DNA from: Brevibacterium aurantiacum
GTDB taxonomy: Bacteria; Actinomycetota; Actinomycetes; Actinomycetales; Brevibacteriaceae
Length of the DNA: 64,000 nucleotides
Direction of reading: 5' to 3'
Assembly: GCF_900169065.1 (NCBI RefSeq)
Contig: NZ_FXZB01000004.1
Coordinates: 62,001 to 126,000 of the forward strand
The position numbers were made by a program, and so were the translations under genes. Shown piece by piece: positions 1-64,000 of the stretch; the stretch's first letter is position 1; the number at the start of each line of letters is the position of its first letter. The notes below the pieces were generated by a model. The model was given only the letters and a program-made list of their open reading frames with translations, was not told the origin of the DNA and ran no database searches.

Positions 1-1185
1 GGTGATGCCCTGGGTGAATACCGGATCGTAGAGGGCTGCAGCGAGGATGCCGACCACGGCGGCGTTGACTCCCAGCAGGGCCCGGCGCACGGCCTTCGCG
101 CTGCGAAGTCGCTCCCAGAAGGGCAAGGCCGCGATGACGAGGAGGGCTGCAGGCAGAAAGATCGCCAGCAACGCGATGGCCGCACCGATCAATCCTGTCG
201 GCCCCGTTGTTGTGGAGGCGCCGAGGAATGCGGCGAATGTGAATAGGGGTCCTGGGACTGCCTGTGCGGCGCCGTACCCGGCGAGGAAGGAATCGTGGCC
301 CACAAGACCGGTCGCGACGGTCTCCGCTTCAAGCAGCGGAAGCACCACATGCCCTCCGCCGAAGACGAGCGCACCGGCTCGGTAGAACACATCGACCAGG
401 CGCAGACTCGCATCACCGGTGAATGCGGTCAGGATCGGCAGTGCCACGAGCAGCACCACGAAGGTCGTCAGCGCAATGATGCCGACCTTTCGAGAGGTGC
501 GCACCCCGAAGTCTGGTCGCGCACTGCCTCCATCGGACTGCTCATCCGCATCCGGGCCCTTCGACGCACCGCCTTGAGCGGCTTTGTCTCGTGCCGCTTC
601 GTCTTGAGCGGCTTCTCGGCGCAGCCAGGCAAGTCCGACGACACCGCCGAGGACGATCGCCGCCACCTGGACGAGCGGGCTCGGGATGAGCAGGATGATG
701 ATCATCGCGGCCCCGGCGATGGTGGCACGTTTGGCGTCCGGCGTCAGGCTCTTCGCCATCCCGAGCACCGCCTGCGCGACCACGGCCACGGCGGCGGCCT
801 TCAGTCCGGCCAGCCACCCCATGCCCGTATCCCCACCGAATGCTGCGACGCCGAGGGCGAAGGCGACGAGCACGATGGCCGAGGGCATGGTGAAGGCGAA
901 CCAGGCAGCCACCAGTCCGCCGAGGCCCGCCCGCTGCAGTCCGATCGCCATGCCCACCTGGCTGGAGGCAGGTCCGGGCAGGAACTGACACAGTGCCACC
1001 AGGTCCGCGTAGGCGCCGTCGGAGAGCCACTTACGACGGGCGACGAAGGTCTCACGAAAGAACCCGAGATGGGCGACCGGTCCACCGAACGAGGTCACAC
1101 CGAGACGCAGGAACGCCCAGAACACTTCACCGATCGTGCCGGGATTCCTGCGCTCATTCCCCACGTCTGCCATCGCTTCGCCCAT
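1..1185 (-). CDS. chrA: Chromate transporter, ChrA family (3' end beyond window)
   Basis: This is an inner-membrane chromate/proton-type transporter of the CHR superfamily. The reading frame is open from the ATG at 1185 to the left edge (395 codons), so the C-terminus is missing. The N-terminal half carries the family signature SFGGPVAHLGFF near residue 30 and the Q-F-L-P-G-P-A-S-S-Q segment. A second copy of that signature, VFGGGHVVLPLLE followed by a Q-A-V-P-G-P-L-F-T-F segment, starts the C-terminal half. This two-domain duplication is typical of long ChrA proteins. The halves are separated by a charged, Ala/Asp-rich linker, and many hydrophobic helices are visible. A second in-frame ATG at 1173 is an alternative start; neither has a strong Shine-Dalgarno sequence. 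The gene stands alone upstream of the 1317-3196 two-component pair on the same strand. Family assignment is firm; substrate is inferred. Confidence 0.9.
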   Translation of the reverse strand, partial: MGEAMADVGNERRNPGTIGEVFWAFLRLGVTSFGGPVAHLGFFRETFVARRKWLSDGAYADLVALCQFLPGPASSQVGMAIGLQRAGLGGLVAAWFAFTMPSAIVLVAFALGVAAFGGDTGMGWLAGLKAAAVAVVAQAVLGMAKSLTPDAKRATIAGAAMIIILLIPSPLVQVAAIVLGGVVGLAWLRREAAQDEAARDKAAQGGASKGPDADEQSDGGSARPDFGVRTSRKVGIIALTTFVVLLVALPILTAFTGDASLRLVDVFYRAGALVFGGGHVVLPLLEAETVATGLVGHDSFLAGYGAAQAVPGPLFTFAAFLGASTTTGPTGLIGAAIALLAIFLPAALLVIAALPFWERLRSAKAVRRALLGVNAAVVGILAAALYDPVFTQGIT

Positions 1186-1316
1186 TCTCACTATTCTGGC
1201 CGGGCCGGCTCAGGCGAACCGTCATATCGGTCGAATACGTCGATGAACTTCAGGACAACTTTTCTGCCCTGTCCGCGCGGGTACGACGCCGGGCACGACA
1301 CATTGACCTTTTACCG

Positions 1317-1937
1317 TTACACCAGTCCCTGGTCTTCAGCCACGCGGATTGCCCGTGACCGAGATTCGACGCCGAGCTTCGTGAACACATTGACCAGATG
1401 GCTCTTCACGGTCGCCTCGGTGACGAAGAGCTCCTGCGCGATCTGCGCATTTGAGGCACCGGTGGCCAGCAGCTTCACCACGTCGCGTTCGCGGCGAGTC
1501 AGCTTCGGGCCCGGGTTGCGCATCGCAGCGACGACCTTCGATGAGATCTCGGGAGGCAGGTAGGTCTCCCCGCGCGAAGCCTTCTCGATCGCAGTCGAGA
1601 TGTCTTCAGGGTTGATGTCCTTGAGCAGGTATCCGGCCGCTCCGGCATTGAGAGCGGCGACGATCTCCGAGTCGTTGTCGAAGGTCGTGAGGATGAGGAC
1701 CGCGGGTTTGCTCGGCCGCGCGTTCAGCCGCTTCGTCACCTCGATGCCGTCGATGCCCTCTCCCAGACGCAGATCGCAGAGCACCACATCGGGCGCGAGC
1801 TCATCGACCAGCTCCAGCGCCTCCTCACCGGTGCTGGCCTCCCCGATGACGGCGATGTGGTCAGGTGCGTCGATGACGGACCGCAGGCCGGCCCGCACCA
1901 CGGGATGGTCATCGACGAGGATCACTCGAATCGTCAT
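1317..1937 (-). CDS. NarL/FixJ-type response regulator
   Basis: Two-component response regulator of 206 residues. The N-terminal receiver domain has the acidic pair D9-D10 (VILVDDHPVV) and the phospho-acceptor aspartate at about residue 55 (VVLCDLRLGE), with the conserved Thr and Lys later (ILTT, LLKD). The C-terminal LuxR-type helix-turn-helix includes LTRRERDVVKLLATGASNAQ and ends in KSHLVNVFTKLGVESR. It is a DNA-binding transcription factor activated by phosphorylation. Its start codon overlaps the stop of the upstream histidine kinase gene by four bases (ATGA, 1934-1937), so the pair is translationally coupled. The target is unknown; the MMPL exporter gene upstream on the same strand is a possible one. 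Confidence 0.93.
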   Translation of the reverse strand: MTIRVILVDDHPVVRAGLRSVIDAPDHIAVIGEASTGEEALELVDELAPDVVLCDLRLGEGIDGIEVTKRLNARPSKPAVLILTTFDNDSEIVAALNAGAAGYLLKDINPEDISTAIEKASRGETYLPPEISSKVVAAMRNPGPKLTRRERDVVKLLATGASNAQIAQELFVTEATVKSHLVNVFTKLGVESRSRAIRVAEDQGLV

Positions 1938-3196
1938 GCGCTGTCTCCTTGTGTGCGTTGTCCTTCGACGTCCCCACCTTCGCCGAGGTGGTTCTGTCGG
2001 GAAGTCAGGGTCGGGTTGTTGGGCAGCGTGGCTGAGATCGCGAAGCCCGAACCGGGCGTCGTCTCGATGACGAGTTCGCCTCCCAGTTCGCGCATTCGTG
2101 ACCCGATGAAGTCGAGTCCGAACCCGGAATCCGATTCGCGCTTTCGCGCCTCGGGTTCGGACATGCCGACACCGTCGTCGACGATGTCCATGCGGATCGA
2201 CCCGTCGAGATCCATCAGGCTGACCATGACTCGTGAGGCGTGGGAGTGCTGTCGGACGTTGGCGAGCGCGGACTGCGCGGTCCGCAGCAGCGCCACCTCC
2301 ACCTCGGCAGGCAGAGAGGGCACGGTCTCATCGACTTCGACACGACCGCGGATGGAGGTGTCGTCCTCCAAGCGGGTGAGCAGACGCCGGATGGCGGCGG
2401 TCAGGGCACCGTCCTCGAGCTCGGCCGGGGCGAGGGCGGCGATGATGCGGCGGACGTCTCGCGAACTCTGCGCGGCGAGGTCTTCGACCTGGCGCAGGAC
2501 CTGGGCAGCATGGGCATCACTGGTCCTGTCCACCTCGGCGTGGGCGATGAGACGGATTGAGGAGATCTCCTGAGCGATCGTGTCGTGGATGTCGCGGGAG
2601 ACCCGAGTGCGTTCCTGGATCTCGCCGGCGTGACGCTGGGTCAGGGCCAGTTCGTCCTGGAGGTCGAGCAGGTTCTGGTGGGCCAGTTCCAAGGACTGCA
2701 GCAGCTCTTCGCGCCGGCGCCCCTCGCGCAGGAGTTCGATGTAGCCGCGGGAGAGTCCGAGCGCGAAGACCGCACCGATGAGTGATCCGATGATGCTGGC
2801 GGTGCCGACCGCACCGTAGTGGGCCAGGGGCGCCACGACCGTCGCGATGTAGGTCAGCGCGGTGAAGACGACTGCGATGCGCAGGGAGAACAGGTGACCG
2901 GCGAGCAGCCACAGGACGAAGGCGATCCAGATGAACTCGGCGGACACCAGCAGGGTGCACAGCCAGGCGACGGCCAGGACCAGCAGCCACCATTTGGCCA
3001 GGACGATGGCGCCGCTGCGGGCGGCTCTCACAGCCCCGAGCGCGTACCAGCCGAGGAAGACGATGCTCACGGCGAATGCGGCCAGGGGTGCGGCTCCGGC
3101 ATCGATGGCGCGGATGCACGAGATCACGGTGAGAGCCAGGGCCATTGCGTGCTGGCCGATCTCCATCGTTCGCTCTGTCCACCCGCGTAATTCCAC
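1934..3196 (-). CDS. Sensor histidine kinase, HisKA_3 (NarX/DesK type)
   Basis: Membrane sensor kinase partnering the response regulator that it overlaps by four bases. I chose the GTG at 3196 because GGAAGG lies seven bases upstream; the ATG at 3238 has its AGGA almost touching the start codon. The N-terminal part holds about five or six hydrophobic helices with almost no extracytoplasmic loop, so it probably senses a membrane signal. A short coiled-coil region precedes the dimerisation and phospho-acceptor box, where the histidine lies in SRDIHDTIAQEISS. The ATPase domain has N-box ANVRQHSHAS, the glycine box VDDGVGM and a final GFGL motif. This layout matches DesK/LiaS/NarX-like kinases, which often respond to envelope stress. 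The signal cannot be read from the sequence. Confidence 0.9.
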   Translation of the reverse strand: MELRGWTERTMEIGQHAMALALTVISCIRAIDAGAAPLAAFAVSIVFLGWYALGAVRAARSGAIVLAKWWLLVLAVAWLCTLLVSAEFIWIAFVLWLLAGHLFSLRIAVVFTALTYIATVVAPLAHYGAVGTASIIGSLIGAVFALGLSRGYIELLREGRRREELLQSLELAHQNLLDLQDELALTQRHAGEIQERTRVSRDIHDTIAQEISSIRLIAHAEVDRTSDAHAAQVLRQVEDLAAQSSRDVRRIIAALAPAELEDGALTAAIRRLLTRLEDDTSIRGRVEVDETVPSLPAEVEVALLRTAQSALANVRQHSHASRVMVSLMDLDGSIRMDIVDDGVGMSEPEARKRESDSGFGLDFIGSRMRELGGELVIETTPGSGFAISATLPNNPTLTSRQNHLGEGGDVEGQRTQGDSA

Positions 3197-3290
3197 GGTC
3201 CCACCTTCCTGCAAGTCGTTCCTCGCGTTTGTCGTCATTCCTGCCAACTCAACCACATCTGCGGCACCCGCGTGCGCTTTTCGACGGAGC

Positions 3291-3330
3291 CGGGGCCTGG
3301 TCATCGAGATGTCTCGATGACCAGGCCCCG
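3291..3330. terminator. Perfect 19-bp-arm palindrome, probable terminator
   Basis: Arms 3291-3309 and 3312-3330 are perfectly complementary around a two-base centre. The element lies 40 bp past the stop of the MMPL gene (3370-5784, minus) and upstream of the kinase gene. A GC-rich stem without a U-tract is usual for actinobacterial terminators. The perfect symmetry means it could also act as a protein-binding site for the kinase/regulator operon. Confidence 0.65.
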
Positions 3331-3369
3331 CTTGTGCCAACTGACTGCGTCAGCTTTCAGCAGCTCTGA

Positions 3370-5784
3370 TCAGTGCCTACCGTGGCCCGCCGAGGTTGTG
3401 GCCTCGTCCCGGTCGGACTCGACCAGGAGGCGGGTTCCCTCTGTCGAAGCGCCGTCAGCCTGTGCCTCGTCGGTCTGCATGCTGCTGGCCTGCGAGGAGT
3501 GGGCGGAGTTTGCTGGCTGATCGTCCCGAATATCGGCGTCACCGGCCGCCGCGGCATCCGCGCCGGAGTACTTGTACTTCGAGTGCGTGATCGCCTTGTT
3601 GGGCCACCACATCTTGTTGCCGACCAGGCTGATGATGGCCGGGACGATGACCGTGCGCACGAGGATGGTGTCGACGAGGACGCCGACGCCGACGATGAGT
3701 CCCAGCTGCCCCAGGACCATCAGCGGCAGCATGCCCAGCGCCGCGAACACTCCGGCCAGAACGATGCCGGCACTGGTGATCACGCCGCCGGTGTGGCTGA
3801 TGGCTTCGATCATTCCCTGGCGAGCACCGTGGACGACCGATTCCTTCTTCGCCCGGTGGGAGAGGAAGATCGAGTAGTCGATGCCCAGTGCCACGAGGAA
3901 CAGGAACGCGAGGATCGGAACCTGAGCATCGAGGACTGCCTGGCCGAACATCGCTCGGCTGAGGAAAGCGCCGAGGCCGATCGCCGCGGCCGAGGATGCC
4001 ACGTTGACCACGAGCAGCGTTCCGGCCACAAGCGGTGCACGGAGGATGCCGAGCAGGATGATGAAGCTGATGGCCAGGATCATCGGCGCGATCGTCAGGA
4101 AGTCCTGAGCGTTGCCGTCACGGACATCGAGTTCGGTGGCCGCCGCGCCGCCGACCTGTGCGTTCGCACCGTCGATCGCGTGGACGTCGGAGCGGATGTC
4201 CGTGATCAGGTCGAGGCCTGCGGGGCTGTCCGGTTCGTATTCGCCGGTGACCATGACCTTCGAGATCGAGGACCCCTCGGTCGTCGTCTCATCGATGACG
4301 TTGGCGCGCACGACCCCATCGATGTCGGCCACGGAGTCTGCAACCTGATCGGCATGGGATGAGTCGGCCACGATCCAGATCGGCTGCGATTCGCCGGGTG
4401 GGAAGTGCTCGGACAGGACGTCGAGACCCTGCGCCGATTCGGACTGCACGCGGAACTTCTCGGACTGGTCCAGTCCCACCGAGGTGCCGATGAGTCCCGT
4501 GGCCATGACACCGAGGATGACGATTCCGGCGTCGAGGTGGATGCCCGGCTTCTTGACCACGCGAGTCGCGATGGTCCTCCAGATTGAGGGCTTGGCCGCT
4601 GGCGTGGCTGCGGACGCTTCATCAGCAGCCGTCTCATCGGTGGCAGCCGTTTCATCGGTGGCGTCTTGGACCTTGGGGACGAAGGGCCAGAACACGCCCT
4701 TGCCGCAGATCGCGAGAACCGGTGGCAGTGCGAAGAGCACGGCGGCTGCGGCGATGAGGAGTCCGACCGCTGCGGCGATGCCCAGTCCGCGGGTTCCCGG
4801 GATGACGGCGAAGACGAGGCTGAGCAGGGACAGGACGACCGTCAGGTTCGAGGCGAGGATCGTCGAGGCGGTGTGGGTCCAGGCCGATCCCAGTGCCAGA
4901 CGGTGGTCGGATTCGCGGCCCAGCTCCTCGCGGTAGCGGGAGATGAACAGGAGCGCGTAGTTGGCTCCGGCGCCGAAGACGAGGACGCTGATGATGCCCG
5001 TGTCGAACTGCAGGTCAAGTGCGTCACCGATGGCCCCGGTCACCGTGGAGGCGAGCCCGTCGGCGGTGCCGATGACGATCAGGGGCAGCAGCCACAGGAT
5101 CGGCGAGCGGTAGGTGATGATGAGCAGCAGGGCGACGATGACGATGGTCACGATGAGGAGCGTGAAGTCCGCGCCGCCGAAGGCAGAGGCGATGTCGGCG
5201 CCGATCGCGGGTCCACCGGTGACCAGAAGGGACATTCCGGAATCCTCGAGCGCACCGGCCTGCGAGTCATCGGCGATGAAGTCGCGGAGCCCGTCGACGG
5301 TCTCAGCGGTGTCGGAGTTGGTCAGTCCGACCTCGATGGGGACCATGAGCAGCGCGGCCTTGCCGTCCTCGCTCATGATCGGTCGGCTGGCCTGGGACGC
5401 ATCGTCACCGGCCGCGGAGTCCGCTGCATCGGATGACTCGCCGTTCTGGCTCGAATCTCCGTTCTGGGTCGAGTCGATGTAGTCCCCGAGCGTGCCGCCG
5501 AGCTTGCCCAGTTCGGCCTGTTCGTCCGAGCTCAGTGTCGAACCGTCTTCGTGAGAGGCGACGACCATGACCGACTGCTTGTCGGCGTCCGGGAACTTCT
5601 GCAGGAGCTGGGCGGCCTGGGTGGATTCGGAGTCGGCCGGAGCTGATTCGTTGGCCCGGTCCTCGCCTGGTCCGGACAGGAGCCCGAAGAGGAGGGTGAC
5701 AAGGATGACGATCCCGCCGAGGACGAACCACGAACCGCGCTTCGACACGAGTGTGTGCGCGCTTTTCGTCAGTGTTGTGTTCAT
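3370..5784 (-). CDS. MMPL-family RND transporter
   Basis: An 804-residue inner-membrane exporter of the MMPL family (Pfam MMPL), proton-driven and typically moving lipids, glycolipids or hydrophobic drugs. A first membrane helix near residues 18-38 (WFVLGGIVILVTLLFGLLSG) is followed by an extracytoplasmic domain to about residue 205. A bundle of membrane helices comes next, then a second extracytoplasmic domain (about 445-550) and a second helix bundle. The second bundle carries the VALGIDYSIFLSHRAKKE motif typical of MMPL helix 4-5. The C-terminal tail is Ala/Asp/Glu-rich and probably disordered. The gene is a single unit: a palindromic terminator follows it, and a 122-bp gap separates its start from the nicotinamidase-like gene. 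The adjacent two-component system may regulate it; that is inference. Confidence 0.9.
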   Translation of the reverse strand: MNTTLTKSAHTLVSKRGSWFVLGGIVILVTLLFGLLSGPGEDRANESAPADSESTQAAQLLQKFPDADKQSVMVVASHEDGSTLSSDEQAELGKLGGTLGDYIDSTQNGDSSQNGESSDAADSAAGDDASQASRPIMSEDGKAALLMVPIEVGLTNSDTAETVDGLRDFIADDSQAGALEDSGMSLLVTGGPAIGADIASAFGGADFTLLIVTIVIVALLLIITYRSPILWLLPLIVIGTADGLASTVTGAIGDALDLQFDTGIISVLVFGAGANYALLFISRYREELGRESDHRLALGSAWTHTASTILASNLTVVLSLLSLVFAVIPGTRGLGIAAAVGLLIAAAAVLFALPPVLAICGKGVFWPFVPKVQDATDETAATDETAADEASAATPAAKPSIWRTIATRVVKKPGIHLDAGIVILGVMATGLIGTSVGLDQSEKFRVQSESAQGLDVLSEHFPPGESQPIWIVADSSHADQVADSVADIDGVVRANVIDETTTEGSSISKVMVTGEYEPDSPAGLDLITDIRSDVHAIDGANAQVGGAAATELDVRDGNAQDFLTIAPMILAISFIILLGILRAPLVAGTLLVVNVASSAAAIGLGAFLSRAMFGQAVLDAQVPILAFLFLVALGIDYSIFLSHRAKKESVVHGARQGMIEAISHTGGVITSAGIVLAGVFAALGMLPLMVLGQLGLIVGVGVLVDTILVRTVIVPAIISLVGNKMWWPNKAITHSKYKYSGADAAAAGDADIRDDQPANSAHSSQASSMQTDEAQADGASTEGTRLLVESDRDEATTSAGHGRH

Positions 5785-5906
5785 GTCTCAAGCTCATCAA
5801 TTTTCTGAGCTGGAAACATCGCCTAGGAGTTCAGACTAAATCTGCAACTTTCGATGGAGTAAACGCAGCAGACGCGGTTTCGTGCCGTGTGACCTGCACA
5901 GTTACG

Positions 5907-6473
5907 TCAGGCGATCGTGGCGCCCGCCGCATCCATCTCGGACAGGGCCACAGTGGATGAGTCCGGGCCGACGCCCGCGATGAGGTCCTGCAGAACGTGC
6001 ACGGACCAACCGCCTTTGAGCGCGTCGAGGACCGTGGCGCGTACGCAATGATCGGTCGCGATTCCGACGACGTCCACCTCGGCGATGGTGAGCCTCGTCA
6101 GCAGATCGCCGAGGTGCTCCCCCGCTTCCGTCGTCCCCTGGAAGGCGGAGTAGTCAGGGGTGCCCTGGCCCTTGCGCACGTGGTCGGTGATGGCATCGAC
6201 GGAGAGCAGCGGGTCATACGCTGCGCCCTCTGTGTCCGCGACGCAGTGGACTGGCCAGGTGTCGACGAAGTCGGGATCCTGGCTGAAGTGGCCGCCGTTG
6301 TCGCTGTCGGCATCGTGCCAGTCGCGAGAGGCGATGATCGCGTCGTATTCGTCAGCGTGGGTGTCGACGTAGCGCGTCACCTCTTCGGCAACACGGTCAC
6401 CGCCGTTGACGCCGAGCGCCCCGCCCTCGGTGAAGTCGTTCTGGATGTCCACGATGAGAAGTGCCTTGCCCAT
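5907..6473 (-). CDS. pncA: Isochorismatase-family hydrolase, probable nicotinamidase
   Basis: Probable nicotinamidase, converting nicotinamide to nicotinate in the NAD salvage pathway; cytoplasmic, 188 residues. The chosen start (ATG 6473) begins MGKALLIVDIQNDF, the family N-terminus. An upstream in-frame ATG at 6536 would add 21 unconserved residues overlapping the GrpB gene. The catalytic triad is visible as Asp9 (VDIQNDF), the Lys in HVRKGQGTPDYSAF and the Cys in GIATDHCVRATV. The metal-binding Asp and His residues lie in the SRDWHDADSDNGGHF segment. Nicotinamidases carry exactly this arrangement, including the cis-peptide before the ATDxC motif. The start is close to GAGG. It lies downstream of the GrpB gene on the same strand and may be co-transcribed. 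Confidence 0.85.
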   Translation of the reverse strand: MGKALLIVDIQNDFTEGGALGVNGGDRVAEEVTRYVDTHADEYDAIIASRDWHDADSDNGGHFSQDPDFVDTWPVHCVADTEGAAYDPLLSVDAITDHVRKGQGTPDYSAFQGTTEAGEHLGDLLTRLTIAEVDVVGIATDHCVRATVLDALKGGWSVHVLQDLIAGVGPDSSTVALSEMDAAGATIA

Positions 6474-6526
6474 ACCTCGAGCATAGGCGCTTGCTTGGAG
6501 TTTTCCAGGGACCGCGGCGAAGCCGC

Positions 6527-7222
6527 TCAATTCCATCCTGCGGAGCGGAAGATGCTGCGGTAGATGTCCCTGATCACGTCATGTTTGCGGGCGTTGTACT
6601 CCATGACCGTCTCACCGGCGGCGTTGGCCTTGGCAACGGAGCGCAGCTTCGCCTCTTGATAGCGGTCCCGATCATCGGGATGGCTGCGCAGTCGGTCCCG
6701 AAACATTCGCATGCGGGCGACTTCCGGGCACCGCGGGCCGAAGACGTGGAGATTGCACAGTGGGGTGAGCAAAGTTCCGGTTCCAGCGTCGATGTGCTTG
6801 AACATTCGGTGCTGATACCAGGCAGGTTCGCGGATCACGAGTTCGAAGTCGATCGAGTGCAGATGAGGTCGGTATGCAATCTCTTCACCTGGGCTGGGGA
6901 CGACGAGCGCGATGTCGATGATGGGCTTCGCCGCCAGTCCCGGCACCGAGGTGGAGCCCACGTGTTCGATGCCCAATGCCAGAGGCCCGAGCGCGGACAG
7001 GATCAGCTCCGACAGATGTGAATACTGCTCGTTCCAGGAAGAATCATGGTCGACGAGTGCGATCGGTGCGCGCGGCAGACCGGACCGAACCCACATGTCG
7101 GAGTCATCGACATCGTGAAAGGTGATGATCTCGTCCAACTCGGAACTAAGAGACTCCGTCTCAGCACCCTGAGACTCAGCGGTGCCGTCATTCTTTTCGG
7201 GCATGTTCGTCACACTACCCAT
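6527..7222 (-). CDS. GrpB-family (UPF0157) nucleotidyltransferase-like protein
   Basis: A 231-residue cytoplasmic protein of the GrpB/UPF0157 family, which has a nucleotidyltransferase fold and is sometimes fused to dephospho-CoA kinase. Seen directly: the family core IEHVGSTSVPGLAAKPIIDI around residue 90, a downstream H-V-F-G-P segment and the closing Arg/Lys-rich helix. The first 50 residues are acidic and unconserved, so translation may begin at the ATG at 7204 instead of 7222. No enzymatic reaction is established for this family. The gene precedes the nicotinamidase-like gene on the same strand, with its stop 54 bases before that gene's start. Confidence 0.85.
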   Translation of the reverse strand: MGSVTNMPEKNDGTAESQGAETESLSSELDEIITFHDVDDSDMWVRSGLPRAPIALVDHDSSWNEQYSHLSELILSALGPLALGIEHVGSTSVPGLAAKPIIDIALVVPSPGEEIAYRPHLHSIDFELVIREPAWYQHRMFKHIDAGTGTLLTPLCNLHVFGPRCPEVARMRMFRDRLRSHPDDRDRYQEAKLRSVAKANAAGETVMEYNARKHDVIRDIYRSIFRSAGWN

Positions 7223-7285
7223 AACATTGGTTGGAACCGAGCCCCCTTGGACCCGGCTCTGCCGCTGATCAGCTGCCAGAGTTGC

Positions 7286-7762
7286 TCAGCCCTGCTTCAG
7301 TGCCTTCTTCTGAGCCTTCTTCGCGGCTTTCTGTGCCGCCTTCTTAGCTGCCTGCTTGGTCGTTTGAGCGCCTGCAACCAGGAGGAGCCCGCCCAATGCC
7401 GCGACGTTCTTTGAAAAGTGGGTCTTGTGTGCGGCAGCGTCGGCGCCGTCCATGTCCCAGAAGGCGTGACCGGCCAGCGTGGTCGGCACCAGAGATCCGG
7501 CCAGGGCGAGCGCGGAGAGGCGCGGCTTGAAGCCCAACGCCATGGTGGTCCCGGCGAGGAGCTGAAGTCCGCCGTTGGCACGGACCAGGAGTTCATCGTC
7601 TTCGGGCAGGACCGGCACGTATTCGCGGATCGCATCGAGCGTCGGAGCGGCAGCAGCAACTCGCCCGCCGGGACTCGTCAGTGCCGAGTAGCCGCCGGTG
7701 ATGAAGATCGGTGCGGTGAGTACGCGTCCTGCCGTCTGCAGCAACGATGATCCGAATGCCAT
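7286..7762 (-). CDS. DoxX-family membrane protein
   Basis: A 158-residue integral membrane protein of the DoxX family, whose members are four-helix proteins linked to redox or thiol metabolism in actinobacteria. Hydrophobic segments lie near residues 14-30, 62-80, 84-98 and 118-132. The C-terminus is a run of alternating Lys/Ala (residues 135-158), a basic amphipathic tail that probably lies on the inner membrane face. A good AAGGAG ribosome-binding site sits seven bases before the ATG at 7762. Flanking gaps of about 60 bp to both neighbours on the same strand leave co-transcription open. Confidence 0.8.
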   Translation of the reverse strand: MAFGSSLLQTAGRVLTAPIFITGGYSALTSPGGRVAAAAPTLDAIREYVPVLPEDDELLVRANGGLQLLAGTTMALGFKPRLSALALAGSLVPTTLAGHAFWDMDGADAAAHKTHFSKNVAALGGLLLVAGAQTTKQAAKKAAQKAAKKAQKKALKQG

Positions 7763-7816
7763 GGAATTCTCCTTGAGGTTGGGGGTTTTGAGCCTAACGG
7801 ATGCCCGACCTCAGCC

Positions 7817-8932
7817 TCAAAGCACTTCGCCATCAGGCGTCACTGTCGGACTCGCTGTAGGCGCCTCTGTCGGACTCACTGCAGGCACGGGCGCTTTCGG
7901 CGCCTTGATACCCAGTTCGGGCTGTTTGCGGAACTGGCCGGTGACGACGAGAACGGCGATGACGATCGCCGAGACGATCCAACCGGATACTCCCAAGAAC
8001 GAGACCAAAGCCATGTCCGGCGCCTCGGCGGATCCATCGATGAAGAGTCCGAGAAGCATCCCCGCCGAACCGTTGAGGGCGGCATGCGCGGCGACGGCCG
8101 GCCAGACCGAACCGGTGCGCAGCCGCAGCCAGCCGAACAGGATGCCAAGCATGATGCACCCGCCGACCATGAACGCCAGGCCGGTGATGTCGGGGCGAGC
8201 GAAGTTGTATCCGAGCAGGATCAGCGGTGCGTGCCACAGACCCCAGATGACTCCGACGATGATGAGTGCGGGCCAGGTGCCGAGGGGACGCAGGCTCGTC
8301 AGCAGCCAGCCTCTCCAGCCGACTTCCTCACCGAAGGCGACGAGCACGTTGAGCACCGACCCCAGAACCATGAGCCCCAGATAGCCGATCACAGCCACGA
8401 CCACCGGGATGTCTTCCAACCCGGGCAGCTGCGCCAACTGCGCCTTGAAGCCAGAGAGACCGAGCAGATCAACCTGCATCCATCCGAAGGCCGCACCCAA
8501 CAGGTAGGCCACAGCAACCAGCACGAAGACACCGAAGAAGGCGAGCGCGGTCATCCCGAGAACCCGGCCGAAGGGACGCAGCGGCCAGATGCCGAGGTAC
8601 CTGACAATGCTGGCCCGGGGTTCGCCGGTGCGTCGGCGCTGGATGAGCATCGCCACAACCACAGCGATCAGCGGGGTGAACATCATGGCCATCCCCGTGA
8701 CCTGTACGAGCATCACGTTTCCGATGCCCTCGCCGCTCAGCCACAGCGGCAGGCACACGACCCAGGCGAGGATCACCGCGACAGCGACGAAGACTGCGAA
8801 CTCGAGCCACGGCACCTTGGCAGGCGCAATCGCCAACGGTCGCCCCTTGGCGTCGACTTCTTCCCCCGCCGAGGCAGCTGTCGGCTCTGCGTCCACGATG
8901 ACCTTATCGTTGCGATCCGTTCCCATGCTCAC
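7817..8932 (-). CDS. CPBP-family intramembrane metalloprotease (CAAX protease-like)
   Basis: Integral membrane protein of 371 residues with about eight hydrophobic segments. It has the CPBP/Abi (Rce1-like) active-site motifs: the Glu-Glu pair with arginine in EEVGWRGWL (about residue 227), the following F/W-H in GVIWGLWHAPLILLGYN, and a third motif, AAHAALNGSAGM. In characterised relatives these Glu and His residues activate a catalytic water. The N-terminus is a short hydrophilic tail, and the C-terminus is a Pro/Thr/Ser-rich tail of about 35 residues. Bacterial members work in prenylated-peptide processing, bacteriocin immunity or stress; nothing nearby points to one role. It is divergent from the APC permease at 9150. 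Confidence 0.88.
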   Translation of the reverse strand: MSMGTDRNDKVIVDAEPTAASAGEEVDAKGRPLAIAPAKVPWLEFAVFVAVAVILAWVVCLPLWLSGEGIGNVMLVQVTGMAMMFTPLIAVVVAMLIQRRRTGEPRASIVRYLGIWPLRPFGRVLGMTALAFFGVFVLVAVAYLLGAAFGWMQVDLLGLSGFKAQLAQLPGLEDIPVVVAVIGYLGLMVLGSVLNVLVAFGEEVGWRGWLLTSLRPLGTWPALIIVGVIWGLWHAPLILLGYNFARPDITGLAFMVGGCIMLGILFGWLRLRTGSVWPAVAAHAALNGSAGMLLGLFIDGSAEAPDMALVSFLGVSGWIVSAIVIAVLVVTGQFRKQPELGIKAPKAPVPAVSPTEAPTASPTVTPDGEVL

Positions 8933-9149
8933 GGCTCCTCCTCATATCCTGCACAGTCTCTACGATCCAACCTACGTTGTCGCAGAACCGGGCACCTCCG
9001 CCTCGTGGGTGAAATCGCTCTCGTCCGCATGGGCGAGCGGCCCTGACCTTCCACCCGGCCCGTTGCATCCAGACGCTCCACCCCATCCACATTCTGAGAT
9101 ACGATGAGCACCGTTGTATCACCGTCGATTCGTGCAAAGGCGCAATCCC

Positions 9150-10649
9150 ATGACTGAACCAACCCCGAAACCCCATCTCTCGGACGCAGATCATCTCTCC
9201 GTCCTCGGCTACAACGACTCTTTCGAGCGGTCGATGAGCCCGTGGGCGAACTTCGCCCTCGGTTTCACCTACCTCTCGCCGCTCGTCGGCGTCTACTCGC
9301 TCATGGCCGTCGCGCTCTCCACCGGCGGACCGCCGTCGATCTGGTGGATCGTCATCGTCGCCTGCGGTCAGATGCTCGTGGCCCTGGTCTTCGGCGAGGT
9401 CGTCTCCCAGTTCCCCATCGCCGGCGGAATCTACCCGTGGGCTCGCAGACTCTGGGGCAAGCGCTACGCCTGGATGGCAGCCTGGGTCTACATCTGCGCG
9501 CTCATCGTCACCATCACCTCGGTGTCGGAGTTCGGCTCCGGATTCGCCGCCAGCCTGCTCGGCTTCGAACTCAACCGCAACACCACGCTCGCCGTGAGCC
9601 TGGCGCTTCTGGTCCTGGCTCTGGCCATCAACTTCAGCGGCACCAAATGGCTGGCGCGCATCGCCCGGATCGGACTCTTCGCCGAGCTCATCGGCGTCAT
9701 CGGCCTCGGACTCTTCCTCCTCATCTTTGAGCGCAAACACAGCTTCTCCGTCTTCTTCGACACCATGGGCACCGCCGGTGACGGCAGCTACGTCGGGACG
9801 TTCCTGGGCGCCGCGGTCGCCGGCCTATTCCTCTTCTACGGCTTCGAGGCCTGCGGCGACGTCGCCGAGGAAGTCTCCAATCCCGCTCGCGGCATCCCCA
9901 AGGCCATGCTCATGACGATCGTCGGCGGCGCGGTCTCGGCACTGTTCTCCTTCGGCGGATACGTCCTCGCGGCCCCGAACCTCGAGGAGATCGTCGCCGG
10001 CGAGGTTGCGGATCCGATTCCCTCGATCCTCGAGGGCAGCCTCGGCGCAGTCGGTGCGAAGATCTTCCTCCTCGTCGCGATCCTCGCGTTCATCTCCTGT
10101 GTCCTCAGCCTCCAGGCCGCAGCGTCGAGGCTGATCTTCAGCTTCGCCCGTGACGGCATGATGCCCGGCCACCGTTGGCTGTCCAAGGTCACCGAGGGCA
10201 CAAAGGTTCCGCGCAACGCACTCATCGTCGCCTGCATCGCCCCGGCCCTCATCTGCGTGCTCATCTGGTTCAACGACGGGATCCTCGTCGCGGTCACCTC
10301 ATTCGCGATCCTCGGCATCTATCTGGCCTTCCAGATGGTCGTTCTCGGCGCACTGCGCCAGCGAGTCAAGGGATGGAAGCCGGCTGGTCCATGGTCGCTG
10401 CGCGGGTGGGGCTTCCTCGTCAACGTCGCGGCGTTGGCCTACGGTCTCTTCGCCATGGTCCTGCTCTCACTGCCCGGCGACTCGGGTTCGTTCTTCACCG
10501 ACTGGATCGTTCTCATCGGTCTGGTCGTGGTGTTGGCTGCTGGCTTCGCCTACCTCGTCATCGCTCGCCCCGATCGTCAGTCCAACGCGCCAGAAGGCGA
10601 TGCGATCGCCGTCGCCGAGGCGATCCGTTCCCACCGCTCGAATCGCTGA
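9150..10649 (+). CDS. APC-superfamily amino acid/polyamine permease
   Basis: A 499-residue secondary transporter with about twelve membrane helices. The first helix carries FALGFTYLSPLVGVYSL and helix 2-3 carries the P-x-A-G-G-x-Y-P-W segment (FPIAGGIYPWARRLWG). The substrate-helix sequence FYGFEACGDVAEEVSNPARG is typical of the ACT/GABA-choline permease branch. The start at 9150 is preferred over the in-frame ATG at 9114 because AAAGG lies nine bases upstream and the protein then opens MTEPTPKPHLSDADHLSVLG, as in relatives. It stands alone between the CPBP gene and argG. The substrate is not determined; amino acids or amines such as GABA, ethanolamine or choline are likely. Confidence 0.87.
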   Translation: MTEPTPKPHLSDADHLSVLGYNDSFERSMSPWANFALGFTYLSPLVGVYSLMAVALSTGGPPSIWWIVIVACGQMLVALVFGEVVSQFPIAGGIYPWARRLWGKRYAWMAAWVYICALIVTITSVSEFGSGFAASLLGFELNRNTTLAVSLALLVLALAINFSGTKWLARIARIGLFAELIGVIGLGLFLLIFERKHSFSVFFDTMGTAGDGSYVGTFLGAAVAGLFLFYGFEACGDVAEEVSNPARGIPKAMLMTIVGGAVSALFSFGGYVLAAPNLEEIVAGEVADPIPSILEGSLGAVGAKIFLLVAILAFISCVLSLQAAASRLIFSFARDGMMPGHRWLSKVTEGTKVPRNALIVACIAPALICVLIWFNDGILVAVTSFAILGIYLAFQMVVLGALRQRVKGWKPAGPWSLRGWGFLVNVAALAYGLFAMVLLSLPGDSGSFFTDWIVLIGLVVVLAAGFAYLVIARPDRQSNAPEGDAIAVAEAIRSHRSNR

Positions 10650-10704
10650 GATCCAGCACGCCACCACCTCGGCGAGGGTCCAACCGTTCCGCTCATTCAC
10701 ATAA

Positions 10705-12186
<1,482 letters not shown>

Positions 12187-12222
12187 GCAGGACCCACCTG
12201 ACTGACTGAGCCATTCCAGGAG

Positions 12223-12261
12223 CCCACGCACACAGTGACATCGCTGTGTGCGTGGGTTTTT
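12223..12261 (+). terminator. Rho-independent terminator of argG
   Basis: A perfect 13-bp stem (12223-12235 with 12244-12256) with an eight-base loop is followed by TTTTT. It lies 37 bp past the argG stop codon. Confidence 0.92.
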
Positions 12262-12304
12262 CTATGTGCTGCCCTTCTTCGTCGTGCGGTGAGATGATCG
12301 TGCC

Positions 12305-13084
12305 ATGTCATCAGCTGCATCCACTGCGCATTCCCTCGCCGAGGTGATCGAGCGCGAACTGCGTGCTCGTGGCTCTTCCGTACGCGCCGCCAAAGACCAG
12401 GCCTACCTCAAGAGCGAGCTCGTCCACTACGGCGTCGGCGTGCCCGATACTCGGGCTGTGGTGCGCTCGGCTCTGCACACTGCGGAACTGGATCACGAAG
12501 TGCTCGTCGAACTTGCCGAGGCGCTGTGGAACCCGGCGCCCATCGGAATCGACGCTCCTGTCTTTGATCTCCGCAGCGCGGCCACGATGGTGATCACCCA
12601 AGCGCAGGACCACCTCGGCGCCGGTGACAGTGACTTCCTGGAACGACTGCTGCGACAGGCCCGTACCTGGGCCCTTGTCGATCCCCTCGCTGGGGATGTT
12701 GTCGGTCCTCTGGCCGAATACGATCTGGAATTCGATCCGGTGCTGGAACGCTGGTCTGGGGACGAAGATTTCTGGATCCGACGGTCTGCACTGCTGGCCC
12801 ACCTCAAACCGCTGCAGGAGGGACGCGGAGACTTTGAGCGATTCACGCGATTTGCCGACGCCATGCTCGAGGAGAAGGAGTTCTTCATCCGCAAGGCCAT
12901 CGGGTGGGTGCTGCGCGAAACGGCCCGCACACGTCCGGACATGGTCTTCGAGTGGATGTTGCCCCGCGCCCATCGCGCCTCGGGTGTGACGATGCGCGAA
13001 GTGGTCAAGCATCTGTCCCCTGAACAGCGAGATGCACTGCTTGCCGCTAAAGGGACTTCGCGAAGTCGAGCAGGATCTCGTTGA
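12305..13084 (+). CDS. AlkD-like DNA alkylation repair protein
   Basis: A 259-residue HEAT-repeat protein of the DNA alkylation repair (AlkD/AlkC) family. Characterised AlkD enzymes are base-excision glycosylases that remove positively charged or bulky alkylated purines without base flipping. Family features seen: the early K-S-E-L-x-x-Y/H-x-G-V-x segment, FWIRRSALLAHL at about residue 158, and EKEFFIRKAIGWVLRETA, a hallmark of this family that includes the helix carrying the active-site Trp. Its last 38 bases overlap the 3' end of the convergent alpha/beta hydrolase gene (13047-13850). No operon partner is present. Activity is inferred from family. Confidence 0.85.
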   Translation: MSSAASTAHSLAEVIERELRARGSSVRAAKDQAYLKSELVHYGVGVPDTRAVVRSALHTAELDHEVLVELAEALWNPAPIGIDAPVFDLRSAATMVITQAQDHLGAGDSDFLERLLRQARTWALVDPLAGDVVGPLAEYDLEFDPVLERWSGDEDFWIRRSALLAHLKPLQEGRGDFERFTRFADAMLEEKEFFIRKAIGWVLRETARTRPDMVFEWMLPRAHRASGVTMREVVKHLSPEQRDALLAAKGTSRSRAGSR

Positions 13085-13850
13085 ACGCTTCGGGCTGTTC
13101 GATGTTGGCCGCATGCCCGTCGTCAGGGATGATCACCGACGTACCGATCGGAGCAAGTCCTGCCGATGCGGCCGCGTGCGATGCTGGCCAGTGCTCGCTC
13201 TCGGCTCCGGCGACGAAGAGCACGGGTACATCCGTCCCTTCGATCACGGGGCGCCAATCGGCCTTGGCATGGTCATTCAGCAATGCGAGCTCTCCGCGGG
13301 TGAGTGTCCTGTCCACATCCTTCATCGCCTTGAGCAGACGCAGCAGGCGCCTGCCCCTCTTCCAGATGGGTGTGCCGTGTCCGGTGGGAGGGATCTCCTC
13401 GGCGAAGTAGGTATCGGCGTTGGATTCGTCGAAGCCGTAGTAGCCGTGAGGCCAGTCTGCAGTATTGAGCATCTTCGGAGTCTGGTCGACGATGGCGATT
13501 CCGGCAATGCGGTCGGCGCTGAATTGGGACAGGTAGGACCAGATGGTGTTGCCGCCCATGGACCCGCCCACGAGGAGAACATCGGTGAGGTCCAAGGCTT
13601 CCAGGACCTGTGCCATGTCTTGGCCGCGGCGTTCCATGGTCACTCCGGCATTGGGATGCTCGGCGCTTCCGTGGCCGCGCAGATCGACGCTGAACACCTG
13701 AAAGCCTGCCTGCGTCAGCGCTCCGACCTGGTAGCGCCAGCTGGTCGCCGGCGCCTTGAACCCGGCCAGCAGCACTACCGGGCGGCCGGAGGGGTCTCCG
13801 GCTTGGGTGTACTCGAGACGGACACCGTCATCGGCAGTGATTGCGGCCAT
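13047..13850 (-). CDS. Alpha/beta-fold hydrolase
   Basis: Cytoplasmic hydrolase of 267 residues. The nucleophile elbow is GGSMGG (about residue 94), and an oxyanion strand PVVLLAGFKAPATSW lies near residue 25. The late VLFVAGAESEHWP and IPDDGHAANIEQPEAF segments supply the acid and catalytic histidine. VDLRGHGSAEHP near residue 57 is a typical strand-4 motif. The fold resembles haloperoxidase/lactonase-type and pimeloyl-ester hydrolases; the substrate cannot be predicted. The gene overlaps the AlkD-like gene tail to tail. Confidence 0.85.
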   Translation of the reverse strand: MAAITADDGVRLEYTQAGDPSGRPVVLLAGFKAPATSWRYQVGALTQAGFQVFSVDLRGHGSAEHPNAGVTMERRGQDMAQVLEALDLTDVLLVGGSMGGNTIWSYLSQFSADRIAGIAIVDQTPKMLNTADWPHGYYGFDESNADTYFAEEIPPTGHGTPIWKRGRRLLRLLKAMKDVDRTLTRGELALLNDHAKADWRPVIEGTDVPVLFVAGAESEHWPASHAAASAGLAPIGTSVIIPDDGHAANIEQPEAFNEILLDFAKSL

Positions 13851-13897
13851 GGGTCAATCCTAGCGCCGAGCTGGCTTCTCTGTGGGCAGGGATCGAA

Positions 13898-13936
13898 AAA
13901 GCCCCTCACCTTGCGTTTCCGCTGGTGAGGGGCTTT
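13898..13936 (-). terminator. Terminator downstream of tRNA-Arg
   Basis: Stem 13898-13910 pairs with 13924-13936 (AAAGCCCCTCACC and its complement) around a 13-base loop. On the minus strand it ends in a T-run just past the tRNA 3' end, and it is probably bidirectional. Confidence 0.85.
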
Positions 13937-13943
13937 CTAACTG

Positions 13944-14016
13944 TGCGCCACGAGGGATTCGAACCCCCAACCTTCTGATCCGTAGTCAGATGCTCTATCC
14001 GTTGAGCTAGTGGCGC
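13944..14016 (-). tRNA. tRNA-Arg (anticodon ACG)
   Basis: A 73-nt cloverleaf on the minus strand. The acceptor stem GCGCCAC (14010-14016) pairs with 13945-13951, and the discriminator is A. The D-arm contains AGCTCAACGGATAGAGC. The anticodon loop CTACGGA reads ACG (13981-13983) in a TCTGA/TCAGA stem, and the T-loop has the standard GGTTCGAATCC. CCA is not encoded. ACG (deaminated to ICG) decodes CGN arginine codons. Confidence 0.97.
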
Positions 14017-14050
14017 ATGTCGCTCGGACTCACGCCCTGCAACTCGAACA

Positions 14051-14080
14051 ACTATACACACCGAATTCACTCAAGCTCAA
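14051..14080 (-). promoter_or_regulatory. Candidate tRNA-Arg promoter
   Basis: On the minus strand, TTGAGC (14075-14080) and TATAGT (14051-14056) are separated by 18 bp, with the -10 box about 35 bp before the tRNA 5' end. The arrangement fits a vegetative sigma factor promoter. Confidence 0.55.
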
Positions 14081-14181
14081 ATTCGGGCCGAGTGCGCTTC
14101 GCCACATTTGCGACTTCGGTTGAGTGGAGCCGCGCCCGCCTCGATGGCAGTCGGCGGCCCCACTCGACAACAGCGCGCAGA

Positions 14182-14568
14182 CTATCGTTGCGCGGACTCC
14201 GTCTGTGCCGAATTCTTCCACCGACGGGCGGCGATGAAGGACCGCACGCCCATGACGACGTAGATGATGAGCAGCACGAAGGTGATGATGCTGGTGATCA
14301 CTGCGGCGGGCCGTTCAGCCTCACCGGCGATGAGTGCGCCGATCTGCATGACGTTCATCGCGGTGCCGAAGATACCCAAGATCGCAACGACAAGGGCGAT
14401 ATGGATTCCGAGCTTCTGCTTCTTCAGAGCAATGAGGCCGCAGATCAGAAGGACTGCACCCAGAATGGCTGGGATCAGCGCGGTCCAGCTGGCAAAGGCG
14501 GTGGCGACATAGGCAATAACACCGACGGCGATGAGGACGACGCCGAGTCCGATGGTGGTGCGGGGCAT
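14182..14568 (-). CDS. Small four-helix membrane protein, unknown function
   Basis: Start ATG 14568 has AAGGAG four bases upstream; the frame stays open further 5' but without support. The product is 128 residues with four hydrophobic helices (about residues 6-22, 25-45, 52-68 and 84-106) and a short basic C-terminus (RSFIAARRWKNSAQTESAQR). The helices are closely spaced, with very short loops. I do not recognise a named family. It follows nothing on its strand and ends upstream of tRNA-Arg, so it is probably a single-gene unit. Confidence 0.7.
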   Translation of the reverse strand: MPRTTIGLGVVLIAVGVIAYVATAFASWTALIPAILGAVLLICGLIALKKQKLGIHIALVVAILGIFGTAMNVMQIGALIAGEAERPAAVITSIITFVLLIIYVVMGVRSFIAARRWKNSAQTESAQR

Positions 14569-14923
14569 GATGCTCCTTAGGGGTTTCAAATGAAGTCGAA
14601 GGCGCCAATACTGCCGACGACTGCCCCTAATTCTACAAGAGGTAGAAGTTAGGTCCACCTCTCACGGGAGCCGAGAACCACCTCGGCGAGGGAGCGAGGA
14701 CTGCGATTTTCACGCTGGAACAACTTCTGCAAGAAACGATCATCACTATGCAAATACACGTCACCTAAATGACTCATTTGCGTCTTTCGTGATGCCGTTG
14801 TGATCGAATGCACATCTTCGCGTGACTCAAAACCAGGATTTTCCGGGTCACCCGCGTCCTACGGTGGAGATGTACCAGCCGCCAGGCAGAACCCCGTAAT
14901 CCCGATTGACCAGGAGACCACTC
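14569..14923. other. Intergenic region upstream of pckG
   Basis: A 355-bp gene-free stretch between the small membrane protein (minus) and pckG (plus). It holds one copy of the dispersed CACCTCGGCG motif (14679-14688), an AT-richer segment (14710-14850) with a GCAAAT/ATTTGC inverted pair, and the CRP/GlxR-like site listed separately. The pckG promoter must lie here; I cannot place -10 and -35 boxes with confidence. Confidence 0.6.
14799..14814. promoter_or_regulatory. CRP/GlxR-like operator upstream of pckG
   Basis: TGTGA-TCGAAT-GCACA matches the CRP/GlxR consensus TGTGA-N6-TCACA with one mismatch. It lies 110 bp before the pckG start. Control of gluconeogenic genes by a cAMP-dependent regulator is well known in actinobacteria (GlxR in Corynebacterium). 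Confidence 0.5.
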
Positions 14924-16756
14924 ATGACTGTCCTCGACCATGACGTCGTCGCTGACCAGCTGAAGAACGCACCGACCGATAACGAGTCGGTGCTGTCGTT
15001 CGTCAGCCGGGTCGCCACCCTCACCACCCCCGACGACATCGTCTGGGTCGATGGTTCGGAAGAGCAGAAGGCCACTATCGCCGACCAGCTCGTCGAAGCC
15101 GGCACGATCGTTCGCCTGACCGGCACCAAGGACTCATTCTACGCGGCCTCCGACCCCGAGGACGTCGCCCGTGTGGAAGGCCGCACCTACATCTGCTCCG
15201 AAGAGGAGAAGGACGCCGGCGCGCTCAACAACTGGATGGCTCCAGCCGAGATGAAGAAGACCCTCGAGCCTCTCTTCACCGGTTCGATGCGCGGACGCAC
15301 CATGTACGTCATCCCCTTCGTCATGGGACATGCTGAGGCAGACCAGCCGATGTTCGGCATCGAGGTCACCGACTCCCCCTACGTCGTGCTCTCCATGCTC
15401 GTCATGGCTCGCTCGGGCAAGAACGCCCTCGACGCGATCGTGGCCAACGGCGGCACCTTCGTCGAGTGCGTGCACTCCGTCGGCGCTCCGCTCGAGCCCG
15501 GTCAGGAAGATGTCGCCTGGCCCTGCAACTCCACCAAGTACATCACCCACTTCCCCGAAGACCGCTCCATCTGGTCATTCGGATCCGGCTACGGCGGCAA
15601 CGCCCTGCTGGGCAAGAAGTGCTACGCGCTGCGCATCGCCTCGTCGATCGCCCGCGATGAGGGCTGGCTGGCCGAGCACATGCTCATCCTCAAGCTCACG
15701 AGCCCGGAGGGCGAGGTCAAGTACATCGCCGCCGCGTTCCCCTCGGCTTGTGGCAAGACCAACCTCGCCATGATCGAGCCCACCATTCCCGGCTGGAAGG
15801 CCGAGACCCTGGGCGACGACATCGCATGGATGCGCTTCGGCGACGACGGCCAGCTCTACGCCGTCAACCCCGAGTTCGGCCTCTTCGGCGTCGCACCGGG
15901 CACCGGCTACACCACCAATCCGACCGCGATGCGCGCCATCGAAGCCGGCGGCAACATCTTCACCAACGTCGCACTGACCGACGACGGCGACGTGTGGTGG
16001 GAAGGCAAGACCGACGAGAAGCCAGCGCACCTCACCGACTGGCGCGGCAACGACTGGACCCCGGACTCGGAGACTCCAGCCGCTCACCCGAACTCGCGTT
16101 TCTGCACCCCGATCGCCAACGTCCCGACCCTGGCTCCCGAGTGGACCAACCCGAACGGTGTGCCGATCTCGGCCATCCTCTTCGGCGGTCGCCGCAAGAC
16201 CACAATGCCGCTGGTGACCGAGACCAAGAGCTGGAACCACGGTGTGTTCATGGGCTCGGTGCTCTCCTCGGAGACCACCGCAGCCGCCACCGGAGCCGTC
16301 GGCGTCGTTCGCCGCGACCCCATGGCCATGCGTCCGTTCATCGGCTACAACGTCGGTGACTACCTGCAGCACTGGCTCGACATCGGCAACACCGAGGGTG
16401 CCCAGCTGCCGAAGATCTTCTACGTCAACTGGTTCCGTCGCGATGACGACAACTCGTTCCTGTGGCCAGGATTCTCCGAGAACTCGCGCGTTCTCAAGTG
16501 GGTCTTCGAGCGTGTGACCGGCACCGCCGACGCAGCCGAATCCCCGCTGGGCCTGACCCCCGTTGAGGGCGGTCTGGACACCGAGGGCCTCGACTTCACC
16601 GACGAGCAGCTGCGCAAGGCTCTCGCGATCAAGCCCGAGGAGTGGGAGACCGAGCTCGGACTCATCGAAGAATGGTACGAGCAGCTCGGAGATTCGGTTC
16701 CTGCCGAACTCCGCGCCGAGGTCGACAACCTGCGTGACCGTCTGGGCCTCGCCTGA
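14924..16756 (+). CDS. pckG: Phosphoenolpyruvate carboxykinase (GTP)
   Basis: Converts oxaloacetate and GTP to phosphoenolpyruvate, GDP and CO2, the first committed step of gluconeogenesis. The 610-residue length is normal for the GTP-dependent class. Start ATG 14924 is preceded by AGGAG eight bases upstream. The kinase P-loop [12 protein letters not shown] lies at about residues 272-283. Other hallmarks are [20 protein letters not shown], the [20 protein letters not shown] segment, the [13 protein letters not shown] metal site and the late [10 protein letters not shown] and [16 protein letters not shown] guanine-binding region. It is monocistronic, followed by a clear terminator and preceded by a CRP/GlxR-like site. 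In many actinobacteria this enzyme is essential for growth on lactate, acetate and amino acids. Confidence 0.97.
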
Positions 16757-16792
16757 GTCACTGAGGCTCTGAGACTCTTCTGAACGACAGAG

Positions 16793-16830
16793 AATCCCCC
16801 AACCATCGCCGAGGTGGTTGGGGGATTTTC
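16793..16830 (+). terminator. Terminator of pckG
   Basis: A 13-bp stem (16793-16805 with 16815-16827) is followed by TTTC, 36 bp past the stop. The nine-base loop and stem edge contain the dispersed motif in the orientation CGCCGAGGTG (16807-16816). Confidence 0.9.
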
Positions 16831-17253
16831 GTGTGCCGGGACGCGGGGTCCGTGTGGTTCAGTCCCTGAGGTGGGCAGTCAGCCGGAAACCGTTCGAAGT
16901 GGTGGGCAGAGGCCTGGACGAGGCTCCGGGCTGGTTGCCAATGCCAGAAATCTCATCACGTACCGGGAGCACTAATGCGCACCGCAGGAACTGTAGGACG
17001 AGAGGGTCCGGGGAGGACGTGCAGAACTAACGGTTGTGTAAGCGACGGACTGTAGTGAATGCGACGACCGGTGCTGCTTGCCGCTGGCAGCGAGGAAGTG
17101 AAGCAGTGACGGTCCGGGACGCGCTCGATTACGAGACGTGCAGTTAGAAGCTTTCGAGGGCTAGACGCCGTGGGGCGCCGGAGCGATAAGGCTCTGCATC
17201 AAGCGCCACGCGATCAGTCGCCGCTTGGAATCAGCCGCCGGGTCTTAGCCGCC
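16831..17253. other. Gene-free structured region, candidate non-coding RNA
   Basis: I find no convincing protein here; the short open frames have no ribosome-binding site or plausible composition. The region from about 17040 to 17210 is rich in nested complementarity. A hairpin at 17066-17114 pairs GACCG with CGGTC and CTGCTT with AAGCAG across a wobble-compatible internal loop. CTCG/CGAG pair at 17124-17135. A branched hairpin uses GGCGC 17174-17178 with GCGCC 17203-17207 and inner GAGC/GCTC at 17181-17194. It matches none of the conserved cores I know for RNase P, tmRNA, 4.5S or 6S RNA. It could equally be degenerated intergenic DNA. Confidence 0.35.
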
Positions 17254-17273
17254 GGGCCTGACGCCCCAGGCCC
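17254..17273 (-). terminator. Short hairpin at the end of the pit operon
   Basis: GGGCCTG (17254-17260) pairs with CAGGCCC (17267-17273) around six bases, overlapping the stop codon of the small membrane protein gene on the minus strand. There is no U-tract, and two near-identical GCCGCCGGG repeats lie just beyond it. Confidence 0.5.
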
Positions 17274-17506
17274 TACGCTCCGTGGAGGGCCGGGACGATG
17301 AGGTAGACGCCGACGAGCACGACGATGCTGCACACACCGAACACAGCCCAATAGCCGACCCTGAGCAGTGGCTTACTCTGCCCCGCGGCGGCCAGGTCGA
17401 CGTGCACGGCCCTCATTCGCACTGCGGTGGAGAAGAGCGTGATGACGACGATCGCCGACACCCAGGTCGCGACCGCAACGATGAGGAATGAGCTCCACTC
17501 GATCAT
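17273..17506 (-). CDS. Small membrane protein coupled to the phosphate transporter
   Basis: A 77-residue protein with two membrane helices (about residues 5-26 and 50-71) joined by a basic cytoplasmic loop containing VRMRAVHVDLAAAGQSKPLL. The start codon overlaps the stop of the upstream PiT gene by four bases (17503-17506), so translation is probably coupled. Small two-helix proteins are often found directly downstream of PiT-family transporters in actinobacteria and may be accessory subunits. I do not know an assigned function. Confidence 0.75.
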   Translation of the reverse strand: MIEWSSFLIVAVATWVSAIVVITLFSTAVRMRAVHVDLAAAGQSKPLLRVGYWAVFGVCSIVVLVGVYLIVPALHGA

Positions 17507-18876
17507 TTCGTATCTCCCTTGTCCGCGCGGGCCCCGTCGACTTCGGTCTCCGCCGTATCGGAGGTGGAAGCAACCCCGGAGCCGGAAGCAGGTTCTGAAT
17601 CCGTATCGACAGTGACGCCGGCATCGGACTTCGCGTCCGCCCTGTCTGAAATTCGCTGGTCGCGGGCATCGATGCGAGCGGCACGTTTCATAGCGGCGCG
17701 TTTGCGGTTGCGGTCCTTGCGCAGCTTGCGCTTACGACCGCGAATTCCCACAGCCTCGCCGACGGTGTCGAAGTTCGAGATCTCCGGATCGGCGACTTTG
17801 CGTGAGCTGAGGAAGATCCAGAGGACCGCAATGACGGCGACGATGGTGTCGAGGATGACTCCGATGGTGCCCAAGTGTGCGACACCGGCTGCGATAGCAC
17901 CGACGATTCCTGCCGCCGGGATGGTCAGCAGCCAACCGGAGGCGATGCGTCCAGCGGTGGACCACTGAACGTCTGCGCCCTTGCGTCCCAGTCCCGAGCC
18001 GAGCACCGATCCCGAGGCGACCTGCGTCGTCGACAGGGCGAAGCCCAGGTGGGACGAGGCGAGGATGGCGGCTGCGGTCGAAGTCTCGGCGGCCAGACCC
18101 TGAGCGGGCTTGACGGTTGTGAGCTTCGTACCGAGGGTGTCGATGATTCGCCATCCGCCGACGTAGGTGCCCAAGGCGATCGCCAGCGCGCAGGCGGTGA
18201 TGACCCAGATGTGCGGGCCGGTTCCGTGATCCTGCAGGTTCGCGGACACGAGCACGAGGGTGATGACGCCCATGGTCTTCTGAGCGTCATTGGTCCCGTG
18301 TGCCAGTGCCACGAGCGAGGAGCTGAAGATCTGACCGTATTTGAACGGCGCCCGGTGAGCGGTCTTGCCCTCGCCGTTGCGACGCGTGATGGAGTAGGCC
18401 AGTCGGGTGCACAGATAGGCACCCACGCCGGCGATGATCGGAGCCGCGAGTGCGGGCAGGACCACCTTGGACAAGAACACGCCGAAGTCCACGGAGTTGA
18501 GACCGGCGCCGACGATTGCGGCACCGATGAGTCCACCGAACAGTGCGTGCGAGGACGATGACGGCAGGCCGAAGCGCCAGGTCGCCATGTTCCAGATGAT
18601 CGCACCGATGAGGCCGGCGAGGATGAAGTCCGGAGTGATCTGGACTCCCCCACCACCTTCTTTGATGATGCCCCCGGAGATGGTCTTGGCCACCTCGGTG
18701 GAGAGGAAGGCTCCGACAAGGTTGAGCAGCGCTGCCAGGGTGACCGCCGTCTTCGGCTTGATCGCTCCCGTGGCTATCGGTGTCGCCATGGCATTGGCTG
18801 TGTCGTGAAAGCCATTGGTGAAGTCAAAGAACAGTGCCAGTACGATGACCAGCACGACGACGAAGATGATTTCCAC
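17503..18876 (-). CDS. pit: Inorganic phosphate transporter, PiT family
   Basis: Low-affinity proton- or metal-phosphate symporter of 457 residues. The family signature GFHDTANAMATPIATGAIKP lies near residue 22, and a second copy, VALAHGTNDAQKTMGVITL, opens the C-terminal half, giving the inverted-repeat PiT architecture with about ten helices. The start is GTG 18876 with AAGG eight bases upstream. The C-terminus is a long, very basic then acidic hydrophilic extension: residues about 365-400 are rich in Arg/Lys, followed by an Asp/Ser/Thr-rich tail of about 60 residues, probably cytoplasmic. The gene leads a two-gene operon with the small membrane protein. No Pho-box is obvious. Confidence 0.93.
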   Translation of the reverse strand: MEIIFVVVLVIVLALFFDFTNGFHDTANAMATPIATGAIKPKTAVTLAALLNLVGAFLSTEVAKTISGGIIKEGGGGVQITPDFILAGLIGAIIWNMATWRFGLPSSSSHALFGGLIGAAIVGAGLNSVDFGVFLSKVVLPALAAPIIAGVGAYLCTRLAYSITRRNGEGKTAHRAPFKYGQIFSSSLVALAHGTNDAQKTMGVITLVLVSANLQDHGTGPHIWVITACALAIALGTYVGGWRIIDTLGTKLTTVKPAQGLAAETSTAAAILASSHLGFALSTTQVASGSVLGSGLGRKGADVQWSTAGRIASGWLLTIPAAGIVGAIAAGVAHLGTIGVILDTIVAVIAVLWIFLSSRKVADPEISNFDTVGEAVGIRGRKRKLRKDRNRKRAAMKRAARIDARDQRISDRADAKSDAGVTVDTDSEPASGSGVASTSDTAETEVDGARADKGDTK

Positions 18877-19102
18877 TAAGCGACCTTGAACGTAGACACA
18901 ATTCGGACCGTGGATGATTTAGCTGGCGGGCAGCGACCTCAATCTGCGAAAAGTCTACCGCCTAATTCCCTGAGTCTTCACCCACTGTTCGACAGAACTC
19001 CACTCACGACACTCTGCGTTCATCTCTGAGCTGGCCGAACGTGCCCTCACCAGGTGCGGAATGTATTGCTGTTCACAGTCCACCCGGCGAGGGCCGAAAA
19101 GG

Positions 19103-20548
19103 TCAGTTGACGTATCCGTCGGCGATGCTCAGCGCCTGGTCGAGCACCTCGAGGCCGAAGCACACGTCGTCGTCGGGCGTGTTCAGCGGCGGTACGACGT
19201 GGATCCGGTTGAAGTTCGCGAACGGCAGCACCCCGCCTGACTTCATCGCAGCGATCACCCGGTTCATCTCCGGTGAGCTGCCGCCGTAGGCCGCCATCGG
19301 CTCACTGGTGGTTCGGTCCTTGACCAGTTCGACGGCCCAGAAGCATCCCATTCCGCGAATGTCGCCGATCGAGGGGTGGCGCTGCGCCATCTCGTGCAGT
19401 GCGGGTCCGATGATGTCGCGACCCAGGCGTTCGGCGTTGCCGATCATGCCTTCCTCGCGCATGGCGGTGATCGTCGCCACCGCGGCCGCGCAGGCCAGAG
19501 GATGGCCCGAGTAGGTAAGTCCGCCCGGGTAGACGCGGTCGCGGAAGGTCTCGAAGATGTCATCGGAGATCGCGACTCCGCCGAGGGGCACATAGCCCGA
19601 GTTCACGCCTTTGGCGAAGGTCAGCAGGTCCGGTGTCACTCCCCAATGGTCCACGGCGAACCAGGCTCCGGTCCGCCCGAAGCCGGCCATCACCTCGTCG
19701 GCGATGAAGACGATGCCGTGACGCGATGTCAGTTCCCGCACCCCTTCGAGGTACCCGGCCGGCGGCCCGTAGATTCCGGCCGTTCCGGGCACGGTCTCGA
19801 GGATGAGCGCGGCGATGTTGGACGGCCCTTCCAAGGTGATCATGTCCTCGAGGTGCTGCAGCGCCCGCTGCGTCTCCTCTGCCTCGGTCGTCGCCCCGAA
19901 GTAGGAGCGGTACTGGTAGGCGGGCATGAAGTGGACGATGCCTTCTGCCGAGTAGTCGTTGGCGAAGCGCCGCGGGTCACCGGTGACATTGACGGCCAGC
20001 TGAGTGCCTCCGTGATAGCTGCGGTAGGCGGAGAGCACCTTGGTCCGTCCGGTGTGCAGGCGCGCCATCCGGATTGCGTGCTCGTTGGCATCGGCACCAC
20101 CGTTGGTGAAGAACACATGGTCGAGGTCGCCGGGGGTGACTTCGGTGATGAGCCGGGCGGCTTCGGACCGAGCATCGTTGACGTGCTGAGGCGCAATGGT
20201 GCACAGCTTCGCCGCCTGTTCCTGGATCGCGGCGACGACCTTCGGGTGTTGGTGCCCGATGTTCGTGTTCACCAGCTGCGAGGACATGTCGAGCAGCTTC
20301 CGCCCCTCCCCGTCCCAGACATAGGGCCCTTCGGCTGCCAGCACGGTCATCGGGGTGAACGGACCCTGCGCCTGCCAGGAATGGAAGACGTGTGCCCGGT
20401 CCAGATCATGAGCTTGCTGACCGGCACTCAGCTCTTCCGCGGTGAACGTTCGAGAGTCGTGGCTCTGGGTCTCAACAGGCTCCGTACCCGCATCGCTTGT
20501 GCCCACGACCTCGCGGTCGACGTCTTCGTTCGCGTTCATCACAGTCAT
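19103..20548 (-). CDS. Class III (omega-amino acid) aminotransferase
   Basis: PLP-dependent aminotransferase of subgroup III, 481 residues including an unconserved acidic N-terminus of about 40. The PLP lysine is Lys313 in LLTFAKGVNSGYVPLGG, and the cofactor aspartate is D284 in IVFIADEVMAGFGRTG. NGGADANEHAIRMAR (about 149-163) binds the phosphate. The sequence resembles taurine-pyruvate, beta-alanine-pyruvate and GABA-type transaminases, which move an omega-amino group to pyruvate or 2-oxoglutarate; the amine donor is not determined. It is divergent from a PucR-family regulator across a 185-bp region with a palindromic site, so it is probably that regulator's target. No semialdehyde dehydrogenase lies alongside. 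ATG at 20539 is an alternative start. Confidence 0.88.
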   Translation of the reverse strand: MTVMNANEDVDREVVGTSDAGTEPVETQSHDSRTFTAEELSAGQQAHDLDRAHVFHSWQAQGPFTPMTVLAAEGPYVWDGEGRKLLDMSSQLVNTNIGHQHPKVVAAIQEQAAKLCTIAPQHVNDARSEAARLITEVTPGDLDHVFFTNGGADANEHAIRMARLHTGRTKVLSAYRSYHGGTQLAVNVTGDPRRFANDYSAEGIVHFMPAYQYRSYFGATTEAEETQRALQHLEDMITLEGPSNIAALILETVPGTAGIYGPPAGYLEGVRELTSRHGIVFIADEVMAGFGRTGAWFAVDHWGVTPDLLTFAKGVNSGYVPLGGVAISDDIFETFRDRVYPGGLTYSGHPLACAAAVATITAMREEGMIGNAERLGRDIIGPALHEMAQRHPSIGDIRGMGCFWAVELVKDRTTSEPMAAYGGSSPEMNRVIAAMKSGGVLPFANFNRIHVVPPLNTPDDDVCFGLEVLDQALSIADGYVN

Positions 20549-20682
20549 GCTGTGCCGTCCTTTCGCAGTTCATCCCATATCGCCGAGGTGGGTCTGACCG
20601 TTGAGGTGACCCTGATCCTTCAATGGTGGGTCAGTCGAACCCGATTCACTATGGACACCCTGTCAACGTTTCCCTGGCTCGA

Positions 20683-20697
20683 TTTACACTGTGTAAA
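20683..20697. promoter_or_regulatory. Perfect 15-bp palindrome between aminotransferase and PucR genes
   Basis: TTTACACTGTGTAAA is a perfect inverted repeat around a central T. It lies 37 bp before the PucR-family start and 134 bp before the divergent aminotransferase start. It is AT-rich against a high-GC background, the expected look of an operator for a divergent regulator. Confidence 0.55.
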
Positions 20698-20733
20698 CAC
20701 CATGATTTCGAGAACACACAAAGGAGTGACGTA

Positions 20734-22347
20734 ATGGAGGCTTGGTCGCAGCCAGCACCGGATCTGACCTTCGCGAGCCTGCTCGACGTTGAGGAGATTC
20801 GCCTTGGCGAGCCCGAGCTCGTGTCCGGTGGCGACCAGGTGGGACGAGTCGTGAGATGGGTCCACATCGCCGATTCGGAGAATGTCGCCCAGTTCCTCGA
20901 GGGCGGCGAACTCGTCCTCAGCACGGGAATGTCCTACCGGTCCTCATTGGAGTCGACGGCAACCTTCTTCGATCAGCTCGAATCAGCCTCGGCCGCCGGC
21001 GCGGTCATCGAACTCATCCATGACGACGGCAGGCCCGATGAGGCCGCGATCGAGAACGTGCGAAGGGCAGCTCAGGGTCGAGAGCTTCCGATCGTGGTCC
21101 TGCGCCGCCGCATCAAATTCGTCCGCGTCACGGAGCTGGCTCACCAGGAGCTGCTCAAGCGGCAGCTCGCTCGCGTCGAACATGCGCGCACGGTCCACGA
21201 GGTGTTCACGCAGCTGAGCCTCGAGAGCGCTGGAGCCCAGGACATCGTCAATCGAACTGCGGAGCTGCTGGGCACCCCTGTGCTGCTAGAAGATGTCGGG
21301 CATCGTGTGCTCGCCCAGGCCGGTGGCCCTGGACGTGAACGCGAACAGGGGCAGCGGTGGCTGCAGACCCCGGTGGGGCTGCGGGATCGCAGGTGGGGGC
21401 GTCTGCTGGCGCCCAGTCGCCTGAGGTCAGATGAGGAGGCTGCGCAGGTCATCGAGCGTGCTGCGCAGACTCTGACACTGGCACGAATGGCTGAGCGTGA
21501 TGAACAGGACCTCCTCGTCCAGGCCCAGGGCGGGCTGGTGCGCGAGATCATCGAATCGACAGACCTCAACGAAAAGCAGGTCCGGGCCAGGGCAGCAGAT
21601 CTAGGATTCGCTCCGCGAGGGCGCATGATTCCTCTGGTCGTGCGCATCGATCGGGGCCCGAGCACCGATCCGACGACCCTCCAGCTGCGCGAGCGGTCAC
21701 TGCATCGTGATTTCGTGTCTGCCGCGAGCGCCCATCGCTGCTCGACGCTCTCGGCCGGACTCCAGTCGGGATCGTTCGGGGTTGTGCTGGCACTGCCTGC
21801 CGGTGTCGATGTCGATACGACCCTGCAGCGGCTCATCGCTGAGATTCCCGCTGACGGCACCACCGTCGGCGTCGGACGCATGAGCGAGTCGCTCATCGAC
21901 TCCGCTGCCGGGCTCGAGCCCGCGACCCAGGTGGCCGAGATCGCCTCGACTCTCGAGCTGAGGGAACGCCAGTACTACCGCTTCTCCGACGTGAGGCTGC
22001 GTGGACTGCTCTCGTCTCTGCACGATGATCCGAGTGTTCGAGCCTTCGCAGAGGCAGAACTTGCTCCCTTGCTCGAAGCCCCCAGTGGGCGAGGGGATCG
22101 GCCTGGGAACCAGTCCGGAAGTCAGCCCGGAGGTCAGTCCGATGGCGAGGAGATGCTCGGTCTTCTCGAACAGTTCCTCGCACACGGCGGGAACAAGTCA
22201 GCACTGGCCCGCAGCGGCTTCCTGTCCCGGCCGGCGCTCTATGCGCGGTTGGACAGATTGCAGCGCAGGCTTGGCGTCTCGCTGGAGGACGCAGAATCGC
22301 GCACCGCGCTCCACGTCGCCATTCTGTGGCTGCGCACAAACCGGTAA
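20734..22347 (+). CDS. PucR-family transcriptional regulator
   Basis: A 537-residue regulator starting at ATG 20734, seven bases after AAGGAG. The N-terminal PucR domain (about residues 10-130) contains the typical VRWVHIADSENVAQFLEGGE and LVLSTGMSY segments. The middle is a GGDEF-like CdaR domain. The C-terminal PucR helix-turn-helix ends with GGNKSALARSGFLSRPALYA and RLDRLQRRLGVSLEDAESR. A Gly/Gln/Ser-rich linker (NQSGSQPGGQ) precedes the DNA-binding domain. PucR-family proteins activate purine, GABA or other amine catabolism. The divergent omega-aminotransferase is the most likely target. Confidence 0.9.
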   Translation: MEAWSQPAPDLTFASLLDVEEIRLGEPELVSGGDQVGRVVRWVHIADSENVAQFLEGGELVLSTGMSYRSSLESTATFFDQLESASAAGAVIELIHDDGRPDEAAIENVRRAAQGRELPIVVLRRRIKFVRVTELAHQELLKRQLARVEHARTVHEVFTQLSLESAGAQDIVNRTAELLGTPVLLEDVGHRVLAQAGGPGREREQGQRWLQTPVGLRDRRWGRLLAPSRLRSDEEAAQVIERAAQTLTLARMAERDEQDLLVQAQGGLVREIIESTDLNEKQVRARAADLGFAPRGRMIPLVVRIDRGPSTDPTTLQLRERSLHRDFVSAASAHRCSTLSAGLQSGSFGVVLALPAGVDVDTTLQRLIAEIPADGTTVGVGRMSESLIDSAAGLEPATQVAEIASTLELRERQYYRFSDVRLRGLLSSLHDDPSVRAFAEAELAPLLEAPSGRGDRPGNQSGSQPGGQSDGEEMLGLLEQFLAHGGNKSALARSGFLSRPALYARLDRLQRRLGVSLEDAESRTALHVAILWLRTNR

Positions 22348-22414
22348 GGCGCTGAGGCCAGCGAGTCCGCAAAACGTCTCACCGTGCCGACGCGGCACAC
22401 TGAATCAGCCTGAA

Positions 22415-22427
22415 ATTGTCTGACAAC
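22415..22427. promoter_or_regulatory. GntR/FCD-type operator, site A (ABC importer)
   Basis: ATTGTCTGACAAC contains the 11-bp inverted repeat TTGTC-T-GACAA, fitting the FadR-subfamily consensus TNGTNNNACNA. It matches sites found upstream of the oxidase operon and the SDR-GntR pair. Confidence 0.55.
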
Positions 22428-22536
22428 CCAAAACTTTGACTTTTGCGGATCACCGCACTCATCAGTGATTCGGTAACACTTGCGGGTCCAGTTTGCGCTC
22501 TACTCTCGATATTGCGCAGAAGTCGCTATATGGTCG

Positions 22537-22549
22537 ATTGTATGACACA
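22537..22549. promoter_or_regulatory. GntR/FCD-type operator, site B (ABC importer)
   Basis: ATTGTATGACACA is identical over 11 bases to the core of the palindromic site at 30089-30109. It lies about 100 bp before the substrate-binding protein start. Confidence 0.5.
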
Positions 22550-22650
22550 CCGGCGGGAGGATTGTGTCTGTCCGTCACCCTGATGGGCCCCGCCATACCG
22601 TGCAGGGTCGACCCGGAGCAGGGTCGGCATTTTGACGAAGAGAGACAAAG

Positions 22651-23493
22651 ATGTCCAAGACAAGTCAAATCATCATTGCAATCGTCGCCGTCATCGTACT
22701 CGCGCTGGCGGGCGGCTATTTCGGAGCTGGACTCCGGTCCGGAGGCAGTGCCGGGGGCACCGAGAACGGCGCATGGATCCAGAAGATCAAGGACCAAGGC
22801 GAGCTCCGAGTCGGAATCGCGTCGGCTCCCCCGATGACCGGAGAGCAGAAGGACGGGAAGATGGGCGGGCCGAATGTGCTGCCGCTGCAGAACCTCGCCG
22901 ATGAGATGGGAGTGAAGTTCACTCCCGTCGCAGCGGAATGGTCAAAGATGGTCTCCGGCCTGCAGGCCGACAGGTTCGACGTCGGTGCCTACCTCGACGC
23001 CACCTCGGAGCGCTCCCTGGCCATTCAGTTCACCGACCCTGTCTACACCTATGAAGGTGTCTGGATCGTCAAGGCTGAGTCCGGGCTGAAGTCCACCGAG
23101 GACATCCTCAAAAAGAAGAAGCCGGTCGCCGTGGCAACGGGCACCTCGTACGAACGACGGGTCGTCGACCTCGGCGTCGACATCGTCAACGCCGAGGCGA
23201 TCCCGCAGTCGGTCACCGCGATGGAATCGGGCCGCGCCATCGCCGCGCTCGGCGATCTGCCGACTCTGGCTGACGCCGCGCAGAAGAACAAGTCACTGAA
23301 GATCGTGCGCCCCAAGCCCGTCATCTTCAAGAGCGACTCGAACTACGGAGTCAGCGCGGACATCGATCCTCGCTCCCTGCAGGTCATCAACATCGCAATC
23401 CAGAACGCGAAGAACGACGGATCCTTCGATGCCGCGCTGGAAAAGGCGGGAGTCGTGAGTGCCGACGACCTCGGCGATCTCGCAATGAAGTGA
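22651..23493 (+). CDS. Polar amino acid ABC importer, substrate-binding protein
   Basis: Extracytoplasmic binding protein of the SBP_bac_3 family, 280 residues. It is held at the membrane by one N-terminal helix (residues 7-26, IIIAIVAVIVLALAGGYFGA). There is no lipobox cysteine, so it is an uncleaved or secreted type rather than a lipoprotein. The domain opens with GELRVGIASAPPM, and RFDVGAYLDATSERSLAIQF is the typical hinge/strand segment. This is the first gene of an importer operon (SBP, permease, ATPase). Its promoter carries two candidate operators shared with the hydroxyproline-type genes, so hydroxyproline or a related imino acid is a reasonable substrate guess. Confidence 0.88.
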   Translation: MSKTSQIIIAIVAVIVLALAGGYFGAGLRSGGSAGGTENGAWIQKIKDQGELRVGIASAPPMTGEQKDGKMGGPNVLPLQNLADEMGVKFTPVAAEWSKMVSGLQADRFDVGAYLDATSERSLAIQFTDPVYTYEGVWIVKAESGLKSTEDILKKKKPVAVATGTSYERRVVDLGVDIVNAEAIPQSVTAMESGRAIAALGDLPTLADAAQKNKSLKIVRPKPVIFKSDSNYGVSADIDPRSLQVINIAIQNAKNDGSFDAALEKAGVVSADDLGDLAMK

Positions 23494-23524
23494 TCGACCT
23501 CGCCCCCGGTAGAAGGGAATTCCC

Positions 23525-24262
23525 ATGAATTACACGTTCGACTGGAGCGTGGTCTCGAACAACTTCCCACGGTTGCTCGAAGGCCTGCTCCTGACCGTGG
23601 AGATCGCGGTCATCGTCATCGTGCTCAGTATGATCATCGCCATCCCGCTGGCTCTGCTGCGCATGTCCAATATCGAGGTAGTGCGTTGGCTCGCCCAGCT
23701 CTACATCGAGATCTTCCGCTGCACGCCGCTGCTGGTGCAGCTGTTCTGGGTCTACTACGCATTGCCGACCCTGACAGGGATCACCATCCCCGGCACGATC
23801 TCGGCGATCATCGCGCTCACCCTCAACCTCACAGCCTTCATGGCAGAGGCCTACCGCAGCGGATTCCAATCGGTCCCACCCGAACAGGTGGAGGCCGGGA
23901 AGATGCTGCGGCTGACTCGGTTCCAGCAGATTCGCCACATCATCGTCCCGCAGGCGCTCAAACAGCAGCTGCCGGTGATCATGTCTCTGAATATCTCGAT
24001 ATTCAAAGACACCGCACTGGTCTCGACGATCGCTGTGGCAGACCTGATGTTCACCGCGAACAAGATCTCCACCGAGTCCTACCGGGCACTGGAGATCCTC
24101 ACCGTCGCCGCGCTCATGTACTTCATCATCGCGTTCCCGGCCTCGCTCATCCTGAGCAAGATCGAGCGCAACCTCATGGCCACAGGCAATGTGAGAGGCA
24201 CTCGCAAGAGGAGCTTGGCCGCACAGATGGCACCCGGAACGAAAGTCGAGGTCAAACCATGA
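23525..24262 (+). CDS. Polar amino acid ABC importer, permease
   Basis: A 245-residue inner-membrane subunit of the HisM/GlnP type with about five helices. The loop that docks on the ATPase follows the pattern E-A-G-K-M-L-R-L-T (PPEQVEAGKMLRLTRFQQI) and ends in VPQALKQQLPV. The N-terminal L-L-x-T-V-E-I-A segment and YIEIFRCTPLLVQLFWVYY are also family hallmarks. It is 31 bp downstream of the binding-protein gene, with GAAGG before the ATG. Its stop codon overlaps the ATPase start by four bases. Confidence 0.92.
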   Translation: MNYTFDWSVVSNNFPRLLEGLLLTVEIAVIVIVLSMIIAIPLALLRMSNIEVVRWLAQLYIEIFRCTPLLVQLFWVYYALPTLTGITIPGTISAIIALTLNLTAFMAEAYRSGFQSVPPEQVEAGKMLRLTRFQQIRHIIVPQALKQQLPVIMSLNISIFKDTALVSTIAVADLMFTANKISTESYRALEILTVAALMYFIIAFPASLILSKIERNLMATGNVRGTRKRSLAAQMAPGTKVEVKP

Positions 24263-25062
24263 GCGAGAACACGACTGCCCACACCGGGATGCACAGGGAC
24301 ATCACCGCAAAGTCCGGCGATGTGCTCGTCTCCTGCCGCGGACTGCAGAAGAGCTTCGGAGACCGTGAGGTCATGAAGAGCATCGACTTCGACATGCTGG
24401 CCGGTGACATCACCGTCATCATCGGCAGGTCGGGATCGGGCAAGTCCACGCTTCTGCGGGCCATCGCCGGACTCACCGACCCCGACGCCGGCACGATGAC
24501 ATTCGACGGCGAGGTCGTATTCGAGGACGCCAAACGCACTCCGGCATGGAAGCAGGTCGACTCCCACGTCGGCATGATCTTCCAGAGCTACACCCTGTGG
24601 CCGCACATGGATGTGCTCAAGAACCTCACGTTGGCCCCGCGCAAACGGCTGGGCATGTCGGAGTCAGCAGCGCTGGAGCGAGCAGAGCAGGCCCTCGCCG
24701 AGGTGGGGATGTCCGACCACATCCACTCCCGCCCCAGCGAGCTCTCCGGTGGTGAACGGCAGCGAGTGGCGATCGCCCGTGCACTGATGATGCGCCCGAA
24801 GCTTCTGCTCTGCGACGAAATCACGAGTGCCCTCGATCCGCCGGTGGCGGCCGAGGTTCTCGACGTCCTGCGCAGGCTCAAAGAAGAGGAGGGCATCGCC
24901 GTTGCCCTGGTCACGCACGATATGGCGTTCGCTTCGAAGGCCGCTGACCGGGTCGTCTTCTTCCATCAGGGGGAGATCGCGGTGAATGCGACTCCAGACG
25001 ACGCGTTCAACAAGACAGAGGACCCGGAGCTGAAGAAGTTCATCGACGCCGTGCGGTTCTGA
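24259..25062 (+). CDS. Polar amino acid ABC importer, ATPase
   Basis: ATP-binding subunit of 267 residues, GlnQ/HisP type. Walker A is IIGRSGSGKSTLLRAI, the signature is SELSGGERQRVAIAR, Walker B is LLLCDEITSALDP, and the switch histidine is in ALVTHDMAF; all catalytic residues are present. The first 25 residues are a hydrophilic extension before VSCRGLQKSF. ATG 24259 overlaps the permease stop (ATGA). This last gene of the importer operon ends 52 bp from the convergent SDR gene. Confidence 0.94.
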   Translation: MSENTTAHTGMHRDITAKSGDVLVSCRGLQKSFGDREVMKSIDFDMLAGDITVIIGRSGSGKSTLLRAIAGLTDPDAGTMTFDGEVVFEDAKRTPAWKQVDSHVGMIFQSYTLWPHMDVLKNLTLAPRKRLGMSESAALERAEQALAEVGMSDHIHSRPSELSGGERQRVAIARALMMRPKLLLCDEITSALDPPVAAEVLDVLRRLKEEEGIAVALVTHDMAFASKAADRVVFFHQGEIAVNATPDDAFNKTEDPELKKFIDAVRF

Positions 25063-25113
25063 AGCGCCGTTCGGTTCTGAAGCGGTGCTGCCTGCGTGCG
25101 CTGAGTTCGGACC

Positions 25114-25869
25114 TCAGCGCACGTAGTCGGCTCCGGTGATGTCGAGAGTCGCACCGGTCAGATGCCGGGACCGTCCGGAGACGAGGAATGCCACGAGTTC
25201 GGCGACGTCTTCTGGCGGGGTGACTTCACGCAGCGGCAATTCGGCGATCGCCTCGTCGTCGATCTCCCCGGCTGCAAGTCCGGTGTCCACCCATCCCGGA
25301 GCGATCGCATAGGCGAGGACACCGGCATGACCGAAGCTCCGGGCGATGCCCTTGGTCAGGCTCAGCAGTCCCCCTTTGGCAGCACCATAGGCGAGATGCT
25401 CTGCATCGTCACCGCGATGAGCCGAACGGCTCGTGACGTTGACGATCGCGCCACCGCCGAGGTTGGGGAAATCAAGGAGCGCGCACCTGCACAGGTCCGC
25501 CGCAGCGATGAGGTTGAGCTGCAGGTTCACCTCCCACCCCTGTTCCCATTCGTCTGCGTCGGCGAGCGGTGAGGGGATCCAGGCGCCAGCATTGTTGACG
25601 AGGGTGTCAACGCCGCCGAGAGTCTCGCCCGCCGCGGCCCACAGACCATTGGCAGCCCCGGGGCGTGCCAGGTCAGCAAGGACTGGGTATGCCCGGTCAC
25701 CGAGTTCGGCAGCGAGGTCACGGGCACCGGCTTCGTCGGAGTTGAAGTGGATCGCCACCGTCGCCCCGTCTCTGTGGACGGCTCTGGCAATTGCTGCCCC
25801 GATGCCCTTCGATCCTCCCGTGACGAGGACTCGCCTTCCTGCCAGTGGGCGAGCTGCTTCGACGCTCAT
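25114..25869 (-). CDS. Short-chain dehydrogenase/reductase (classical SDR) 1
   Basis: A 251-residue NAD(P)-dependent oxidoreductase. The Rossmann motif is TGGSKGIG near residue 18, and NNAG lies near 91. The catalytic Ser is in NVTSRSAH, and YGAAK supplies Tyr and Lys. The C-terminus GATLDITGADYVR closely resembles that of the neighbouring SDR (GAAIEITGAQRVG), so the two are probably diverged paralogues with different substrates. The last gene of the minus-strand operon that starts at 30034. Its substrate may be an intermediate of the imino acid pathway; the linkage is by position only. Confidence 0.85.
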   Translation of the reverse strand: MSVEAARPLAGRRVLVTGGSKGIGAAIARAVHRDGATVAIHFNSDEAGARDLAAELGDRAYPVLADLARPGAANGLWAAAGETLGGVDTLVNNAGAWIPSPLADADEWEQGWEVNLQLNLIAAADLCRCALLDFPNLGGGAIVNVTSRSAHRGDDAEHLAYGAAKGGLLSLTKGIARSFGHAGVLAYAIAPGWVDTGLAAGEIDDEAIAELPLREVTPPEDVAELVAFLVSGRSRHLTGATLDITGADYVR

Positions 25870-25925
25870 GCTGTCCTCCTTTATCAGTGAGCCCGACGAA
25901 TCACCGTCGCGCCCGATGTGGCCTA

Positions 25926-26672
25926 TCAGCCGACACGTTGGGCTCCGGTGATCTCGATCGCGGCGCCGGAGATGAACGATGCTCGATCGCTGAGCAGGAA
26001 CGTCGTCAGCTCCGCAACGTCAGCGGGGCGTCCCAGCCGGCCCAAGGGGATGGACTCGGCGAGTTCCGCCTCGGCGATATTCGAAGTATCGAGCTTCTGC
26101 TGCAGCATCGGAGTGAGGATCTCACCAGGGCACACGGCGTTGACCCGCACCCCCTCGCCACCGTAGTCACGCGCCAGGCTCTGGCTGAACGAGACGACCG
26201 CGGCCTTGGAGCTGTTGTAGGCGATGTGCCCGCCCGCCGGGTGCAGACCCCATTGGGAGGCGATGTTGACGATGGAGCCGGCCTGCGCCGCGATCATCAT
26301 CGGCAGGATCCCGCGACACAGACGCATGACGGCGTCGACGTTGACGAAGTAGCTCGCCGCCCAATCGTCCTCACCGATGTCGAGGAGGGAACCTCTGCGC
26401 ATCACTCCGGCACAGTTGACCAGGCCGTCGATGGAGTCAAAGCGCTCCTGCACCCGGGTCACGAGGTCGGTGCAGCCGTCCGCAGTCGAGATATCGGCCG
26501 GATATGACGTGACCCGAGCTGCCACCTCGGCGGTCAGAGATGGATCGTGAGGCACCTCCACTCGATCCACGGCGATGACGATTCCGCCCAGTCGCGCGCA
26601 AGCTGCGGTGATCGCCGAGCCGATGCCACCGGCGGCCCCGGTGACGAGGATGGTGCGGCCGTCGAGATCCAT
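25926..26672 (-). CDS. Short-chain dehydrogenase/reductase (classical SDR) 2
   Basis: A 248-residue SDR with cofactor motif TGAAGGIG (residues 11-18), and NCAG in place of the usual NNAG. The catalytic Ser lies in NIASQWG, and the active-site pair is in AYNSSKAAVVSFSQSLA. Asp at the end of strand 2 (IAVDRVE) suggests a preference for NAD(H). It starts four bases after the stop of the proline-racemase-family gene, so the two are certainly co-transcribed and probably coupled. Relatives include 3-oxoacyl-ACP reductase-like and polyol/sugar acid dehydrogenases; the substrate is not known. Confidence 0.87.
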   Translation of the reverse strand: MDLDGRTILVTGAAGGIGSAITAACARLGGIVIAVDRVEVPHDPSLTAEVAARVTSYPADISTADGCTDLVTRVQERFDSIDGLVNCAGVMRRGSLLDIGEDDWAASYFVNVDAVMRLCRGILPMMIAAQAGSIVNIASQWGLHPAGGHIAYNSSKAAVVSFSQSLARDYGGEGVRVNAVCPGEILTPMLQQKLDTSNIAEAELAESIPLGRLGRPADVAELTTFLLSDRASFISGAAIEITGAQRVG

Positions 26673-26676
26673 GCTG

Positions 26677-27792
26677 TTATTCCTTTGCAGTCGAGCGGTC
26701 TGTGGCGGCGGTTTCGGCCGTCATTCGACCCATGCCCTGTCCCCAGATGTCGCCGACGGTGTAGCCGACGGGGAACGGGTCGTCACTTTCGAGAACGAGT
26801 TGGTGGAATCCGGTGATCCATCCGCGGCCCCTGATCGTCGGGATGATCCCGGGGAGGTCTCCGACGGTTGCTGTCTCCTTCACCTCGGCGGTGAAGGTGG
26901 TGCCCATCATCGACTCGTGGACGAACTTCTCCCCGATGGCCAGCTCTCCCCTGGCGAATTTCGCCGCCACGCGTGCGCTCGTCCCGGTTCCACACGGTGA
27001 TCGGTCAAAGGTGCCCGACCAGGTGCTCGGGTCATCCAGGTCGACCTCGCCGTTGGGCAGGACGACTGCATTGCGGCCGTGCGTGCCCTCGCTGCGTGCC
27101 GGCCCGTGGATCATCGGCAGATCGATCGAGTCGATCTCGGGAATGAGCGGGTGGACGACGTCGAAGGCATCATCGGCGGCCTTCCTCATCGCTGCTGCGG
27201 CTCTGAGTATCTCCTTGGCGTTGGCTGGTTCGAGCTCGACGCCGAGGTGCTCGGCAGAGGTCTGGACGTAGAACTGTCCCCCGAAGACGACGTCAACGGG
27301 AATCGTGCCGTAGCCGGGGACGTCCAAGGGCAGGTCAAGGCCATGGACGAAGGACGGCACATTGTCGAAGGTGATCAGTGCGGCCCGACCATCTTCGACC
27401 TGTGCCCGCACCGTGACGACTCCGACTGCCGTGTCCACGCGCAGTGTGGTGACAGGTTCGCTGACGTCGATCGCGCCCGTTTCGATGAGTGCCGTGACTG
27501 CACAGATGAGATTCGAACCCGACATGGGTCGAAACCCACCCTGCTCCATGACGATCATGCCGAAGTCGCAGCTGGGATCTGCTGCGGGAACGATGAGCGG
27601 TGAGCAGAGCCCGGGATATCCGCGCGGCTCCTGGAGGATCAGGGTGCGCAGGTCGTCGAGGTGGTCCCGACAGTAGCGAAGACGTTCGACCATGGTCTCG
27701 CCCTTGACGCGCAGGCCAGAACCCATGAGGACCCGACCCGGCTCTCCCGCCGCGTGAACGTCCACTGTTTGGATGAGCTGCCTGTTGGTCAT
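26677..27792 (-). CDS. Proline racemase family enzyme, probable hydroxyproline 2-epimerase (Ser/Cys pair)
   Basis: A 371-residue member of the proline racemase superfamily, which uses two opposed acid/base residues to epimerise or dehydrate proline derivatives. The second catalytic residue is Cys267 in DRSPCGTGTSAR. At the first position, where proline racemase and 4-hydroxyproline epimerase have MCGH, this protein has MSGSN with Ser91. From memory, Ser-Cys members of the superfamily have been reported as hydroxyproline epimerases, whereas Cys-Thr members are trans-3-hydroxyproline dehydratases. Other family features: VDVHAAGEPGRVL at the N-terminus, PMIHGPARSEGTHGRNAVV in the middle and GRGWITGFHQ late. 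It lies between the DapA-family lyase and an SDR in one operon with a D-amino acid oxidase, matching the L-4-hydroxyproline pathway, in which this enzyme makes the D-epimer. Confidence 0.85.
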   Translation of the reverse strand: MTNRQLIQTVDVHAAGEPGRVLMGSGLRVKGETMVERLRYCRDHLDDLRTLILQEPRGYPGLCSPLIVPAADPSCDFGMIVMEQGGFRPMSGSNLICAVTALIETGAIDVSEPVTTLRVDTAVGVVTVRAQVEDGRAALITFDNVPSFVHGLDLPLDVPGYGTIPVDVVFGGQFYVQTSAEHLGVELEPANAKEILRAAAAMRKAADDAFDVVHPLIPEIDSIDLPMIHGPARSEGTHGRNAVVLPNGEVDLDDPSTWSGTFDRSPCGTGTSARVAAKFARGELAIGEKFVHESMMGTTFTAEVKETATVGDLPGIIPTIRGRGWITGFHQLVLESDDPFPVGYTVGDIWGQGMGRMTAETAATDRSTAKE

Positions 27793-27826
27793 TGTGTCCC
27801 TCCCCTATTCAGACCGCGTTAGACGA

Positions 27827-28726
27827 TCAGGCGACGGTGTCGAGGCCTGCTGCGGTGAGGAGACCTCGGAGCTCCTCACGATGCTCCGAGGCCAGCGGCA
27901 GAATCGGTCCACGTGTCGGTCCTGCCGGCAGCCCGACGAGCTCGACCCCGGTCTTCACCCCGCAGGCGTAGCTGTGGGATTCGAGGAAGACGCAGATCGG
28001 ATGGATCTTCTTCCACAGGTCCCGCGCCCGGGGCATGTCGACGTCGACAGCCAGCGCAGAGTACAGATCGGTGCACAGGCGGGGAATGAAGCTGGCGGCT
28101 CCCCACACTCCGGCACCGGTTCCGAGTGCCAGTGCGGCGAAGGTCAACGTGTCGCAGCCGTTGATGGGCTGGATGTCGTCGGAGTGGTTCAGGTAGACCG
28201 AGGTGAACTTGGAGAAGTCGCCGCTGGTGTCCTTGAAGTTCGCGACTCTTCCTTCCCGACCAAGACGTCCGAACTCTTCGGCGCTGAGCTCAAGGCCTGT
28301 GGCATCCGGGATGTTGTAGAACATGATCGGGATGTCGACGACGTCCGAGATCGCCCGATAGTGCACGAGGATCTCTTCGAATGAAGGAGTGTCGTAGAAG
28401 GGAGGCACGATCATCAGAGCATCGGCTCCGGCTTCCTCGGCATCTCGGCTGAGCTCGATGGTCTCTGCTGTCGACAGTGCCCCCGTGCCGGCGACCACGG
28501 GCACGCGCCCGGCGGCGGCTTCGATGTACGCACGGTTGCAGGCCTTGCGCTCTGCGACCGTGAGAGCCGTGAACTCTCCGGTCGAGCCGCCCGGAACCAG
28601 ACCGTGGACACCGTTGGAGATCATGTGCTCGACCTGAGCTGAGATACCGGCGATATCGATCTCGGCACCATCAGAGCTGAATGGGGTGATGCACGCGGCG
28701 TAGATGCCGGTGAAGGTGGTCGTCAT
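27827..28726 (-). CDS. DapA-family lyase, probable 1-pyrroline-4-hydroxy-2-carboxylate deaminase
   Basis: A 299-residue class I aldolase-like enzyme of the dihydrodipicolinate synthase/N-acetylneuraminate lyase family. The Schiff-base lysine is Lys165 (NFKDTSG), the catalytic tyrosine is Tyr137 (FYNIP), and the carboxylate-binding loop is GGSTGEF (46-52). Within an operon containing a hydroxyproline-type epimerase and a D-amino acid oxidase, the expected reaction is deamination and dehydration of 1-pyrroline-4-hydroxy-2-carboxylate to 2-oxoglutarate semialdehyde. That role rests on context; sequence alone gives only the fold and mechanism. It lies 34 bp before the racemase-family gene and 57 bp after the oxidase gene. 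Confidence 0.83.
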   Translation of the reverse strand: MTTTFTGIYAACITPFSSDGAEIDIAGISAQVEHMISNGVHGLVPGGSTGEFTALTVAERKACNRAYIEAAAGRVPVVAGTGALSTAETIELSRDAEEAGADALMIVPPFYDTPSFEEILVHYRAISDVVDIPIMFYNIPDATGLELSAEEFGRLGREGRVANFKDTSGDFSKFTSVYLNHSDDIQPINGCDTLTFAALALGTGAGVWGAASFIPRLCTDLYSALAVDVDMPRARDLWKKIHPICVFLESHSYACGVKTGVELVGLPAGPTRGPILPLASEHREELRGLLTAAGLDTVA

Positions 28727-28783
28727 GGTGGTGGCCTTTCAACTGGTGTTCGTCGTTCGGCGTCGAACGGCGGGGTGAGGCGA

Positions 28784-30034
28784 TCAGAATCGCTGCGGCG
28801 ATATCCGCGCGAGGAGATCGGTGCTGAGGCTGGAGGAGCGGTCGAGCATGATGTCGGTAAGCACTTTCGCCGAGGCTGGGGCCAGGGTCAGCCCCAACAT
28901 CGAGTGCCCGGAATTGATGTAGGCGTTCTTCGCGGTTCCCAGACCGCCGATCACCGGAAGCCCATCCGGTGTCATCGGCCGTGAGCCCGCCCATGGGGCT
29001 CGCTCGCGGGTCGGGTTCTCGCCCCAGTCCCGGAATGACTGGCGGGCGGCTTGGCGAATGGCTTCGACGCGGATGTCGTTGACATCGTCATTGCGGCTGC
29101 CGAACTCCATCGTTCCCGCCAGACGCAGCATGCCGTTGAGCGGAGTGACTGCGACTCTCGTGTCTTCGAGAGTCAGGGAGGTTCTGAGCTCTATCGGCGC
29201 CGGAGAGTAGTCGATGCTGTACCCCTTGCCGGAGTAGATGGGCAGCCTGCCTCCGAGCTCAGACGCGAGTGCGCCGGTCGGGACACCCGCAGCCACGACG
29301 ACGGCATCGGCTGCGATGACTTCCGCATCAGTGGTGACGACCGCAGTCACTGTGTCACCGGTGCGCACGAAGCTGCGCACACTGACTCCTTCGCACACCT
29401 TCACTCCGAGCTCGCTCAACTTCCCCAGCAGTCCGCGGGTCAGGGAGTCGGGCTCTATCTGGCGATCGGAGGGAAAGTAGATTCCATGGCGAATGCGGTC
29501 GCTCAGGGCCGGCTCTGCTGCCAGCAGGTCATCACCGTGAAGCTCTTCGCCGATATATCCGGCCGAGGCGAAGGCTGGCAACGTCTGCCTGTGCTCGTCG
29601 AATCGAGCGGTGGTCTCAAAGGCGAGGAGAACTCCTCGAGCATGCATCTCGAAATCGATGCCCTGGCGCTGGTAGTCGTCGAAGAGCGCATTCGCGTCTT
29701 CTCCCAGCCGCAGGTGCACGTCGAGTCCGGCCTCGAAGTCCCGGGCATTGCAGTGCCGGGCCATGCGGAGCAGGAAGCTCAGATAGCCGGGGGCCACGGA
29801 CGGTTTGATCGACAGGGGGCTGTCGGGTCTGAGCATCCATCTGATGCCTTGCAGCAAGACACCAGGCCCTGGCACCGGAGTGCTTTCCGCCAGCGCCACT
29901 TTTGCGGCATTGCCGTGGGATGCACCGGCGCCGCACTTTCCTGCTTCGAGGAGGGTGACCTCACAGCCGGCACTCGCCAATTCATAGGCGCTGGTCAGCC
30001 CGACCACTCCACCACCGACAACGACTACCTTCAT
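28784..30034 (-). CDS. FAD-dependent D-amino acid oxidase/dehydrogenase (DadA-like)
   Basis: A 416-residue flavoprotein of the DAO family. The N-terminal dinucleotide-binding motif is VVVGGGVVGLTSAYELA with the acidic strand end LLEAG. A second FAD contact is VVVAAGVPTGAL, and the C-terminus has GLTLAPASAKVLTDIM after YINSGHSMLG. RPMTPDGLPVIGGLG is the usual DadA-type segment. The pathway role expected from neighbours is oxidation of cis-4-hydroxy-D-proline to 1-pyrroline-4-hydroxy-2-carboxylate. First gene of the minus-strand operon oxidase-lyase-racemase-SDR-SDR. A perfect operator-like inverted repeat lies 55 bp upstream of its start. Confidence 0.87.
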   Translation of the reverse strand: MKVVVVGGGVVGLTSAYELASAGCEVTLLEAGKCGAGASHGNAAKVALAESTPVPGPGVLLQGIRWMLRPDSPLSIKPSVAPGYLSFLLRMARHCNARDFEAGLDVHLRLGEDANALFDDYQRQGIDFEMHARGVLLAFETTARFDEHRQTLPAFASAGYIGEELHGDDLLAAEPALSDRIRHGIYFPSDRQIEPDSLTRGLLGKLSELGVKVCEGVSVRSFVRTGDTVTAVVTTDAEVIAADAVVVAAGVPTGALASELGGRLPIYSGKGYSIDYSPAPIELRTSLTLEDTRVAVTPLNGMLRLAGTMEFGSRNDDVNDIRVEAIRQAARQSFRDWGENPTRERAPWAGSRPMTPDGLPVIGGLGTAKNAYINSGHSMLGLTLAPASAKVLTDIMLDRSSSLSTDLLARISPQRF

Positions 30035-30088
30035 GCAGGTCTCCCTCAGTGTCGACTGCGACCGCCGCTGGCCGCAGCCTCAGGCCGC

Positions 30089-30109
30089 AGGGATTGTATG
30101 ACAATCCCT
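30089..30109. promoter_or_regulatory. GntR/FCD-type operator, site C (oxidase operon)
   Basis: AGGGATTG (30089-30096) and CAATCCCT (30102-30109) form a perfect 8-bp-arm inverted repeat around TATGA, enclosing TTGTATGACAA. On the minus strand it includes TACAAT, a possible -10 box, so a bound repressor would block transcription of the oxidase operon. Confidence 0.65.
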
Positions 30110-30222
30110 CTGAGGTTTACGCTACGCACTCGATCTGACCGCGTCAATGCTCTTCGGCACAGAGTTTCCTGACGGCCTCCACCACGGGTGGAGCGACTCC
30201 CCCGATCACGCCTCGGGACCGG

Positions 30223-30978
30223 TCATTCAGCCGAGCCGGGAGCCAGCAGTGCCAGCTCCTGCGCACTGTCCATGGTGTGTACGTCGAGAGCAGTGCGGAT
30301 CTGCGCCGGATCGCCGGTGCGAATCGCGCGCATCAGTGCCGCATGGATGGCATGAGCCCGTGCGGGATTCGTCCGGGTGAACTGGTCATAGGCCAAGACG
30401 ATGGTCATCTGGGCCTCCATCACCGGCCAGATGCGCATGAGCAGATAGTTGTCCGCCGCTTCCCAGATGCCCCGGTGGAATTCCACGTGCGCCTCGTGAA
30501 GAGCCAGCGGATCCGATCCCGCTGTCGCCTTCTCGAACTTCCGCCATGCCGCCTCCAGCACGGCCATGCGCTGCCCAGACTGGTCGGCGAGAATCTCGCT
30601 GATCGCCTCCGTGTCGAGGGCGACCCTGACTCGAGCGATCTCCAGAAGGGAATCGGCCTCAATATCGGCCACGCGAAGGCCCCGATAGGCCTCCTGAATG
30701 AGAAAGCCGTCCCTGGCCATCTGATTGAGCGCCTCGCGAGCGGTGGGGCGACTCACGTCGAGAGAAGAGGTGATTTCTGCTTCGATGATGCGTTGGCCCG
30801 GGCGGATCTCGCCGAGGATGATCCGCCTTTTGATTGCATCGACGACGCGCTGCCTGCGTTCCGTGTTGGACGCAGGAGTCCGTGCCGCGCTCGAGGAAGA
30901 GTCCAGCGGGGCCTGCGATGCCGACGTGCCTGCCGTTGGGCGTCCCACGGTATTCTTCGTTGATTTCGATGAGTCCAC
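30223..30978 (-). CDS. GntR-family regulator, FCD (FadR) subfamily
   Basis: A 251-residue transcription factor. Start GTG 30978 is chosen because AGGAGG lies eight bases upstream; the frame is open much further 5' but into the neighbouring gene on the wrong frame. A Ser/Thr-rich lead of about 40 residues precedes the winged helix, which includes AIKRRIILGEIRPGQRIIEA and LDVSRPTAREALNQMARDGF. The C-terminal all-helical FCD domain binds the effector and carries metal-binding-type His residues (EAHVEFHRGIWEAA and HAIHAALMRAI). It is downstream of an SDR gene on the same strand. The shared motif TTGTNTGACAA upstream of three transcription units is very likely its binding site, and the inducer is probably a hydroxyproline-pathway metabolite. 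Confidence 0.9.
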   Translation of the reverse strand: MDSSKSTKNTVGRPTAGTSASQAPLDSSSSAARTPASNTERRQRVVDAIKRRIILGEIRPGQRIIEAEITSSLDVSRPTAREALNQMARDGFLIQEAYRGLRVADIEADSLLEIARVRVALDTEAISEILADQSGQRMAVLEAAWRKFEKATAGSDPLALHEAHVEFHRGIWEAADNYLLMRIWPVMEAQMTIVLAYDQFTRTNPARAHAIHAALMRAIRTGDPAQIRTALDVHTMDSAQELALLAPGSAE

Positions 30979-31033
30979 TCCGACGCCTCCTGATCGGTAT
31001 CGATTGTTGAGTTCGGTCGAATCACGGACTGGG

Positions 31034-31627
31034 TCAGACAGATAGAACCCTGCCGGTGACGTTTCCTTCGACGGAGCGCACGAAGGCCGCAGCAACCTGT
31101 TCGTCAGTAACCGGGACCATTCCCGCGAATGCGTCGTGGAAGTGCGGGGAGTTCGCCAGCACATTGGGGCTGACCGCGTTGATCCGGATGCCGCGCGGAA
31201 GCTCAGGTGCTGCGGAGATGACGAACGATTCGACGGCGCCGTTGACCAATGCTGCCGCAGCGGCAGTCGGCACAGGCTCCCGGCTGAGCACACCGGTGGT
31301 GACAGTGATCGAACCACCGTCATTAAGGTAGTCGAGGCCCTGCGTGACGAATTCGACCTGCCCCAGGGCCTTTGATGTGAAGGCCTCCAGATAGTCTTCA
31401 CGCGAAAGTTCGGTGACCGGCTTGAATGCCGCGGCACCGACCGCGACGACGATGGCATCGACTCGCCCGACGGCCTTGAGCAGCGCAGCGATCGATTCAG
31501 GGTCCGAGGTATCAACTCCGGGATCTGTCGACCGCGAGGCTGCGATGACCTGGTGCCCTCGGGTTTCCAGTTCGGCTCGAGCAACTCCTCCGACGTGCCC
31601 TGCTGCTCCGACCACCAAGATCTTCAT
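31034..31627 (-). CDS. Short SDR-family oxidoreductase 3
   Basis: A 197-residue protein from ATG 31627 (GAGGG upstream), of the short 'SDR family' type with an NAD(P)-binding start MKILVVGAAGHVGGVARAEL. It is about 50 residues shorter than classical SDRs. The catalytic Tyr-x-x-x-Lys is not in its usual place; the SITVTTGV and ALVNGAVESFVISAA segments align with that region but lack YxxxK. Short relatives act as reductases of unknown substrate. It probably forms a two-gene unit with the GntR regulator 55 bp downstream, under an operator-like repeat at 31666-31684. Confidence 0.75.
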   Translation of the reverse strand: MKILVVGAAGHVGGVARAELETRGHQVIAASRSTDPGVDTSDPESIAALLKAVGRVDAIVVAVGAAAFKPVTELSREDYLEAFTSKALGQVEFVTQGLDYLNDGGSITVTTGVLSREPVPTAAAAALVNGAVESFVISAAPELPRGIRINAVSPNVLANSPHFHDAFAGMVPVTDEQVAAAFVRSVEGNVTGRVLSV

Positions 31628-31665
31628 GACACTGCCCTCTCGTAGACGCAAATGTCAGCCAACAC

Positions 31666-31684
31666 AGGATTGACTGACAATCCT
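31666..31684. promoter_or_regulatory. GntR/FCD-type operator, site D (SDR-GntR unit)
   Basis: AGGATTG (31666-31672) and CAATCCT (31678-31684) are perfect inverted arms around ACTGA, nearly identical to site C. The site lies 39 bp upstream of the SDR start, so the GntR gene is probably autoregulated. Confidence 0.6.
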
Positions 31685-31783
31685 GAGCCTAAAGGATCGG
31701 GGCCGATCACACCAGAGTCTGGATGCCAGTGTGAGTGGGAGTCTGGCGTGAGCCTAGGCACGCGGCGGGAGCGAGCGCACGAA

Positions 31784-31826
31784 AAACCCCCGCCTGCCCA
31801 GTGTTCACCTGGTCAGACGGGGGTTT
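31784..31826 (-). terminator. Terminator downstream of tRNA-Ser(GCT)
   Basis: AAACCCCCG (31784-31792) pairs with CGGGGGTTT (31818-31826), with imperfect pairing extending inward. On the minus strand it ends in a T-run and lies ten bases past the tRNA 3' end; it can also act on the other strand. Confidence 0.85.
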
Positions 31827-31835
31827 CGAACAACG

Positions 31836-31924
31836 CGGAGTCGGAGGGATTTGAACCCTCGGTCCCCAGTTCAAGGGACTTCACCTTAGCAGGGTGACGC
31901 TTTCGGCCGCTCAGCCACGACTCC
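31836..31924 (-). tRNA. tRNA-Ser (anticodon GCT)
   Basis: An 89-nt class II tRNA on the minus strand. The acceptor stem GGAGTCG (31918-31924) pairs with 31837-31843, and the discriminator is G. The anticodon stem TCACC/GGTGA encloses CTGCTAA with anticodon GCT (31888-31890). It has the long variable arm expected for serine tRNA and a T-loop GGTTCAAATCC. It reads AGC/AGU codons. Confidence 0.97.
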
Positions 31925-32305
31925 AAATACTGACTCGATGCCACTCTGCGAAGAGAGCGTCGAATCTGCAGTTTGCACTACGGGGAACAGCCTATGCGAA
32001 ACCAATGGCGAAGAGCAAAATGTGCGGGCAAAGAGTGGCCTTGATCATAAACATCTCAGGGGTGGATCGCCGAATAGAAGGGGATGGCGACCAGACTCCC
32101 ATGCTCACGTACACGCGAATTCCAGCATTCATCAATGTACAAGCGTAAAATCGATCTGAAGTGCTCTGCGGTTTGCTCTCTGACGGGTTCGGGAACGATG
32201 CTACGGAGGTGCCCCCTGCGCTGACATCGTCCACGATGCGCGCCGATGGCCTGCATCGTGAGCAACGCATATAGCACGAGACGTAATTTATGAGGAGTTA
32301 AGAAC
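31925..32305. other. Intergenic region before the LytR-CpsA-Psr gene
   Basis: A 381-bp stretch with lower GC content than its neighbours. Short open frames on both strands have no ribosome-binding sites and odd composition, so I do not call them. Near the 3' end lie three alternating copies of CATCGT/ACGATG (32225-32230, 32233-32238, 32254-32259) that can form two mutually exclusive hairpins. The tRNA-Ser promoter (minus) and the promoter of the downstream gene (plus) must both lie here. Confidence 0.5.
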
Positions 32306-34516
32306 TTGCCAGAGATTCCCCCTGACAAGCACGGGCCGAATGGGAACGACCCCAATTCACGCCCTGCTGGTCATCGGCTCCGCGCTTCTTCTCGTCCTCG
32401 ATTCCGCGGTGATGCCACAGCCAGTGACGATGGATCCAATTCGCTCCGCCCGACATCGCAGCCACAGACGCCGTCACAGTCGCAGTCGCAGTCACGAGCT
32501 CAGTCACAGTCCGGCCGGAGGCCCGCACAGTCTCAGAACTCGTCCTCAGCACAGAACCAGTCGAACTCTCAGCAGAACCAGTCGAAGGCACCGACACCTC
32601 GCCCGGTAGCGCCACGGACCCGCCGCGAAGCACGGATGCTTCGCGCAGCAGGAGCCAGCGGCGCCTCAGCAGCAGGTGTGGCATCGGCCGCCCAAGCACA
32701 CGATGACAAGGCCCGGGACCACAGCGCCTCCACAACGGAGCATTCCCCCGGCGCGCCAGCGACATTCGCTGCCGAGTCCAGCAGGCCCACCGGCGCACGG
32801 AACAACCGCCCCACCTCGGCGAGGGAATCAGCACATGATTTCGCCGACGAAGCGGAAGCACCTCAACGGCGCAGGGACCGCCGCGAGGCCGAGGCAGCGT
32901 CCGCGGACGAGGCTCCGCGCGCACGTCGCCACTCCTCACGAGTCGGGGAAGCCTTCCCCAGCCTTGTCGGCTGGACCTCGCTGAGCACGCTGCTCCCGGG
33001 CATCGGGCTGCTGCGCACACGTTTCCGTCCCCTGGGCTTCATCCTGCTCGGCGGATTCGTCCTCACCTTCCTCGTCGCTCTCGTCTACGTCCTCATCAAG
33101 GGACCGATCCGCGCGTTCGGCACCGTCGTCTCAAGTCCGACGATGTTGACCTTCCTCGCGATCGTCCTCGCCGTCATCGGCGTGATCTGGATCCTCGTGA
33201 TCGTGATCTCCCACTTCGGGCTGCGCAAAGGGCACCGCTATACCTCGTGGCAGAACAAGTTGGCCGGCGTGCTCGTCGTCTCTCTGGCGCTCATCATCGG
33301 CATTCCCTTCGGCGTCGGCTCGGTCTATTCCCGGGTCCAGGGCGATACGGTCTCGAGCCTGTTCGGCGACAGCACAGGACATTCCAAGAGCGCCGAGGAC
33401 CTCTGGGCCGACAAGCCCTACATCAACGTCTTCCTCATGGGCCGCGACAACGGCGATGACCGCGAGGGCACACGTCCCGACACCATGCTCGTCGCCTCCA
33501 TCGACACGAAGACAGGCAACACCGCCCTGATCTCAGTGCCGCGTAACCTCGCGTTCCCGATCTTCCCCGAAGGCAGCGAACTGGAGAAGGCTTGGCCCGA
33601 CGGCTTTCGGCCCACGGGCCAACCCTCGGTCGACCTCATCAACTCCGTCTGGCAGTGGGGCGAGGAGAACAAGGACAAGATCGGCGACACCCATGGCCTG
33701 GAGCCGGGTATGTTCACCACGATGCAGGCAGTCGAGGGTTCACTCGGCCTCAATCTCGATTACTGGGCTGCGGTCGACATGGCCGGGTTCGAAGACGTCG
33801 TCGATGCCATCGGCGGTGTGAAGATCGACGTCGAACGTCCCATCCCGATGGGCGGCGGCAAATCGATGTCTGGAGTCGCCAACGAGGTCTACGGCTGGGT
33901 CGACCCGGGCCCGCAGACACTCAAAGGCAAGGACGCACTCTGGTACGTCCGGTCGCGTGAAGGCAGCGACAACTACGACCGCATGTGCCGTCAGCAGCGC
34001 ATGATCAAAACAACCCTCGACCAGATCGATCCGCGCGAACTCGCGACGGCGTATCCGAAGCTCGCGAACTCAGCGACTCAGAACATCGCCACCTCGATCC
34101 CGCAGAACGAGGTCCCGGCCTTCATCGAACTCGCTGTCGCCATGCAGAAGGGCGACGTGACAACGGTGCAGATCAACAACGACGTCACCCCGACCTACGA
34201 CCCCGACTTCGACGTCCTCCACAAGTGGATCCTCGGCGAGGTCAAGGGCGCGTCCGATGGCGAAGAGACCGCGAAACCGACGAACAAGCCGACCACGGAT
34301 GAGGAGAAGGACACCGCCGAGGAGGCACCTTCGGAGGAGTCTCCCTCGGAGGAGGCATCTGCCGAGGACCAGCCCGCCGAAGAAGAGGGCGGCGAGCCCA
34401 CCGAGACCACGAAGCCCGGCGAGCCCAACGCCGAAGGCAAGTGCTACCCGAAGGGCTTCAAGCCCGGCGACGACTTCCCCGGCTATCCAGGCCCGGGAGC
34501 CGGAGATGAAGGGTGA
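32306..34516 (+). CDS. LytR-CpsA-Psr (LCP) family cell-wall ligase
   Basis: A 736-residue membrane protein. LCP enzymes transfer lipid-linked glycopolymers, such as teichoic acids or arabinogalactan, to peptidoglycan on the outer face. Start TTG 32306 follows GAGGAG by eight bases. Residues 1-220 are Gln/Ser/Arg-rich and disordered. About three hydrophobic segments follow (around residues 245-266, 276-300 and 318-340), more than the single helix of typical LCP proteins. The LCP domain starts near residue 370 (KPYINVFLMGRDN) and contains the lipid- and phosphate-binding residues in REGTRPDTMLVASID and VPRNL. RSREGSDNYDRMCRQQRMI is the late arginine motif. The C-terminus is an acidic Glu/Thr/Pro tail of about 90 residues ending in a short KCYPKGFKPGDDFPGYPG motif. 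Its stop overlaps the next gene's GTG. Confidence 0.88.
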   Translation: MPEIPPDKHGPNGNDPNSRPAGHRLRASSRPRFRGDATASDDGSNSLRPTSQPQTPSQSQSQSRAQSQSGRRPAQSQNSSSAQNQSNSQQNQSKAPTPRPVAPRTRREARMLRAAGASGASAAGVASAAQAHDDKARDHSASTTEHSPGAPATFAAESSRPTGARNNRPTSARESAHDFADEAEAPQRRRDRREAEAASADEAPRARRHSSRVGEAFPSLVGWTSLSTLLPGIGLLRTRFRPLGFILLGGFVLTFLVALVYVLIKGPIRAFGTVVSSPTMLTFLAIVLAVIGVIWILVIVISHFGLRKGHRYTSWQNKLAGVLVVSLALIIGIPFGVGSVYSRVQGDTVSSLFGDSTGHSKSAEDLWADKPYINVFLMGRDNGDDREGTRPDTMLVASIDTKTGNTALISVPRNLAFPIFPEGSELEKAWPDGFRPTGQPSVDLINSVWQWGEENKDKIGDTHGLEPGMFTTMQAVEGSLGLNLDYWAAVDMAGFEDVVDAIGGVKIDVERPIPMGGGKSMSGVANEVYGWVDPGPQTLKGKDALWYVRSREGSDNYDRMCRQQRMIKTTLDQIDPRELATAYPKLANSATQNIATSIPQNEVPAFIELAVAMQKGDVTTVQINNDVTPTYDPDFDVLHKWILGEVKGASDGEETAKPTNKPTTDEEKDTAEEAPSEESPSEEASAEDQPAEEEGGEPTETTKPGEPNAEGKCYPKGFKPGDDFPGYPGPGAGDEG

Positions 34517-36813
34517 CGACTTCTTCACCATGGTCAGGAACCAGCAGCTCAGCTGAGACGAGCGCTTCGAGCGCCGAAAGCCTGGACTCGCAGGCCCACT
34601 CGGTCGCGATCATCGGCGCCGGACCGCGAGGACTCTCGGTCCTCGAGAGGCTCGTCGCCCTCGCCGCCGAACGGTTCTCGAGCGCCGACGGCGACGGTGC
34701 TGGTACTGGTGTGGGTGCTGACACCCCGCCCGCGATCGTCATCCACCTCATCGACCCCTACCCTCCGGGTGCGGGCATCGTCTGGCGCACGGATCAGCCC
34801 GAGACGCTGCTGATGAACACGACGATTGCCGAACAGACGATCTTCCCCGACTCCAGCTGCTCCTTCGTCTCCCCCGAAACTGCTGCGGACTCCGGCGCCG
34901 CGTCCGATCGCTTCGGCCCCGATATGGCGCAGTGGTATCGCGACATGGGTGGAACGGATCCCGTCGACGCGACGTTCCCCAGCCGGACTCTCTACGGCCG
35001 CTATCTGCGTGATGCCTACGCTCGCATCCGCGACATGGCACCCGACTTCATCGAGATCGTCGAGCACCCCACGAAGGTCGAATCGGTCATCGATCTCCCG
35101 CCGGTCGAACCTTTCGGCCACACGTCCGCGGATCCCGAGACCGTGCCGCCGCAGCTGGTTCGCTGTGAGGATGGCACCGCCATCATCGCCTCCGCCGTCG
35201 TCCTCGCCGTCGGCCATATTCCCAGTGCGCAGACCGATGAGCGTGCCCGGCTCGCGGCCTTCGCGCAGCGCTCCGGCGGGCTCTACATCCCGCAGGGCCT
35301 GCCTGCCGAAGCTCCCGTCGCCGAGGTGGCCCCTGGCAACCGTGTCATCGTCCGTGGCATGGGCCTGAACTACTTCGATCTGCAGACCCTGTTCACGCAC
35401 GAACGTGGCGGCCGATTCGACCCGGGTCCCGACATCGCGGGCGAGCTCCGCTATGTGCGCAGCGGTGAGGAACCTCGTCTGCTGCTCGGCTCCCGTCGCG
35501 GCGTCCCCTACCGCAGCAAACCCATCTGCCAGGCCCACCCGCGCTCACCGTGGCCGCTGCGCTACTTCACGCGGGAGAACATCGCATTGCTGGCCGGTCT
35601 CGATGACCTCGACGGCGACCGCAAAGCCGGTGCGCGCTTCAACGACCAGCTGTGGCCGCTGATCCTCGCCGATCTCCGTCTCGCCTACTACAGCACCCTG
35701 TCCCGGATCCGTCCCGGAGCATTCGCCGGTGATCCCGGTCAGCTGCGTGAGGCCATCGCCGAGGCGGTGTCCCGACACCTGACCAGGCGCACCTGGCAGG
35801 AGACCCACCCCGAGACGCGCGAGACCAGTGCTGGCAGCGGGGACTCCGCAGCCACGGGCGCGGCCGAGTCCCGAGAGCACGAAGGCGCCGAGGCTGCGCG
35901 GCAGGGTCGTGTCACCCGTGAGGCCTTCGCATGGTCGGAGATCGAGGAGAGCCTCGTCCCCGATCCGGCCCACCGCATGTCACTGCACGAGCTGCTCAAT
36001 CCTCTCGAAGGTCGAGAGTTCGACAGTCGTGGCCCCCGGGAGACCAATTCTCTGCACGAGTGGATGCTCGACTTCCTCCGCAACGACCTTCATGATTCTC
36101 TGTCCGGGCCAGAGGGCAGCGCTGAGAAATCGCTGTTCACCGTGCTCTGGCAGTCTCGACTGCTGCTCAAAGAGCTCATCGTGGCCGGCCACATCGACCG
36201 AGTCAGCATCGACATGGAGATCTGCGGCTGGTTCGAAAGCTTCGTCTCCGGCATCTGCGACGGTCCTCCCCCGCAGCGCATCGCCGAGCTTCTCGCACTG
36301 GCCGAAGCCGGCCTCGTCGAGTTCATCGGCCCCGATATGCGCATCGAAGCGAGTCCCGAGGTCGCTGCACCTGCGGACGTGGGTGCAACACCTGCAAGCG
36401 GGTGGCCCGCGGCTCCAACCGGGGATCCTTTGCCGCAGATCTTCACAGTCACCTCGGCGCAGGTGGCAGGCGACATCACCGGCAGTGTGGTCATCGATGC
36501 GGCTTCACCGACGAACGCGGTGTCCAGGGCAGCCGATGTGCTGGTGCATGGGATGGTCGAACGCGGTCAGCTCACGCCTGCCCGCCTGACCTTGGATGAT
36601 GGCCGCGAGAAGTTCCTCAACGGGCTCGCGCTCACCCCGCGGCCCTACCGCACGATCGACGTGGAGGGCGCTGTTCACCCCCGCCGTTTCGCGCTGTCCA
36701 TTCAACTCTCCTCGGTCCAATGGGGGCTGGCGATCGCAGCGAACCCCAATACGAACGCCGCAACTCTCAACGACTCCCACGCCGCGGCAGCAGCGATCCT
36801 CGACCTCATCTGA
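34513..36813 (+). CDS. Large FAD/NAD(P)-binding protein (NAD_binding_9 type)
   Basis: A 766-residue flavoprotein-like enzyme of the FAD-NAD(P)-binding family (Pfam PF13454). The Rossmann motif is VAIIGAGPRGLSVLERL near residue 31. The VVLAVGH segment near residue 233 and VIVRGMGLNYFDLQTLFT near residue 281 are family markers. An Ala/Ser/Glu-rich insertion (about residues 435-470) separates the two parts. The start is GTG 34513, overlapping the LCP stop (GTGA), with GGAG about nine bases upstream, so translation is coupled to the LCP gene. Members lack an assigned reaction; some resemble N-hydroxylating or HpaE-like monooxygenases. Coupling to a wall-polymer ligase is unusual and gives no obvious clue. 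Confidence 0.78.
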   Translation: MTTSSPWSGTSSSAETSASSAESLDSQAHSVAIIGAGPRGLSVLERLVALAAERFSSADGDGAGTGVGADTPPAIVIHLIDPYPPGAGIVWRTDQPETLLMNTTIAEQTIFPDSSCSFVSPETAADSGAASDRFGPDMAQWYRDMGGTDPVDATFPSRTLYGRYLRDAYARIRDMAPDFIEIVEHPTKVESVIDLPPVEPFGHTSADPETVPPQLVRCEDGTAIIASAVVLAVGHIPSAQTDERARLAAFAQRSGGLYIPQGLPAEAPVAEVAPGNRVIVRGMGLNYFDLQTLFTHERGGRFDPGPDIAGELRYVRSGEEPRLLLGSRRGVPYRSKPICQAHPRSPWPLRYFTRENIALLAGLDDLDGDRKAGARFNDQLWPLILADLRLAYYSTLSRIRPGAFAGDPGQLREAIAEAVSRHLTRRTWQETHPETRETSAGSGDSAATGAAESREHEGAEAARQGRVTREAFAWSEIEESLVPDPAHRMSLHELLNPLEGREFDSRGPRETNSLHEWMLDFLRNDLHDSLSGPEGSAEKSLFTVLWQSRLLLKELIVAGHIDRVSIDMEICGWFESFVSGICDGPPPQRIAELLALAEAGLVEFIGPDMRIEASPEVAAPADVGATPASGWPAAPTGDPLPQIFTVTSAQVAGDITGSVVIDAASPTNAVSRAADVLVHGMVERGQLTPARLTLDDGREKFLNGLALTPRPYRTIDVEGAVHPRRFALSIQLSSVQWGLAIAANPNTNAATLNDSHAAAAAILDLI

Positions 36814-36847
36814 AGGTGCAGCAGCGCGCGAGTTCCTGCTGGTGCTG

Positions 36848-36897
36848 CATCGAAGTTAAATAGCTCGCCTTTAAAGCAGAGCTATTCAACTTCGATG
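36848..36897. terminator. AT-rich bidirectional terminator
   Basis: Arms 36848-36866 and 36879-36897 are complementary at 18 of 19 positions around a 12-base loop. It lies between the convergent FAD-protein gene and YhgE/Pip gene. The stem is AT-rich, unlike the GC-rich terminators elsewhere in the window. Confidence 0.75.
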
Positions 36898-36916
36898 GAG
36901 CTGTTTCCCTGAACAG

Positions 36917-36977
36917 CCCCACGCAGGCGGCACCCACGCGGGACACTCCCCACGCAGGCGGCACCCGCCAAGCGGGT
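36917..36977. repeat. 19-bp direct repeat plus hairpin after the YhgE/Pip gene
   Basis: CCCCACGCAGGCGGCACCC occurs at 36917-36935 and 36948-36966 (period 31 bp). It is followed by a small hairpin, ACCCGC-CAA-GCGGGT (36963-36977), directly past the stop of the minus-strand gene. It probably contributes to termination. Confidence 0.6.
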
Positions 36978-36983
36978 CTCCCC

Positions 36984-39392
36984 TTAGGCGTCGGCCATTT
37001 CGAGGGCGGCTTCGGGCTTCGTGGTCCTGGCTCGCACGATCGCGAGGAGGGACATCACGACTCCGATGATCGCCCAGGCCAGCAGGCCGCCATAGGCAGC
37101 GGCCACGCCCGTGGTTCCGGCGGTGATCGCAGCGAAGCCGTTCATCGCCGGCGTCAGCGGCAGGATCGGGGCGAGGAAGTCGAAGAAGCCGGGCACCGCG
37201 CCGATCGTTCGGCCGGCTACAGCCAGGACCACGGCGATCACCGACAGGAACCTGCCCACGCCGCCGAACCACGCCACCAGTGCGAAGTTGAGCACCATGA
37301 ACACCAGCGCGGAGACGAACGTCAACACCGCGATGTCGAAGCCTTGGACGGCGTCGATATCCAACACAGTCACCGCCAGGATCGACAGCACCAGGGCCTG
37401 CAGCAGTCCCACAATTACGCCAGGCACCAATCCGCGCAGCCAGACGGCCACCGAGGACTTCGTCGAGAGCAGAGTCGAGGCGGGGATCGGCTTGAGCACC
37501 GTGTAGGTGACGAGTCCGCCGACCCACAGGGCGAGCATGATGAGCAGCGCAAGAGTCGATCCCTGCAGCACATCGCCCGCGTCGGAGGAGTCCGGCGACT
37601 TGATGTTCTCCGAGGCGACTGTGGAGAGCTTGTCACGCTCCGGTGCCGAATAGGAGGGAACCTCGTCCGCGCCCTTCTTCACACCGTCGGCAAACTTGCC
37701 GACTCCTTGCGAATACTTGTCTGTGCCCTCGGACAGGGTGTCCAGTCCGGCCGCAAGGTCAGAGGTGCCGGTGGCAGCAGTGGAGACACCGGTCGTGTAC
37801 TGGTCGAGTCCCGCGGAGAATTCGCCGAGTCCATCGGAGAGCTGTCCGGCACCGTCGTCGAGTTCGCTCGAACCATCGGCGACCTTGGCGATGCCGTCGC
37901 TGAGCTCCGGCATTCCGTCGGCAAGCTTCTGATTGCCTTCGGCGACACCGGAGGCACCATCGCGCAGGCCCTTCGAGGCCTCGAGCAGCTTCGGAGCATT
38001 CTTCGAGATGTCCTCCATGCCCTTGGTGAGTTCACCGAGGCCGTCTTCGAGTCCCTTGACGAACTTGCTCATGCCGTCGCTGAGTTCACCCGCACCGTCG
38101 GCGAGCTTGTCCGCTCCGCCGAGCAGCGACTCGCCGTCCTGCTTCTGCTCCAGACCGTCGACGGCGCTGTTCAGGCCACCCGAGGTGCCGTTGAGCAGCC
38201 CCTGAGCGTAGGCCTTCTCAATGCCGGCGCAGACCTCGTCCGGTGTGCCGGCAGGGCACATCTGAGCACGTGCCTGATCGGCCTCGTCCTGGGTCATCAT
38301 GCCCGCCGACACCAGCGAATCGAGACCGGTCACGGTTCCGCTCTTGGCCAGCTGATCGGCCTGGTCGGCGCCTTCCTGGAGCCCGTCGCGGTACTGGCCG
38401 AGACCCGTTGACAGGCCTTCTGCACCCTCGGAGACTCCCTGGGCACCCTTGTCGAGGTCCTTGCCGCCCTTGAGGAGATCATCGAGACCGCCCTCGCCGG
38501 AGCCGGAGTCACCGGAACCGGCGAAGCCCTTGATGATCTGGTCGATGGACTTCGTGTACTCGTCGACTCCCCCGGAGAGCTCTCCGGCACCGTCAGCCAG
38601 CTTCTGCGTGCTGTCGGGCAGATCCGCCGTCGACTTCTTCATGTCCTGGAGACCGCCCGAAAGTTCAGAGGTGCCCTTCGACAGTTCACCAGCACCCTTG
38701 GACAGGTCTCCGGCGCCCTTGCTGAGTTCGGATCCAGAAGAGTCGAGCTTGTCCATACCGGCGGAGAGTTCACCGGCCCCGCTCGCGGATTTCTCCGTCC
38801 CCTTCGCCAGCTCTTCGCCACCCTCGTCGAGTTCACCGGCGGCGTCTCCGAGGTCCTTCATCTGATCACCCATGTCGTTGAAGCCGACATAGATGTTGTC
38901 GAGGTAGGTCTCGGTCATCTGCGTGTTGAAGGTTGTCCGTGCCACTCCGGCCACGGACTGCGCGATCTGGGTGTCGGCGGCCGGAGCGACTCCGGAGACG
39001 TCGACGTCGAGCTGCGTCTGAGTTGCCGACTTGGCATCGCTGACCGAGGTCACAGCCCGGGAGAAGCCCTCGGGGATCGTCAGAGTCGCTGCGTAGGTCC
39101 CATCGGACATGCCCTTCTCGGCATCGTCCTCATCGGTGATGACCCAATGGATGTTGTTGTCCTCTTCACCCACAAGCCCGCTGGTCAGCTGCCGGCCGAT
39201 CGGCACGGTCTCACCATCCACCTCGGCGCCGTCGTCATTGTTGACGATCGCGGCCTCGATCGTATCGAGGCGATCGGTGCTGTTGTACGTGGCCAGAATG
39301 AATCCAGCGGCCACGATGATCGGGATGAGCACCAGACCGAAGAGGGACAGCCAGGTCACGGGCCGTTTCGAGTTCGCACGTTCGAGTCTCAC
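36984..39392 (-). CDS. YhgE/Pip-family membrane protein
   Basis: An 802-residue protein of the YhgE/Pip (phage infection protein homologue) family, related to ABC-2-type permeases. One N-terminal helix (about residues 14-34) is followed by an external region of some 570 residues. Residues about 180-580 consist of degenerate short repeats of the type L-S-x-G-x-x-x-L (for example AGDLSKGAGELSKGTSELSG), predicted long coiled coil or beta-helix-like stalk. Five to six helices close the protein (about 610-790), with SSTLALLIMLALWVGGLVTY first. Start is GTG 39392, overlapping the upstream MMPL stop by four bases. Relatives act as phage receptors or secretion/export-associated permeases. Coupling to an MMPL protein with an ABC-like tail suggests that the two form one complex. 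Confidence 0.87.
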   Translation of the reverse strand: MRLERANSKRPVTWLSLFGLVLIPIIVAAGFILATYNSTDRLDTIEAAIVNNDDGAEVDGETVPIGRQLTSGLVGEEDNNIHWVITDEDDAEKGMSDGTYAATLTIPEGFSRAVTSVSDAKSATQTQLDVDVSGVAPAADTQIAQSVAGVARTTFNTQMTETYLDNIYVGFNDMGDQMKDLGDAAGELDEGGEELAKGTEKSASGAGELSAGMDKLDSSGSELSKGAGDLSKGAGELSKGTSELSGGLQDMKKSTADLPDSTQKLADGAGELSGGVDEYTKSIDQIIKGFAGSGDSGSGEGGLDDLLKGGKDLDKGAQGVSEGAEGLSTGLGQYRDGLQEGADQADQLAKSGTVTGLDSLVSAGMMTQDEADQARAQMCPAGTPDEVCAGIEKAYAQGLLNGTSGGLNSAVDGLEQKQDGESLLGGADKLADGAGELSDGMSKFVKGLEDGLGELTKGMEDISKNAPKLLEASKGLRDGASGVAEGNQKLADGMPELSDGIAKVADGSSELDDGAGQLSDGLGEFSAGLDQYTTGVSTAATGTSDLAAGLDTLSEGTDKYSQGVGKFADGVKKGADEVPSYSAPERDKLSTVASENIKSPDSSDAGDVLQGSTLALLIMLALWVGGLVTYTVLKPIPASTLLSTKSSVAVWLRGLVPGVIVGLLQALVLSILAVTVLDIDAVQGFDIAVLTFVSALVFMVLNFALVAWFGGVGRFLSVIAVVLAVAGRTIGAVPGFFDFLAPILPLTPAMNGFAAITAGTTGVAAAYGGLLAWAIIGVVMSLLAIVRARTTKPEAALEMADA

Positions 39393-42250
39393 GACTGCAC
39401 GCCTTCCATTTCGCTGCGACCGGCCGCGTGAGCTTGCACGCCGCCGTTGTCATTGTCGGTTCCACGCTCAGCCTCCGGCTTGGCCTCATCGAGATCGAGG
39501 TGGAAGTAGTTCGTGTTCGGGGACAGGATCCCGGTGATGTCGCCGTCGGGCAGACCCAGCACGATTGCCGTGCCCTCGGCCTGCAGATCGAAGAGTAGAT
39601 CGCGTACGTCCCGGCCGCTTTCTCCGGCCAGTGCACCTGCTTCGCTGATGATGAGCAGGTCCGGCGCCGAGGTGCGCAGCTGTGAGAGCTCGCGTGACCC
39701 TGGCATCGTCCCCGGCCCGTTCTTATCGAGGTCGAAGTACGGGACACGACGACGCACCCGTCCGGCATGTTCGGGCAGGACCATGTCTCCGATCTTCATC
39801 TCACCGGCGGTCAGTCCGACGCGACCGGAGAGAGCCAGCAGCAATGCCTTGCGTGCTTGGCCGCTGGCGACGAGGATCTGGCCCGGTGAGAGCGAGATGT
39901 CGACCTGGGCGAATCCGCGTCGACCCGAGCTGACGGCGATGCCGCGACCGTAGACCCGGTATTCGGAGTCCGGTTCCGGCCAATCTCGCAGAGCCACCTC
40001 GTGGGCCAGGCCCTCTCCTTCGACATCGAGGCGGGGCAGGATGCGGTCGAGCCACTTCGGCAGCCACCAGGCCTTGTCGCCGAGCATCTGCATGATTGCA
40101 GGCACCAAGGACATGCGCACCAGGAAGGCGTCGACGAAGATTCCCGAGGCCAGGGCAAGCGCGATGGACTTGATGATCGGCTCACCCGCGGGAACGAAGG
40201 CGGCGAAGACGGAGAACATGATGATCGCCGCGGCCGAGACCACTCGGGCCGACGAGGCGAAGCCGGCCTTGATCGCACCCCGGGCACTCGCACCGTGGAC
40301 GTAGGCCTCGCGCATTCCGGAGACGAGGAACACCTCGTAGTCCATGGCCAACCCGAAGAGGATGCCCATGACGATGATCGGCAGGAAGCTGATCACCGGA
40401 CCGGTCGAATCGATGCCCATCGCACCGGCGAAGAGTCCGTCGCGGAAGACGAGGACCACGGTGCCGAAGGAGGCGAAGACGGACAGGAGGAAACCGCCGG
40501 TGGCCTTGATCGGCACCCAGATCGAACGGAAGACCATCATGAGCAGGATGATCGAGAGGCCGACGACGAAGATGCCGAAGGGCACCAGCGCCTTGCCGAG
40601 CTGATCAGAGACATCGATCTGGATCGCCGTCGCACCGGTGACCGCGGTTTCGAAACCGTCCTCGTCCTCGATGTCGGCACTCAGATCACGGAGGCGGTCG
40701 ACGGTGTCGAGAGTCGCCGGATCTTCGGAGCTCGTGGTCGGAATGATCTGGAACAGAGCTGTCGTCGCGTCCCGGTTCGGGGTGGCGAGGATGACCTGGT
40801 CGACGCCTTCGACGTCCTCGATCTCCTTCTCGATCTTCTCGACATCGCCGAGGGGGTCGTCGGAGGTCACGATCTCACTCGTCATGACCAGCGGTCCGTT
40901 GAAGCCGGGACCGAAGTGCTCGTCGATGAGGTCATAGCTCGTGCGGGCAGGCGTGCCCTCCTCCTGGCTGCCTGCAGTGGGCAGGGAGAGCTGGAGGTTG
41001 GAGGCAGGGATGGCGAACAATGCGAGTCCACCGACGATGATCACGACCGTCAGCAGCGGAATCTTCGTCACCACGTGCAGCCAACCGGCGAAGAACTTGT
41101 TCATGATCGTCTTCGGGTACGGTTCACCGGCCTCAGCCTCCGCCTCGGCGGCAATCTCAGACCGAGAGACGGAGTCGCCCGCCTTCTCCTGCGCGGTTGC
41201 GAACGCCCGACGGTAGCGCTTCGTCGGCTTGGGGGTGATCTTGTCCTTGACCAATCCCAGCAGCGCGGGAACCATCGTCAGGGAGATGAGCACGGCGACG
41301 ACGACGGACCCGGAGGCGCCGATGCCCATGACGGTGAGGAACGGGATGCCGGCCAGGGACAGGCCGAGCAGCGCGATCATCACGGTCATGCCCGCGAAGA
41401 CGACGGCCGATCCGGCGGTGGCGACGGCCCGTCCGGTGGCTTCGAGCGGGTCATGTCCCTCGGCCAGGAGTGCCCGGGCCCTGGAGACGATGAAGAGGGC
41501 ATAGTCGATGCCGACCGCCAGGCCCAACATCAGCGCCAACATGATCGATGAAGAGTTGACTGCGCCGAAGGCCGTGGATCCCACGACCAGGAGAACGGAG
41601 ATGCCGACGCCGATGAGTGCTGTGATCAGCGGCATGCCGGCAGCGCGGAAGGATCCGAGGGTGAGCAGCAGGACGATGAAGGCGATGACGACGCCGATGC
41701 CTTCGACCCAGGAGATCTCCACGCCGGTGATCTGGAAGAGCTGGCCTCCGCCTTCGACTTGGGAGCCCTCGGGCAGGGCGTCGCGGATCGGATCCAGTTC
41801 GTCGAGAAGCTGGTCGGGGGCCGCTTCGCCGACCTCCTGCTGGGTGCCGTCGTACTGGACGGAGATCATCGCAGCGGAGTCGTCCTCGCTGATCGCACCC
41901 TTGACCATCTTGTCGAACGGCGAGGTCACGGCGTCGACGTGAGGGAGGTCTTCGAGCCGATCGACTTCCTTCTCGATCTCATCCTTGTACGTGGAGTCAT
42001 TGACCGAGTCGCCATCGGCGGCGACGACGATGACGGAGGCGCCCACACCTGAGGCTTCTGGGAAGGTCGTCTCCATCGAATCGAGTGCGACCTGAGCTTC
42101 GGACCCTGGGAGGGTGAAGTCGTTGTCGAAGTCCTTCGCGAAGGCCGCGACACCGGCGCCGACGAGCGCGAAGATCACAAACCACAGAGCGATGAATCGG
42201 ATGGGAGCGCGGTAGGCACGACGACCCAGAGCGTACAGGAATGTTGACAC
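39389..42250 (-). CDS. MMPL-family transporter fused to a degenerate ABC ATPase-like domain
   Basis: A 953-residue protein. Residues 1 to about 735 are a complete MMPL exporter: first helix near 20-40, two extracytoplasmic domains and two helix bundles, with the GLAVGIDYALFIVSRARALL and GLAMDYEVFLVSGMREAYV motifs in each half. Residues about 741-953 are an added cytoplasmic tail with the layout of an ABC ATPase. It has a strand/beta region (VDISLSPGQILVA), a P-loop position reading SGQARKALLLALSGR (794-808), then GLTAGEMKIGD. A Walker-B-like SAPDLLIISEAGAL (861-874) lacks the aspartate, and LQAEGTAIVLGLPDGD lacks the switch histidine. The invariant P-loop Gly-Lys-Ser/Thr and the signature motif are missing, so ATP hydrolysis is unlikely. 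Start GTG 42250 follows GAGG. It is divergent from a TetR gene and coupled to the YhgE/Pip gene. Confidence 0.88.
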   Translation of the reverse strand: MSTFLYALGRRAYRAPIRFIALWFVIFALVGAGVAAFAKDFDNDFTLPGSEAQVALDSMETTFPEASGVGASVIVVAADGDSVNDSTYKDEIEKEVDRLEDLPHVDAVTSPFDKMVKGAISEDDSAAMISVQYDGTQQEVGEAAPDQLLDELDPIRDALPEGSQVEGGGQLFQITGVEISWVEGIGVVIAFIVLLLTLGSFRAAGMPLITALIGVGISVLLVVGSTAFGAVNSSSIMLALMLGLAVGIDYALFIVSRARALLAEGHDPLEATGRAVATAGSAVVFAGMTVMIALLGLSLAGIPFLTVMGIGASGSVVVAVLISLTMVPALLGLVKDKITPKPTKRYRRAFATAQEKAGDSVSRSEIAAEAEAEAGEPYPKTIMNKFFAGWLHVVTKIPLLTVVIIVGGLALFAIPASNLQLSLPTAGSQEEGTPARTSYDLIDEHFGPGFNGPLVMTSEIVTSDDPLGDVEKIEKEIEDVEGVDQVILATPNRDATTALFQIIPTTSSEDPATLDTVDRLRDLSADIEDEDGFETAVTGATAIQIDVSDQLGKALVPFGIFVVGLSIILLMMVFRSIWVPIKATGGFLLSVFASFGTVVLVFRDGLFAGAMGIDSTGPVISFLPIIVMGILFGLAMDYEVFLVSGMREAYVHGASARGAIKAGFASSARVVSAAAIIMFSVFAAFVPAGEPIIKSIALALASGIFVDAFLVRMSLVPAIMQMLGDKAWWLPKWLDRILPRLDVEGEGLAHEVALRDWPEPDSEYRVYGRGIAVSSGRRGFAQVDISLSPGQILVASGQARKALLLALSGRVGLTAGEMKIGDMVLPEHAGRVRRRVPYFDLDKNGPGTMPGSRELSQLRTSAPDLLIISEAGALAGESGRDVRDLLFDLQAEGTAIVLGLPDGDITGILSPNTNYFHLDLDEAKPEAERGTDNDNGGVQAHAAGRSEMEGVQS

Positions 42251-42260
42251 GAAGACCTCG

Positions 42261-42291
42261 ATACAAAAGTGTATTGGATACAGTATTGTAT
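42261..42291. promoter_or_regulatory. Tandem TetR-type operator
   Basis: Two 14-bp palindromes of the form ATACA-N4-TGTAT, at 42261-42274 and 42278-42291, are separated by three bases (17 bp centre to centre). They lie ten bases before the MMPL start and upstream of the divergent TetR gene. Binding would cover both promoters. Confidence 0.75.
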
Positions 42292-42443
42292 TGTTGTTGA
42301 CTCAGTGCCCTCAGCGCAAATGCATCAGGAGTTTCGTGAAGATTCTCATCGGATGCCCAGGCCGACAGAGACCCGCACGGACCGACACAGCACAGCCTGT
42401 GCGACAGCACCACAGCCACACCAGCACCGCGACCACCCCGACG

Positions 42444-43103
42444 ATGAAATGTTCGATGAATACAGACAATCTCAGCGCCCGCAGACGGCAGACCCGATCC
42501 ACCTTGGTGGAGGCGGGCATGTCCGTCTTCGCCCACAAAGGCATCGATGGCGCCTCGATCGAGGAGATCTGCGAGGCCGCCGGGTTCACTCGCGGCGCGT
42601 TCTACTCGAACTTCTCCAGCCGCGACGATCTGGTTCTGGCCACGATCGAACAGCGCACCTCCCGCGACCTCGACATGCTCGACGCCGCCATCGAACGCTG
42701 GCGCGATCGCCTCAACTCCAGTCGACCCGAGAACATCGAAGGCTTCCTCACGGAGTTCATCGACGACACCTTCAGTCAGAAGAGGTCCACCGCCGCCGAG
42801 GTGATCGCTGAGCAGGAAATCCAGCTGTACTGTCTGCGCACACCTGAGCTCTACCCCAGGTACGCGGAACTGAGCTCGTTCCAGGTCCAGCGGATCCAAT
42901 CGCTGATCGAGAACGCCATCGGCTTCGCGAAAGCCGCCTCGACAATTCCACTCAAGGACCTCATCGAGGCGCTCACCGCCATCCACACGCAGTCATCCCT
43001 GCGCGCAGCTGCGGGGAAGGATCTGCACGAGGTCGTCGAGATCGATTCCACGCAGATGGTGCGCATCCTCAACCGACTGCTCGACTTCTCGCAGAAGCCC
43101 TGA
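42444..43103 (+). CDS. TetR-family transcriptional regulator
   Basis: About 219 residues. The N-terminal helix-turn-helix contains TLVEAGMSVFAHKGIDGASI and EEICEAAGFTRGAFYSNFSS, where the recognition helix has the family pattern. The C-terminal ligand domain is variable and of typical length. The start is uncertain: ATG 42444 and ATG 42456 (MNTDNLSARRRQTR) are both plausible and neither has a strong ribosome-binding site; the frame stays open to 42291, but that part is not protein-like. Divergent from the MMPL gene, with a tandem palindromic operator between them, it is presumably the repressor of the MMPL-YhgE operon and of itself. Confidence 0.9.
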   Translation: MKCSMNTDNLSARRRQTRSTLVEAGMSVFAHKGIDGASIEEICEAAGFTRGAFYSNFSSRDDLVLATIEQRTSRDLDMLDAAIERWRDRLNSSRPENIEGFLTEFIDDTFSQKRSTAAEVIAEQEIQLYCLRTPELYPRYAELSSFQVQRIQSLIENAIGFAKAASTIPLKDLIEALTAIHTQSSLRAAAGKDLHEVVEIDSTQMVRILNRLLDFSQKP

Positions 43104-43192
43104 GCGTCCTGGCCTCCCGACAGCCCGGGCTCTCGGCCTACTGAACCTCTAGTCAGCCCCAGGACCGGCCGCTAGGCACTAAGGTGGTTGGC

Positions 43193-44215
43193 GTGAATGA
43201 ACTACAGCGCGAATATTACGCCTTCATCAACAACATGGACGTCCGCCTCGGCGCGTTCGTCCTCGCCGACCTGCCCGAGACCTTCGACAAGGAAGACGGG
43301 GAGACGGTGAAGTTCCCCAAGGACTTCGGCCCCAAATCCCTGCCGATGCTCGAACTCTTCGTCCTCTCCCGCTTCCCCACTCCCGACGATGTGATCGACC
43401 CGGAGAACCGCCGATTCGTCGAAGGCCTCATCCGCTACCTCGGCGAGACCTATCTCCGTGCGATCGGCGGAGCCTGGGACCACGACGAAGAGACCGGAAA
43501 CGGGATGCCGTTCATCCGTCCGGATACCGAGGAAGGGCCGCTGAAGGGTGAGCCCATCCCGATTCTGGCGATCATCCTCGCCGCGGTCGACGCCCGTACT
43601 GCCGAGGTCTTCACGGCAGTCCTGAGCAAGGCTCGCGAGAATCTCGGCGGTGACGGTGAGCCGAAGCGCAGCTGCACCGGTCTGGCGATGGGGATGCTCA
43701 CGGCTGAGAACTCCAGCGAGGAAGAGGTCGAGTTCCTCACCCGCTTCATCGGCACCGTGGAACCGGGCATCGCCGCCTGGACCCAGGAACAGGCCGACCC
43801 GTCCTCGTGGGAGTTCGGGCGCGAGGCGCTGGTGCGCTTGGGCAAGCAGCTCAAGGCCCGCTACGACTCGCGTGACGAGATGATGACGGAAGAGGAGACC
43901 GAGTTCGTCGCCGGAGCGATGCGCTTCATCGGTGAGACGATTCGGCGCATCGGCTTCGGACAGTGGCGCTACGGTGCCGACCTCGAACCCGATGATCCCC
44001 GCAGCAGGCAGCCCTTTGTGCGTTTCCGCGTCGGCGACCAAAACCTCGACATGGTGCCCTGGCGCTTAGCCCAGACGGCGCTTGAGGATTCGAACTCGAT
44101 CGCCTCGGGCCTCGACACCATCATCTCGATGCGCGAAGAGGAAGCCGCGAACGAAGCAGCCGCCGAGGGTGACGGCGCCAAGTCAGACGACGCTGAGCCA
44201 GACGGCACCAAGTAA
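43193..44215 (+). CDS. Unknown protein with an internal duplication
   Basis: A 340-residue soluble, acidic protein. Start GTG 43193 is eight bases after AAGG; another GTG at 43184 lies inside that site. No signal peptide or membrane helix is visible. Two halves resemble each other: FVEGLIRYLGETYLRAIGGA then W and an acidic loop and PFIRPD (about residues 79-115), versus FVAGAMRFIGETIRRIGFGQ then W, an acidic loop and PFVRFR (about 240-282). This suggests a tandem domain duplication. The last 30 residues are an Asp/Glu/Ala-rich tail. I do not recognise the family. It is convergent with the C45-like gene and 90 bp downstream of the TetR gene, so co-transcription with TetR is possible but not required. 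Confidence 0.7.
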   Translation: MNELQREYYAFINNMDVRLGAFVLADLPETFDKEDGETVKFPKDFGPKSLPMLELFVLSRFPTPDDVIDPENRRFVEGLIRYLGETYLRAIGGAWDHDEETGNGMPFIRPDTEEGPLKGEPIPILAIILAAVDARTAEVFTAVLSKARENLGGDGEPKRSCTGLAMGMLTAENSSEEEVEFLTRFIGTVEPGIAAWTQEQADPSSWEFGREALVRLGKQLKARYDSRDEMMTEEETEFVAGAMRFIGETIRRIGFGQWRYGADLEPDDPRSRQPFVRFRVGDQNLDMVPWRLAQTALEDSNSIASGLDTIISMREEEAANEAAAEGDGAKSDDAEPDGTK

Positions 44216-44252
44216 GGCAGCGCCGAGACGGACAAGGCCTGAGGCTGACAGC

Positions 44253-45362
44253 TCAGAGCTGATAGCGACGGTTGCCCTGCATCCCGTCCGCCGGTGAACC
44301 CGGAGCCAGGTCTAACTGCTTGCGCTTCGGGTCGATCTGCACGGTGACCAGAGTCGCCGAGCGATCCCCATAGGTGGCACCTGGATCCGGAGTGCAGGAC
44401 ACCGGCGCCTCGCCCGGACCGGTGGTCAGAAGGTCGGTGAGGTCGGCCGTCGACTCGGGGCCGCCGGATGTTCCCACTTGCTTGGCGTAGTCCTCGAGTC
44501 GCTGCTCGAGGTGAGCGTGACGGGCACGGGAGGTCGAGGTCGCATTGAGCTCGAGGCTGCCGGGGATGAGCTCGGGGTGCAGGAAGTGATTCGTGTGCAG
44601 CAGGAATCCCGCACCGGCTCGACGCTCACGCTTCTCGGCGTTGGCGATCTCGACCTGGACCACCTCGTCGGCGGTGACGACCGTGATGATCGACGATGAT
44701 GTGGTGGGTGCCGAGTGGATGATCTCGAGCGCCTCGGCAAGAGTGCTCGCCGTCGACAGGACCCGCTCGAGGATCATGTGGATGGGCACTCCCCCGGCCC
44801 CGTCGCCCTCATGCTTGAGAATGTTGAGCAGGACGCCGACGCCTGCCTCGTTGAGTCCGATCTTGCCTGGCATCCCGTATTCGGCGATGCCCACGTGGCG
44901 CAGCTGCCCGGGCACGGCACCCACATCGTTGATGTGCCACAGTGTCGAGAAGTCGGCGGCCCAATCCCAGTTCTGTGCGGCCAGCGAGCTTCCGGGGCGG
45001 GTGAAGCTCACGGTCGAGCACTCCGTCGCCGAGGCCGGCGCCAGGGTCATGATCTCTGTGCGGGCGATGACCTCCATGAGTTCCTCGACGGGGATCTCAG
45101 CTCCCTGCGCCACGGCTGCCACCTCCTCGGCGGCCTCCGGGGACCAGGCCTGGAGACGCGCGAGACTCGACGCGGCCGCGGCACGGACATCCGCCTCGGC
45201 GATGGACAGGAATTCGAAGTAGCGCCGGTAGCCGGCGATCGCGGACTCGATGCCCGTGCGCAGCTCACGCCCGCGCTGGGTGCCGCGCCGGAGGTGGTCG
45301 GAGGCTCGGACCATGAAGGTCTCGGGCCTGACCTCGGCTGCGGGAACGTATTCGGTGCTCAT
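44253..45362 (-). CDS. C45 peptidase/acyl-coenzyme A:6-aminopenicillanic-acid acyltransferase-like protein
   Basis: A 369-residue N-terminal nucleophile hydrolase-type protein. Start ATG 45362 follows AGAGGA by seven bases and gives MSTEYVPAAEVRPETF; the open frame upstream belongs to another gene. The predicted nucleophile is Cys115 in SATECSTVSF, positioned like the self-cleaved Gly-Cys of isopenicillin N acyltransferase but preceded by Glu. Downstream, NWDWAADFSTLWHI and KIGLNEAGVGVLLNIL match the family core, followed by TNHFLHPEL. Such enzymes hydrolyse or transfer acyl groups on small amides; carcinine hydrolase and beta-alanyl-dopamine hydrolase are distant relatives. Its gene starts 34 bp after the MBL hydrolase stop, so they form an operon divergent from an APC permease. 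Confidence 0.83.
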   Translation of the reverse strand: MSTEYVPAAEVRPETFMVRASDHLRRGTQRGRELRTGIESAIAGYRRYFEFLSIAEADVRAAAASSLARLQAWSPEAAEEVAAVAQGAEIPVEELMEVIARTEIMTLAPASATECSTVSFTRPGSSLAAQNWDWAADFSTLWHINDVGAVPGQLRHVGIAEYGMPGKIGLNEAGVGVLLNILKHEGDGAGGVPIHMILERVLSTASTLAEALEIIHSAPTTSSSIITVVTADEVVQVEIANAEKRERRAGAGFLLHTNHFLHPELIPGSLELNATSTSRARHAHLEQRLEDYAKQVGTSGGPESTADLTDLLTTGPGEAPVSCTPDPGATYGDRSATLVTVQIDPKRKQLDLAPGSPADGMQGNRRYQL

Positions 45363-45396
45363 TGTCGATTCCTCTTCTCGCGCGGGCTCGTTCGTC

Positions 45397-46479
45397 TCAC
45401 GACTGCGGGACGAGTGACCCCACTCCGACGTCGATGTCCAGGTAGTGCATGTGAGCGGCCGTTTCGGCCAGGGCGGCGAACAGGTTGAAGTTGTGCAGGG
45501 AGTCGAATCCGCGCGACCAGTGCAGGCCCTGGGCGATCGAGTAGACGCTGTGATCGTCGGTGGCGTCCATGCGTTCCGTGATCTCGTCCAGACGCTGCTG
45601 GTGATGCTCGACGAGTTCGCGTCGGCGATCGTGGAGACCCTGGAAGCGGAAGCCGTGTGCGGGCAGGACCGCCACCTCGGCGTCGAGCTTACCGATCTTG
45701 TCCAGGGAACCGAGATAGTCGCCGAGGCTGTGCGTGATCGCGCCGCTGTCGAGTCCGATGTTCGGGGTGATCGTCGGGAGCACATGGTCACCGGAGAACA
45801 GCAGCTGGCCCTCGTCGCGGACGAACACCGAATGCCCGTAGGTGTGGCCAGGGGTCCACAGCGCCCGCAGCGATCCGGACTCCAGCGGCAGTTCGGAGCC
45901 GTCCTCGAGGATGTTCACGGTGTCGGGCATATTGCTCATCAGCAGTGCGAAGTCATTCTTCGACCCGGCCTCGCCCTTGCCCTTCTTGCTGCCGACCTGG
46001 AGGCTTTCGACCTCGTCCCAGCGATCCTCGGGCACTCCGTAGGCGCGGGCGATGTTGATGCTCGGGTCGACTCCGGTGCCCAGGTCCACGCTCTTGGAGA
46101 AGAACTTCTTGATCGAGCGCAGGTCCTCGCCGTGCATGGCGACCCACATGTCGGGGTTCTTGTGCAGCAGTGCCGGAACCAGCCCGATGTGGTCGCGGTG
46201 GTAGTGGGTGATCGCGATCCCGTGGACGTTCGCGACAGTGAATCCCAGGGATCCCAGCGCCGAGGTGAGCGCCAGGTACTGGTCCTTGCCATCCCAACCG
46301 GGATCGATGAGGATCAGACCCGAACCGTCGGCGACGGCGTAGCAGTAGGTGTAGACGAGCGGGTTGTTCGGGATCGGGACGGGAATCGCCCAGACACCTT
46401 CGGCAACGTTCTCCACTTCGGGCAGGACTCTGTCCTTCCACGCCTTCGACTGTGCGGAGCTGAGTGATTCGATCGCCAT
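45397..46479 (-). CDS. Metallo-beta-lactamase-fold hydrolase
   Basis: A 360-residue cytoplasmic metal-dependent hydrolase. The metal motif HYHRDH is at residues 92-97, the third-histidine region is LWTPGHTYGHSVF, the bridging Asp is in LLFSGDHVLP and the last His is in VLPAHGFRF. A C-terminal helical extension (about residues 275-360) follows, as in the subgroup with an HTH-like domain next to the MBL fold. Start ATG 46479. The long insertion between residues 130 and 190 is Lys/Gly-rich. Candidate substrates are thioesters or amides; co-transcription with a C45-type enzyme suggests a shared N-acyl or amide substrate. Confidence 0.85.
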   Translation of the reverse strand: MAIESLSSAQSKAWKDRVLPEVENVAEGVWAIPVPIPNNPLVYTYCYAVADGSGLILIDPGWDGKDQYLALTSALGSLGFTVANVHGIAITHYHRDHIGLVPALLHKNPDMWVAMHGEDLRSIKKFFSKSVDLGTGVDPSINIARAYGVPEDRWDEVESLQVGSKKGKGEAGSKNDFALLMSNMPDTVNILEDGSELPLESGSLRALWTPGHTYGHSVFVRDEGQLLFSGDHVLPTITPNIGLDSGAITHSLGDYLGSLDKIGKLDAEVAVLPAHGFRFQGLHDRRRELVEHHQQRLDEITERMDATDDHSVYSIAQGLHWSRGFDSLHNFNLFAALAETAAHMHYLDIDVGVGSLVPQS

Positions 46480-46847
46480 TGTTCGACCTTGCCTTCTCTT
46501 CGTCGAGCATCATTGCCAATGCTGATCAACCTACTCTCTTTCCACAGTCACTGAAAAGTCGTTCGATAGGCGGGACAGGGAGGAGCGGTGGGGCAGCACC
46601 ACCTCGGCGTCGGGATGGGCTTGAGGCCCTGTGTGAAGGGTCGCCCGGAAATCAGCAACCTGGGCTACTGGATTCGTTGCGAATGGCGCGATACAGGTGA
46701 AGTTATCGTTTCATTTCGTGAGAATGATTGCGTTTTCGGTTGCACACGGGATAGCATCTATGGCGCAGATCACTTCCATTCCTGTGCTCACACGGGTCCG
46801 GATCCGATCGCTGCACCATCTAGCAAGACTCATTGTGGAGGATTGAT
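46480..46847. other. Divergent intergenic region between MBL hydrolase and APC permease
   Basis: A 368-bp gene-free stretch containing one dispersed CACCTCGGCG copy (46610-46619). A possible plus-strand promoter is TTGCGT (46728-46733) and TAGCAT (46752-46757), spaced 18 bp, leading into the permease transcript. I see no obvious operator palindrome. Confidence 0.45.
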
Positions 46848-48257
46848 ATGGCCGCGTCAGGCTCACTGAAACGCAACCTCGGGCTGTGGTCCATCGTCGG
46901 GCTCGGCCTTGGATATATGACGCCGACGGTGGTCTTCGACACGTTCGGAATCGTGTCGGATGAAACCAACGGGGCGGTACCGTCGGCCTATCTCATCGCA
47001 CTCATCGTCATGGTGTTCACTGCATTCAGCTACGGCAGGATGGTCAAGGTCTTCCCCACAGCGGGTTCGGCCTATACGTACACGCGAGAGACCATGAGTC
47101 CCGGCCTCGGCTTCCTGGTCGGCTGGACCTCACTCATGGACTACCTGCTGCTGCCGATGGTCAACTGCCTCATCGCTCGGCTGTATATGGAGTCCCTGGT
47201 CCCCGACGCTCCGCCGTGGGTGTGGGTGGTCCTCTACACCGTGATCATGACCGCCATTGTTGCTGTCTCCATGCGCGGAACAGCCAACCTCAACGGTGTT
47301 CTCCTGGTCTTCGCCGTCACAATGGTGACGCTCTTCTGCATTGTCGCCGTCGTCAACCTGACCAACGGCGATGGATCCGGAATCGTCTTCAGCGCCGAAC
47401 CCTTCATGCACGAGGGCGTGCACATGTCCGCGCTGCTGACCGGCGCCACCGTCGTCTGCTTCTCCTTCATCGGCTTCGACGCCGTGACGATGTACACCAA
47501 CGAAGCCAAGCATGTGAACCTCATGCCCAAGGCGATTCTGCTGACAGTCCTCGCAGGCGGCGCCATCTTCCTCGTCGCCAGCTACTTCGCCCAGCAGCTC
47601 TTCCCCGACAATTCGCAGTTCAATGTCGTCGACGATCCGCTGCCGGAGATCGGACTCCTCACCGGCGGCCCTGTCTTCATGGGCTTCTTCCTGGCCGCTG
47701 CCTTTGCTGCCACGGTCGCCTCTGGCCTGGCCTCCCATGCCTCGGTCTCCCGCATGCTGCTGGTGATGGGACGCAACGGGGTGCTCCCGCGCAAGGCCTT
47801 CGGCTACATCCACCCGAAGGCGCACACCCCGATGTTCAACATCATCCTCGTCGGCGCGGTCTGCCTGCTGGCGATGTCGTTCAGCCTCGAGTTCATCTCC
47901 GCGCTGATCAACTTCGGGGCGCTTATCGCCTTCACCTTCGTCAACCTCACGGTCATCGCGCACTTCGCGTTCCGCACCAGGCAGGTCGTCGACGTCAAGT
48001 CAGCATTCAACTATGTGGTGCTGCCGGCCATCGGTGCGATTCTCACCGGCATTCTGTGGGTGAGCCTGCACGAGACCGCTCTCATCGGCGGAGTGGTGTG
48101 GCTGGCCATCGGCGTCATCTACCTGGCGGTGCTGACCCGCGGCTTCAAACGGACAGTCCGCAGCTTCGACGATCCTGAGGCCGATGCCGAGATGTCCGAG
48201 CCGGAGGCCAAACCAGAGGCCGAACCAGAGCCAGAGGCCAAACCAGAGTCTGTTTGA
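46848..48257 (+). CDS. APC-family permease, PuuP-like amine/amino acid importer
   Basis: A 469-residue secondary transporter with about twelve helices. Start ATG 46848 is six bases after GGAGG. The first helix has SIVGLGLGYMTPTVVFDTFG, helix 2-3 PTAGSAYTYTRETMSP, and helix 6 FSFIGFDAVTMYTNEAKHVN. These resemble putrescine importer PuuP and similar amine permeases more than classic amino acid permeases. The C-terminus is a Glu/Pro/Lys repeat tail (PEAKPEAEPEPEAKPE). Divergent from the MBL-C45 operon, it probably imports the substrate that those enzymes hydrolyse; this is inference from position. A terminator shared with tRNA-Ser follows it. Confidence 0.87.
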   Translation: MAASGSLKRNLGLWSIVGLGLGYMTPTVVFDTFGIVSDETNGAVPSAYLIALIVMVFTAFSYGRMVKVFPTAGSAYTYTRETMSPGLGFLVGWTSLMDYLLLPMVNCLIARLYMESLVPDAPPWVWVVLYTVIMTAIVAVSMRGTANLNGVLLVFAVTMVTLFCIVAVVNLTNGDGSGIVFSAEPFMHEGVHMSALLTGATVVCFSFIGFDAVTMYTNEAKHVNLMPKAILLTVLAGGAIFLVASYFAQQLFPDNSQFNVVDDPLPEIGLLTGGPVFMGFFLAAAFAATVASGLASHASVSRMLLVMGRNGVLPRKAFGYIHPKAHTPMFNIILVGAVCLLAMSFSLEFISALINFGALIAFTFVNLTVIAHFAFRTRQVVDVKSAFNYVVLPAIGAILTGILWVSLHETALIGGVVWLAIGVIYLAVLTRGFKRTVRSFDDPEADAEMSEPEAKPEAEPEPEAKPESV

Positions 48258-48274
48258 GGGTAGGGATGCGAAAA

Positions 48275-48313
48275 GCCCCCGCTCGCTATCGTTTTCACGA
48301 TGCGAACGGGGGC
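48275..48313. terminator. Bidirectional terminator between APC permease and tRNA-Ser(TGA)
   Basis: GCCCCCG (48275-48281) pairs with CGGGGGC (48307-48313), extended inward by ATCG/CGAT. A-rich on the left and followed by CTT on the right, it serves the permease gene (plus) and the tRNA (minus). Confidence 0.8.
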
Positions 48314-48323
48314 CTTCACTTTG

Positions 48324-48408
48324 CGGAAGCGGTGGGATTCGAACCCACGGTACGTTGCCGCACAATGGTTTTCAAGACCATCTCCTTCGGCCGCTCGGAC
48401 ACGCTTCC
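48324..48408 (-). tRNA. tRNA-Ser (anticodon TGA)
   Basis: An 85-nt class II tRNA on the minus strand. The acceptor stem GGAAGCG (48402-48408) pairs with 48325-48331, and the discriminator is G. The anticodon stem ATGGT/ACCAT surrounds CTTGAAA, with anticodon TGA at 48372-48374. It has a long variable arm and the T-loop GGTTCGAATCC. It reads UCN codons. Confidence 0.97.
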
Positions 48409-48510
48409 AATGGTTCGCAATGAACCACGGCCTGCTCAGCGCGAGGCTGAGCCACAACAGTTTCTCATAAACCGATTGTCTTCTGCTAATCGATTCCCGC
48501 AGGACTGGAG

Positions 48511-50766
48511 TCAGTGCTTCCCCGTGCTGGTGTCCTGATCAGAAACTTCGGTGGGCAACTGCTCAGAATCATCGGTCGCCGACTTGTCGGAACCTTCAGG
48601 CTGTGGCTTCTCGTGCTTTCCCTCCTGCACGATGTGACGACCTGTCGAATCCGAATCTTCCGCGGCGGCACCGCGGGCAGCGAAGGTCGCGGGCACGGGT
48701 GAGACGACGAATTCGTCTTCTTCGTCCTCGAACTCCTCTTCGGCCGAGTCAGCCAGTTCAGCGGGGCTCTGACGGCGAATCTTGCTCTGTCTGGAAGCAC
48801 CGACCGACGGTGCTGCCGGCTCCTGCTCGATGGTAGGGCGCGACTGAGGCTCGGCGGGCTCTGCGTCGTCCGAGGTCTCCGGCTCTACCGCGTCGTCCAC
48901 CACCGAGGTGGTGTCGGCATCCGAGGTGGTGTCGGCGTCGGTCAGAGCGTCGTCGGCTTCGACCACTACAGCAGGCTTCTCTGCTTTCTTCTTGTCAGAA
49001 TCCACAGCCTCAACCTCGGATGAAGAGTCGGAGTCGGGCTCAGCCGAATCATCGGCCTCAGCCGAGACGTCGGAAGCGACGTCGGCGGCAGCCGCAGGGG
49101 CCTGCGCAGGGACAGCTGGCGAAACAGGCTCGGATGGCGAATCAGCCTCGGCGGGGGCATCACCGGAACGAGCCGGTTTGCCTTTGAGGACGAGACTTAG
49201 GGTCGACAGCGGAACCGAGAGCCAGTTGGGCCGGTTGCGCAGCTCGGTGACGACCTCCACAAGGAGCCTGTCGATGAGGGCCGCGCGCAGCACGGGATCG
49301 CCGAGGCCCAGGCTCTCGCCCCGGGCACGGGAGTATCCGCTCAGCAGCGAGTTCTGCACCTGCGATGCCCACAGGAACTCCGGAGAGTCGTAGATGGTCC
49401 GCAGCGCGGAGGCGTCATTGCCGAAGCCGTTGACGACGAGCCCGCCGTCTTCGGATTCGAGCTCGCCGGTCCGCTGCAGGCGAGCGAAACCAGCGGCATA
49501 GTCAATACTGCGCAGCAGGGCTACGAGGTCCAGTGCCACCGGCTTGGGATCCGAGTTCGTCGAGTCCGTGAACTTCACGACCGAATAGCCGTCGGTGCCG
49601 GAACTCACCACGTGATCGAGCGTCAGCTCACCGTGGATCTTCTGCAGCACACCGATCGTCTCGAGTGACTGCAGCTTCGCGCGGTGGGCACGCAGCTCGG
49701 GCACCAGAGAGTCCAGGGCCAGCGGGGCACGGCCCAACGCCCAGTCGATGCGTTCGATCCACTTCTTGGCCAGCTGCTTCGTCGGTTCTCCACGGCCTTC
49801 GACGATGCCGAATTCGGCAGCCATGTCCGAGTGGAGTTCGCCGATGCGGCGACCCATCTCCGCGGCCTGAGCGTTGTAGGCACCGATCGAACCGGAGTCA
49901 ACGGCGCACACGATGTCGACAGCCTCGCGCCAAGCGGGTTCGGCGTCGACGTCGACATGGGACAGCAGCGCCATCGGAGCTTCCATCTCGGTGACTTCGA
50001 ACATGTCGTACCACCGGCCCGAGCCCCAGCCGATGACCTCGGGAACGCTGCGGGAGCCAGCCTCGGTGAGCAGGACTGGAATCGTCAGCGATGACGGCAT
50101 CCCGTTCTCCAGCACGCGGAAGAAGCTGAGCTCCATCGGCTCGTACTCGTCGTGGATGATGACCGTTGACTTGGAGGCACCGGCGTCGGCGACCTCGATG
50201 GGTCGGATGTCGACGGGCAGCTCTTCACGGGTATCGGCGACCAGGGCAGCCTTCGATGGCTTCGGTGGAACCACCTCGGCGGGGGAACCGCTATGGGCAG
50301 TCGATGGCGACTGGGAGGGCAGGGTGTCCCGTGTTTCTGCCTTCTCCTGGCTGTGCCGCAGGGATTCGGTGCTCAGCTGGCCGCCGTCGAAGACCTTGCG
50401 CTTGGTGATCGCGTCGGCCATGAGGTTGACGAAGACGGGGTCTGCCGCGCCGTCGTAGACGTAGACGTGGCCCAGGGCCAGGTCGTCGATCTGACCGATC
50501 AGCGACTTGCGCAGGTGCATGTCTTCGACTCCGCGCAGTGAGAGCGGAATGTTGAGCCGGCGCAGGGTCGGTCCGTCACCGACAGAGATCACGGTCACGA
50601 GGCCGGCGAAACCGCCGAGCTCCTCGGCCTTGTATACGAAGGCGCGAGCCACCGACATCGGGGTGATATCGGGGTCGGTTCCGAAGTCTGCGGCGAGCTT
50701 GGGAAACCACGACTGCCGAGGTATCCAGCCGGCTAACAGTTGCTCCAGCTCACTGCTGATGGCCAT
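48511..50766 (-). CDS. Maltokinase-like protein with degenerate active site and acidic tail
   Basis: A 751-residue protein. Residues 1-525 follow the actinobacterial maltokinase/Pep2 fold. There is an N-terminal LAGWIPRQSWFPKL and a cap domain, then a kinase-like lobe with KIHGELTLDHVV (377-387) and VALDLVALLRSIDYAAGFAR (410-429), matching the family's P-L-x-D-V-A-x-M-L-R-S-F-D-Y-A. In active maltokinases the catalytic loop reads HGDxHLGQ and the metal site DFEGEP. Here these are HGELTLDH and KFTDST, so the catalytic and metal aspartates are lost. An inserted linker (about 130-200) and a tail (530-751) rich in Glu, Asp, Ser and Pro are probably disordered. It is likely a pseudokinase or regulator of trehalose/glycogen metabolism; no GlgE or TreS genes are adjacent. 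Confidence 0.75.
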   Translation of the reverse strand: MAISSELEQLLAGWIPRQSWFPKLAADFGTDPDITPMSVARAFVYKAEELGGFAGLVTVISVGDGPTLRRLNIPLSLRGVEDMHLRKSLIGQIDDLALGHVYVYDGAADPVFVNLMADAITKRKVFDGGQLSTESLRHSQEKAETRDTLPSQSPSTAHSGSPAEVVPPKPSKAALVADTREELPVDIRPIEVADAGASKSTVIIHDEYEPMELSFFRVLENGMPSSLTIPVLLTEAGSRSVPEVIGWGSGRWYDMFEVTEMEAPMALLSHVDVDAEPAWREAVDIVCAVDSGSIGAYNAQAAEMGRRIGELHSDMAAEFGIVEGRGEPTKQLAKKWIERIDWALGRAPLALDSLVPELRAHRAKLQSLETIGVLQKIHGELTLDHVVSSGTDGYSVVKFTDSTNSDPKPVALDLVALLRSIDYAAGFARLQRTGELESEDGGLVVNGFGNDASALRTIYDSPEFLWASQVQNSLLSGYSRARGESLGLGDPVLRAALIDRLLVEVVTELRNRPNWLSVPLSTLSLVLKGKPARSGDAPAEADSPSEPVSPAVPAQAPAAAADVASDVSAEADDSAEPDSDSSSEVEAVDSDKKKAEKPAVVVEADDALTDADTTSDADTTSVVDDAVEPETSDDAEPAEPQSRPTIEQEPAAPSVGASRQSKIRRQSPAELADSAEEEFEDEEDEFVVSPVPATFAARGAAAEDSDSTGRHIVQEGKHEKPQPEGSDKSATDDSEQLPTEVSDQDTSTGKH

Positions 50767-50962
50767 GTCGCCTCCTTGAAGGAATTACGGGCATCTCCAT
50801 CCAATCATGTTACGACCTTCGCGCTGTTCAGGGCGCACCAGAAATCATCAACTCAGCGCCACTTTCCTTCCCTTCAGCGCACCAGCAGACCACTGTCCCC
50901 GTACCGGTCAGCGGCCTGCCAAGTGTCCTTATCTCGGAACGACTTGCACAAGCGCAAGACAG

Positions 50963-50987
50963 AAGGAGCACAATGGAGTCGTGTTGA
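50963..50987 (+). promoter_or_regulatory. Strong ribosome-binding site and mini-frame at the ilvA start
   Basis: AAGGAG (50963-50968) sits four bases before an ATG (50973) that opens only the peptide M-E-S-C, ending at TGA 50985-50987. The in-frame ilvA GTG is at 50981, inside this mini-frame and 12 bases from the ribosome-binding site. Re-initiation or direct use of the GTG are both possible. Confidence 0.45.
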
Positions 50988-52267
50988 AAACAGACGAATC
51001 ACCCCAGCAGCAAACACTCGCGAACGAGGTCGAAGCGGCCGCGACGCGAATTGCCGACTCCGTGATTAAGTCTCCCCTGCAGATTTCGGAGCGGCTCTCC
51101 GCCGCCACCGGTTCCACCGTCTACCTCAAGCGCGAGGATCTGCAGATGGTGCGCTCCTACAAGATCCGGGGCGCCTTCAACTTCATGCTCCAGCTTGATG
51201 AGACCGAGCGCGCCCGCGGCGTCGTGTGCGCCTCGGCGGGCAACCACGCCCAGGGCTTCGCCCGCGCGTGCAAGGAACTGGGCATCCAGGGCACCATCTT
51301 CGTTCCCAAGACCACGCCGAGGCAGAAAATCGAACGCGTACGCCACTTCGGCGGCGACCGGGTGACCATCGAAATCTCCGGCTCCACCTATGACGATGCA
51401 TCGGCACTGGCCCACCGGTACGCCGAACGCAATGACGCCCTCCTCGTCTCCGCCTTCGATGACTTGCGCACCATCGCCGGCCAGGGAACAGTGGCTGTGG
51501 AGATCGCCGACCAGCTCCAAGCCGCCCCCGATTACATCATCGTGCCCGTCGGCGGCGGCGGAGTGATCTCCGGCATCGCCGCCTACGCGGCCGAGCACCT
51601 TCCCGACACCACCGTCATCGGCGCCGAACCCGCAGGTGCTGCCTCGATGATCGCGGCCCTCAAGGCCGGACGACCGGTGTCCCTGGAGAACATCGACCCC
51701 TTCGCCGACGGCACCGCGGTCAAACGCGCCGGCGCCCTGACCTACGACATCGTCTCCGAACTCAACGTCGATGTCCGCCCCGTGCCTGAGGGCTCCGTCG
51801 CCACGGAGATGCTCGACATGTACCAGGTCGACGGCATCATCGCCGAGCCTTCCGGTGCCATCGCCTCGGCGGCCATCGGGGCACCCGGGACTGCCAAGCC
51901 GATCACCATCGAACCGGGATCGACTGTCGTGTGTCTGGTCTCCGGCGGCAACAACGACATCTCCCGCTACCCCGAGATCCTCGAACGCTCACTTGTCCAC
52001 GAGGGCCTCAAGCACTACTTCATCGTCGACTTCCCACAGGAGCCCGGCGCTCTGCGGCGCTTCCTCAACGAGATCCTCGGCCCCGAGGACGACATCGCGA
52101 TGTTCGAGTACGTCAAACGCTCCGACCGCGAGACCGGCCCTGCTTTCGTCGGCATCGAACTCGGCAATGCCGAGGACCTGCCGAACCTGCTCGAACGCAT
52201 GGACGCCTCACAGATCGAGATCGAACGCGTGCACCAGAACTCGCCGATGTTCCGTCTCTTCGCTTGA
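50981..52267 (+). CDS. ilvA: Threonine ammonia-lyase (threonine dehydratase)
   Basis: PLP enzyme converting L-threonine to 2-oxobutyrate and ammonia, the entry to isoleucine synthesis. The product from GTG 50981 is 428 residues, close to the 436 of Corynebacterium glutamicum IlvA. The PLP lysine is in MVRSYKIRGAFNFM, the phosphate loop is VPVGGGGVISGIAA, and ASAGNHAQGFA binds the cofactor ring. The C-terminus (about residues 345-428) is a single ACT-like regulatory domain beginning HYFIVDFPQEPGALRRFL, the short form seen in actinobacteria, so feedback inhibition by isoleucine is expected. The frame is open to 50807, but that segment is not protein-like. Divergent from the maltokinase-like gene. 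Confidence 0.93.
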   Translation: MLKTDESPQQQTLANEVEAAATRIADSVIKSPLQISERLSAATGSTVYLKREDLQMVRSYKIRGAFNFMLQLDETERARGVVCASAGNHAQGFARACKELGIQGTIFVPKTTPRQKIERVRHFGGDRVTIEISGSTYDDASALAHRYAERNDALLVSAFDDLRTIAGQGTVAVEIADQLQAAPDYIIVPVGGGGVISGIAAYAAEHLPDTTVIGAEPAGAASMIAALKAGRPVSLENIDPFADGTAVKRAGALTYDIVSELNVDVRPVPEGSVATEMLDMYQVDGIIAEPSGAIASAAIGAPGTAKPITIEPGSTVVCLVSGGNNDISRYPEILERSLVHEGLKHYFIVDFPQEPGALRRFLNEILGPEDDIAMFEYVKRSDRETGPAFVGIELGNAEDLPNLLERMDASQIEIERVHQNSPMFRLFA

Positions 52268-52283
52268 GGTTCTTCGACTGAGA

Positions 52284-52320
52284 GCCTCGGGACTCAGTGC
52301 CTGAGGGCCTCGGGACTCAG
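52284..52320. repeat. Tandem 14-bp repeat after ilvA, hairpin-forming
   Basis: GCCTCGGGACTCAG occurs at 52284-52297 and 52307-52320 (period 23 bp). Each copy can pair CTCAG with a CTGAG located just upstream, giving two successive hairpins 17 bp past the ilvA stop. This is probably a terminator without a U-tract. Confidence 0.5.
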
Positions 52321-52381
52321 CGCTGTCTCGCAGCACAGAGCGGCCCGGGCCGATCGTCGGGCAAACCACTAGAGTGGAATC

Positions 52382-53410
52382 ATGCGAGCAATCACGATTT
52401 CTGAACCAGGCGGCCCCGACGTTCTCCAGATCACCGAGGAGCCGACGCCGGACATCGCAGCCGACGAAGTCCTCGTCACCGTCCACGCTGCCGGCGTCAA
52501 CCGCGCCGATCTGCTGCAGCGTCAGGGATTCTACGATCCACCGGCCGGTGCCACTCTGATCCCGGGCCTCGAGGTCTCCGGAACGATCGCTGAGCTCGGT
52601 TCCGAGGTCACCGGTTGGAAGGTCGGCGACCGAGTCGCCGCCCTCCTCTCCGGCGGAGGCTACGCCGAGTCGGTTCCCGTCCCCGCAGGTCAGCTGCTTC
52701 CAGTCCCTGACAGTCTCGACCTCACCGAGGCTGCGGGCCTGCCCGAGGTTCTGTCGACCGTGCATTCCAACATCGTCGGCAACGCGAACATCCAGGCCGG
52801 GGAATGGCTGCTCGTCCACGGCGGCGGATCGGGAATCGGCACGGCCGCGATCCAGATCGCCAAGCACCTCGGCGTGAAGATCGTCGTCACCGTCGGATCC
52901 GAGCGCAAAGCCGAATTCTGCCGCAACCTCGGTGCCGATGCCGTCATCAACTACCGCGAAGAGGACTTCGTCGAACGCGTCCACGAGATCTGCGTGCGCC
53001 CCGACGGCTCCACCGGCGCCGACGTCATCCTCGACATCATCGGTGCGAAGTACCTGAAGTCCAACGTCAAGGCCCTGGGCACCGACGGACGCCTCGTCAT
53101 CATCGGCATGCAGGGCGGGGCGAAGGCCGAGCTGAGCATCGCCTCCCTCATGCAGCCGCGCAAATCGGTGGCGGGAACGACGCTGCGAGCACGTCCCAAG
53201 GAACAGAAGATCGAGATCGTCGCCGAGGTGGCCGCAGAGTTGTGGCCGGCCGTGATCTCCGGTGACATCCGTCCGATCATCCATGAGACGATGCCGCTGT
53301 CCGAGGCTCCCAAGGCCCACACCGCGCTGGAAGAGGGCACGAGCATCGGGAAGGTGCTGCTCATCGCCGACGAGTCAGCACAGAACGCGAAGTCGGCACA
53401 GAGCGTCTGA
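52382..53410 (+). CDS. NAD(P)H:quinone oxidoreductase, zinc-free MDR family
   Basis: A 342-residue cytoplasmic reductase of the quinone oxidoreductase (QOR/PIG3-like) branch of medium-chain dehydrogenases. The N-terminal GroES-like domain includes VHAAGVNRADLLQRQGFYDP and PGLEVSGTIAELG. No zinc-ligand cysteines are present. The Rossmann domain motif LVHGGGSGIGTAAIQIAKHL near residue 140 binds NADPH. PIG3/TP53I3-like proteins reduce ortho-quinones by one electron and respond to oxidative stress. It is followed by the bpa-type operon after 61 bp, on the same strand. Confidence 0.9.
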   Translation: MRAITISEPGGPDVLQITEEPTPDIAADEVLVTVHAAGVNRADLLQRQGFYDPPAGATLIPGLEVSGTIAELGSEVTGWKVGDRVAALLSGGGYAESVPVPAGQLLPVPDSLDLTEAAGLPEVLSTVHSNIVGNANIQAGEWLLVHGGGSGIGTAAIQIAKHLGVKIVVTVGSERKAEFCRNLGADAVINYREEDFVERVHEICVRPDGSTGADVILDIIGAKYLKSNVKALGTDGRLVIIGMQGGAKAELSIASLMQPRKSVAGTTLRARPKEQKIEIVAEVAAELWPAVISGDIRPIIHETMPLSEAPKAHTALEEGTSIGKVLLIADESAQNAKSAQSV

Positions 53411-53471
53411 GGTTCGTTGAGGCTGGGGCCCAGTTCGCCTGAGCCCCCGCGCAGGAAGAAGGTATCCGATC

Positions 53472-53996
53472 ATGATCAACAGTCCTGATCAGTCCGAGAG
53501 TGCATCCGAGCAGCAAGGCGACTCCGTGGCACAGTCTTCGTCCCAGGCCGATGTGTCCTCCCCTGCGAAGGTGATGCGGATCGGGACTATGGTCAAGCAG
53601 CTCCTCGAAGAGGTCCGCAGCACCGATCTGGATGAGAAGGGCCGCGAACGCCTGGCCAAGATCCACCGCCGGTCGATCGACGAGCTCGAAGATGGGCTCT
53701 CCAAGGACCTCATCGACGAACTCGAACGCCTTGACCTGCCCTTCGACACGAGTGACGGACCTCCGACCAACTCCGAACTGCGCATCGCCCAGGCCCAGCT
53801 CGTCGGCTGGCTGGAGGGACTCTTCCACGGCATCCAGACCGCGATCATGGCGCAGCAGGCCATGGCACAACAGGGAATCGCGGGCCATGGCCAACTGCCA
53901 CCGGGAGTGGTGCCCCCCGGCGCGGCTCCCGGCGCAGCCGAGAACGAGCAGAAGCACGACGATTCCGACGTTCCTCGCCCAGGCAACTACCTGTGA
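53472..53996 (+). CDS. bpa: Bacterial proteasome activator Bpa/PafE (DUF2587)
   Basis: A 174-residue protein of the Bpa family, an ATP-independent dodecameric ring that opens the 20S proteasome for unfolded substrates. The core matches the family strongly: KVMRIGTMVKQLLEEVRSTD (about residues 33-52), LPFDTSDGPPTNSELRIAQA, and AQLVGWLEGLFHGIQTAIMA with the following Gln-rich helix. The C-terminal four residues are GNYL. Characterised Bpa ends GQYL, whose Tyr and Leu dock in the proteasome alpha-ring, so Gln to Asn is a conservative change at a contact residue. Start ATG 53472 with AAGG about ten bases upstream; the stop overlaps the next gene's GTG. Residues 1-30 are a disordered Ser/Gln-rich lead. 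Proteasome genes are not in this window. Confidence 0.92.
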   Translation: MINSPDQSESASEQQGDSVAQSSSQADVSSPAKVMRIGTMVKQLLEEVRSTDLDEKGRERLAKIHRRSIDELEDGLSKDLIDELERLDLPFDTSDGPPTNSELRIAQAQLVGWLEGLFHGIQTAIMAQQAMAQQGIAGHGQLPPGVVPPGAAPGAAENEQKHDDSDVPRPGNYL

Positions 53997-54511
53997 AGAA
54001 CATCTTCTCCCGTCGGGAAAAGTCGGCCGGTTCCTCATCGCGCAAGGGCCCTGACCAACAGTTCGGCACCGGACTCTGGCGGCACAACCGCGACAGGTTC
54101 ATCCGCGCCGTCGACCGCTACTACACCACCTCCGTGGCCATCCACAAGCTGCCCAGCGACGGTCAGGGCACCTCCGCCGACGCGAACACGATCGTCGATG
54201 GGACGCAGCGCCTCAACGATCTGGTGCCCGTCGTCGACGAGGTCACCGCGTGGCTGCACGCCCACCATCCGGTCACCGGTCAGGTCGTTCCCAGCCACAC
54301 CCGCAACGCTGTCGGCGACACCCCCGAACTGCTGACCAAGGCCTCATCGAAGGTCGCCGAGGCGGTGCTGGCGGCCTCGATGGCCCGCACAGAGATCATC
54401 GCCGGCAGACCAATCGAACCGAGTGCCAAGGCGACCGAACGTTTCATCTCCGATGCCGCACAGCTGCTCGAACGTGCCCAGGCCGCCATCGACGAAGGCC
54501 ACGAAGCATGA
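53993..54511 (+). CDS. Unknown protein coupled to bpa
   Basis: A 172-residue soluble protein from GTG 53993, overlapping the bpa stop by four bases (GTGA). Its own stop overlaps the HAD gene start (ATGA). The first 25 residues are basic (KNIFSRREKSAGSSSRKGP). The rest is helical, with a basic RHNRDRFIRAVDRYYTTS segment and Ala-rich helices (KVAEAVLAASMARTE, AAQLLERAQAAID). I do not recognise the family. Tight coupling on both sides argues for a shared transcript and possibly a shared function with Bpa. Confidence 0.7.
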   Translation: MKNIFSRREKSAGSSSRKGPDQQFGTGLWRHNRDRFIRAVDRYYTTSVAIHKLPSDGQGTSADANTIVDGTQRLNDLVPVVDEVTAWLHAHHPVTGQVVPSHTRNAVGDTPELLTKASSKVAEAVLAASMARTEIIAGRPIEPSAKATERFISDAAQLLERAQAAIDEGHEA

Positions 54512-55344
54512 CGAAGGCAACGATGACACCGCCGGAGGGCTTCGACGTGGGCCTCGTGGCCAGCGATATCGACGGCACGCTCCTGCTCGATTGGAAACCC
54601 ATCTCCAACGCGACGATCGATGCGATCCATCGTTGCCAGGACATGGGCATCCCCTTCGTCCTCGTCACCGGCCGGCCGATCAGATGGCTGGAAGCGATCG
54701 CGGAACAGATCCCCGACCTCGGCCGCGTCATCTGCCTCAATGGGGCAGTTGTCTATGACATCGCCTCGGCGAGTGTGGTCTCGGCTCACACCATCGAGTT
54801 CACCGAGGTGGAGAAGATCATCGCCGCGATCACAGCCTCCCACCCGGAGGCGCACTTCGCGTTCGAAACACTGACCGGCGGCCTCGTCGACAAGAACTTC
54901 ATCTCACGCAATCCGCGCCAGGCCCATGTCATGGAGGACCTGTCGGAGCTGGCCACACGGGACGTCGTGAAGATCCTCGTCAGCATCGGCTCCGACGATT
55001 CGCAAGCCCTCCACGATCTGCTCGACCCACTTGTCGCCGCCAACTGCCATGCCTCGTTCTCCGACCCGGTCAACGGACTCGTCGAACTCGCGCCGGCTGG
55101 GGTGACGAAGGCCAAGACGCTCGAAGAACTGTGCAAGCACCTCGGCGTGGCACGCGAGCAGGTGATGTCGTTCGGGGACATGCCCAACGACATCGAGATG
55201 CTGACCTGGGCCGGCCACGGTGTGGCCATGGGCAATGCACTGCAGTCGGTCAAGGACTGCGCGGCCACCGTCACCGACTCAGTCGATGAGGACGGCGTCG
55301 CCCGCTACCTGAACGCAGTGCTCGACGCCCGCACCTCGCGCTGA
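54508..55344 (+). CDS. HAD-superfamily phosphatase, Cof type (1)
   Basis: A 278-residue HAD IIB phosphatase. Motif I is LVASDIDGTLLLD near residue 17, with the nucleophile Asp, and motif II is VLVTGR. Motif III comes from the conserved Lys in GVTKAKTLEEL, and motif IV is FGDMPNDIEML. The C2-type cap lies between motifs II and III. Such enzymes dephosphorylate small phosphometabolites (sugar phosphates, FMN, pyridoxal phosphate). Start ATG 54508 overlaps the upstream stop. The third gene of the bpa operon. Convergent with a second Cof-type HAD gene (55348-56196), with only three bases between the stops. Confidence 0.9.
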   Translation: MTKATMTPPEGFDVGLVASDIDGTLLLDWKPISNATIDAIHRCQDMGIPFVLVTGRPIRWLEAIAEQIPDLGRVICLNGAVVYDIASASVVSAHTIEFTEVEKIIAAITASHPEAHFAFETLTGGLVDKNFISRNPRQAHVMEDLSELATRDVVKILVSIGSDDSQALHDLLDPLVAANCHASFSDPVNGLVELAPAGVTKAKTLEELCKHLGVAREQVMSFGDMPNDIEMLTWAGHGVAMGNALQSVKDCAATVTDSVDEDGVARYLNAVLDARTSR

Positions 55345-55347
55345 GCG

Positions 55348-56196
55348 TCAGCCGTGGGTGGCGCGGGAACCGGTGAATGAGAGCACCTTGGCGTCGAGGT
55401 CGAAGTAGTCAACGAGGGCAACGGCCAGGCCGTCGTCGTCGACAGACTTCGTCACGACTGAGGCATGTTGCTTGAGCACGTCCTTCGACTGGCCCATGAC
55501 GATCCCGTGGTGGACCCATTCGATCATTTCGATGTCATTGAGTCCGTCACCGGCGCCGATGGTCAGCTCATGGTCGATTCCAAGTTCAGATTCGACGAGT
55601 TCGAGGCCGCTGGCCTTCGAGACACCGTCGGGGGCGATGTCGAGCCAGTTGCTCCAGCCCACCGAATAGCTGACTTCGTGGAGTCCGAGACGGTCAACCG
55701 CCTCGGCGAACTCCTCTGCAGTGCCGTTCACCTCACGCATCACGATGCGAGTGGCCCGCTTCTCCAGGAGCTGGTCGAAGTCGACGATGTCGAGCGTGTC
55801 CGATTCCGCGAGCTCACCCATGGGGAACGGTCCCGAGGCCCAACGGTGCAGGTCTGGGTCCTCGACGAGGAACAGTGCGCTGGGCAGTGCCTCGTGCATC
55901 TTCTCCAGTGCGTCCCTGGGATCGAAGGAGACCACGTGGTGCATCTCCCACCCCAGCGGAGCGGCCGGGTCGAGTTTGACGACGACGGATCCGTTCGAGC
56001 AGACGACGAATCCTTCCTTGAGGCCGAGTGCGTGCACGACCTCAAGTGCTCCGGGCAGCGCCCGTCCAGTGGAGATGACGAGATGGTGACCGGCGTCGAC
56101 AAGCTGGGTCAGCACCTGGCGGACGGGTTCGGACAGGGAGCCGTCGTAGTTGACGACGGTGCCGTCGATGTCGAGCGCGATGAGGTGTTCGGGCAA
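55348..56196 (-). CDS. HAD-superfamily phosphatase, Cof type (2)
   Basis: A 282-residue HAD IIB phosphatase. Motif I LIALDIDGTVVNYDG (nucleophile near residue 9), motif II LVISTGRALPG, the Lys in GVSKASGLELVE and motif IV GAGDGLNDIEMIEWV are all intact. It is clearly homologous to the convergent HAD protein but strongly diverged, so they are ancient paralogues or independent family members with different substrates. It is 28 bp downstream of serS on the same strand, so it may be co-transcribed with it. Confidence 0.9.
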   Translation of the reverse strand: MPEHLIALDIDGTVVNYDGSLSEPVRQVLTQLVDAGHHLVISTGRALPGALEVVHALGLKEGFVVCSNGSVVVKLDPAAPLGWEMHHVVSFDPRDALEKMHEALPSALFLVEDPDLHRWASGPFPMGELAESDTLDIVDFDQLLEKRATRIVMREVNGTAEEFAEAVDRLGLHEVSYSVGWSNWLDIAPDGVSKASGLELVESELGIDHELTIGAGDGLNDIEMIEWVHHGIVMGQSKDVLKQHASVVTKSVDDDGLAVALVDYFDLDAKVLSFTGSRATHG

Positions 56197-56224
56197 TTTC
56201 TCTCCAAGCGTGAGGATCGTGGCT

Positions 56225-57505
56225 TCAGTAACGCGGGCCCTCTGGTCCCTGTGCGGTCATGCCGCCGAGGTAGGGGCGCAGTGCCGCGGGAACCGTGACC
56301 GAGCCGTCGGCCTGCTGGTGGTTTTCCAGGATCGGGACGAGCCAGCGGGTGTTGGCCATGGTTCCGTTGAGTGTGGCGACGGGGCGGGTGGCTCCGTCAT
56401 AGCGTTCGCGGACCTGCAGGCGACGTGCCTGGAAGGTCGTGCAGTTCGAGGTCGAAGTCAGTTCCCTGTAGGTGCCCTGAGTCGGTACCCAAGCTTCGCA
56501 GTCGAACTTGCGTGCCGCGGAGTCGCCGAGGTCACCGGCTGCCGTGTCGATGACGCGGTAGGGCAGTTCGCACAGGCCCAGCATCTTCTCCTGCAGAGAG
56601 AGCATGCGCTCGTGTTCAGCCTCGGCGTTCTCGATCTCGACGTAGGCGAACATCTCGACCTTCTGGAACTGGTGGACGCGAATGATTCCGCGGGTGTCTT
56701 TGCCGTAGGAACCGGCTTCGCGGCGGTAGCAGGAGGAGATTCCGGCGTAGCGCAGCGGACCGTCGCTCAGGTCGATGATCTCGTCCATGTGGAGTCCGGC
56801 CAGGGGCACTTCGGAGGTGCCGACGAGGAACAGGTCATCGGCTTCGAGTCGGTAGACCTCGTCGGCGTGCTCGCCGAGGAAGCCGGTGCCGCGCATAACC
56901 TCGGGCTTGACCAGCGTGGGTGTGATGGTCGGGATGAAACCGGCCTCTTCGGCCACATCGCGGGCCAGGTTGAGCAGGGCCATCTCCAGCTTGGCGCCGA
57001 ATCCGGTGAGGTAGTGGAAGCGCGAACCTGCGACCTTGGTGCCGCGGGCGGTATCGATGGCCTTGAGCGTCTCACCGATCTCGAGGTGGTCGGCAGGCTC
57101 GAAGCCGTCGCTGCTGAAGTCGCGGGGCTCGCCCACGGTCTTCAGGGTCACGAAGTTCTCCTCGCCGCCGGAGGGGATTCCCTCGACGATGAGGTTCGGG
57201 AGCTTGGACGCGAGCTTGTCGAACGCGAAGGTGGCTTCCTCTGACTCGGCCTGCAGCGCCTTGACCTTGGCCGACTTCTCTTTGCCTGCGGCGATGAGGG
57301 CAGGCTTCTCGTCCTTGGGTGCCTTCGCAATCTGGGAGGAGAAGGACTTCTGATCTGCGCGTGCGTCCTCGAACGCGGTGATGGCAGAACGGCGTGCGGA
57401 GTCCGCAGCCAGGACTTCGTCGACGAGGTCGACGGACGAGCCGCGGGCCTCCTGCGATGCCTTGAACAGGTCCGGGTTTTCTCTGAGGAGCACTAGATCG
57501 ATCAC
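56225..57505 (-). CDS. serS: Seryl-tRNA synthetase
   Basis: Charges tRNA-Ser with serine; cytoplasmic class II synthetase of 426 residues. The N-terminal coiled-coil arm (about 30-100) grips the long variable arm of tRNA-Ser. The catalytic domain has motif 1 around the proline in [15 protein letters not shown], motif 2 as [20 protein letters not shown] and motif 3 as [19 protein letters not shown]. The serine-recognition [10 protein letters not shown] segment is present. Start ATG 57505 opens [15 protein letters not shown], the standard N-terminus. The two tRNA-Ser genes at 31.8 and 48.3 kb are its substrates. No T-box leader is visible upstream. Confidence 0.97.
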
Positions 57506-57624
57506 CCTCTCAGCTTAACGGTATGGGAGTCTTTTCGATATTCGGCGGGCTCGTAGGAGGGTCAGCGGCGCGCCAGAGGTGGGTGAGCAACTCCCACCCG
57601 AGTTGGGCACTGTAAATTTGGGGC

Positions 57625-58740
57625 ATGACCATTGCTTTAGACCCCATGATGACGTGGTTCGTCGTCGCCGGCATCATCGTTGTGCTGATCGTCGCGTTCT
57701 TCGTCGGCCACCGCATCGGGACGCGTCGTGCGCTGAGCCGAGTTCGACAGTATGCCCGCGGCACTGACTCTGAGTCGACTGAGATCGAGCTCTCCAGTCG
57801 CTACCGGGCCGCCCTCGTCGTCAACCCCACCAAGGCCGATGTCAGCAGACTATCCTCGACCGCCGAGGCGATCTGCCGTTTCGAAGGCTGGAACCCGCCG
57901 TTGGTCATCGAGACCACACCAGAGGATTCCGGTGAGGGAGCCACTTCCCGCGCACTCGATGAGGGGGTCGACGTCGTCATCGCCGCCGGCGGTGATGGCA
58001 CGGTCCGCGCAGTCGCCTCGGCGCTGGCCGGGTCAGAGACACCGATGGGGATCGTCCCACTGGGAACGGGGAATCTGCTGTCGCGAAACCTCGACATCGT
58101 CCTCGACAAGACCGAGTGGGCGCTGCGCATCGCACTGTGGGGCCGCAACCGGAAGATCGACGTCGGAACCGCGAAGACCGCCGAGGATGGGGACACTCAC
58201 GTGTTCACCGTGATGACGGGACTCGGGTTCGATGCGGCCGTCATGGCCGACACCAATTCCGACCTCAAGTCCCGCCTGGGCTGGTTGGCCTATGTCGAAG
58301 CCGGGTCCCGGAAGCTCGTCGGTCGACCCAGCCAGGTGAAGGTGACCTTCGACGACGACTATCGGGTCTCGGCCCGCGTGCGTTCGGTCCTCGGCGGCAA
58401 CTGCGGAAAGTTGCAGGGCGGCATTCAGCTGCTGCCCCAGGCTGTCATCGATGACGGGATGCTCGACGTCCTCATCGTCAGCCCGAAGAACCTGGGCCAG
58501 TGGGTCGGCGTCCTGGCCTCCGTGCTGGGCCGGAAGACCTCGAAGGGTCTGCACACGGACATTCGCAAGTGCCAGAAGGTCGTCATCGAATCCGGCGAGG
58601 AACTCGATGTGCAGCTGGACGGAGATCCGATCGGCCAGTCAGGATATCTGGCGATGGAGGTCATGCCCGCAGCGCTGACCGTTCGTGTGCCGACGGTCGA
58701 GCAGCGCAAGCAGATCCGAGCCGAGGCCTGGCCCATCTGA
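57625..58740 (+). CDS. Diacylglycerol/sphingosine kinase-family lipid kinase (YegS-like)
   Basis: A 371-residue membrane-anchored lipid kinase. One N-terminal helix (about residues 10-28, WFVVAGIIVVLIVAFFVG) precedes the DAGK catalytic domain. AALVVNPTKADV begins it, IAAGGDGTVRAVASAL is the nucleotide-binding glycine motif, and PLGTGNLLSRNL is the third signature. VQLDGDPIGQSG near residue 335 supplies the final acidic motif. Such enzymes phosphorylate diacylglycerol or related lipids in membrane turnover; actinobacterial members may act on phosphatidylinositol or mannoside precursors. It is divergent from serS with a 119-bp gap. The ATG at 57625 is preferred, though one eight codons on (57649) is possible. 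Confidence 0.88.
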   Translation: MTIALDPMMTWFVVAGIIVVLIVAFFVGHRIGTRRALSRVRQYARGTDSESTEIELSSRYRAALVVNPTKADVSRLSSTAEAICRFEGWNPPLVIETTPEDSGEGATSRALDEGVDVVIAAGGDGTVRAVASALAGSETPMGIVPLGTGNLLSRNLDIVLDKTEWALRIALWGRNRKIDVGTAKTAEDGDTHVFTVMTGLGFDAAVMADTNSDLKSRLGWLAYVEAGSRKLVGRPSQVKVTFDDDYRVSARVRSVLGGNCGKLQGGIQLLPQAVIDDGMLDVLIVSPKNLGQWVGVLASVLGRKTSKGLHTDIRKCQKVVIESGEELDVQLDGDPIGQSGYLAMEVMPAALTVRVPTVEQRKQIRAEAWPI

Positions 58741-58831
58741 GGGCAAAGGCCCGGTAGTTACCGAATAGTTACATCACGGGAGTGTTTCACTGCGCACCCT
58801 TTGTTCACCAAAGTGTTACTGCAAATACCAC

Positions 58832-58841
58832 TGAACAAAAC
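58832..58841 (+). promoter_or_regulatory. Shared upstream element of the first LPRTG gene
   Basis: TGAACAAAAC lies 98 bp before the start of the first surface-protein gene, within an AT-rich promoter region. It also forms the right arm of TTTGTTCA...TGAACAAA (58799-58839 region). The same ten bases recur 93 bp before the second surface-protein gene. A possible -10 is TAGTAT (58874-58879). Confidence 0.5.
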
Positions 58842-58929
58842 TTACGCAAATAGTTTAGAGAATCCTTCGAACCTAGTATGAGTTTCAGATGTGCACCCCC
58901 TCACACTCTCTAGATTGAAGGCACTGACA

Positions 58930-61101
58930 ATGAAGAAGCTCATTCTCGCGCCGGCCGTGGCCCTCGCGTTCACAGGTCTGGTGGCCGCCCCAGTCGCCGC
59001 CGCCGAGACCCCCTCCACCCATTCCGCGTCTGCCAAGGCTGAAGCAAAGGCCGAGCAGGACAAGAAGGACAAAGAAGCGGCCGACAAGCTCGCCAAGGAA
59101 GAGGCCGCGCAGAAGAAGGCCGACGAGGAAAAGGCCGCTGCTGAGAAGGAAGCCAAAGAGAAGGCTGAGCAGGAGAAGAAGGACGCAGCCGAGAAGAAGG
59201 CTGCTGACAAGAAGGCCGCAGCCAAGAAAGCAGCCGACGATAAGAAGAAGGCTGACGACAAGGCAGACAAGAAGTCCGGCGATGATGCCAAGGACGCGAA
59301 GAAGCCTGCGCCGAAGGATGACGAGCCGAAGAAGGACGACTCCGACGACAAGGACGATGTCGAGGAGATCAACGCTCAGCTGAAGGTCGCCGCCTCGTCG
59401 GTTTCGGCCGAAGATCTCGCCACCAAGGGAGTCAAGGTCACGGTCACCGGACTGGAGAAGGGTGACAAGCTCTCAACCTCCGGCCTGAGCGCACCGGCCA
59501 CGACGGCCTCCGGCTCGACCGCAACTCTCAACGTCAAGTACAACGGCGATGCAGAAGACCTCACCGAAGGCTCGAAGGCCCTCACCGTCAAGGTCCAGCG
59601 CGAAGGCGTCTCGGCCGAGAGCCTGCAGACTCAGGTTAAGGTCACTAAGGCCGACGTTGACCCCAAGGTCTCGCTCACTGTCGATCCCGAGGAGATCACC
59701 GCCGAGGATCTCGCGAACAAGGACAAGGGCGTCACCGTCACCGTCTCTGGCGTGAAAGAGGGCGACAAGATCAAAGACTCCCTGACCGGAGATACCGAAA
59801 CCGCCGAAAAAGACGGCGACTACAAGCTACACCTTTACTACCAGGGTGCAGCTGAAGATCTCGCCGAGGGTAAGAAGTCGTTCACAGTCACCATCGATCG
59901 CGAAGGCGAAGATTCGGTCACCCTCGAAGGAGAGATCAACGTCGTCGACGAGGTCTCCGACGTTGACCCGAAGGTCTCGCTCTCAACCAATGAGATCTCG
60001 GTCGAGGACTTCAAGAAGGATGGACTCAAGTTCACCGGTGAGGGCTTCAGCCCCAACGGCACCGTCAGTGTCCAGGGCGAAGCCGTTTCGGCACAGAGTG
60101 CCGCACCACAGGCTGACAAGGCCACTGCCGACGAGGATGGCAATGTCAGCGGAGTTGTGACCGCGCCTGAATCGATCGAAGCTGGCAAGTACTCGCTCAC
60201 CTTCATCGACGATGAGACCGGTAAAAAGAGCGCCCCGGTCGAAGTCACCGTCACCGAGGACGACGCCGTTGAGGCGATCGATGCATCGCTCAAGGTTGAC
60301 CCCAAGGAGATCACCGCAGCGGATCTCGCCAACAAGGACAAGGGCGTCACCGTCACCGTCACCGGCGTGAAAAAGGGTGACAAGATCACCGACTCGCTGA
60401 CCGGAGACACCGAGACAGCCGAGGCCGACGGCGACTACAAACTCCACCTCTACTACCAGGGCAACCCCGACAGCCTCGAAGAAGGCAAGGTTCCGTTCAC
60501 GGTCACCATCGACCGCGAAGGCACCGAGTCGGAGACACTCAATGGCAACATCACCGTCGTCGCCGAAGACAAAGAAGACGGCGACGACGGCGACGGAGGA
60601 GATACCCCCGAAGCGCCAGCAGAAGCATCGTTCACGGTCTCGCCGAAGACGCTCGAAGCAGCGGACTTCGCCAACGACAAGAAGGGCGTCACCCTGGCCG
60701 TCGAGGACTGCGAACCCGGCGCGGATGTGCACTTCGAAGTCACCCCTAAGGGCATCCAGGTCACCGCGTACGAGAACACGGTCCAGGCCGACGACGAGGG
60801 CAAGGCTTCGGTCAATGTCTTCGGCACCTCTGACAACGTTTCAGCTTATGTCGGCGACTACACCGCCAGCGCAACCTGCGGCGATGACTCGATGAAGGAA
60901 TCATTCACAGTCACCGCCGGCGCAGATGGCGGCGGAAGCGACGGCGGCGACAACGGCGGCAACGATGGCAGCCAGCTGCCACGCACCGGTGCAGACCTTG
61001 GTGGTCTTGCCTCGGGAGCGATGCTCCTCCTCGTCGGTGGAGCCGCAATCGCCATGACCGGTCGTCGCAAGAAGGTCGGACAGTCACCTACCGACTTCTG
61101 A
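58930..61101 (+). CDS. LPRTG-anchored repetitive surface protein 1
   Basis: A 723-residue secreted wall protein. Start ATG 58930 gives a signal peptide (KKLILAPAVALAFTGLVAAP) with cleavage near Ala-Ala-Ala-Glu. Residues about 33-145 are Lys/Ala/Glu/Asp-rich, predicted coiled coil or wall-spanning stalk. Five domains of about 95 residues follow. The second (about 59654-59950) and fourth (about 60276-60565) are nearly identical, sharing ANKDKGVTVTV, DSLTGDTETAE and YKLHLYYQG. The fifth has two cysteines (VEDCEPGADV and ASATCGDD), likely a disulfide. The sorting signal is QLPRTGADLGG, then a membrane helix and RRKK, so sortase links it to peptidoglycan. The domains look Ig-like. No sortase gene is nearby. 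Role in adhesion or surface structure is inference. Confidence 0.9.
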   Translation: MKKLILAPAVALAFTGLVAAPVAAAETPSTHSASAKAEAKAEQDKKDKEAADKLAKEEAAQKKADEEKAAAEKEAKEKAEQEKKDAAEKKAADKKAAAKKAADDKKKADDKADKKSGDDAKDAKKPAPKDDEPKKDDSDDKDDVEEINAQLKVAASSVSAEDLATKGVKVTVTGLEKGDKLSTSGLSAPATTASGSTATLNVKYNGDAEDLTEGSKALTVKVQREGVSAESLQTQVKVTKADVDPKVSLTVDPEEITAEDLANKDKGVTVTVSGVKEGDKIKDSLTGDTETAEKDGDYKLHLYYQGAAEDLAEGKKSFTVTIDREGEDSVTLEGEINVVDEVSDVDPKVSLSTNEISVEDFKKDGLKFTGEGFSPNGTVSVQGEAVSAQSAAPQADKATADEDGNVSGVVTAPESIEAGKYSLTFIDDETGKKSAPVEVTVTEDDAVEAIDASLKVDPKEITAADLANKDKGVTVTVTGVKKGDKITDSLTGDTETAEADGDYKLHLYYQGNPDSLEEGKVPFTVTIDREGTESETLNGNITVVAEDKEDGDDGDGGDTPEAPAEASFTVSPKTLEAADFANDKKGVTLAVEDCEPGADVHFEVTPKGIQVTAYENTVQADDEGKASVNVFGTSDNVSAYVGDYTASATCGDDSMKESFTVTAGADGGGSDGGDNGGNDGSQLPRTGADLGGLASGAMLLLVGGAAIAMTGRRKKVGQSPTDF

Positions 61102-61152
61102 TGAACACTGCAGATGATCAACTCAAATAGGTGAGCATCTGAGCCTGCAACT

Positions 61153-61186
61153 GGGTGCGGCCCCGGCTTCGGTCGGGGCCGCACCC
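61153..61186 (+). terminator. Terminator after LPRTG protein 1
   Basis: A perfect 13-bp GC-rich stem (61153-61165 with 61174-61186) surrounds an eight-base loop, 51 bp past the stop. There is no U-tract. Confidence 0.8.
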
Positions 61187-61250
61187 ATGTCCAACACGCC
61201 CATTGCTCTAACTGGTCAACGACGCCTGTGACTGATCTGTACGACAACTG

Positions 61251-61260
61251 TGAACAAAAC
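61251..61260 (+). promoter_or_regulatory. Shared upstream element of the second LPRTG gene
   Basis: TGAACAAAAC, identical to 58832-58841 and at nearly the same distance (93 bp) from the start codon. It is followed by an AT-rich stretch (61274-61300) that probably contains the promoter. Confidence 0.5.
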
Positions 61261-61343
61261 GACCACAACTATGCTCGTTGTAAATATTTCATTATTGTTA
61301 CCTTCGTAGGACATCATCCTCAGCTGCTTAAACGAAGGACATC

Positions 61344-62705
61344 ATGAAGAAGCTTGTACTCGCCCCCGCAGTGGCCCTGGCCATCACCGGCCTTGCCGCA
61401 TCCCCAGTAATGGCTGCACCTGAGACCCCCGCTCAGACACAGCCCACATCACAGACTGGCGCACTCCAGAAGGCCAAAGTCTCTGGCGCAACTTCAGCGG
61501 ACGCTCAGGCCGGAACCATCGGAGTCTCCGCCGACAGCGTCACCGTCGAAGAATTCGCCGAAAACGGCGTCGGAATCGCGGGCGAAGGACTGACCCCAGA
61601 CACCGAGTACGCACTCGCTGTAACCCCTGCCGATGGACAGGCCGTCAACCCATATGAAACGACCGTCACCACTGACGCAAGTGGTGCGTTTGAGACGGCA
61701 GTCGAAGGCGTAGGAGAACCCAACCCCGCGTTCGTAGGCAGCTACACCGTGACTGTGACTAACCCAGAAGACGCCGAAGACTCAGCCACGACTACCTTCA
61801 AGGTCACCGGCGACGCCGAAGAGCCAGAAGCACCCGCAGTCGACCCGAAGGTCTCCCTCAACACCGAGAAGATCTCCGCCTCGGACTTCGAAAAGGACGG
61901 CCTCAAAGTCACCGGCGAGGGCTTCACCCCCGACAGCGCAGTGACTGTGCTGGGCAACGCCACTCAGTCGCCCTTCTTCCAGGAAGAGGTCAAGGCCGAC
62001 GAAGACGGCAAGATCAGCACCACCGTCGAGGCACCAGAAGATGGCCTCGAACCAGGCGACTACTCGGTCTCCGCAGTCGACGCCGAAAGCGAAGAAGTCT
62101 CGAACTCTGCCAAGTTCACCGTCACCGCAGACGAGACCGAAGAGCCCAAGCCCACCACTCCGGCCGCTGAAGCCACGCTGAAGGTCTCGCCTGAGACCAT
62201 TGAGGCCGCTGACTTCGTCGTGGAGAACAAGGGTGTCACCCTGGCAGTCGAGAACTGCGAGCCAGGCTCGGACGTTCACTACCTCGTCACCCCCAAGGGC
62301 AACTCGAACGTCACCGCCTACGACAACACCGTCAAGGCCGATGACGAGGGCAATGCCTCCGTCAACGTCTACGGCACCTCTGCCAATGACCCATCGGCCT
62401 ACCTCGGCGACTACGACGTCACCGTCACCTGTGGCGACGACGAGCTCACCGGAGCCTTCACCGTCAGCGATGACGCCAACGCCGGCGGCAGCGACGGAAA
62501 CGAAGATGGCAATGAAGACGGCAACGCAGACGGCGGTAACGGCGGCGATGATGACGGCAACGGAAACGGTGGCGGCGACCTGCCTCGCACCGGTACCGAG
62601 CTGACCGGCCTCGTCGGCGGAGCTGCTCTCCTCCTCATCGGTGGAGCCGCAGTCACCATGACCATGCGTCGCAAGAAGGCCGTCGAGGATCCTTCAGCGA
62701 TCTGA
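61344..62705 (+). CDS. LPRTG-anchored surface protein 2
   Basis: A 453-residue paralogue of the preceding protein. The signal peptide KKLVLAPAVALAITGLAASP is almost the same as in protein 1. It lacks the Lys/Ala-rich stalk and has about three Ig-like domains. The first opens GTIGVSADSVTVEEFAENGV, the second VDPKVSLNTEKISASDFEKD, and the last, TLKVSPETIEAADF, contains the cysteine pair VENCEPGSDV and VTCGDDEL, closely matching the last domain of protein 1. A Gly/Asn/Asp-rich spacer (GNEDGNADGGNGGDDDGNGN) precedes DLPRTGTELTG, a membrane helix and RRKK. GAAGG lies before the ATG. It has its own upstream region and terminator. Confidence 0.9.
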   Translation: MKKLVLAPAVALAITGLAASPVMAAPETPAQTQPTSQTGALQKAKVSGATSADAQAGTIGVSADSVTVEEFAENGVGIAGEGLTPDTEYALAVTPADGQAVNPYETTVTTDASGAFETAVEGVGEPNPAFVGSYTVTVTNPEDAEDSATTTFKVTGDAEEPEAPAVDPKVSLNTEKISASDFEKDGLKVTGEGFTPDSAVTVLGNATQSPFFQEEVKADEDGKISTTVEAPEDGLEPGDYSVSAVDAESEEVSNSAKFTVTADETEEPKPTTPAAEATLKVSPETIEAADFVVENKGVTLAVENCEPGSDVHYLVTPKGNSNVTAYDNTVKADDEGNASVNVYGTSANDPSAYLGDYDVTVTCGDDELTGAFTVSDDANAGGSDGNEDGNEDGNADGGNGGDDDGNGNGGGDLPRTGTELTGLVGGAALLLIGGAAVTMTMRRKKAVEDPSAI

Positions 62706-62740
62706 TAAGTCGGCCGTCGCAGCGGCGATGACAATGTAAG

Positions 62741-62773
62741 AAGAGTGCGAGCCCGTGGAGGGTTCGCACTCTT
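62741..62773 (+). terminator. Terminator after LPRTG protein 2
   Basis: A 14-bp stem (62741-62754 with 62760-62773, one G-T pair) with a five-base loop, 36 bp past the stop. It is probably also used by the convergent DUF1206 gene. Confidence 0.85.
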
Positions 62774-62854
62774 CTTGCATTCACGTTCGGACATCCCTGT
62801 TGGGCGGCTATTTCCCGGCATAAGGAATTGTGCCGATGTGCCGTGCCCGAGGCA

Positions 62855-63727
62855 TCAATCCATCCGGTCGTACCGAGCACGCAGACTGAGGAAGACTCCG
62901 TAGAGCACAAGACCAGCACCCACAGCGAGCATGAGCACAGTGCCGAACGGCTGGTCGCGCATCGCTTTGAGCGCTCCGTCAATTCCCGTGAACTCTTCGG
63001 GGTCACCGGTCATCGCCGAGACGACGACGAGCGCTCCGACTGCCAGCAGCGTCGCGCCTTTGCCCAAATATCCGATGATGCCAGTGGCAATCAGCAGCGT
63101 GCTCACCGGAGCCTTACGTGGCATCCGCAGCTCGTCCATCCATTTGAGGCGGATCCCGGCGATACAGAAACCGATGCCGATCATGACGATCACAACCCCG
63201 ATCGCTGCGAGGATGTACAGGCCGCCCGGGGCCTTCGCCAGGGTCGTCGATGCCTGAGAGCTGGTCTTGCCTGAATCAGATCCGCCGCCGATGACGGACT
63301 GGGCGAACGTCAGGGCAACTGCGGCATAGGCAACAGCGGAACCGATCGTTTTGATGAATTCGACCCATCTGCGGCGTCCCTGCCGATGCTGAGGGGCATT
63401 CGTGCCGGCTCCGCGCAGAGAGGCGGAACCGAAGAAGGCGTTGAACACACACCAGAGGGCCATCAGCCCACAGCCGATCAGGCACAGGACGATGAGCACC
63501 ATGCCGAACGGCTGTGCGGCCATCTGTTGGACCGCACCCGATTGATCCGCCTCGCCACCGCGACCGAGTCCAACGGCAACCGCGGTGGCTCCGAGGATGA
63601 TGTGCACGATTCCATTCGCGACGAAACCAGCTCGCGCAACCCGTTCGAACCACTTGCTGTCCGCAGCTTCTTGGGCCGCGTCGTCGGCCGAGTCCGCGGC
63701 ACTTTTGAGCTTGTCAGTTTCGTCCAT
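62855..63727 (-). CDS. DUF1206 membrane protein
   Basis: About 290 residues with six hydrophobic helices in three pairs, the DUF1206 layout. Each pair begins with an arginine-glycine-type motif, for example ARAGFVANGIVHIILGATAV, TIGSAVAYAAVALTFAQS and IGYLGKGATLLAVGALV. Start ATG 63727 (MDETDKLKSAADSADDAAQ) gives a hydrophilic acidic N-terminus. ATG 63736 is also possible, and the longer open frame to 63937 is not protein-like. The function of this actinobacterial family is unknown. It is convergent with the second LPRTG gene. Confidence 0.82.
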   Translation of the reverse strand: MDETDKLKSAADSADDAAQEAADSKWFERVARAGFVANGIVHIILGATAVAVGLGRGGEADQSGAVQQMAAQPFGMVLIVLCLIGCGLMALWCVFNAFFGSASLRGAGTNAPQHRQGRRRWVEFIKTIGSAVAYAAVALTFAQSVIGGGSDSGKTSSQASTTLAKAPGGLYILAAIGVVIVMIGIGFCIAGIRLKWMDELRMPRKAPVSTLLIATGIIGYLGKGATLLAVGALVVVSAMTGDPEEFTGIDGALKAMRDQPFGTVLMLAVGAGLVLYGVFLSLRARYDRMD

Positions 63728-63821
63728 GAACGACATTCTGGCACAGCACGGTCGGTGTAGTGACGAATGCCGGCGTCGACTACAAGAGGCTGCGCCGCGG
63801 GCAGCCTCCAATCTCAGTTGC

Positions 63822-63998
63822 TTACCGGCGTCTGAACCTGTTGTAGAGAACCATCGCACCCGGCTCGGGCCGACCCCGGGGCCGCCTGCCACGCGAGATC
63901 GAGACGACGTCACCAGCAGTGCCGGCAGCGAAGACACGAGCTTCGCGTTCCTTCGCTGACATCCGAGACCTGACTTCGGTCTCCAGCTCCTCGTTCCG
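63822..63998 (-). CDS. Possible 3' end of a gene entering from the right edge
   Basis: A frame open from the right edge ends at TAA 63822-63824 and encodes 58 residues with a sensible, non-repetitive composition (ELETEVRSRMSAKEREARVF, then an Arg/Pro/Gly-rich tail ending YNRFRRR). It lies 95 bp upstream of the DUF1206 start on the same strand. I do not recognise a family from this fragment, and it could be a chance frame. Confidence 0.35.
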   Translation of the reverse strand, partial: RNEELETEVRSRMSAKEREARVFAAGTAGDVVSISRGRRPRGRPEPGAMVLYNRFRRR

Positions 63999-64000
63999 GG

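Follow-up and report, generated by a model that had tools for sequence, protein, structure and literature searches.

The window, i.e. the whole stretch of 64,000 nucleotides of Brevibacterium aurantiacum DNA that was analysed, carries on its minus strand an MMPL family gene directly followed by a gene of the YhgE/Pip family. The MMPL ORF (39389-42250, minus strand) starts with GTG and encodes 953 aa in one open frame; Pfam PF03176 matches it in two stretches (2.1e-84), which represent the two MMPL repeats. About 210 residues follow the last helix of this protein, and the coordinates given for this tail in the original prediction, 39392-40030, are correct. The adjoining ORF (36984-39392, minus strand, 802 aa) encodes a YhgE/Pip family ABC-2-like membrane protein with XXXLXXG repeats, which is recognised by both NCBIfam and Pfam models. 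Its N-terminal domain matches TIGR03061 above the cut-off (8.4e-44, 149 bits, cut-off 96) and its C-terminal domain TIGR03062 below it (7.7e-23, 81 bits, cut-off 102), with additional matches to the TIGR03057 repeat and to Pfam PF12698 ABC2_membrane_3 (1.2e-20). The MMPL stop and the YhgE start overlap in the four nucleotides GTGA (39389-39392, minus strand), so that the translational coupling of the two genes claimed earlier holds. Divergent from the operon, on the plus strand, lies a gene for a TetR-family regulator (42444-43103; PF00440, 2.6e-13), which probably controls the MMPL-YhgE operon. The regulator and the MMPL gene have a common promoter region, and a similar TetR gene is found upstream of the operon in the relative L222. 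A second MMPL gene in the window, at about 3526-5001 (G000:C45:65526-67001), encodes a protein that is approximately 26% identical to the MMPL protein described here, and the match between the two stops short of the tail.

The C-terminal tail is related to ABC nucleotide-binding domains

As a single sequence the tail has no match in Pfam, NCBIfam or the PDB (phmmer), which is why annotation overlooks it and why its relationship to ABC nucleotide-binding domains (NBDs) becomes visible only via relatives and profiles. When a profile of 28 tails was compared with the whole PDB, ABC ATPases were the leading matches, with MlaF at 5.1e-7 next to FbpC, EcfA and the NBDs of CFTR. ABC_tran was matched individually by 11 of the 28 profile members (best 3.3e-7), and a profile-profile alignment (hhalign) of the tails with stand-alone NBDs gave an E-value of 5.5e-17. 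AlphaFold2 (AF2) run on 36 tails yielded a model with a pLDDT of 85 and a pTM of 0.79, most of the core being above 90. In Foldseek searches with this model, ABC ATPases were found throughout the top 50 (2.6e-9 to 2e-7, probability 1.00), and the matches include FtsE, MlaF, BceA, MacB and LolD. The TM-scores against ABC ATPases are near 0.5, as is consistent with the missing helical subdomain. The confident, ABC-type core and the profile searches thus bear out the ABC-like module that had been read from the order of motifs, and the AF2 and Foldseek results exclude an unrelated fold. Although the genome of B. aurantiacum contains 101 ABC_tran matches, the sole other significant match of the tail in this genome is P0003, an NBD encoded next to a second YhgE gene.

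The juxtamembrane helix and the DVEGEGL linker (residues 728-762, 39965-40069, minus strand) consist of invariant or near-invariant columns; MMPL relatives without a tail have their C-terminus 10-50 residues beyond this linker motif. The core of the pseudo-NBD follows at about residues 763-918 (39497-39964, minus strand), as delimited by AF2, Foldseek, the PDB profile and hhalign. Within the core, the former Walker A motif or P-loop and the next helix (GQARKALLLALSGR, 39821-39862, minus strand) were located from the alignments and the table of motif states. The P-loop is affected by a 3-residue deletion and contains no GK[ST]: in place of the pattern GxxxxGK[ST] we found GQ---ARKA at the aligned position. 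The turn GEMKIG (39788-39805, minus strand) aligns as the equivalent of the SGExxxxG turn of ABC proteins. From the SGE turn to Walker B there are about 42 residues in the tail versus about 105-125 in most stand-alone NBDs, and the alignment shows the helical subdomain with the signature to be deleted immediately before the former Walker B strand. This strand, LLIISEAGAL (39629-39658, minus strand), lacks the Walker B Asp with a catalytic Glu behind it (LLIISEAG), the Asp being replaced by Ser in this lineage. In the former switch or H-loop strand AIVLGLPDGD (39539-39568, minus strand), the switch His is absent (AIVLGLPD), and stand-alone relatives have Cys or another residue at this site. The C-terminal tip, ending in MEGVQS (39392-39496, minus strand), is variable in the alignment and predicted to be disordered (pLDDT <50 for model residues 209-226).

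The four motif assignments of the original prediction are all borne out by the profile-profile alignment, in which SGQARKALLLALSGR, taken there as the site of the P-loop and helix, aligns to GAAGSGKTSLLLSIAGR of intact stand-alone homologues, GLTAGEMKIGD aligns to VTSGEGHVGEL, and AIVLGLPDGD, assigned as an H-loop without its His, aligns to the switch region VIASCED. The claim of a Walker B without its Asp stands for the protein itself, as PDLLIISEAGAL aligns to APVVVLDNIDYL, but it does not extend to the family: the Asp is absent only in the close lineage of the B. aurantiacum protein, with IS or IG at this place, and is retained by most other fused relatives. The comparisons and models confirm the tail as an ABC nucleotide-binding domain by homology and predicted fold, devoid of the P-loop, the helical subdomain with the signature, the Walker B Asp and the switch His. 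With the catalytic motifs lost, the tail is predicted to be a pseudo-NBD without catalysis, in line with the non-hydrolysing module suggested earlier.

NBD modules are linked to YhgE genes

P0003 is a stand-alone ABC-type NBD with an intact Walker A motif (GAAGSGKTS) and is encoded directly upstream of the second YhgE gene of the genome. This second operon (G000:C45:169431-172680, 9432-12681 in L046) encodes a YhgE protein 32% identical to that at 36984-39392; its NBD lacks LSGGQ, carries Asp-Asn where Asp-Glu would be expected and has the switch His exchanged for Cys. Stand-alone relatives of P0003 occur in 40 of 297 genomes of the order, and YhgE is the next gene in all readable loci, L151 being cut by a contig end. 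In a survey across the class, YhgE was present in 85 of 297 genomes. Among YhgE genes with readable upstream DNA, an NBD-type module was located directly upstream in 116 loci as an MMPL fusion and in 62 loci as a stand-alone gene, duplicates included; after deduplication 96 fused and 52 stand-alone domains remained. The YhgE starts in this survey were set by N-terminal BLAST anchoring, and most gaps between NBD module and YhgE do not exceed a few tens of bases. No partner was called for six YhgE entries, namely L188, L191 and L251, which are cut at a locus end, and L166, L190 and L241; upstream of YhgE in L166 and L190 there is nonetheless an NBD-like ORF, which the rules on length or gap had passed over. 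Separate ABC-type NBD genes directly upstream of other YhgE genes, for which the original prediction had suggested a survey, do therefore exist.

The special link between tail and YhgE is also evident from the MMPL side. YhgE follows at once in 38 of 38 assessable loci with a tail-bearing MMPL (L053-L092 without the truncated L080, the truncated L093 also being set aside), whereas no YhgE was found within 7 kb of a tail-less MMPL in any of 39 loci (L094-L132, mostly Streptomyces and Amycolatopsis). The system is widespread, with representatives in Brevibacterium, Microbacteriaceae, Propionibacteriaceae including Cutibacterium, Nocardioidaceae and others. Within the genus Brevibacterium, at least 31 full-length relatives match the entire MMPL protein, including its tail, at 52-97% identity. 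Three loci (L087, L091 and L232) carry a fused NBD so strongly diverged that it is barely recognisable, with YhgE still the next gene.

Fusion and decay of the NBD

In the tree of the MMPL bodies (tail excluded), 63 fused and 19 tail-less proteins are split by one branch with a support of 100 by both methods. As the 63 full-length fused MMPLs form one clade, the fusion of the NBD to MMPL probably happened only once. This possible single origin also means that the perfect linkage to YhgE reflects retention in one lineage and not a multitude of independent events. The YhgE proteins adjoining fused MMPLs lie on one side of a branch with a support of 90. YhgE-partner NBDs, fused and stand-alone, are likewise placed together and apart from 20 other ABC NBDs of the B. 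aurantiacum genome (support 100), which supports descent of the tail from an ABC-type NBD partnering YhgE/Pip permeases. In the NBD tree, which is short, weak and gappy, the fused rows are not united in a clade of their own (4 changes), so that the history of the NBD is less certain than that of the MMPL body.

Walker A is preserved as GK[ST] in 8 of the 96 fused domains and as GR in one, and is lost in 87; the corresponding numbers for the 52 stand-alone domains are 28, 8 and 16. Stand-alone NBDs with a recognisable Walker A also keep the helical subdomain. At the level of sequence, the fused NBDs span a graded series from ABC-type NBD to pseudo-NBD. At one end stand L213 and L215, in which MMPL is fused to an NBD with an intact Walker A and a full helical subdomain. 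In L213 both PF03176 (1.1e-87) and, above the cut-off, PF00005 (ABC_tran, 4.5e-15) match one and the same ORF. Three fused domains (L035, L068 and L222) have kept Walker A with the helical subdomain deleted, and in five others (L036, L084, L086, L090 and L242) the helical subdomain with a PWYR-like motif is kept and the P-loop is gone. Parsimony on the tree requires at least 4 changes of the Walker A state and at least 3 of the helical-subdomain state. Because rebuilding of a P-loop is implausible, we read these changes as repeated losses.

LSGGQ, the catalytic Glu after the Walker B Asp and the switch His were found in none of the 148 aligned NBDs, some of the most degenerate rows not being alignable in the signature, Walker B and switch regions. 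As the stand-alone YhgE-partner NBDs also lack these features, weak or absent hydrolysis appears to predate the fusion; ATP hydrolysis was probably weak already at that stage and would not be explained by the power of MMPL alone. Stand-alone YhgE-partner NBDs often carry an exchange of the Walker A Lys for Arg (GxxGSGRTS; L216, L217, L218, L220 and L221), with examples in large genomes of the GTDB-coded families f35 and f37. Others have no P-loop at all (L224-L228 and L236-L240, with GDPGPGHVA or GPPGTGHTA). Pseudo-NBDs hence occur without MMPL fusion, and the loss of catalysis is a recurring trait of YhgE systems.

Selection and the MMPL proton relay

Pairwise dN/dS values for the pseudo-NBD within Brevibacterium range from 0.09 to 0.31 in 11 of 12 pairs, with 0.57 in the remaining pair, and from 0.06 to 0.20 for the MMPL body. 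These values indicate that the pseudo-NBD is under purifying selection and still used. Its rate of evolution is about 1.5-2 times that of the MMPL body; given this difference and the single omega of 0.57, the constraint is to be considered moderate. The MMPL part contains two Asp-Tyr pairs, D249-Y250 in TM4 (GIDYALF; 41501-41506, minus strand) and D637-Y638 in TM10 (AMDYEVF; 40337-40342, minus strand), which we take to be the equivalents of the Asp-Tyr proton-relay pairs of MmpL3. Each is DY in 88 of 88 distinct full-length fused relatives, and, judged from this alignment, the proton-relay residues of the fused proteins are intact.

Comparison with known families

With the MMPL family of the RND superfamily (MmpL3, actII/TIGR00833) the protein has in common the two PF03176 repeats and both Asp-Tyr pairs. 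It matches the MmpL3 and actII models, but far below their curated cut-offs, and differs from known MMPLs by the ABC-derived C-terminal domain and the adjoining YhgE. The tail resembles ABC-type NBDs (PF00005; MlaF, the NBDs of ABCA proteins, and FtsE by fold) in the RecA-like core, the antiparallel beta part and the order of motifs; unlike these it has no Walker A, signature or helical subdomain, Walker B Asp or switch His, and is covalently attached to an MMPL protein. Closest to it are the stand-alone YhgE-partner NBDs of Actinomycetes such as P0003, which form one clade with the fused domain and occupy the same site upstream of yhgE. Both have LLLxLAGR and LPxxAxxVRRRV in common, and a (Q)PWYR helical motif occurs in the stand-alone NBDs and in the longer fused forms. 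The stand-alone NBDs differ from the tail in being separate genes and in their Walker A, which is intact in 28 of 52 and GR in 8.

The YhgE protein matches TIGR03061, TIGR03057 and ABC2_membrane_3, as expected for the YhgE/Pip family (phage infection protein, EsaA of the T7SS; PIP family of TCDB). To our knowledge no adjacent NBD is involved in the action of Pip and EsaA; the YhgE genes described here differ in adjoining an NBD or pseudo-NBD gene at every readable locus. ABC-2 homologues of the PIP family have been noted (PMC3924187), and it was speculated that the enterococcal PIP transports a small molecule (PMC4999554). Neither an MMPL-ABC fusion nor a YhgE-partner NBD is described in the open-access literature that we searched, an absence that is not proof of novelty. 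The parts of the system belong to known families, and it is their combination and the graded series that appear to be new.

Discussion

We favour the reading, with a probability of roughly 0.62, that an NBD partnering YhgE was fused once to an MMPL protein and was kept as a docking and coupling module, proton energy having replaced ATP. In an actinobacterial ancestor, a stand-alone NBD gene upstream of yhgE would have been joined to the C-terminus of MMPL after the DVEGEGL motif. The fused NBD would initially have been complete, with an intact Walker A and helical subdomain as in L213 and L215; several lineages would later have lost the P-loop and/or the helical subdomain, the RecA-like core being kept under purifying selection. 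The pseudo-NBD core may sit on the cytoplasmic face of YhgE, at the usual site of an NBD, and could thereby unite the proton-driven MMPL and the ABC-2-like YhgE permease in a single complex for envelope export. Such a complex would be energised by the proton flux of MMPL and not by ATP; ATP hydrolysis would be dispensable with MMPL supplying proton-driven energy, and the export unit is probably controlled by the divergent TetR regulator (PF00440). That the tail physically docks on YhgE and that MMPL and YhgE are mechanically coupled we infer from the 4-nt gene overlap, the invariant adjacency of the genes and their co-inheritance. The AF2 model of YhgE itself is poor (pTM 0.39), and Foldseek matches of this low-confidence model are dominated by coiled coils, with local matches to ABCH-9C, NosY, CcmB and Wzm at E >0.2.

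The substrate is probably lipidic or hydrophobic. Searching the PDB with a profile of stand-alone YhgE-partner NBDs gave NBDs of eukaryotic ABCA phospholipid transporters as best matches (ABCA3, 1.8e-17), and these ABCA-like NBDs, which fit the ABC2_membrane_3 match of YhgE, may be a hint towards lipid substrates.

The pseudo-NBD might instead be a regulatory sensor that gates MMPL by binding ATP, another nucleotide or a protein with no need of a canonical P-loop, the adjacency of YhgE being no more than inherited gene order. Conservation of the core fold and of the G/LLLA..GR helix despite the lost P-loop would suit such a role, as would L035, L068 and L222, where a Walker A kept without the helical subdomain fits binding better than hydrolysis. 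We nevertheless consider a sensor unlikely: a conserved pocket that would replace the P-loop is not apparent, the former P-loop differs between members of the fused clade in both sequence and length, as would not be expected of a binding site, and the linkage to YhgE is kept in all 38 assessable tail-bearing loci. Somewhat less probable still is a functionless vestige in passive decay after the fusion. That catalytic motifs and the helical subdomain were lost repeatedly, that the domain evolves faster than the MMPL body and that the tails in L087, L091 and L232 are nearly unrecognisable could all be read in this way, but purifying selection and the compact, confidently predicted fold argue against it, and the domain was lost in none of the 63 examined full-length members of the fused clade, even though truncation would be easy.

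We attach a similarly low likelihood to a heterodimer model, in which the pseudo-NBD would form the inactive half and would recruit a canonical ABC ATPase encoded elsewhere, leaving YhgE driven by ATP. Many ABC transporters are heterodimers in which one of the sites is degenerate, and among its 101 ABC_tran matches the genome offers potential partners; yet a simple motif search for a canonical ATPase gene (Walker A and LSGGQ) in 51 loci, some of them truncated, was positive in only 4 and never within the operon, and loss of the helical subdomain would remove the usual surfaces for NBD-NBD contact and coupling. A missing ATPase elsewhere in the operon is likewise unsupported by these loci. That the tail is an artefact of a frameshift, an assembly error or a chance resemblance, as the lack of a family match for the tail sequence alone might suggest, has a negligible probability: its sequence and frame are preserved in numerous genomes and genera, an ABC domain is indicated by structure and profile searches alike, and conservation of the tail in the genus rules out its restriction to a frameshifted gene.

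Under the favoured docking and coupling model, a proton-driven MMPL pump would have captured the ATPase of an ABC-2-like YhgE permease and made it a coupling module devoid of catalysis. Whether this constitutes a new class of hybrid transporter is a tentative proposal, to which we give somewhat less than even odds. In Actinomycetes, the NBD or pseudo-NBD gene found directly upstream at readable loci provides YhgE/Pip proteins with the partner that had been missing. Transporters of the ABC and RND/MMPL types are handled as distinct classes with distinct energy sources. The fused lineage with its intermediates makes it testable whether a proton-driven pump can re-power an ABC-2-type permease, and the graded series what a pseudo-NBD contributes after the use of ATP has been lost. 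If the model is true, an ABC-type permease would be driven by proton flux, with living intermediates leading from L213 and L215 to the fully degenerate form of B. aurantiacum.
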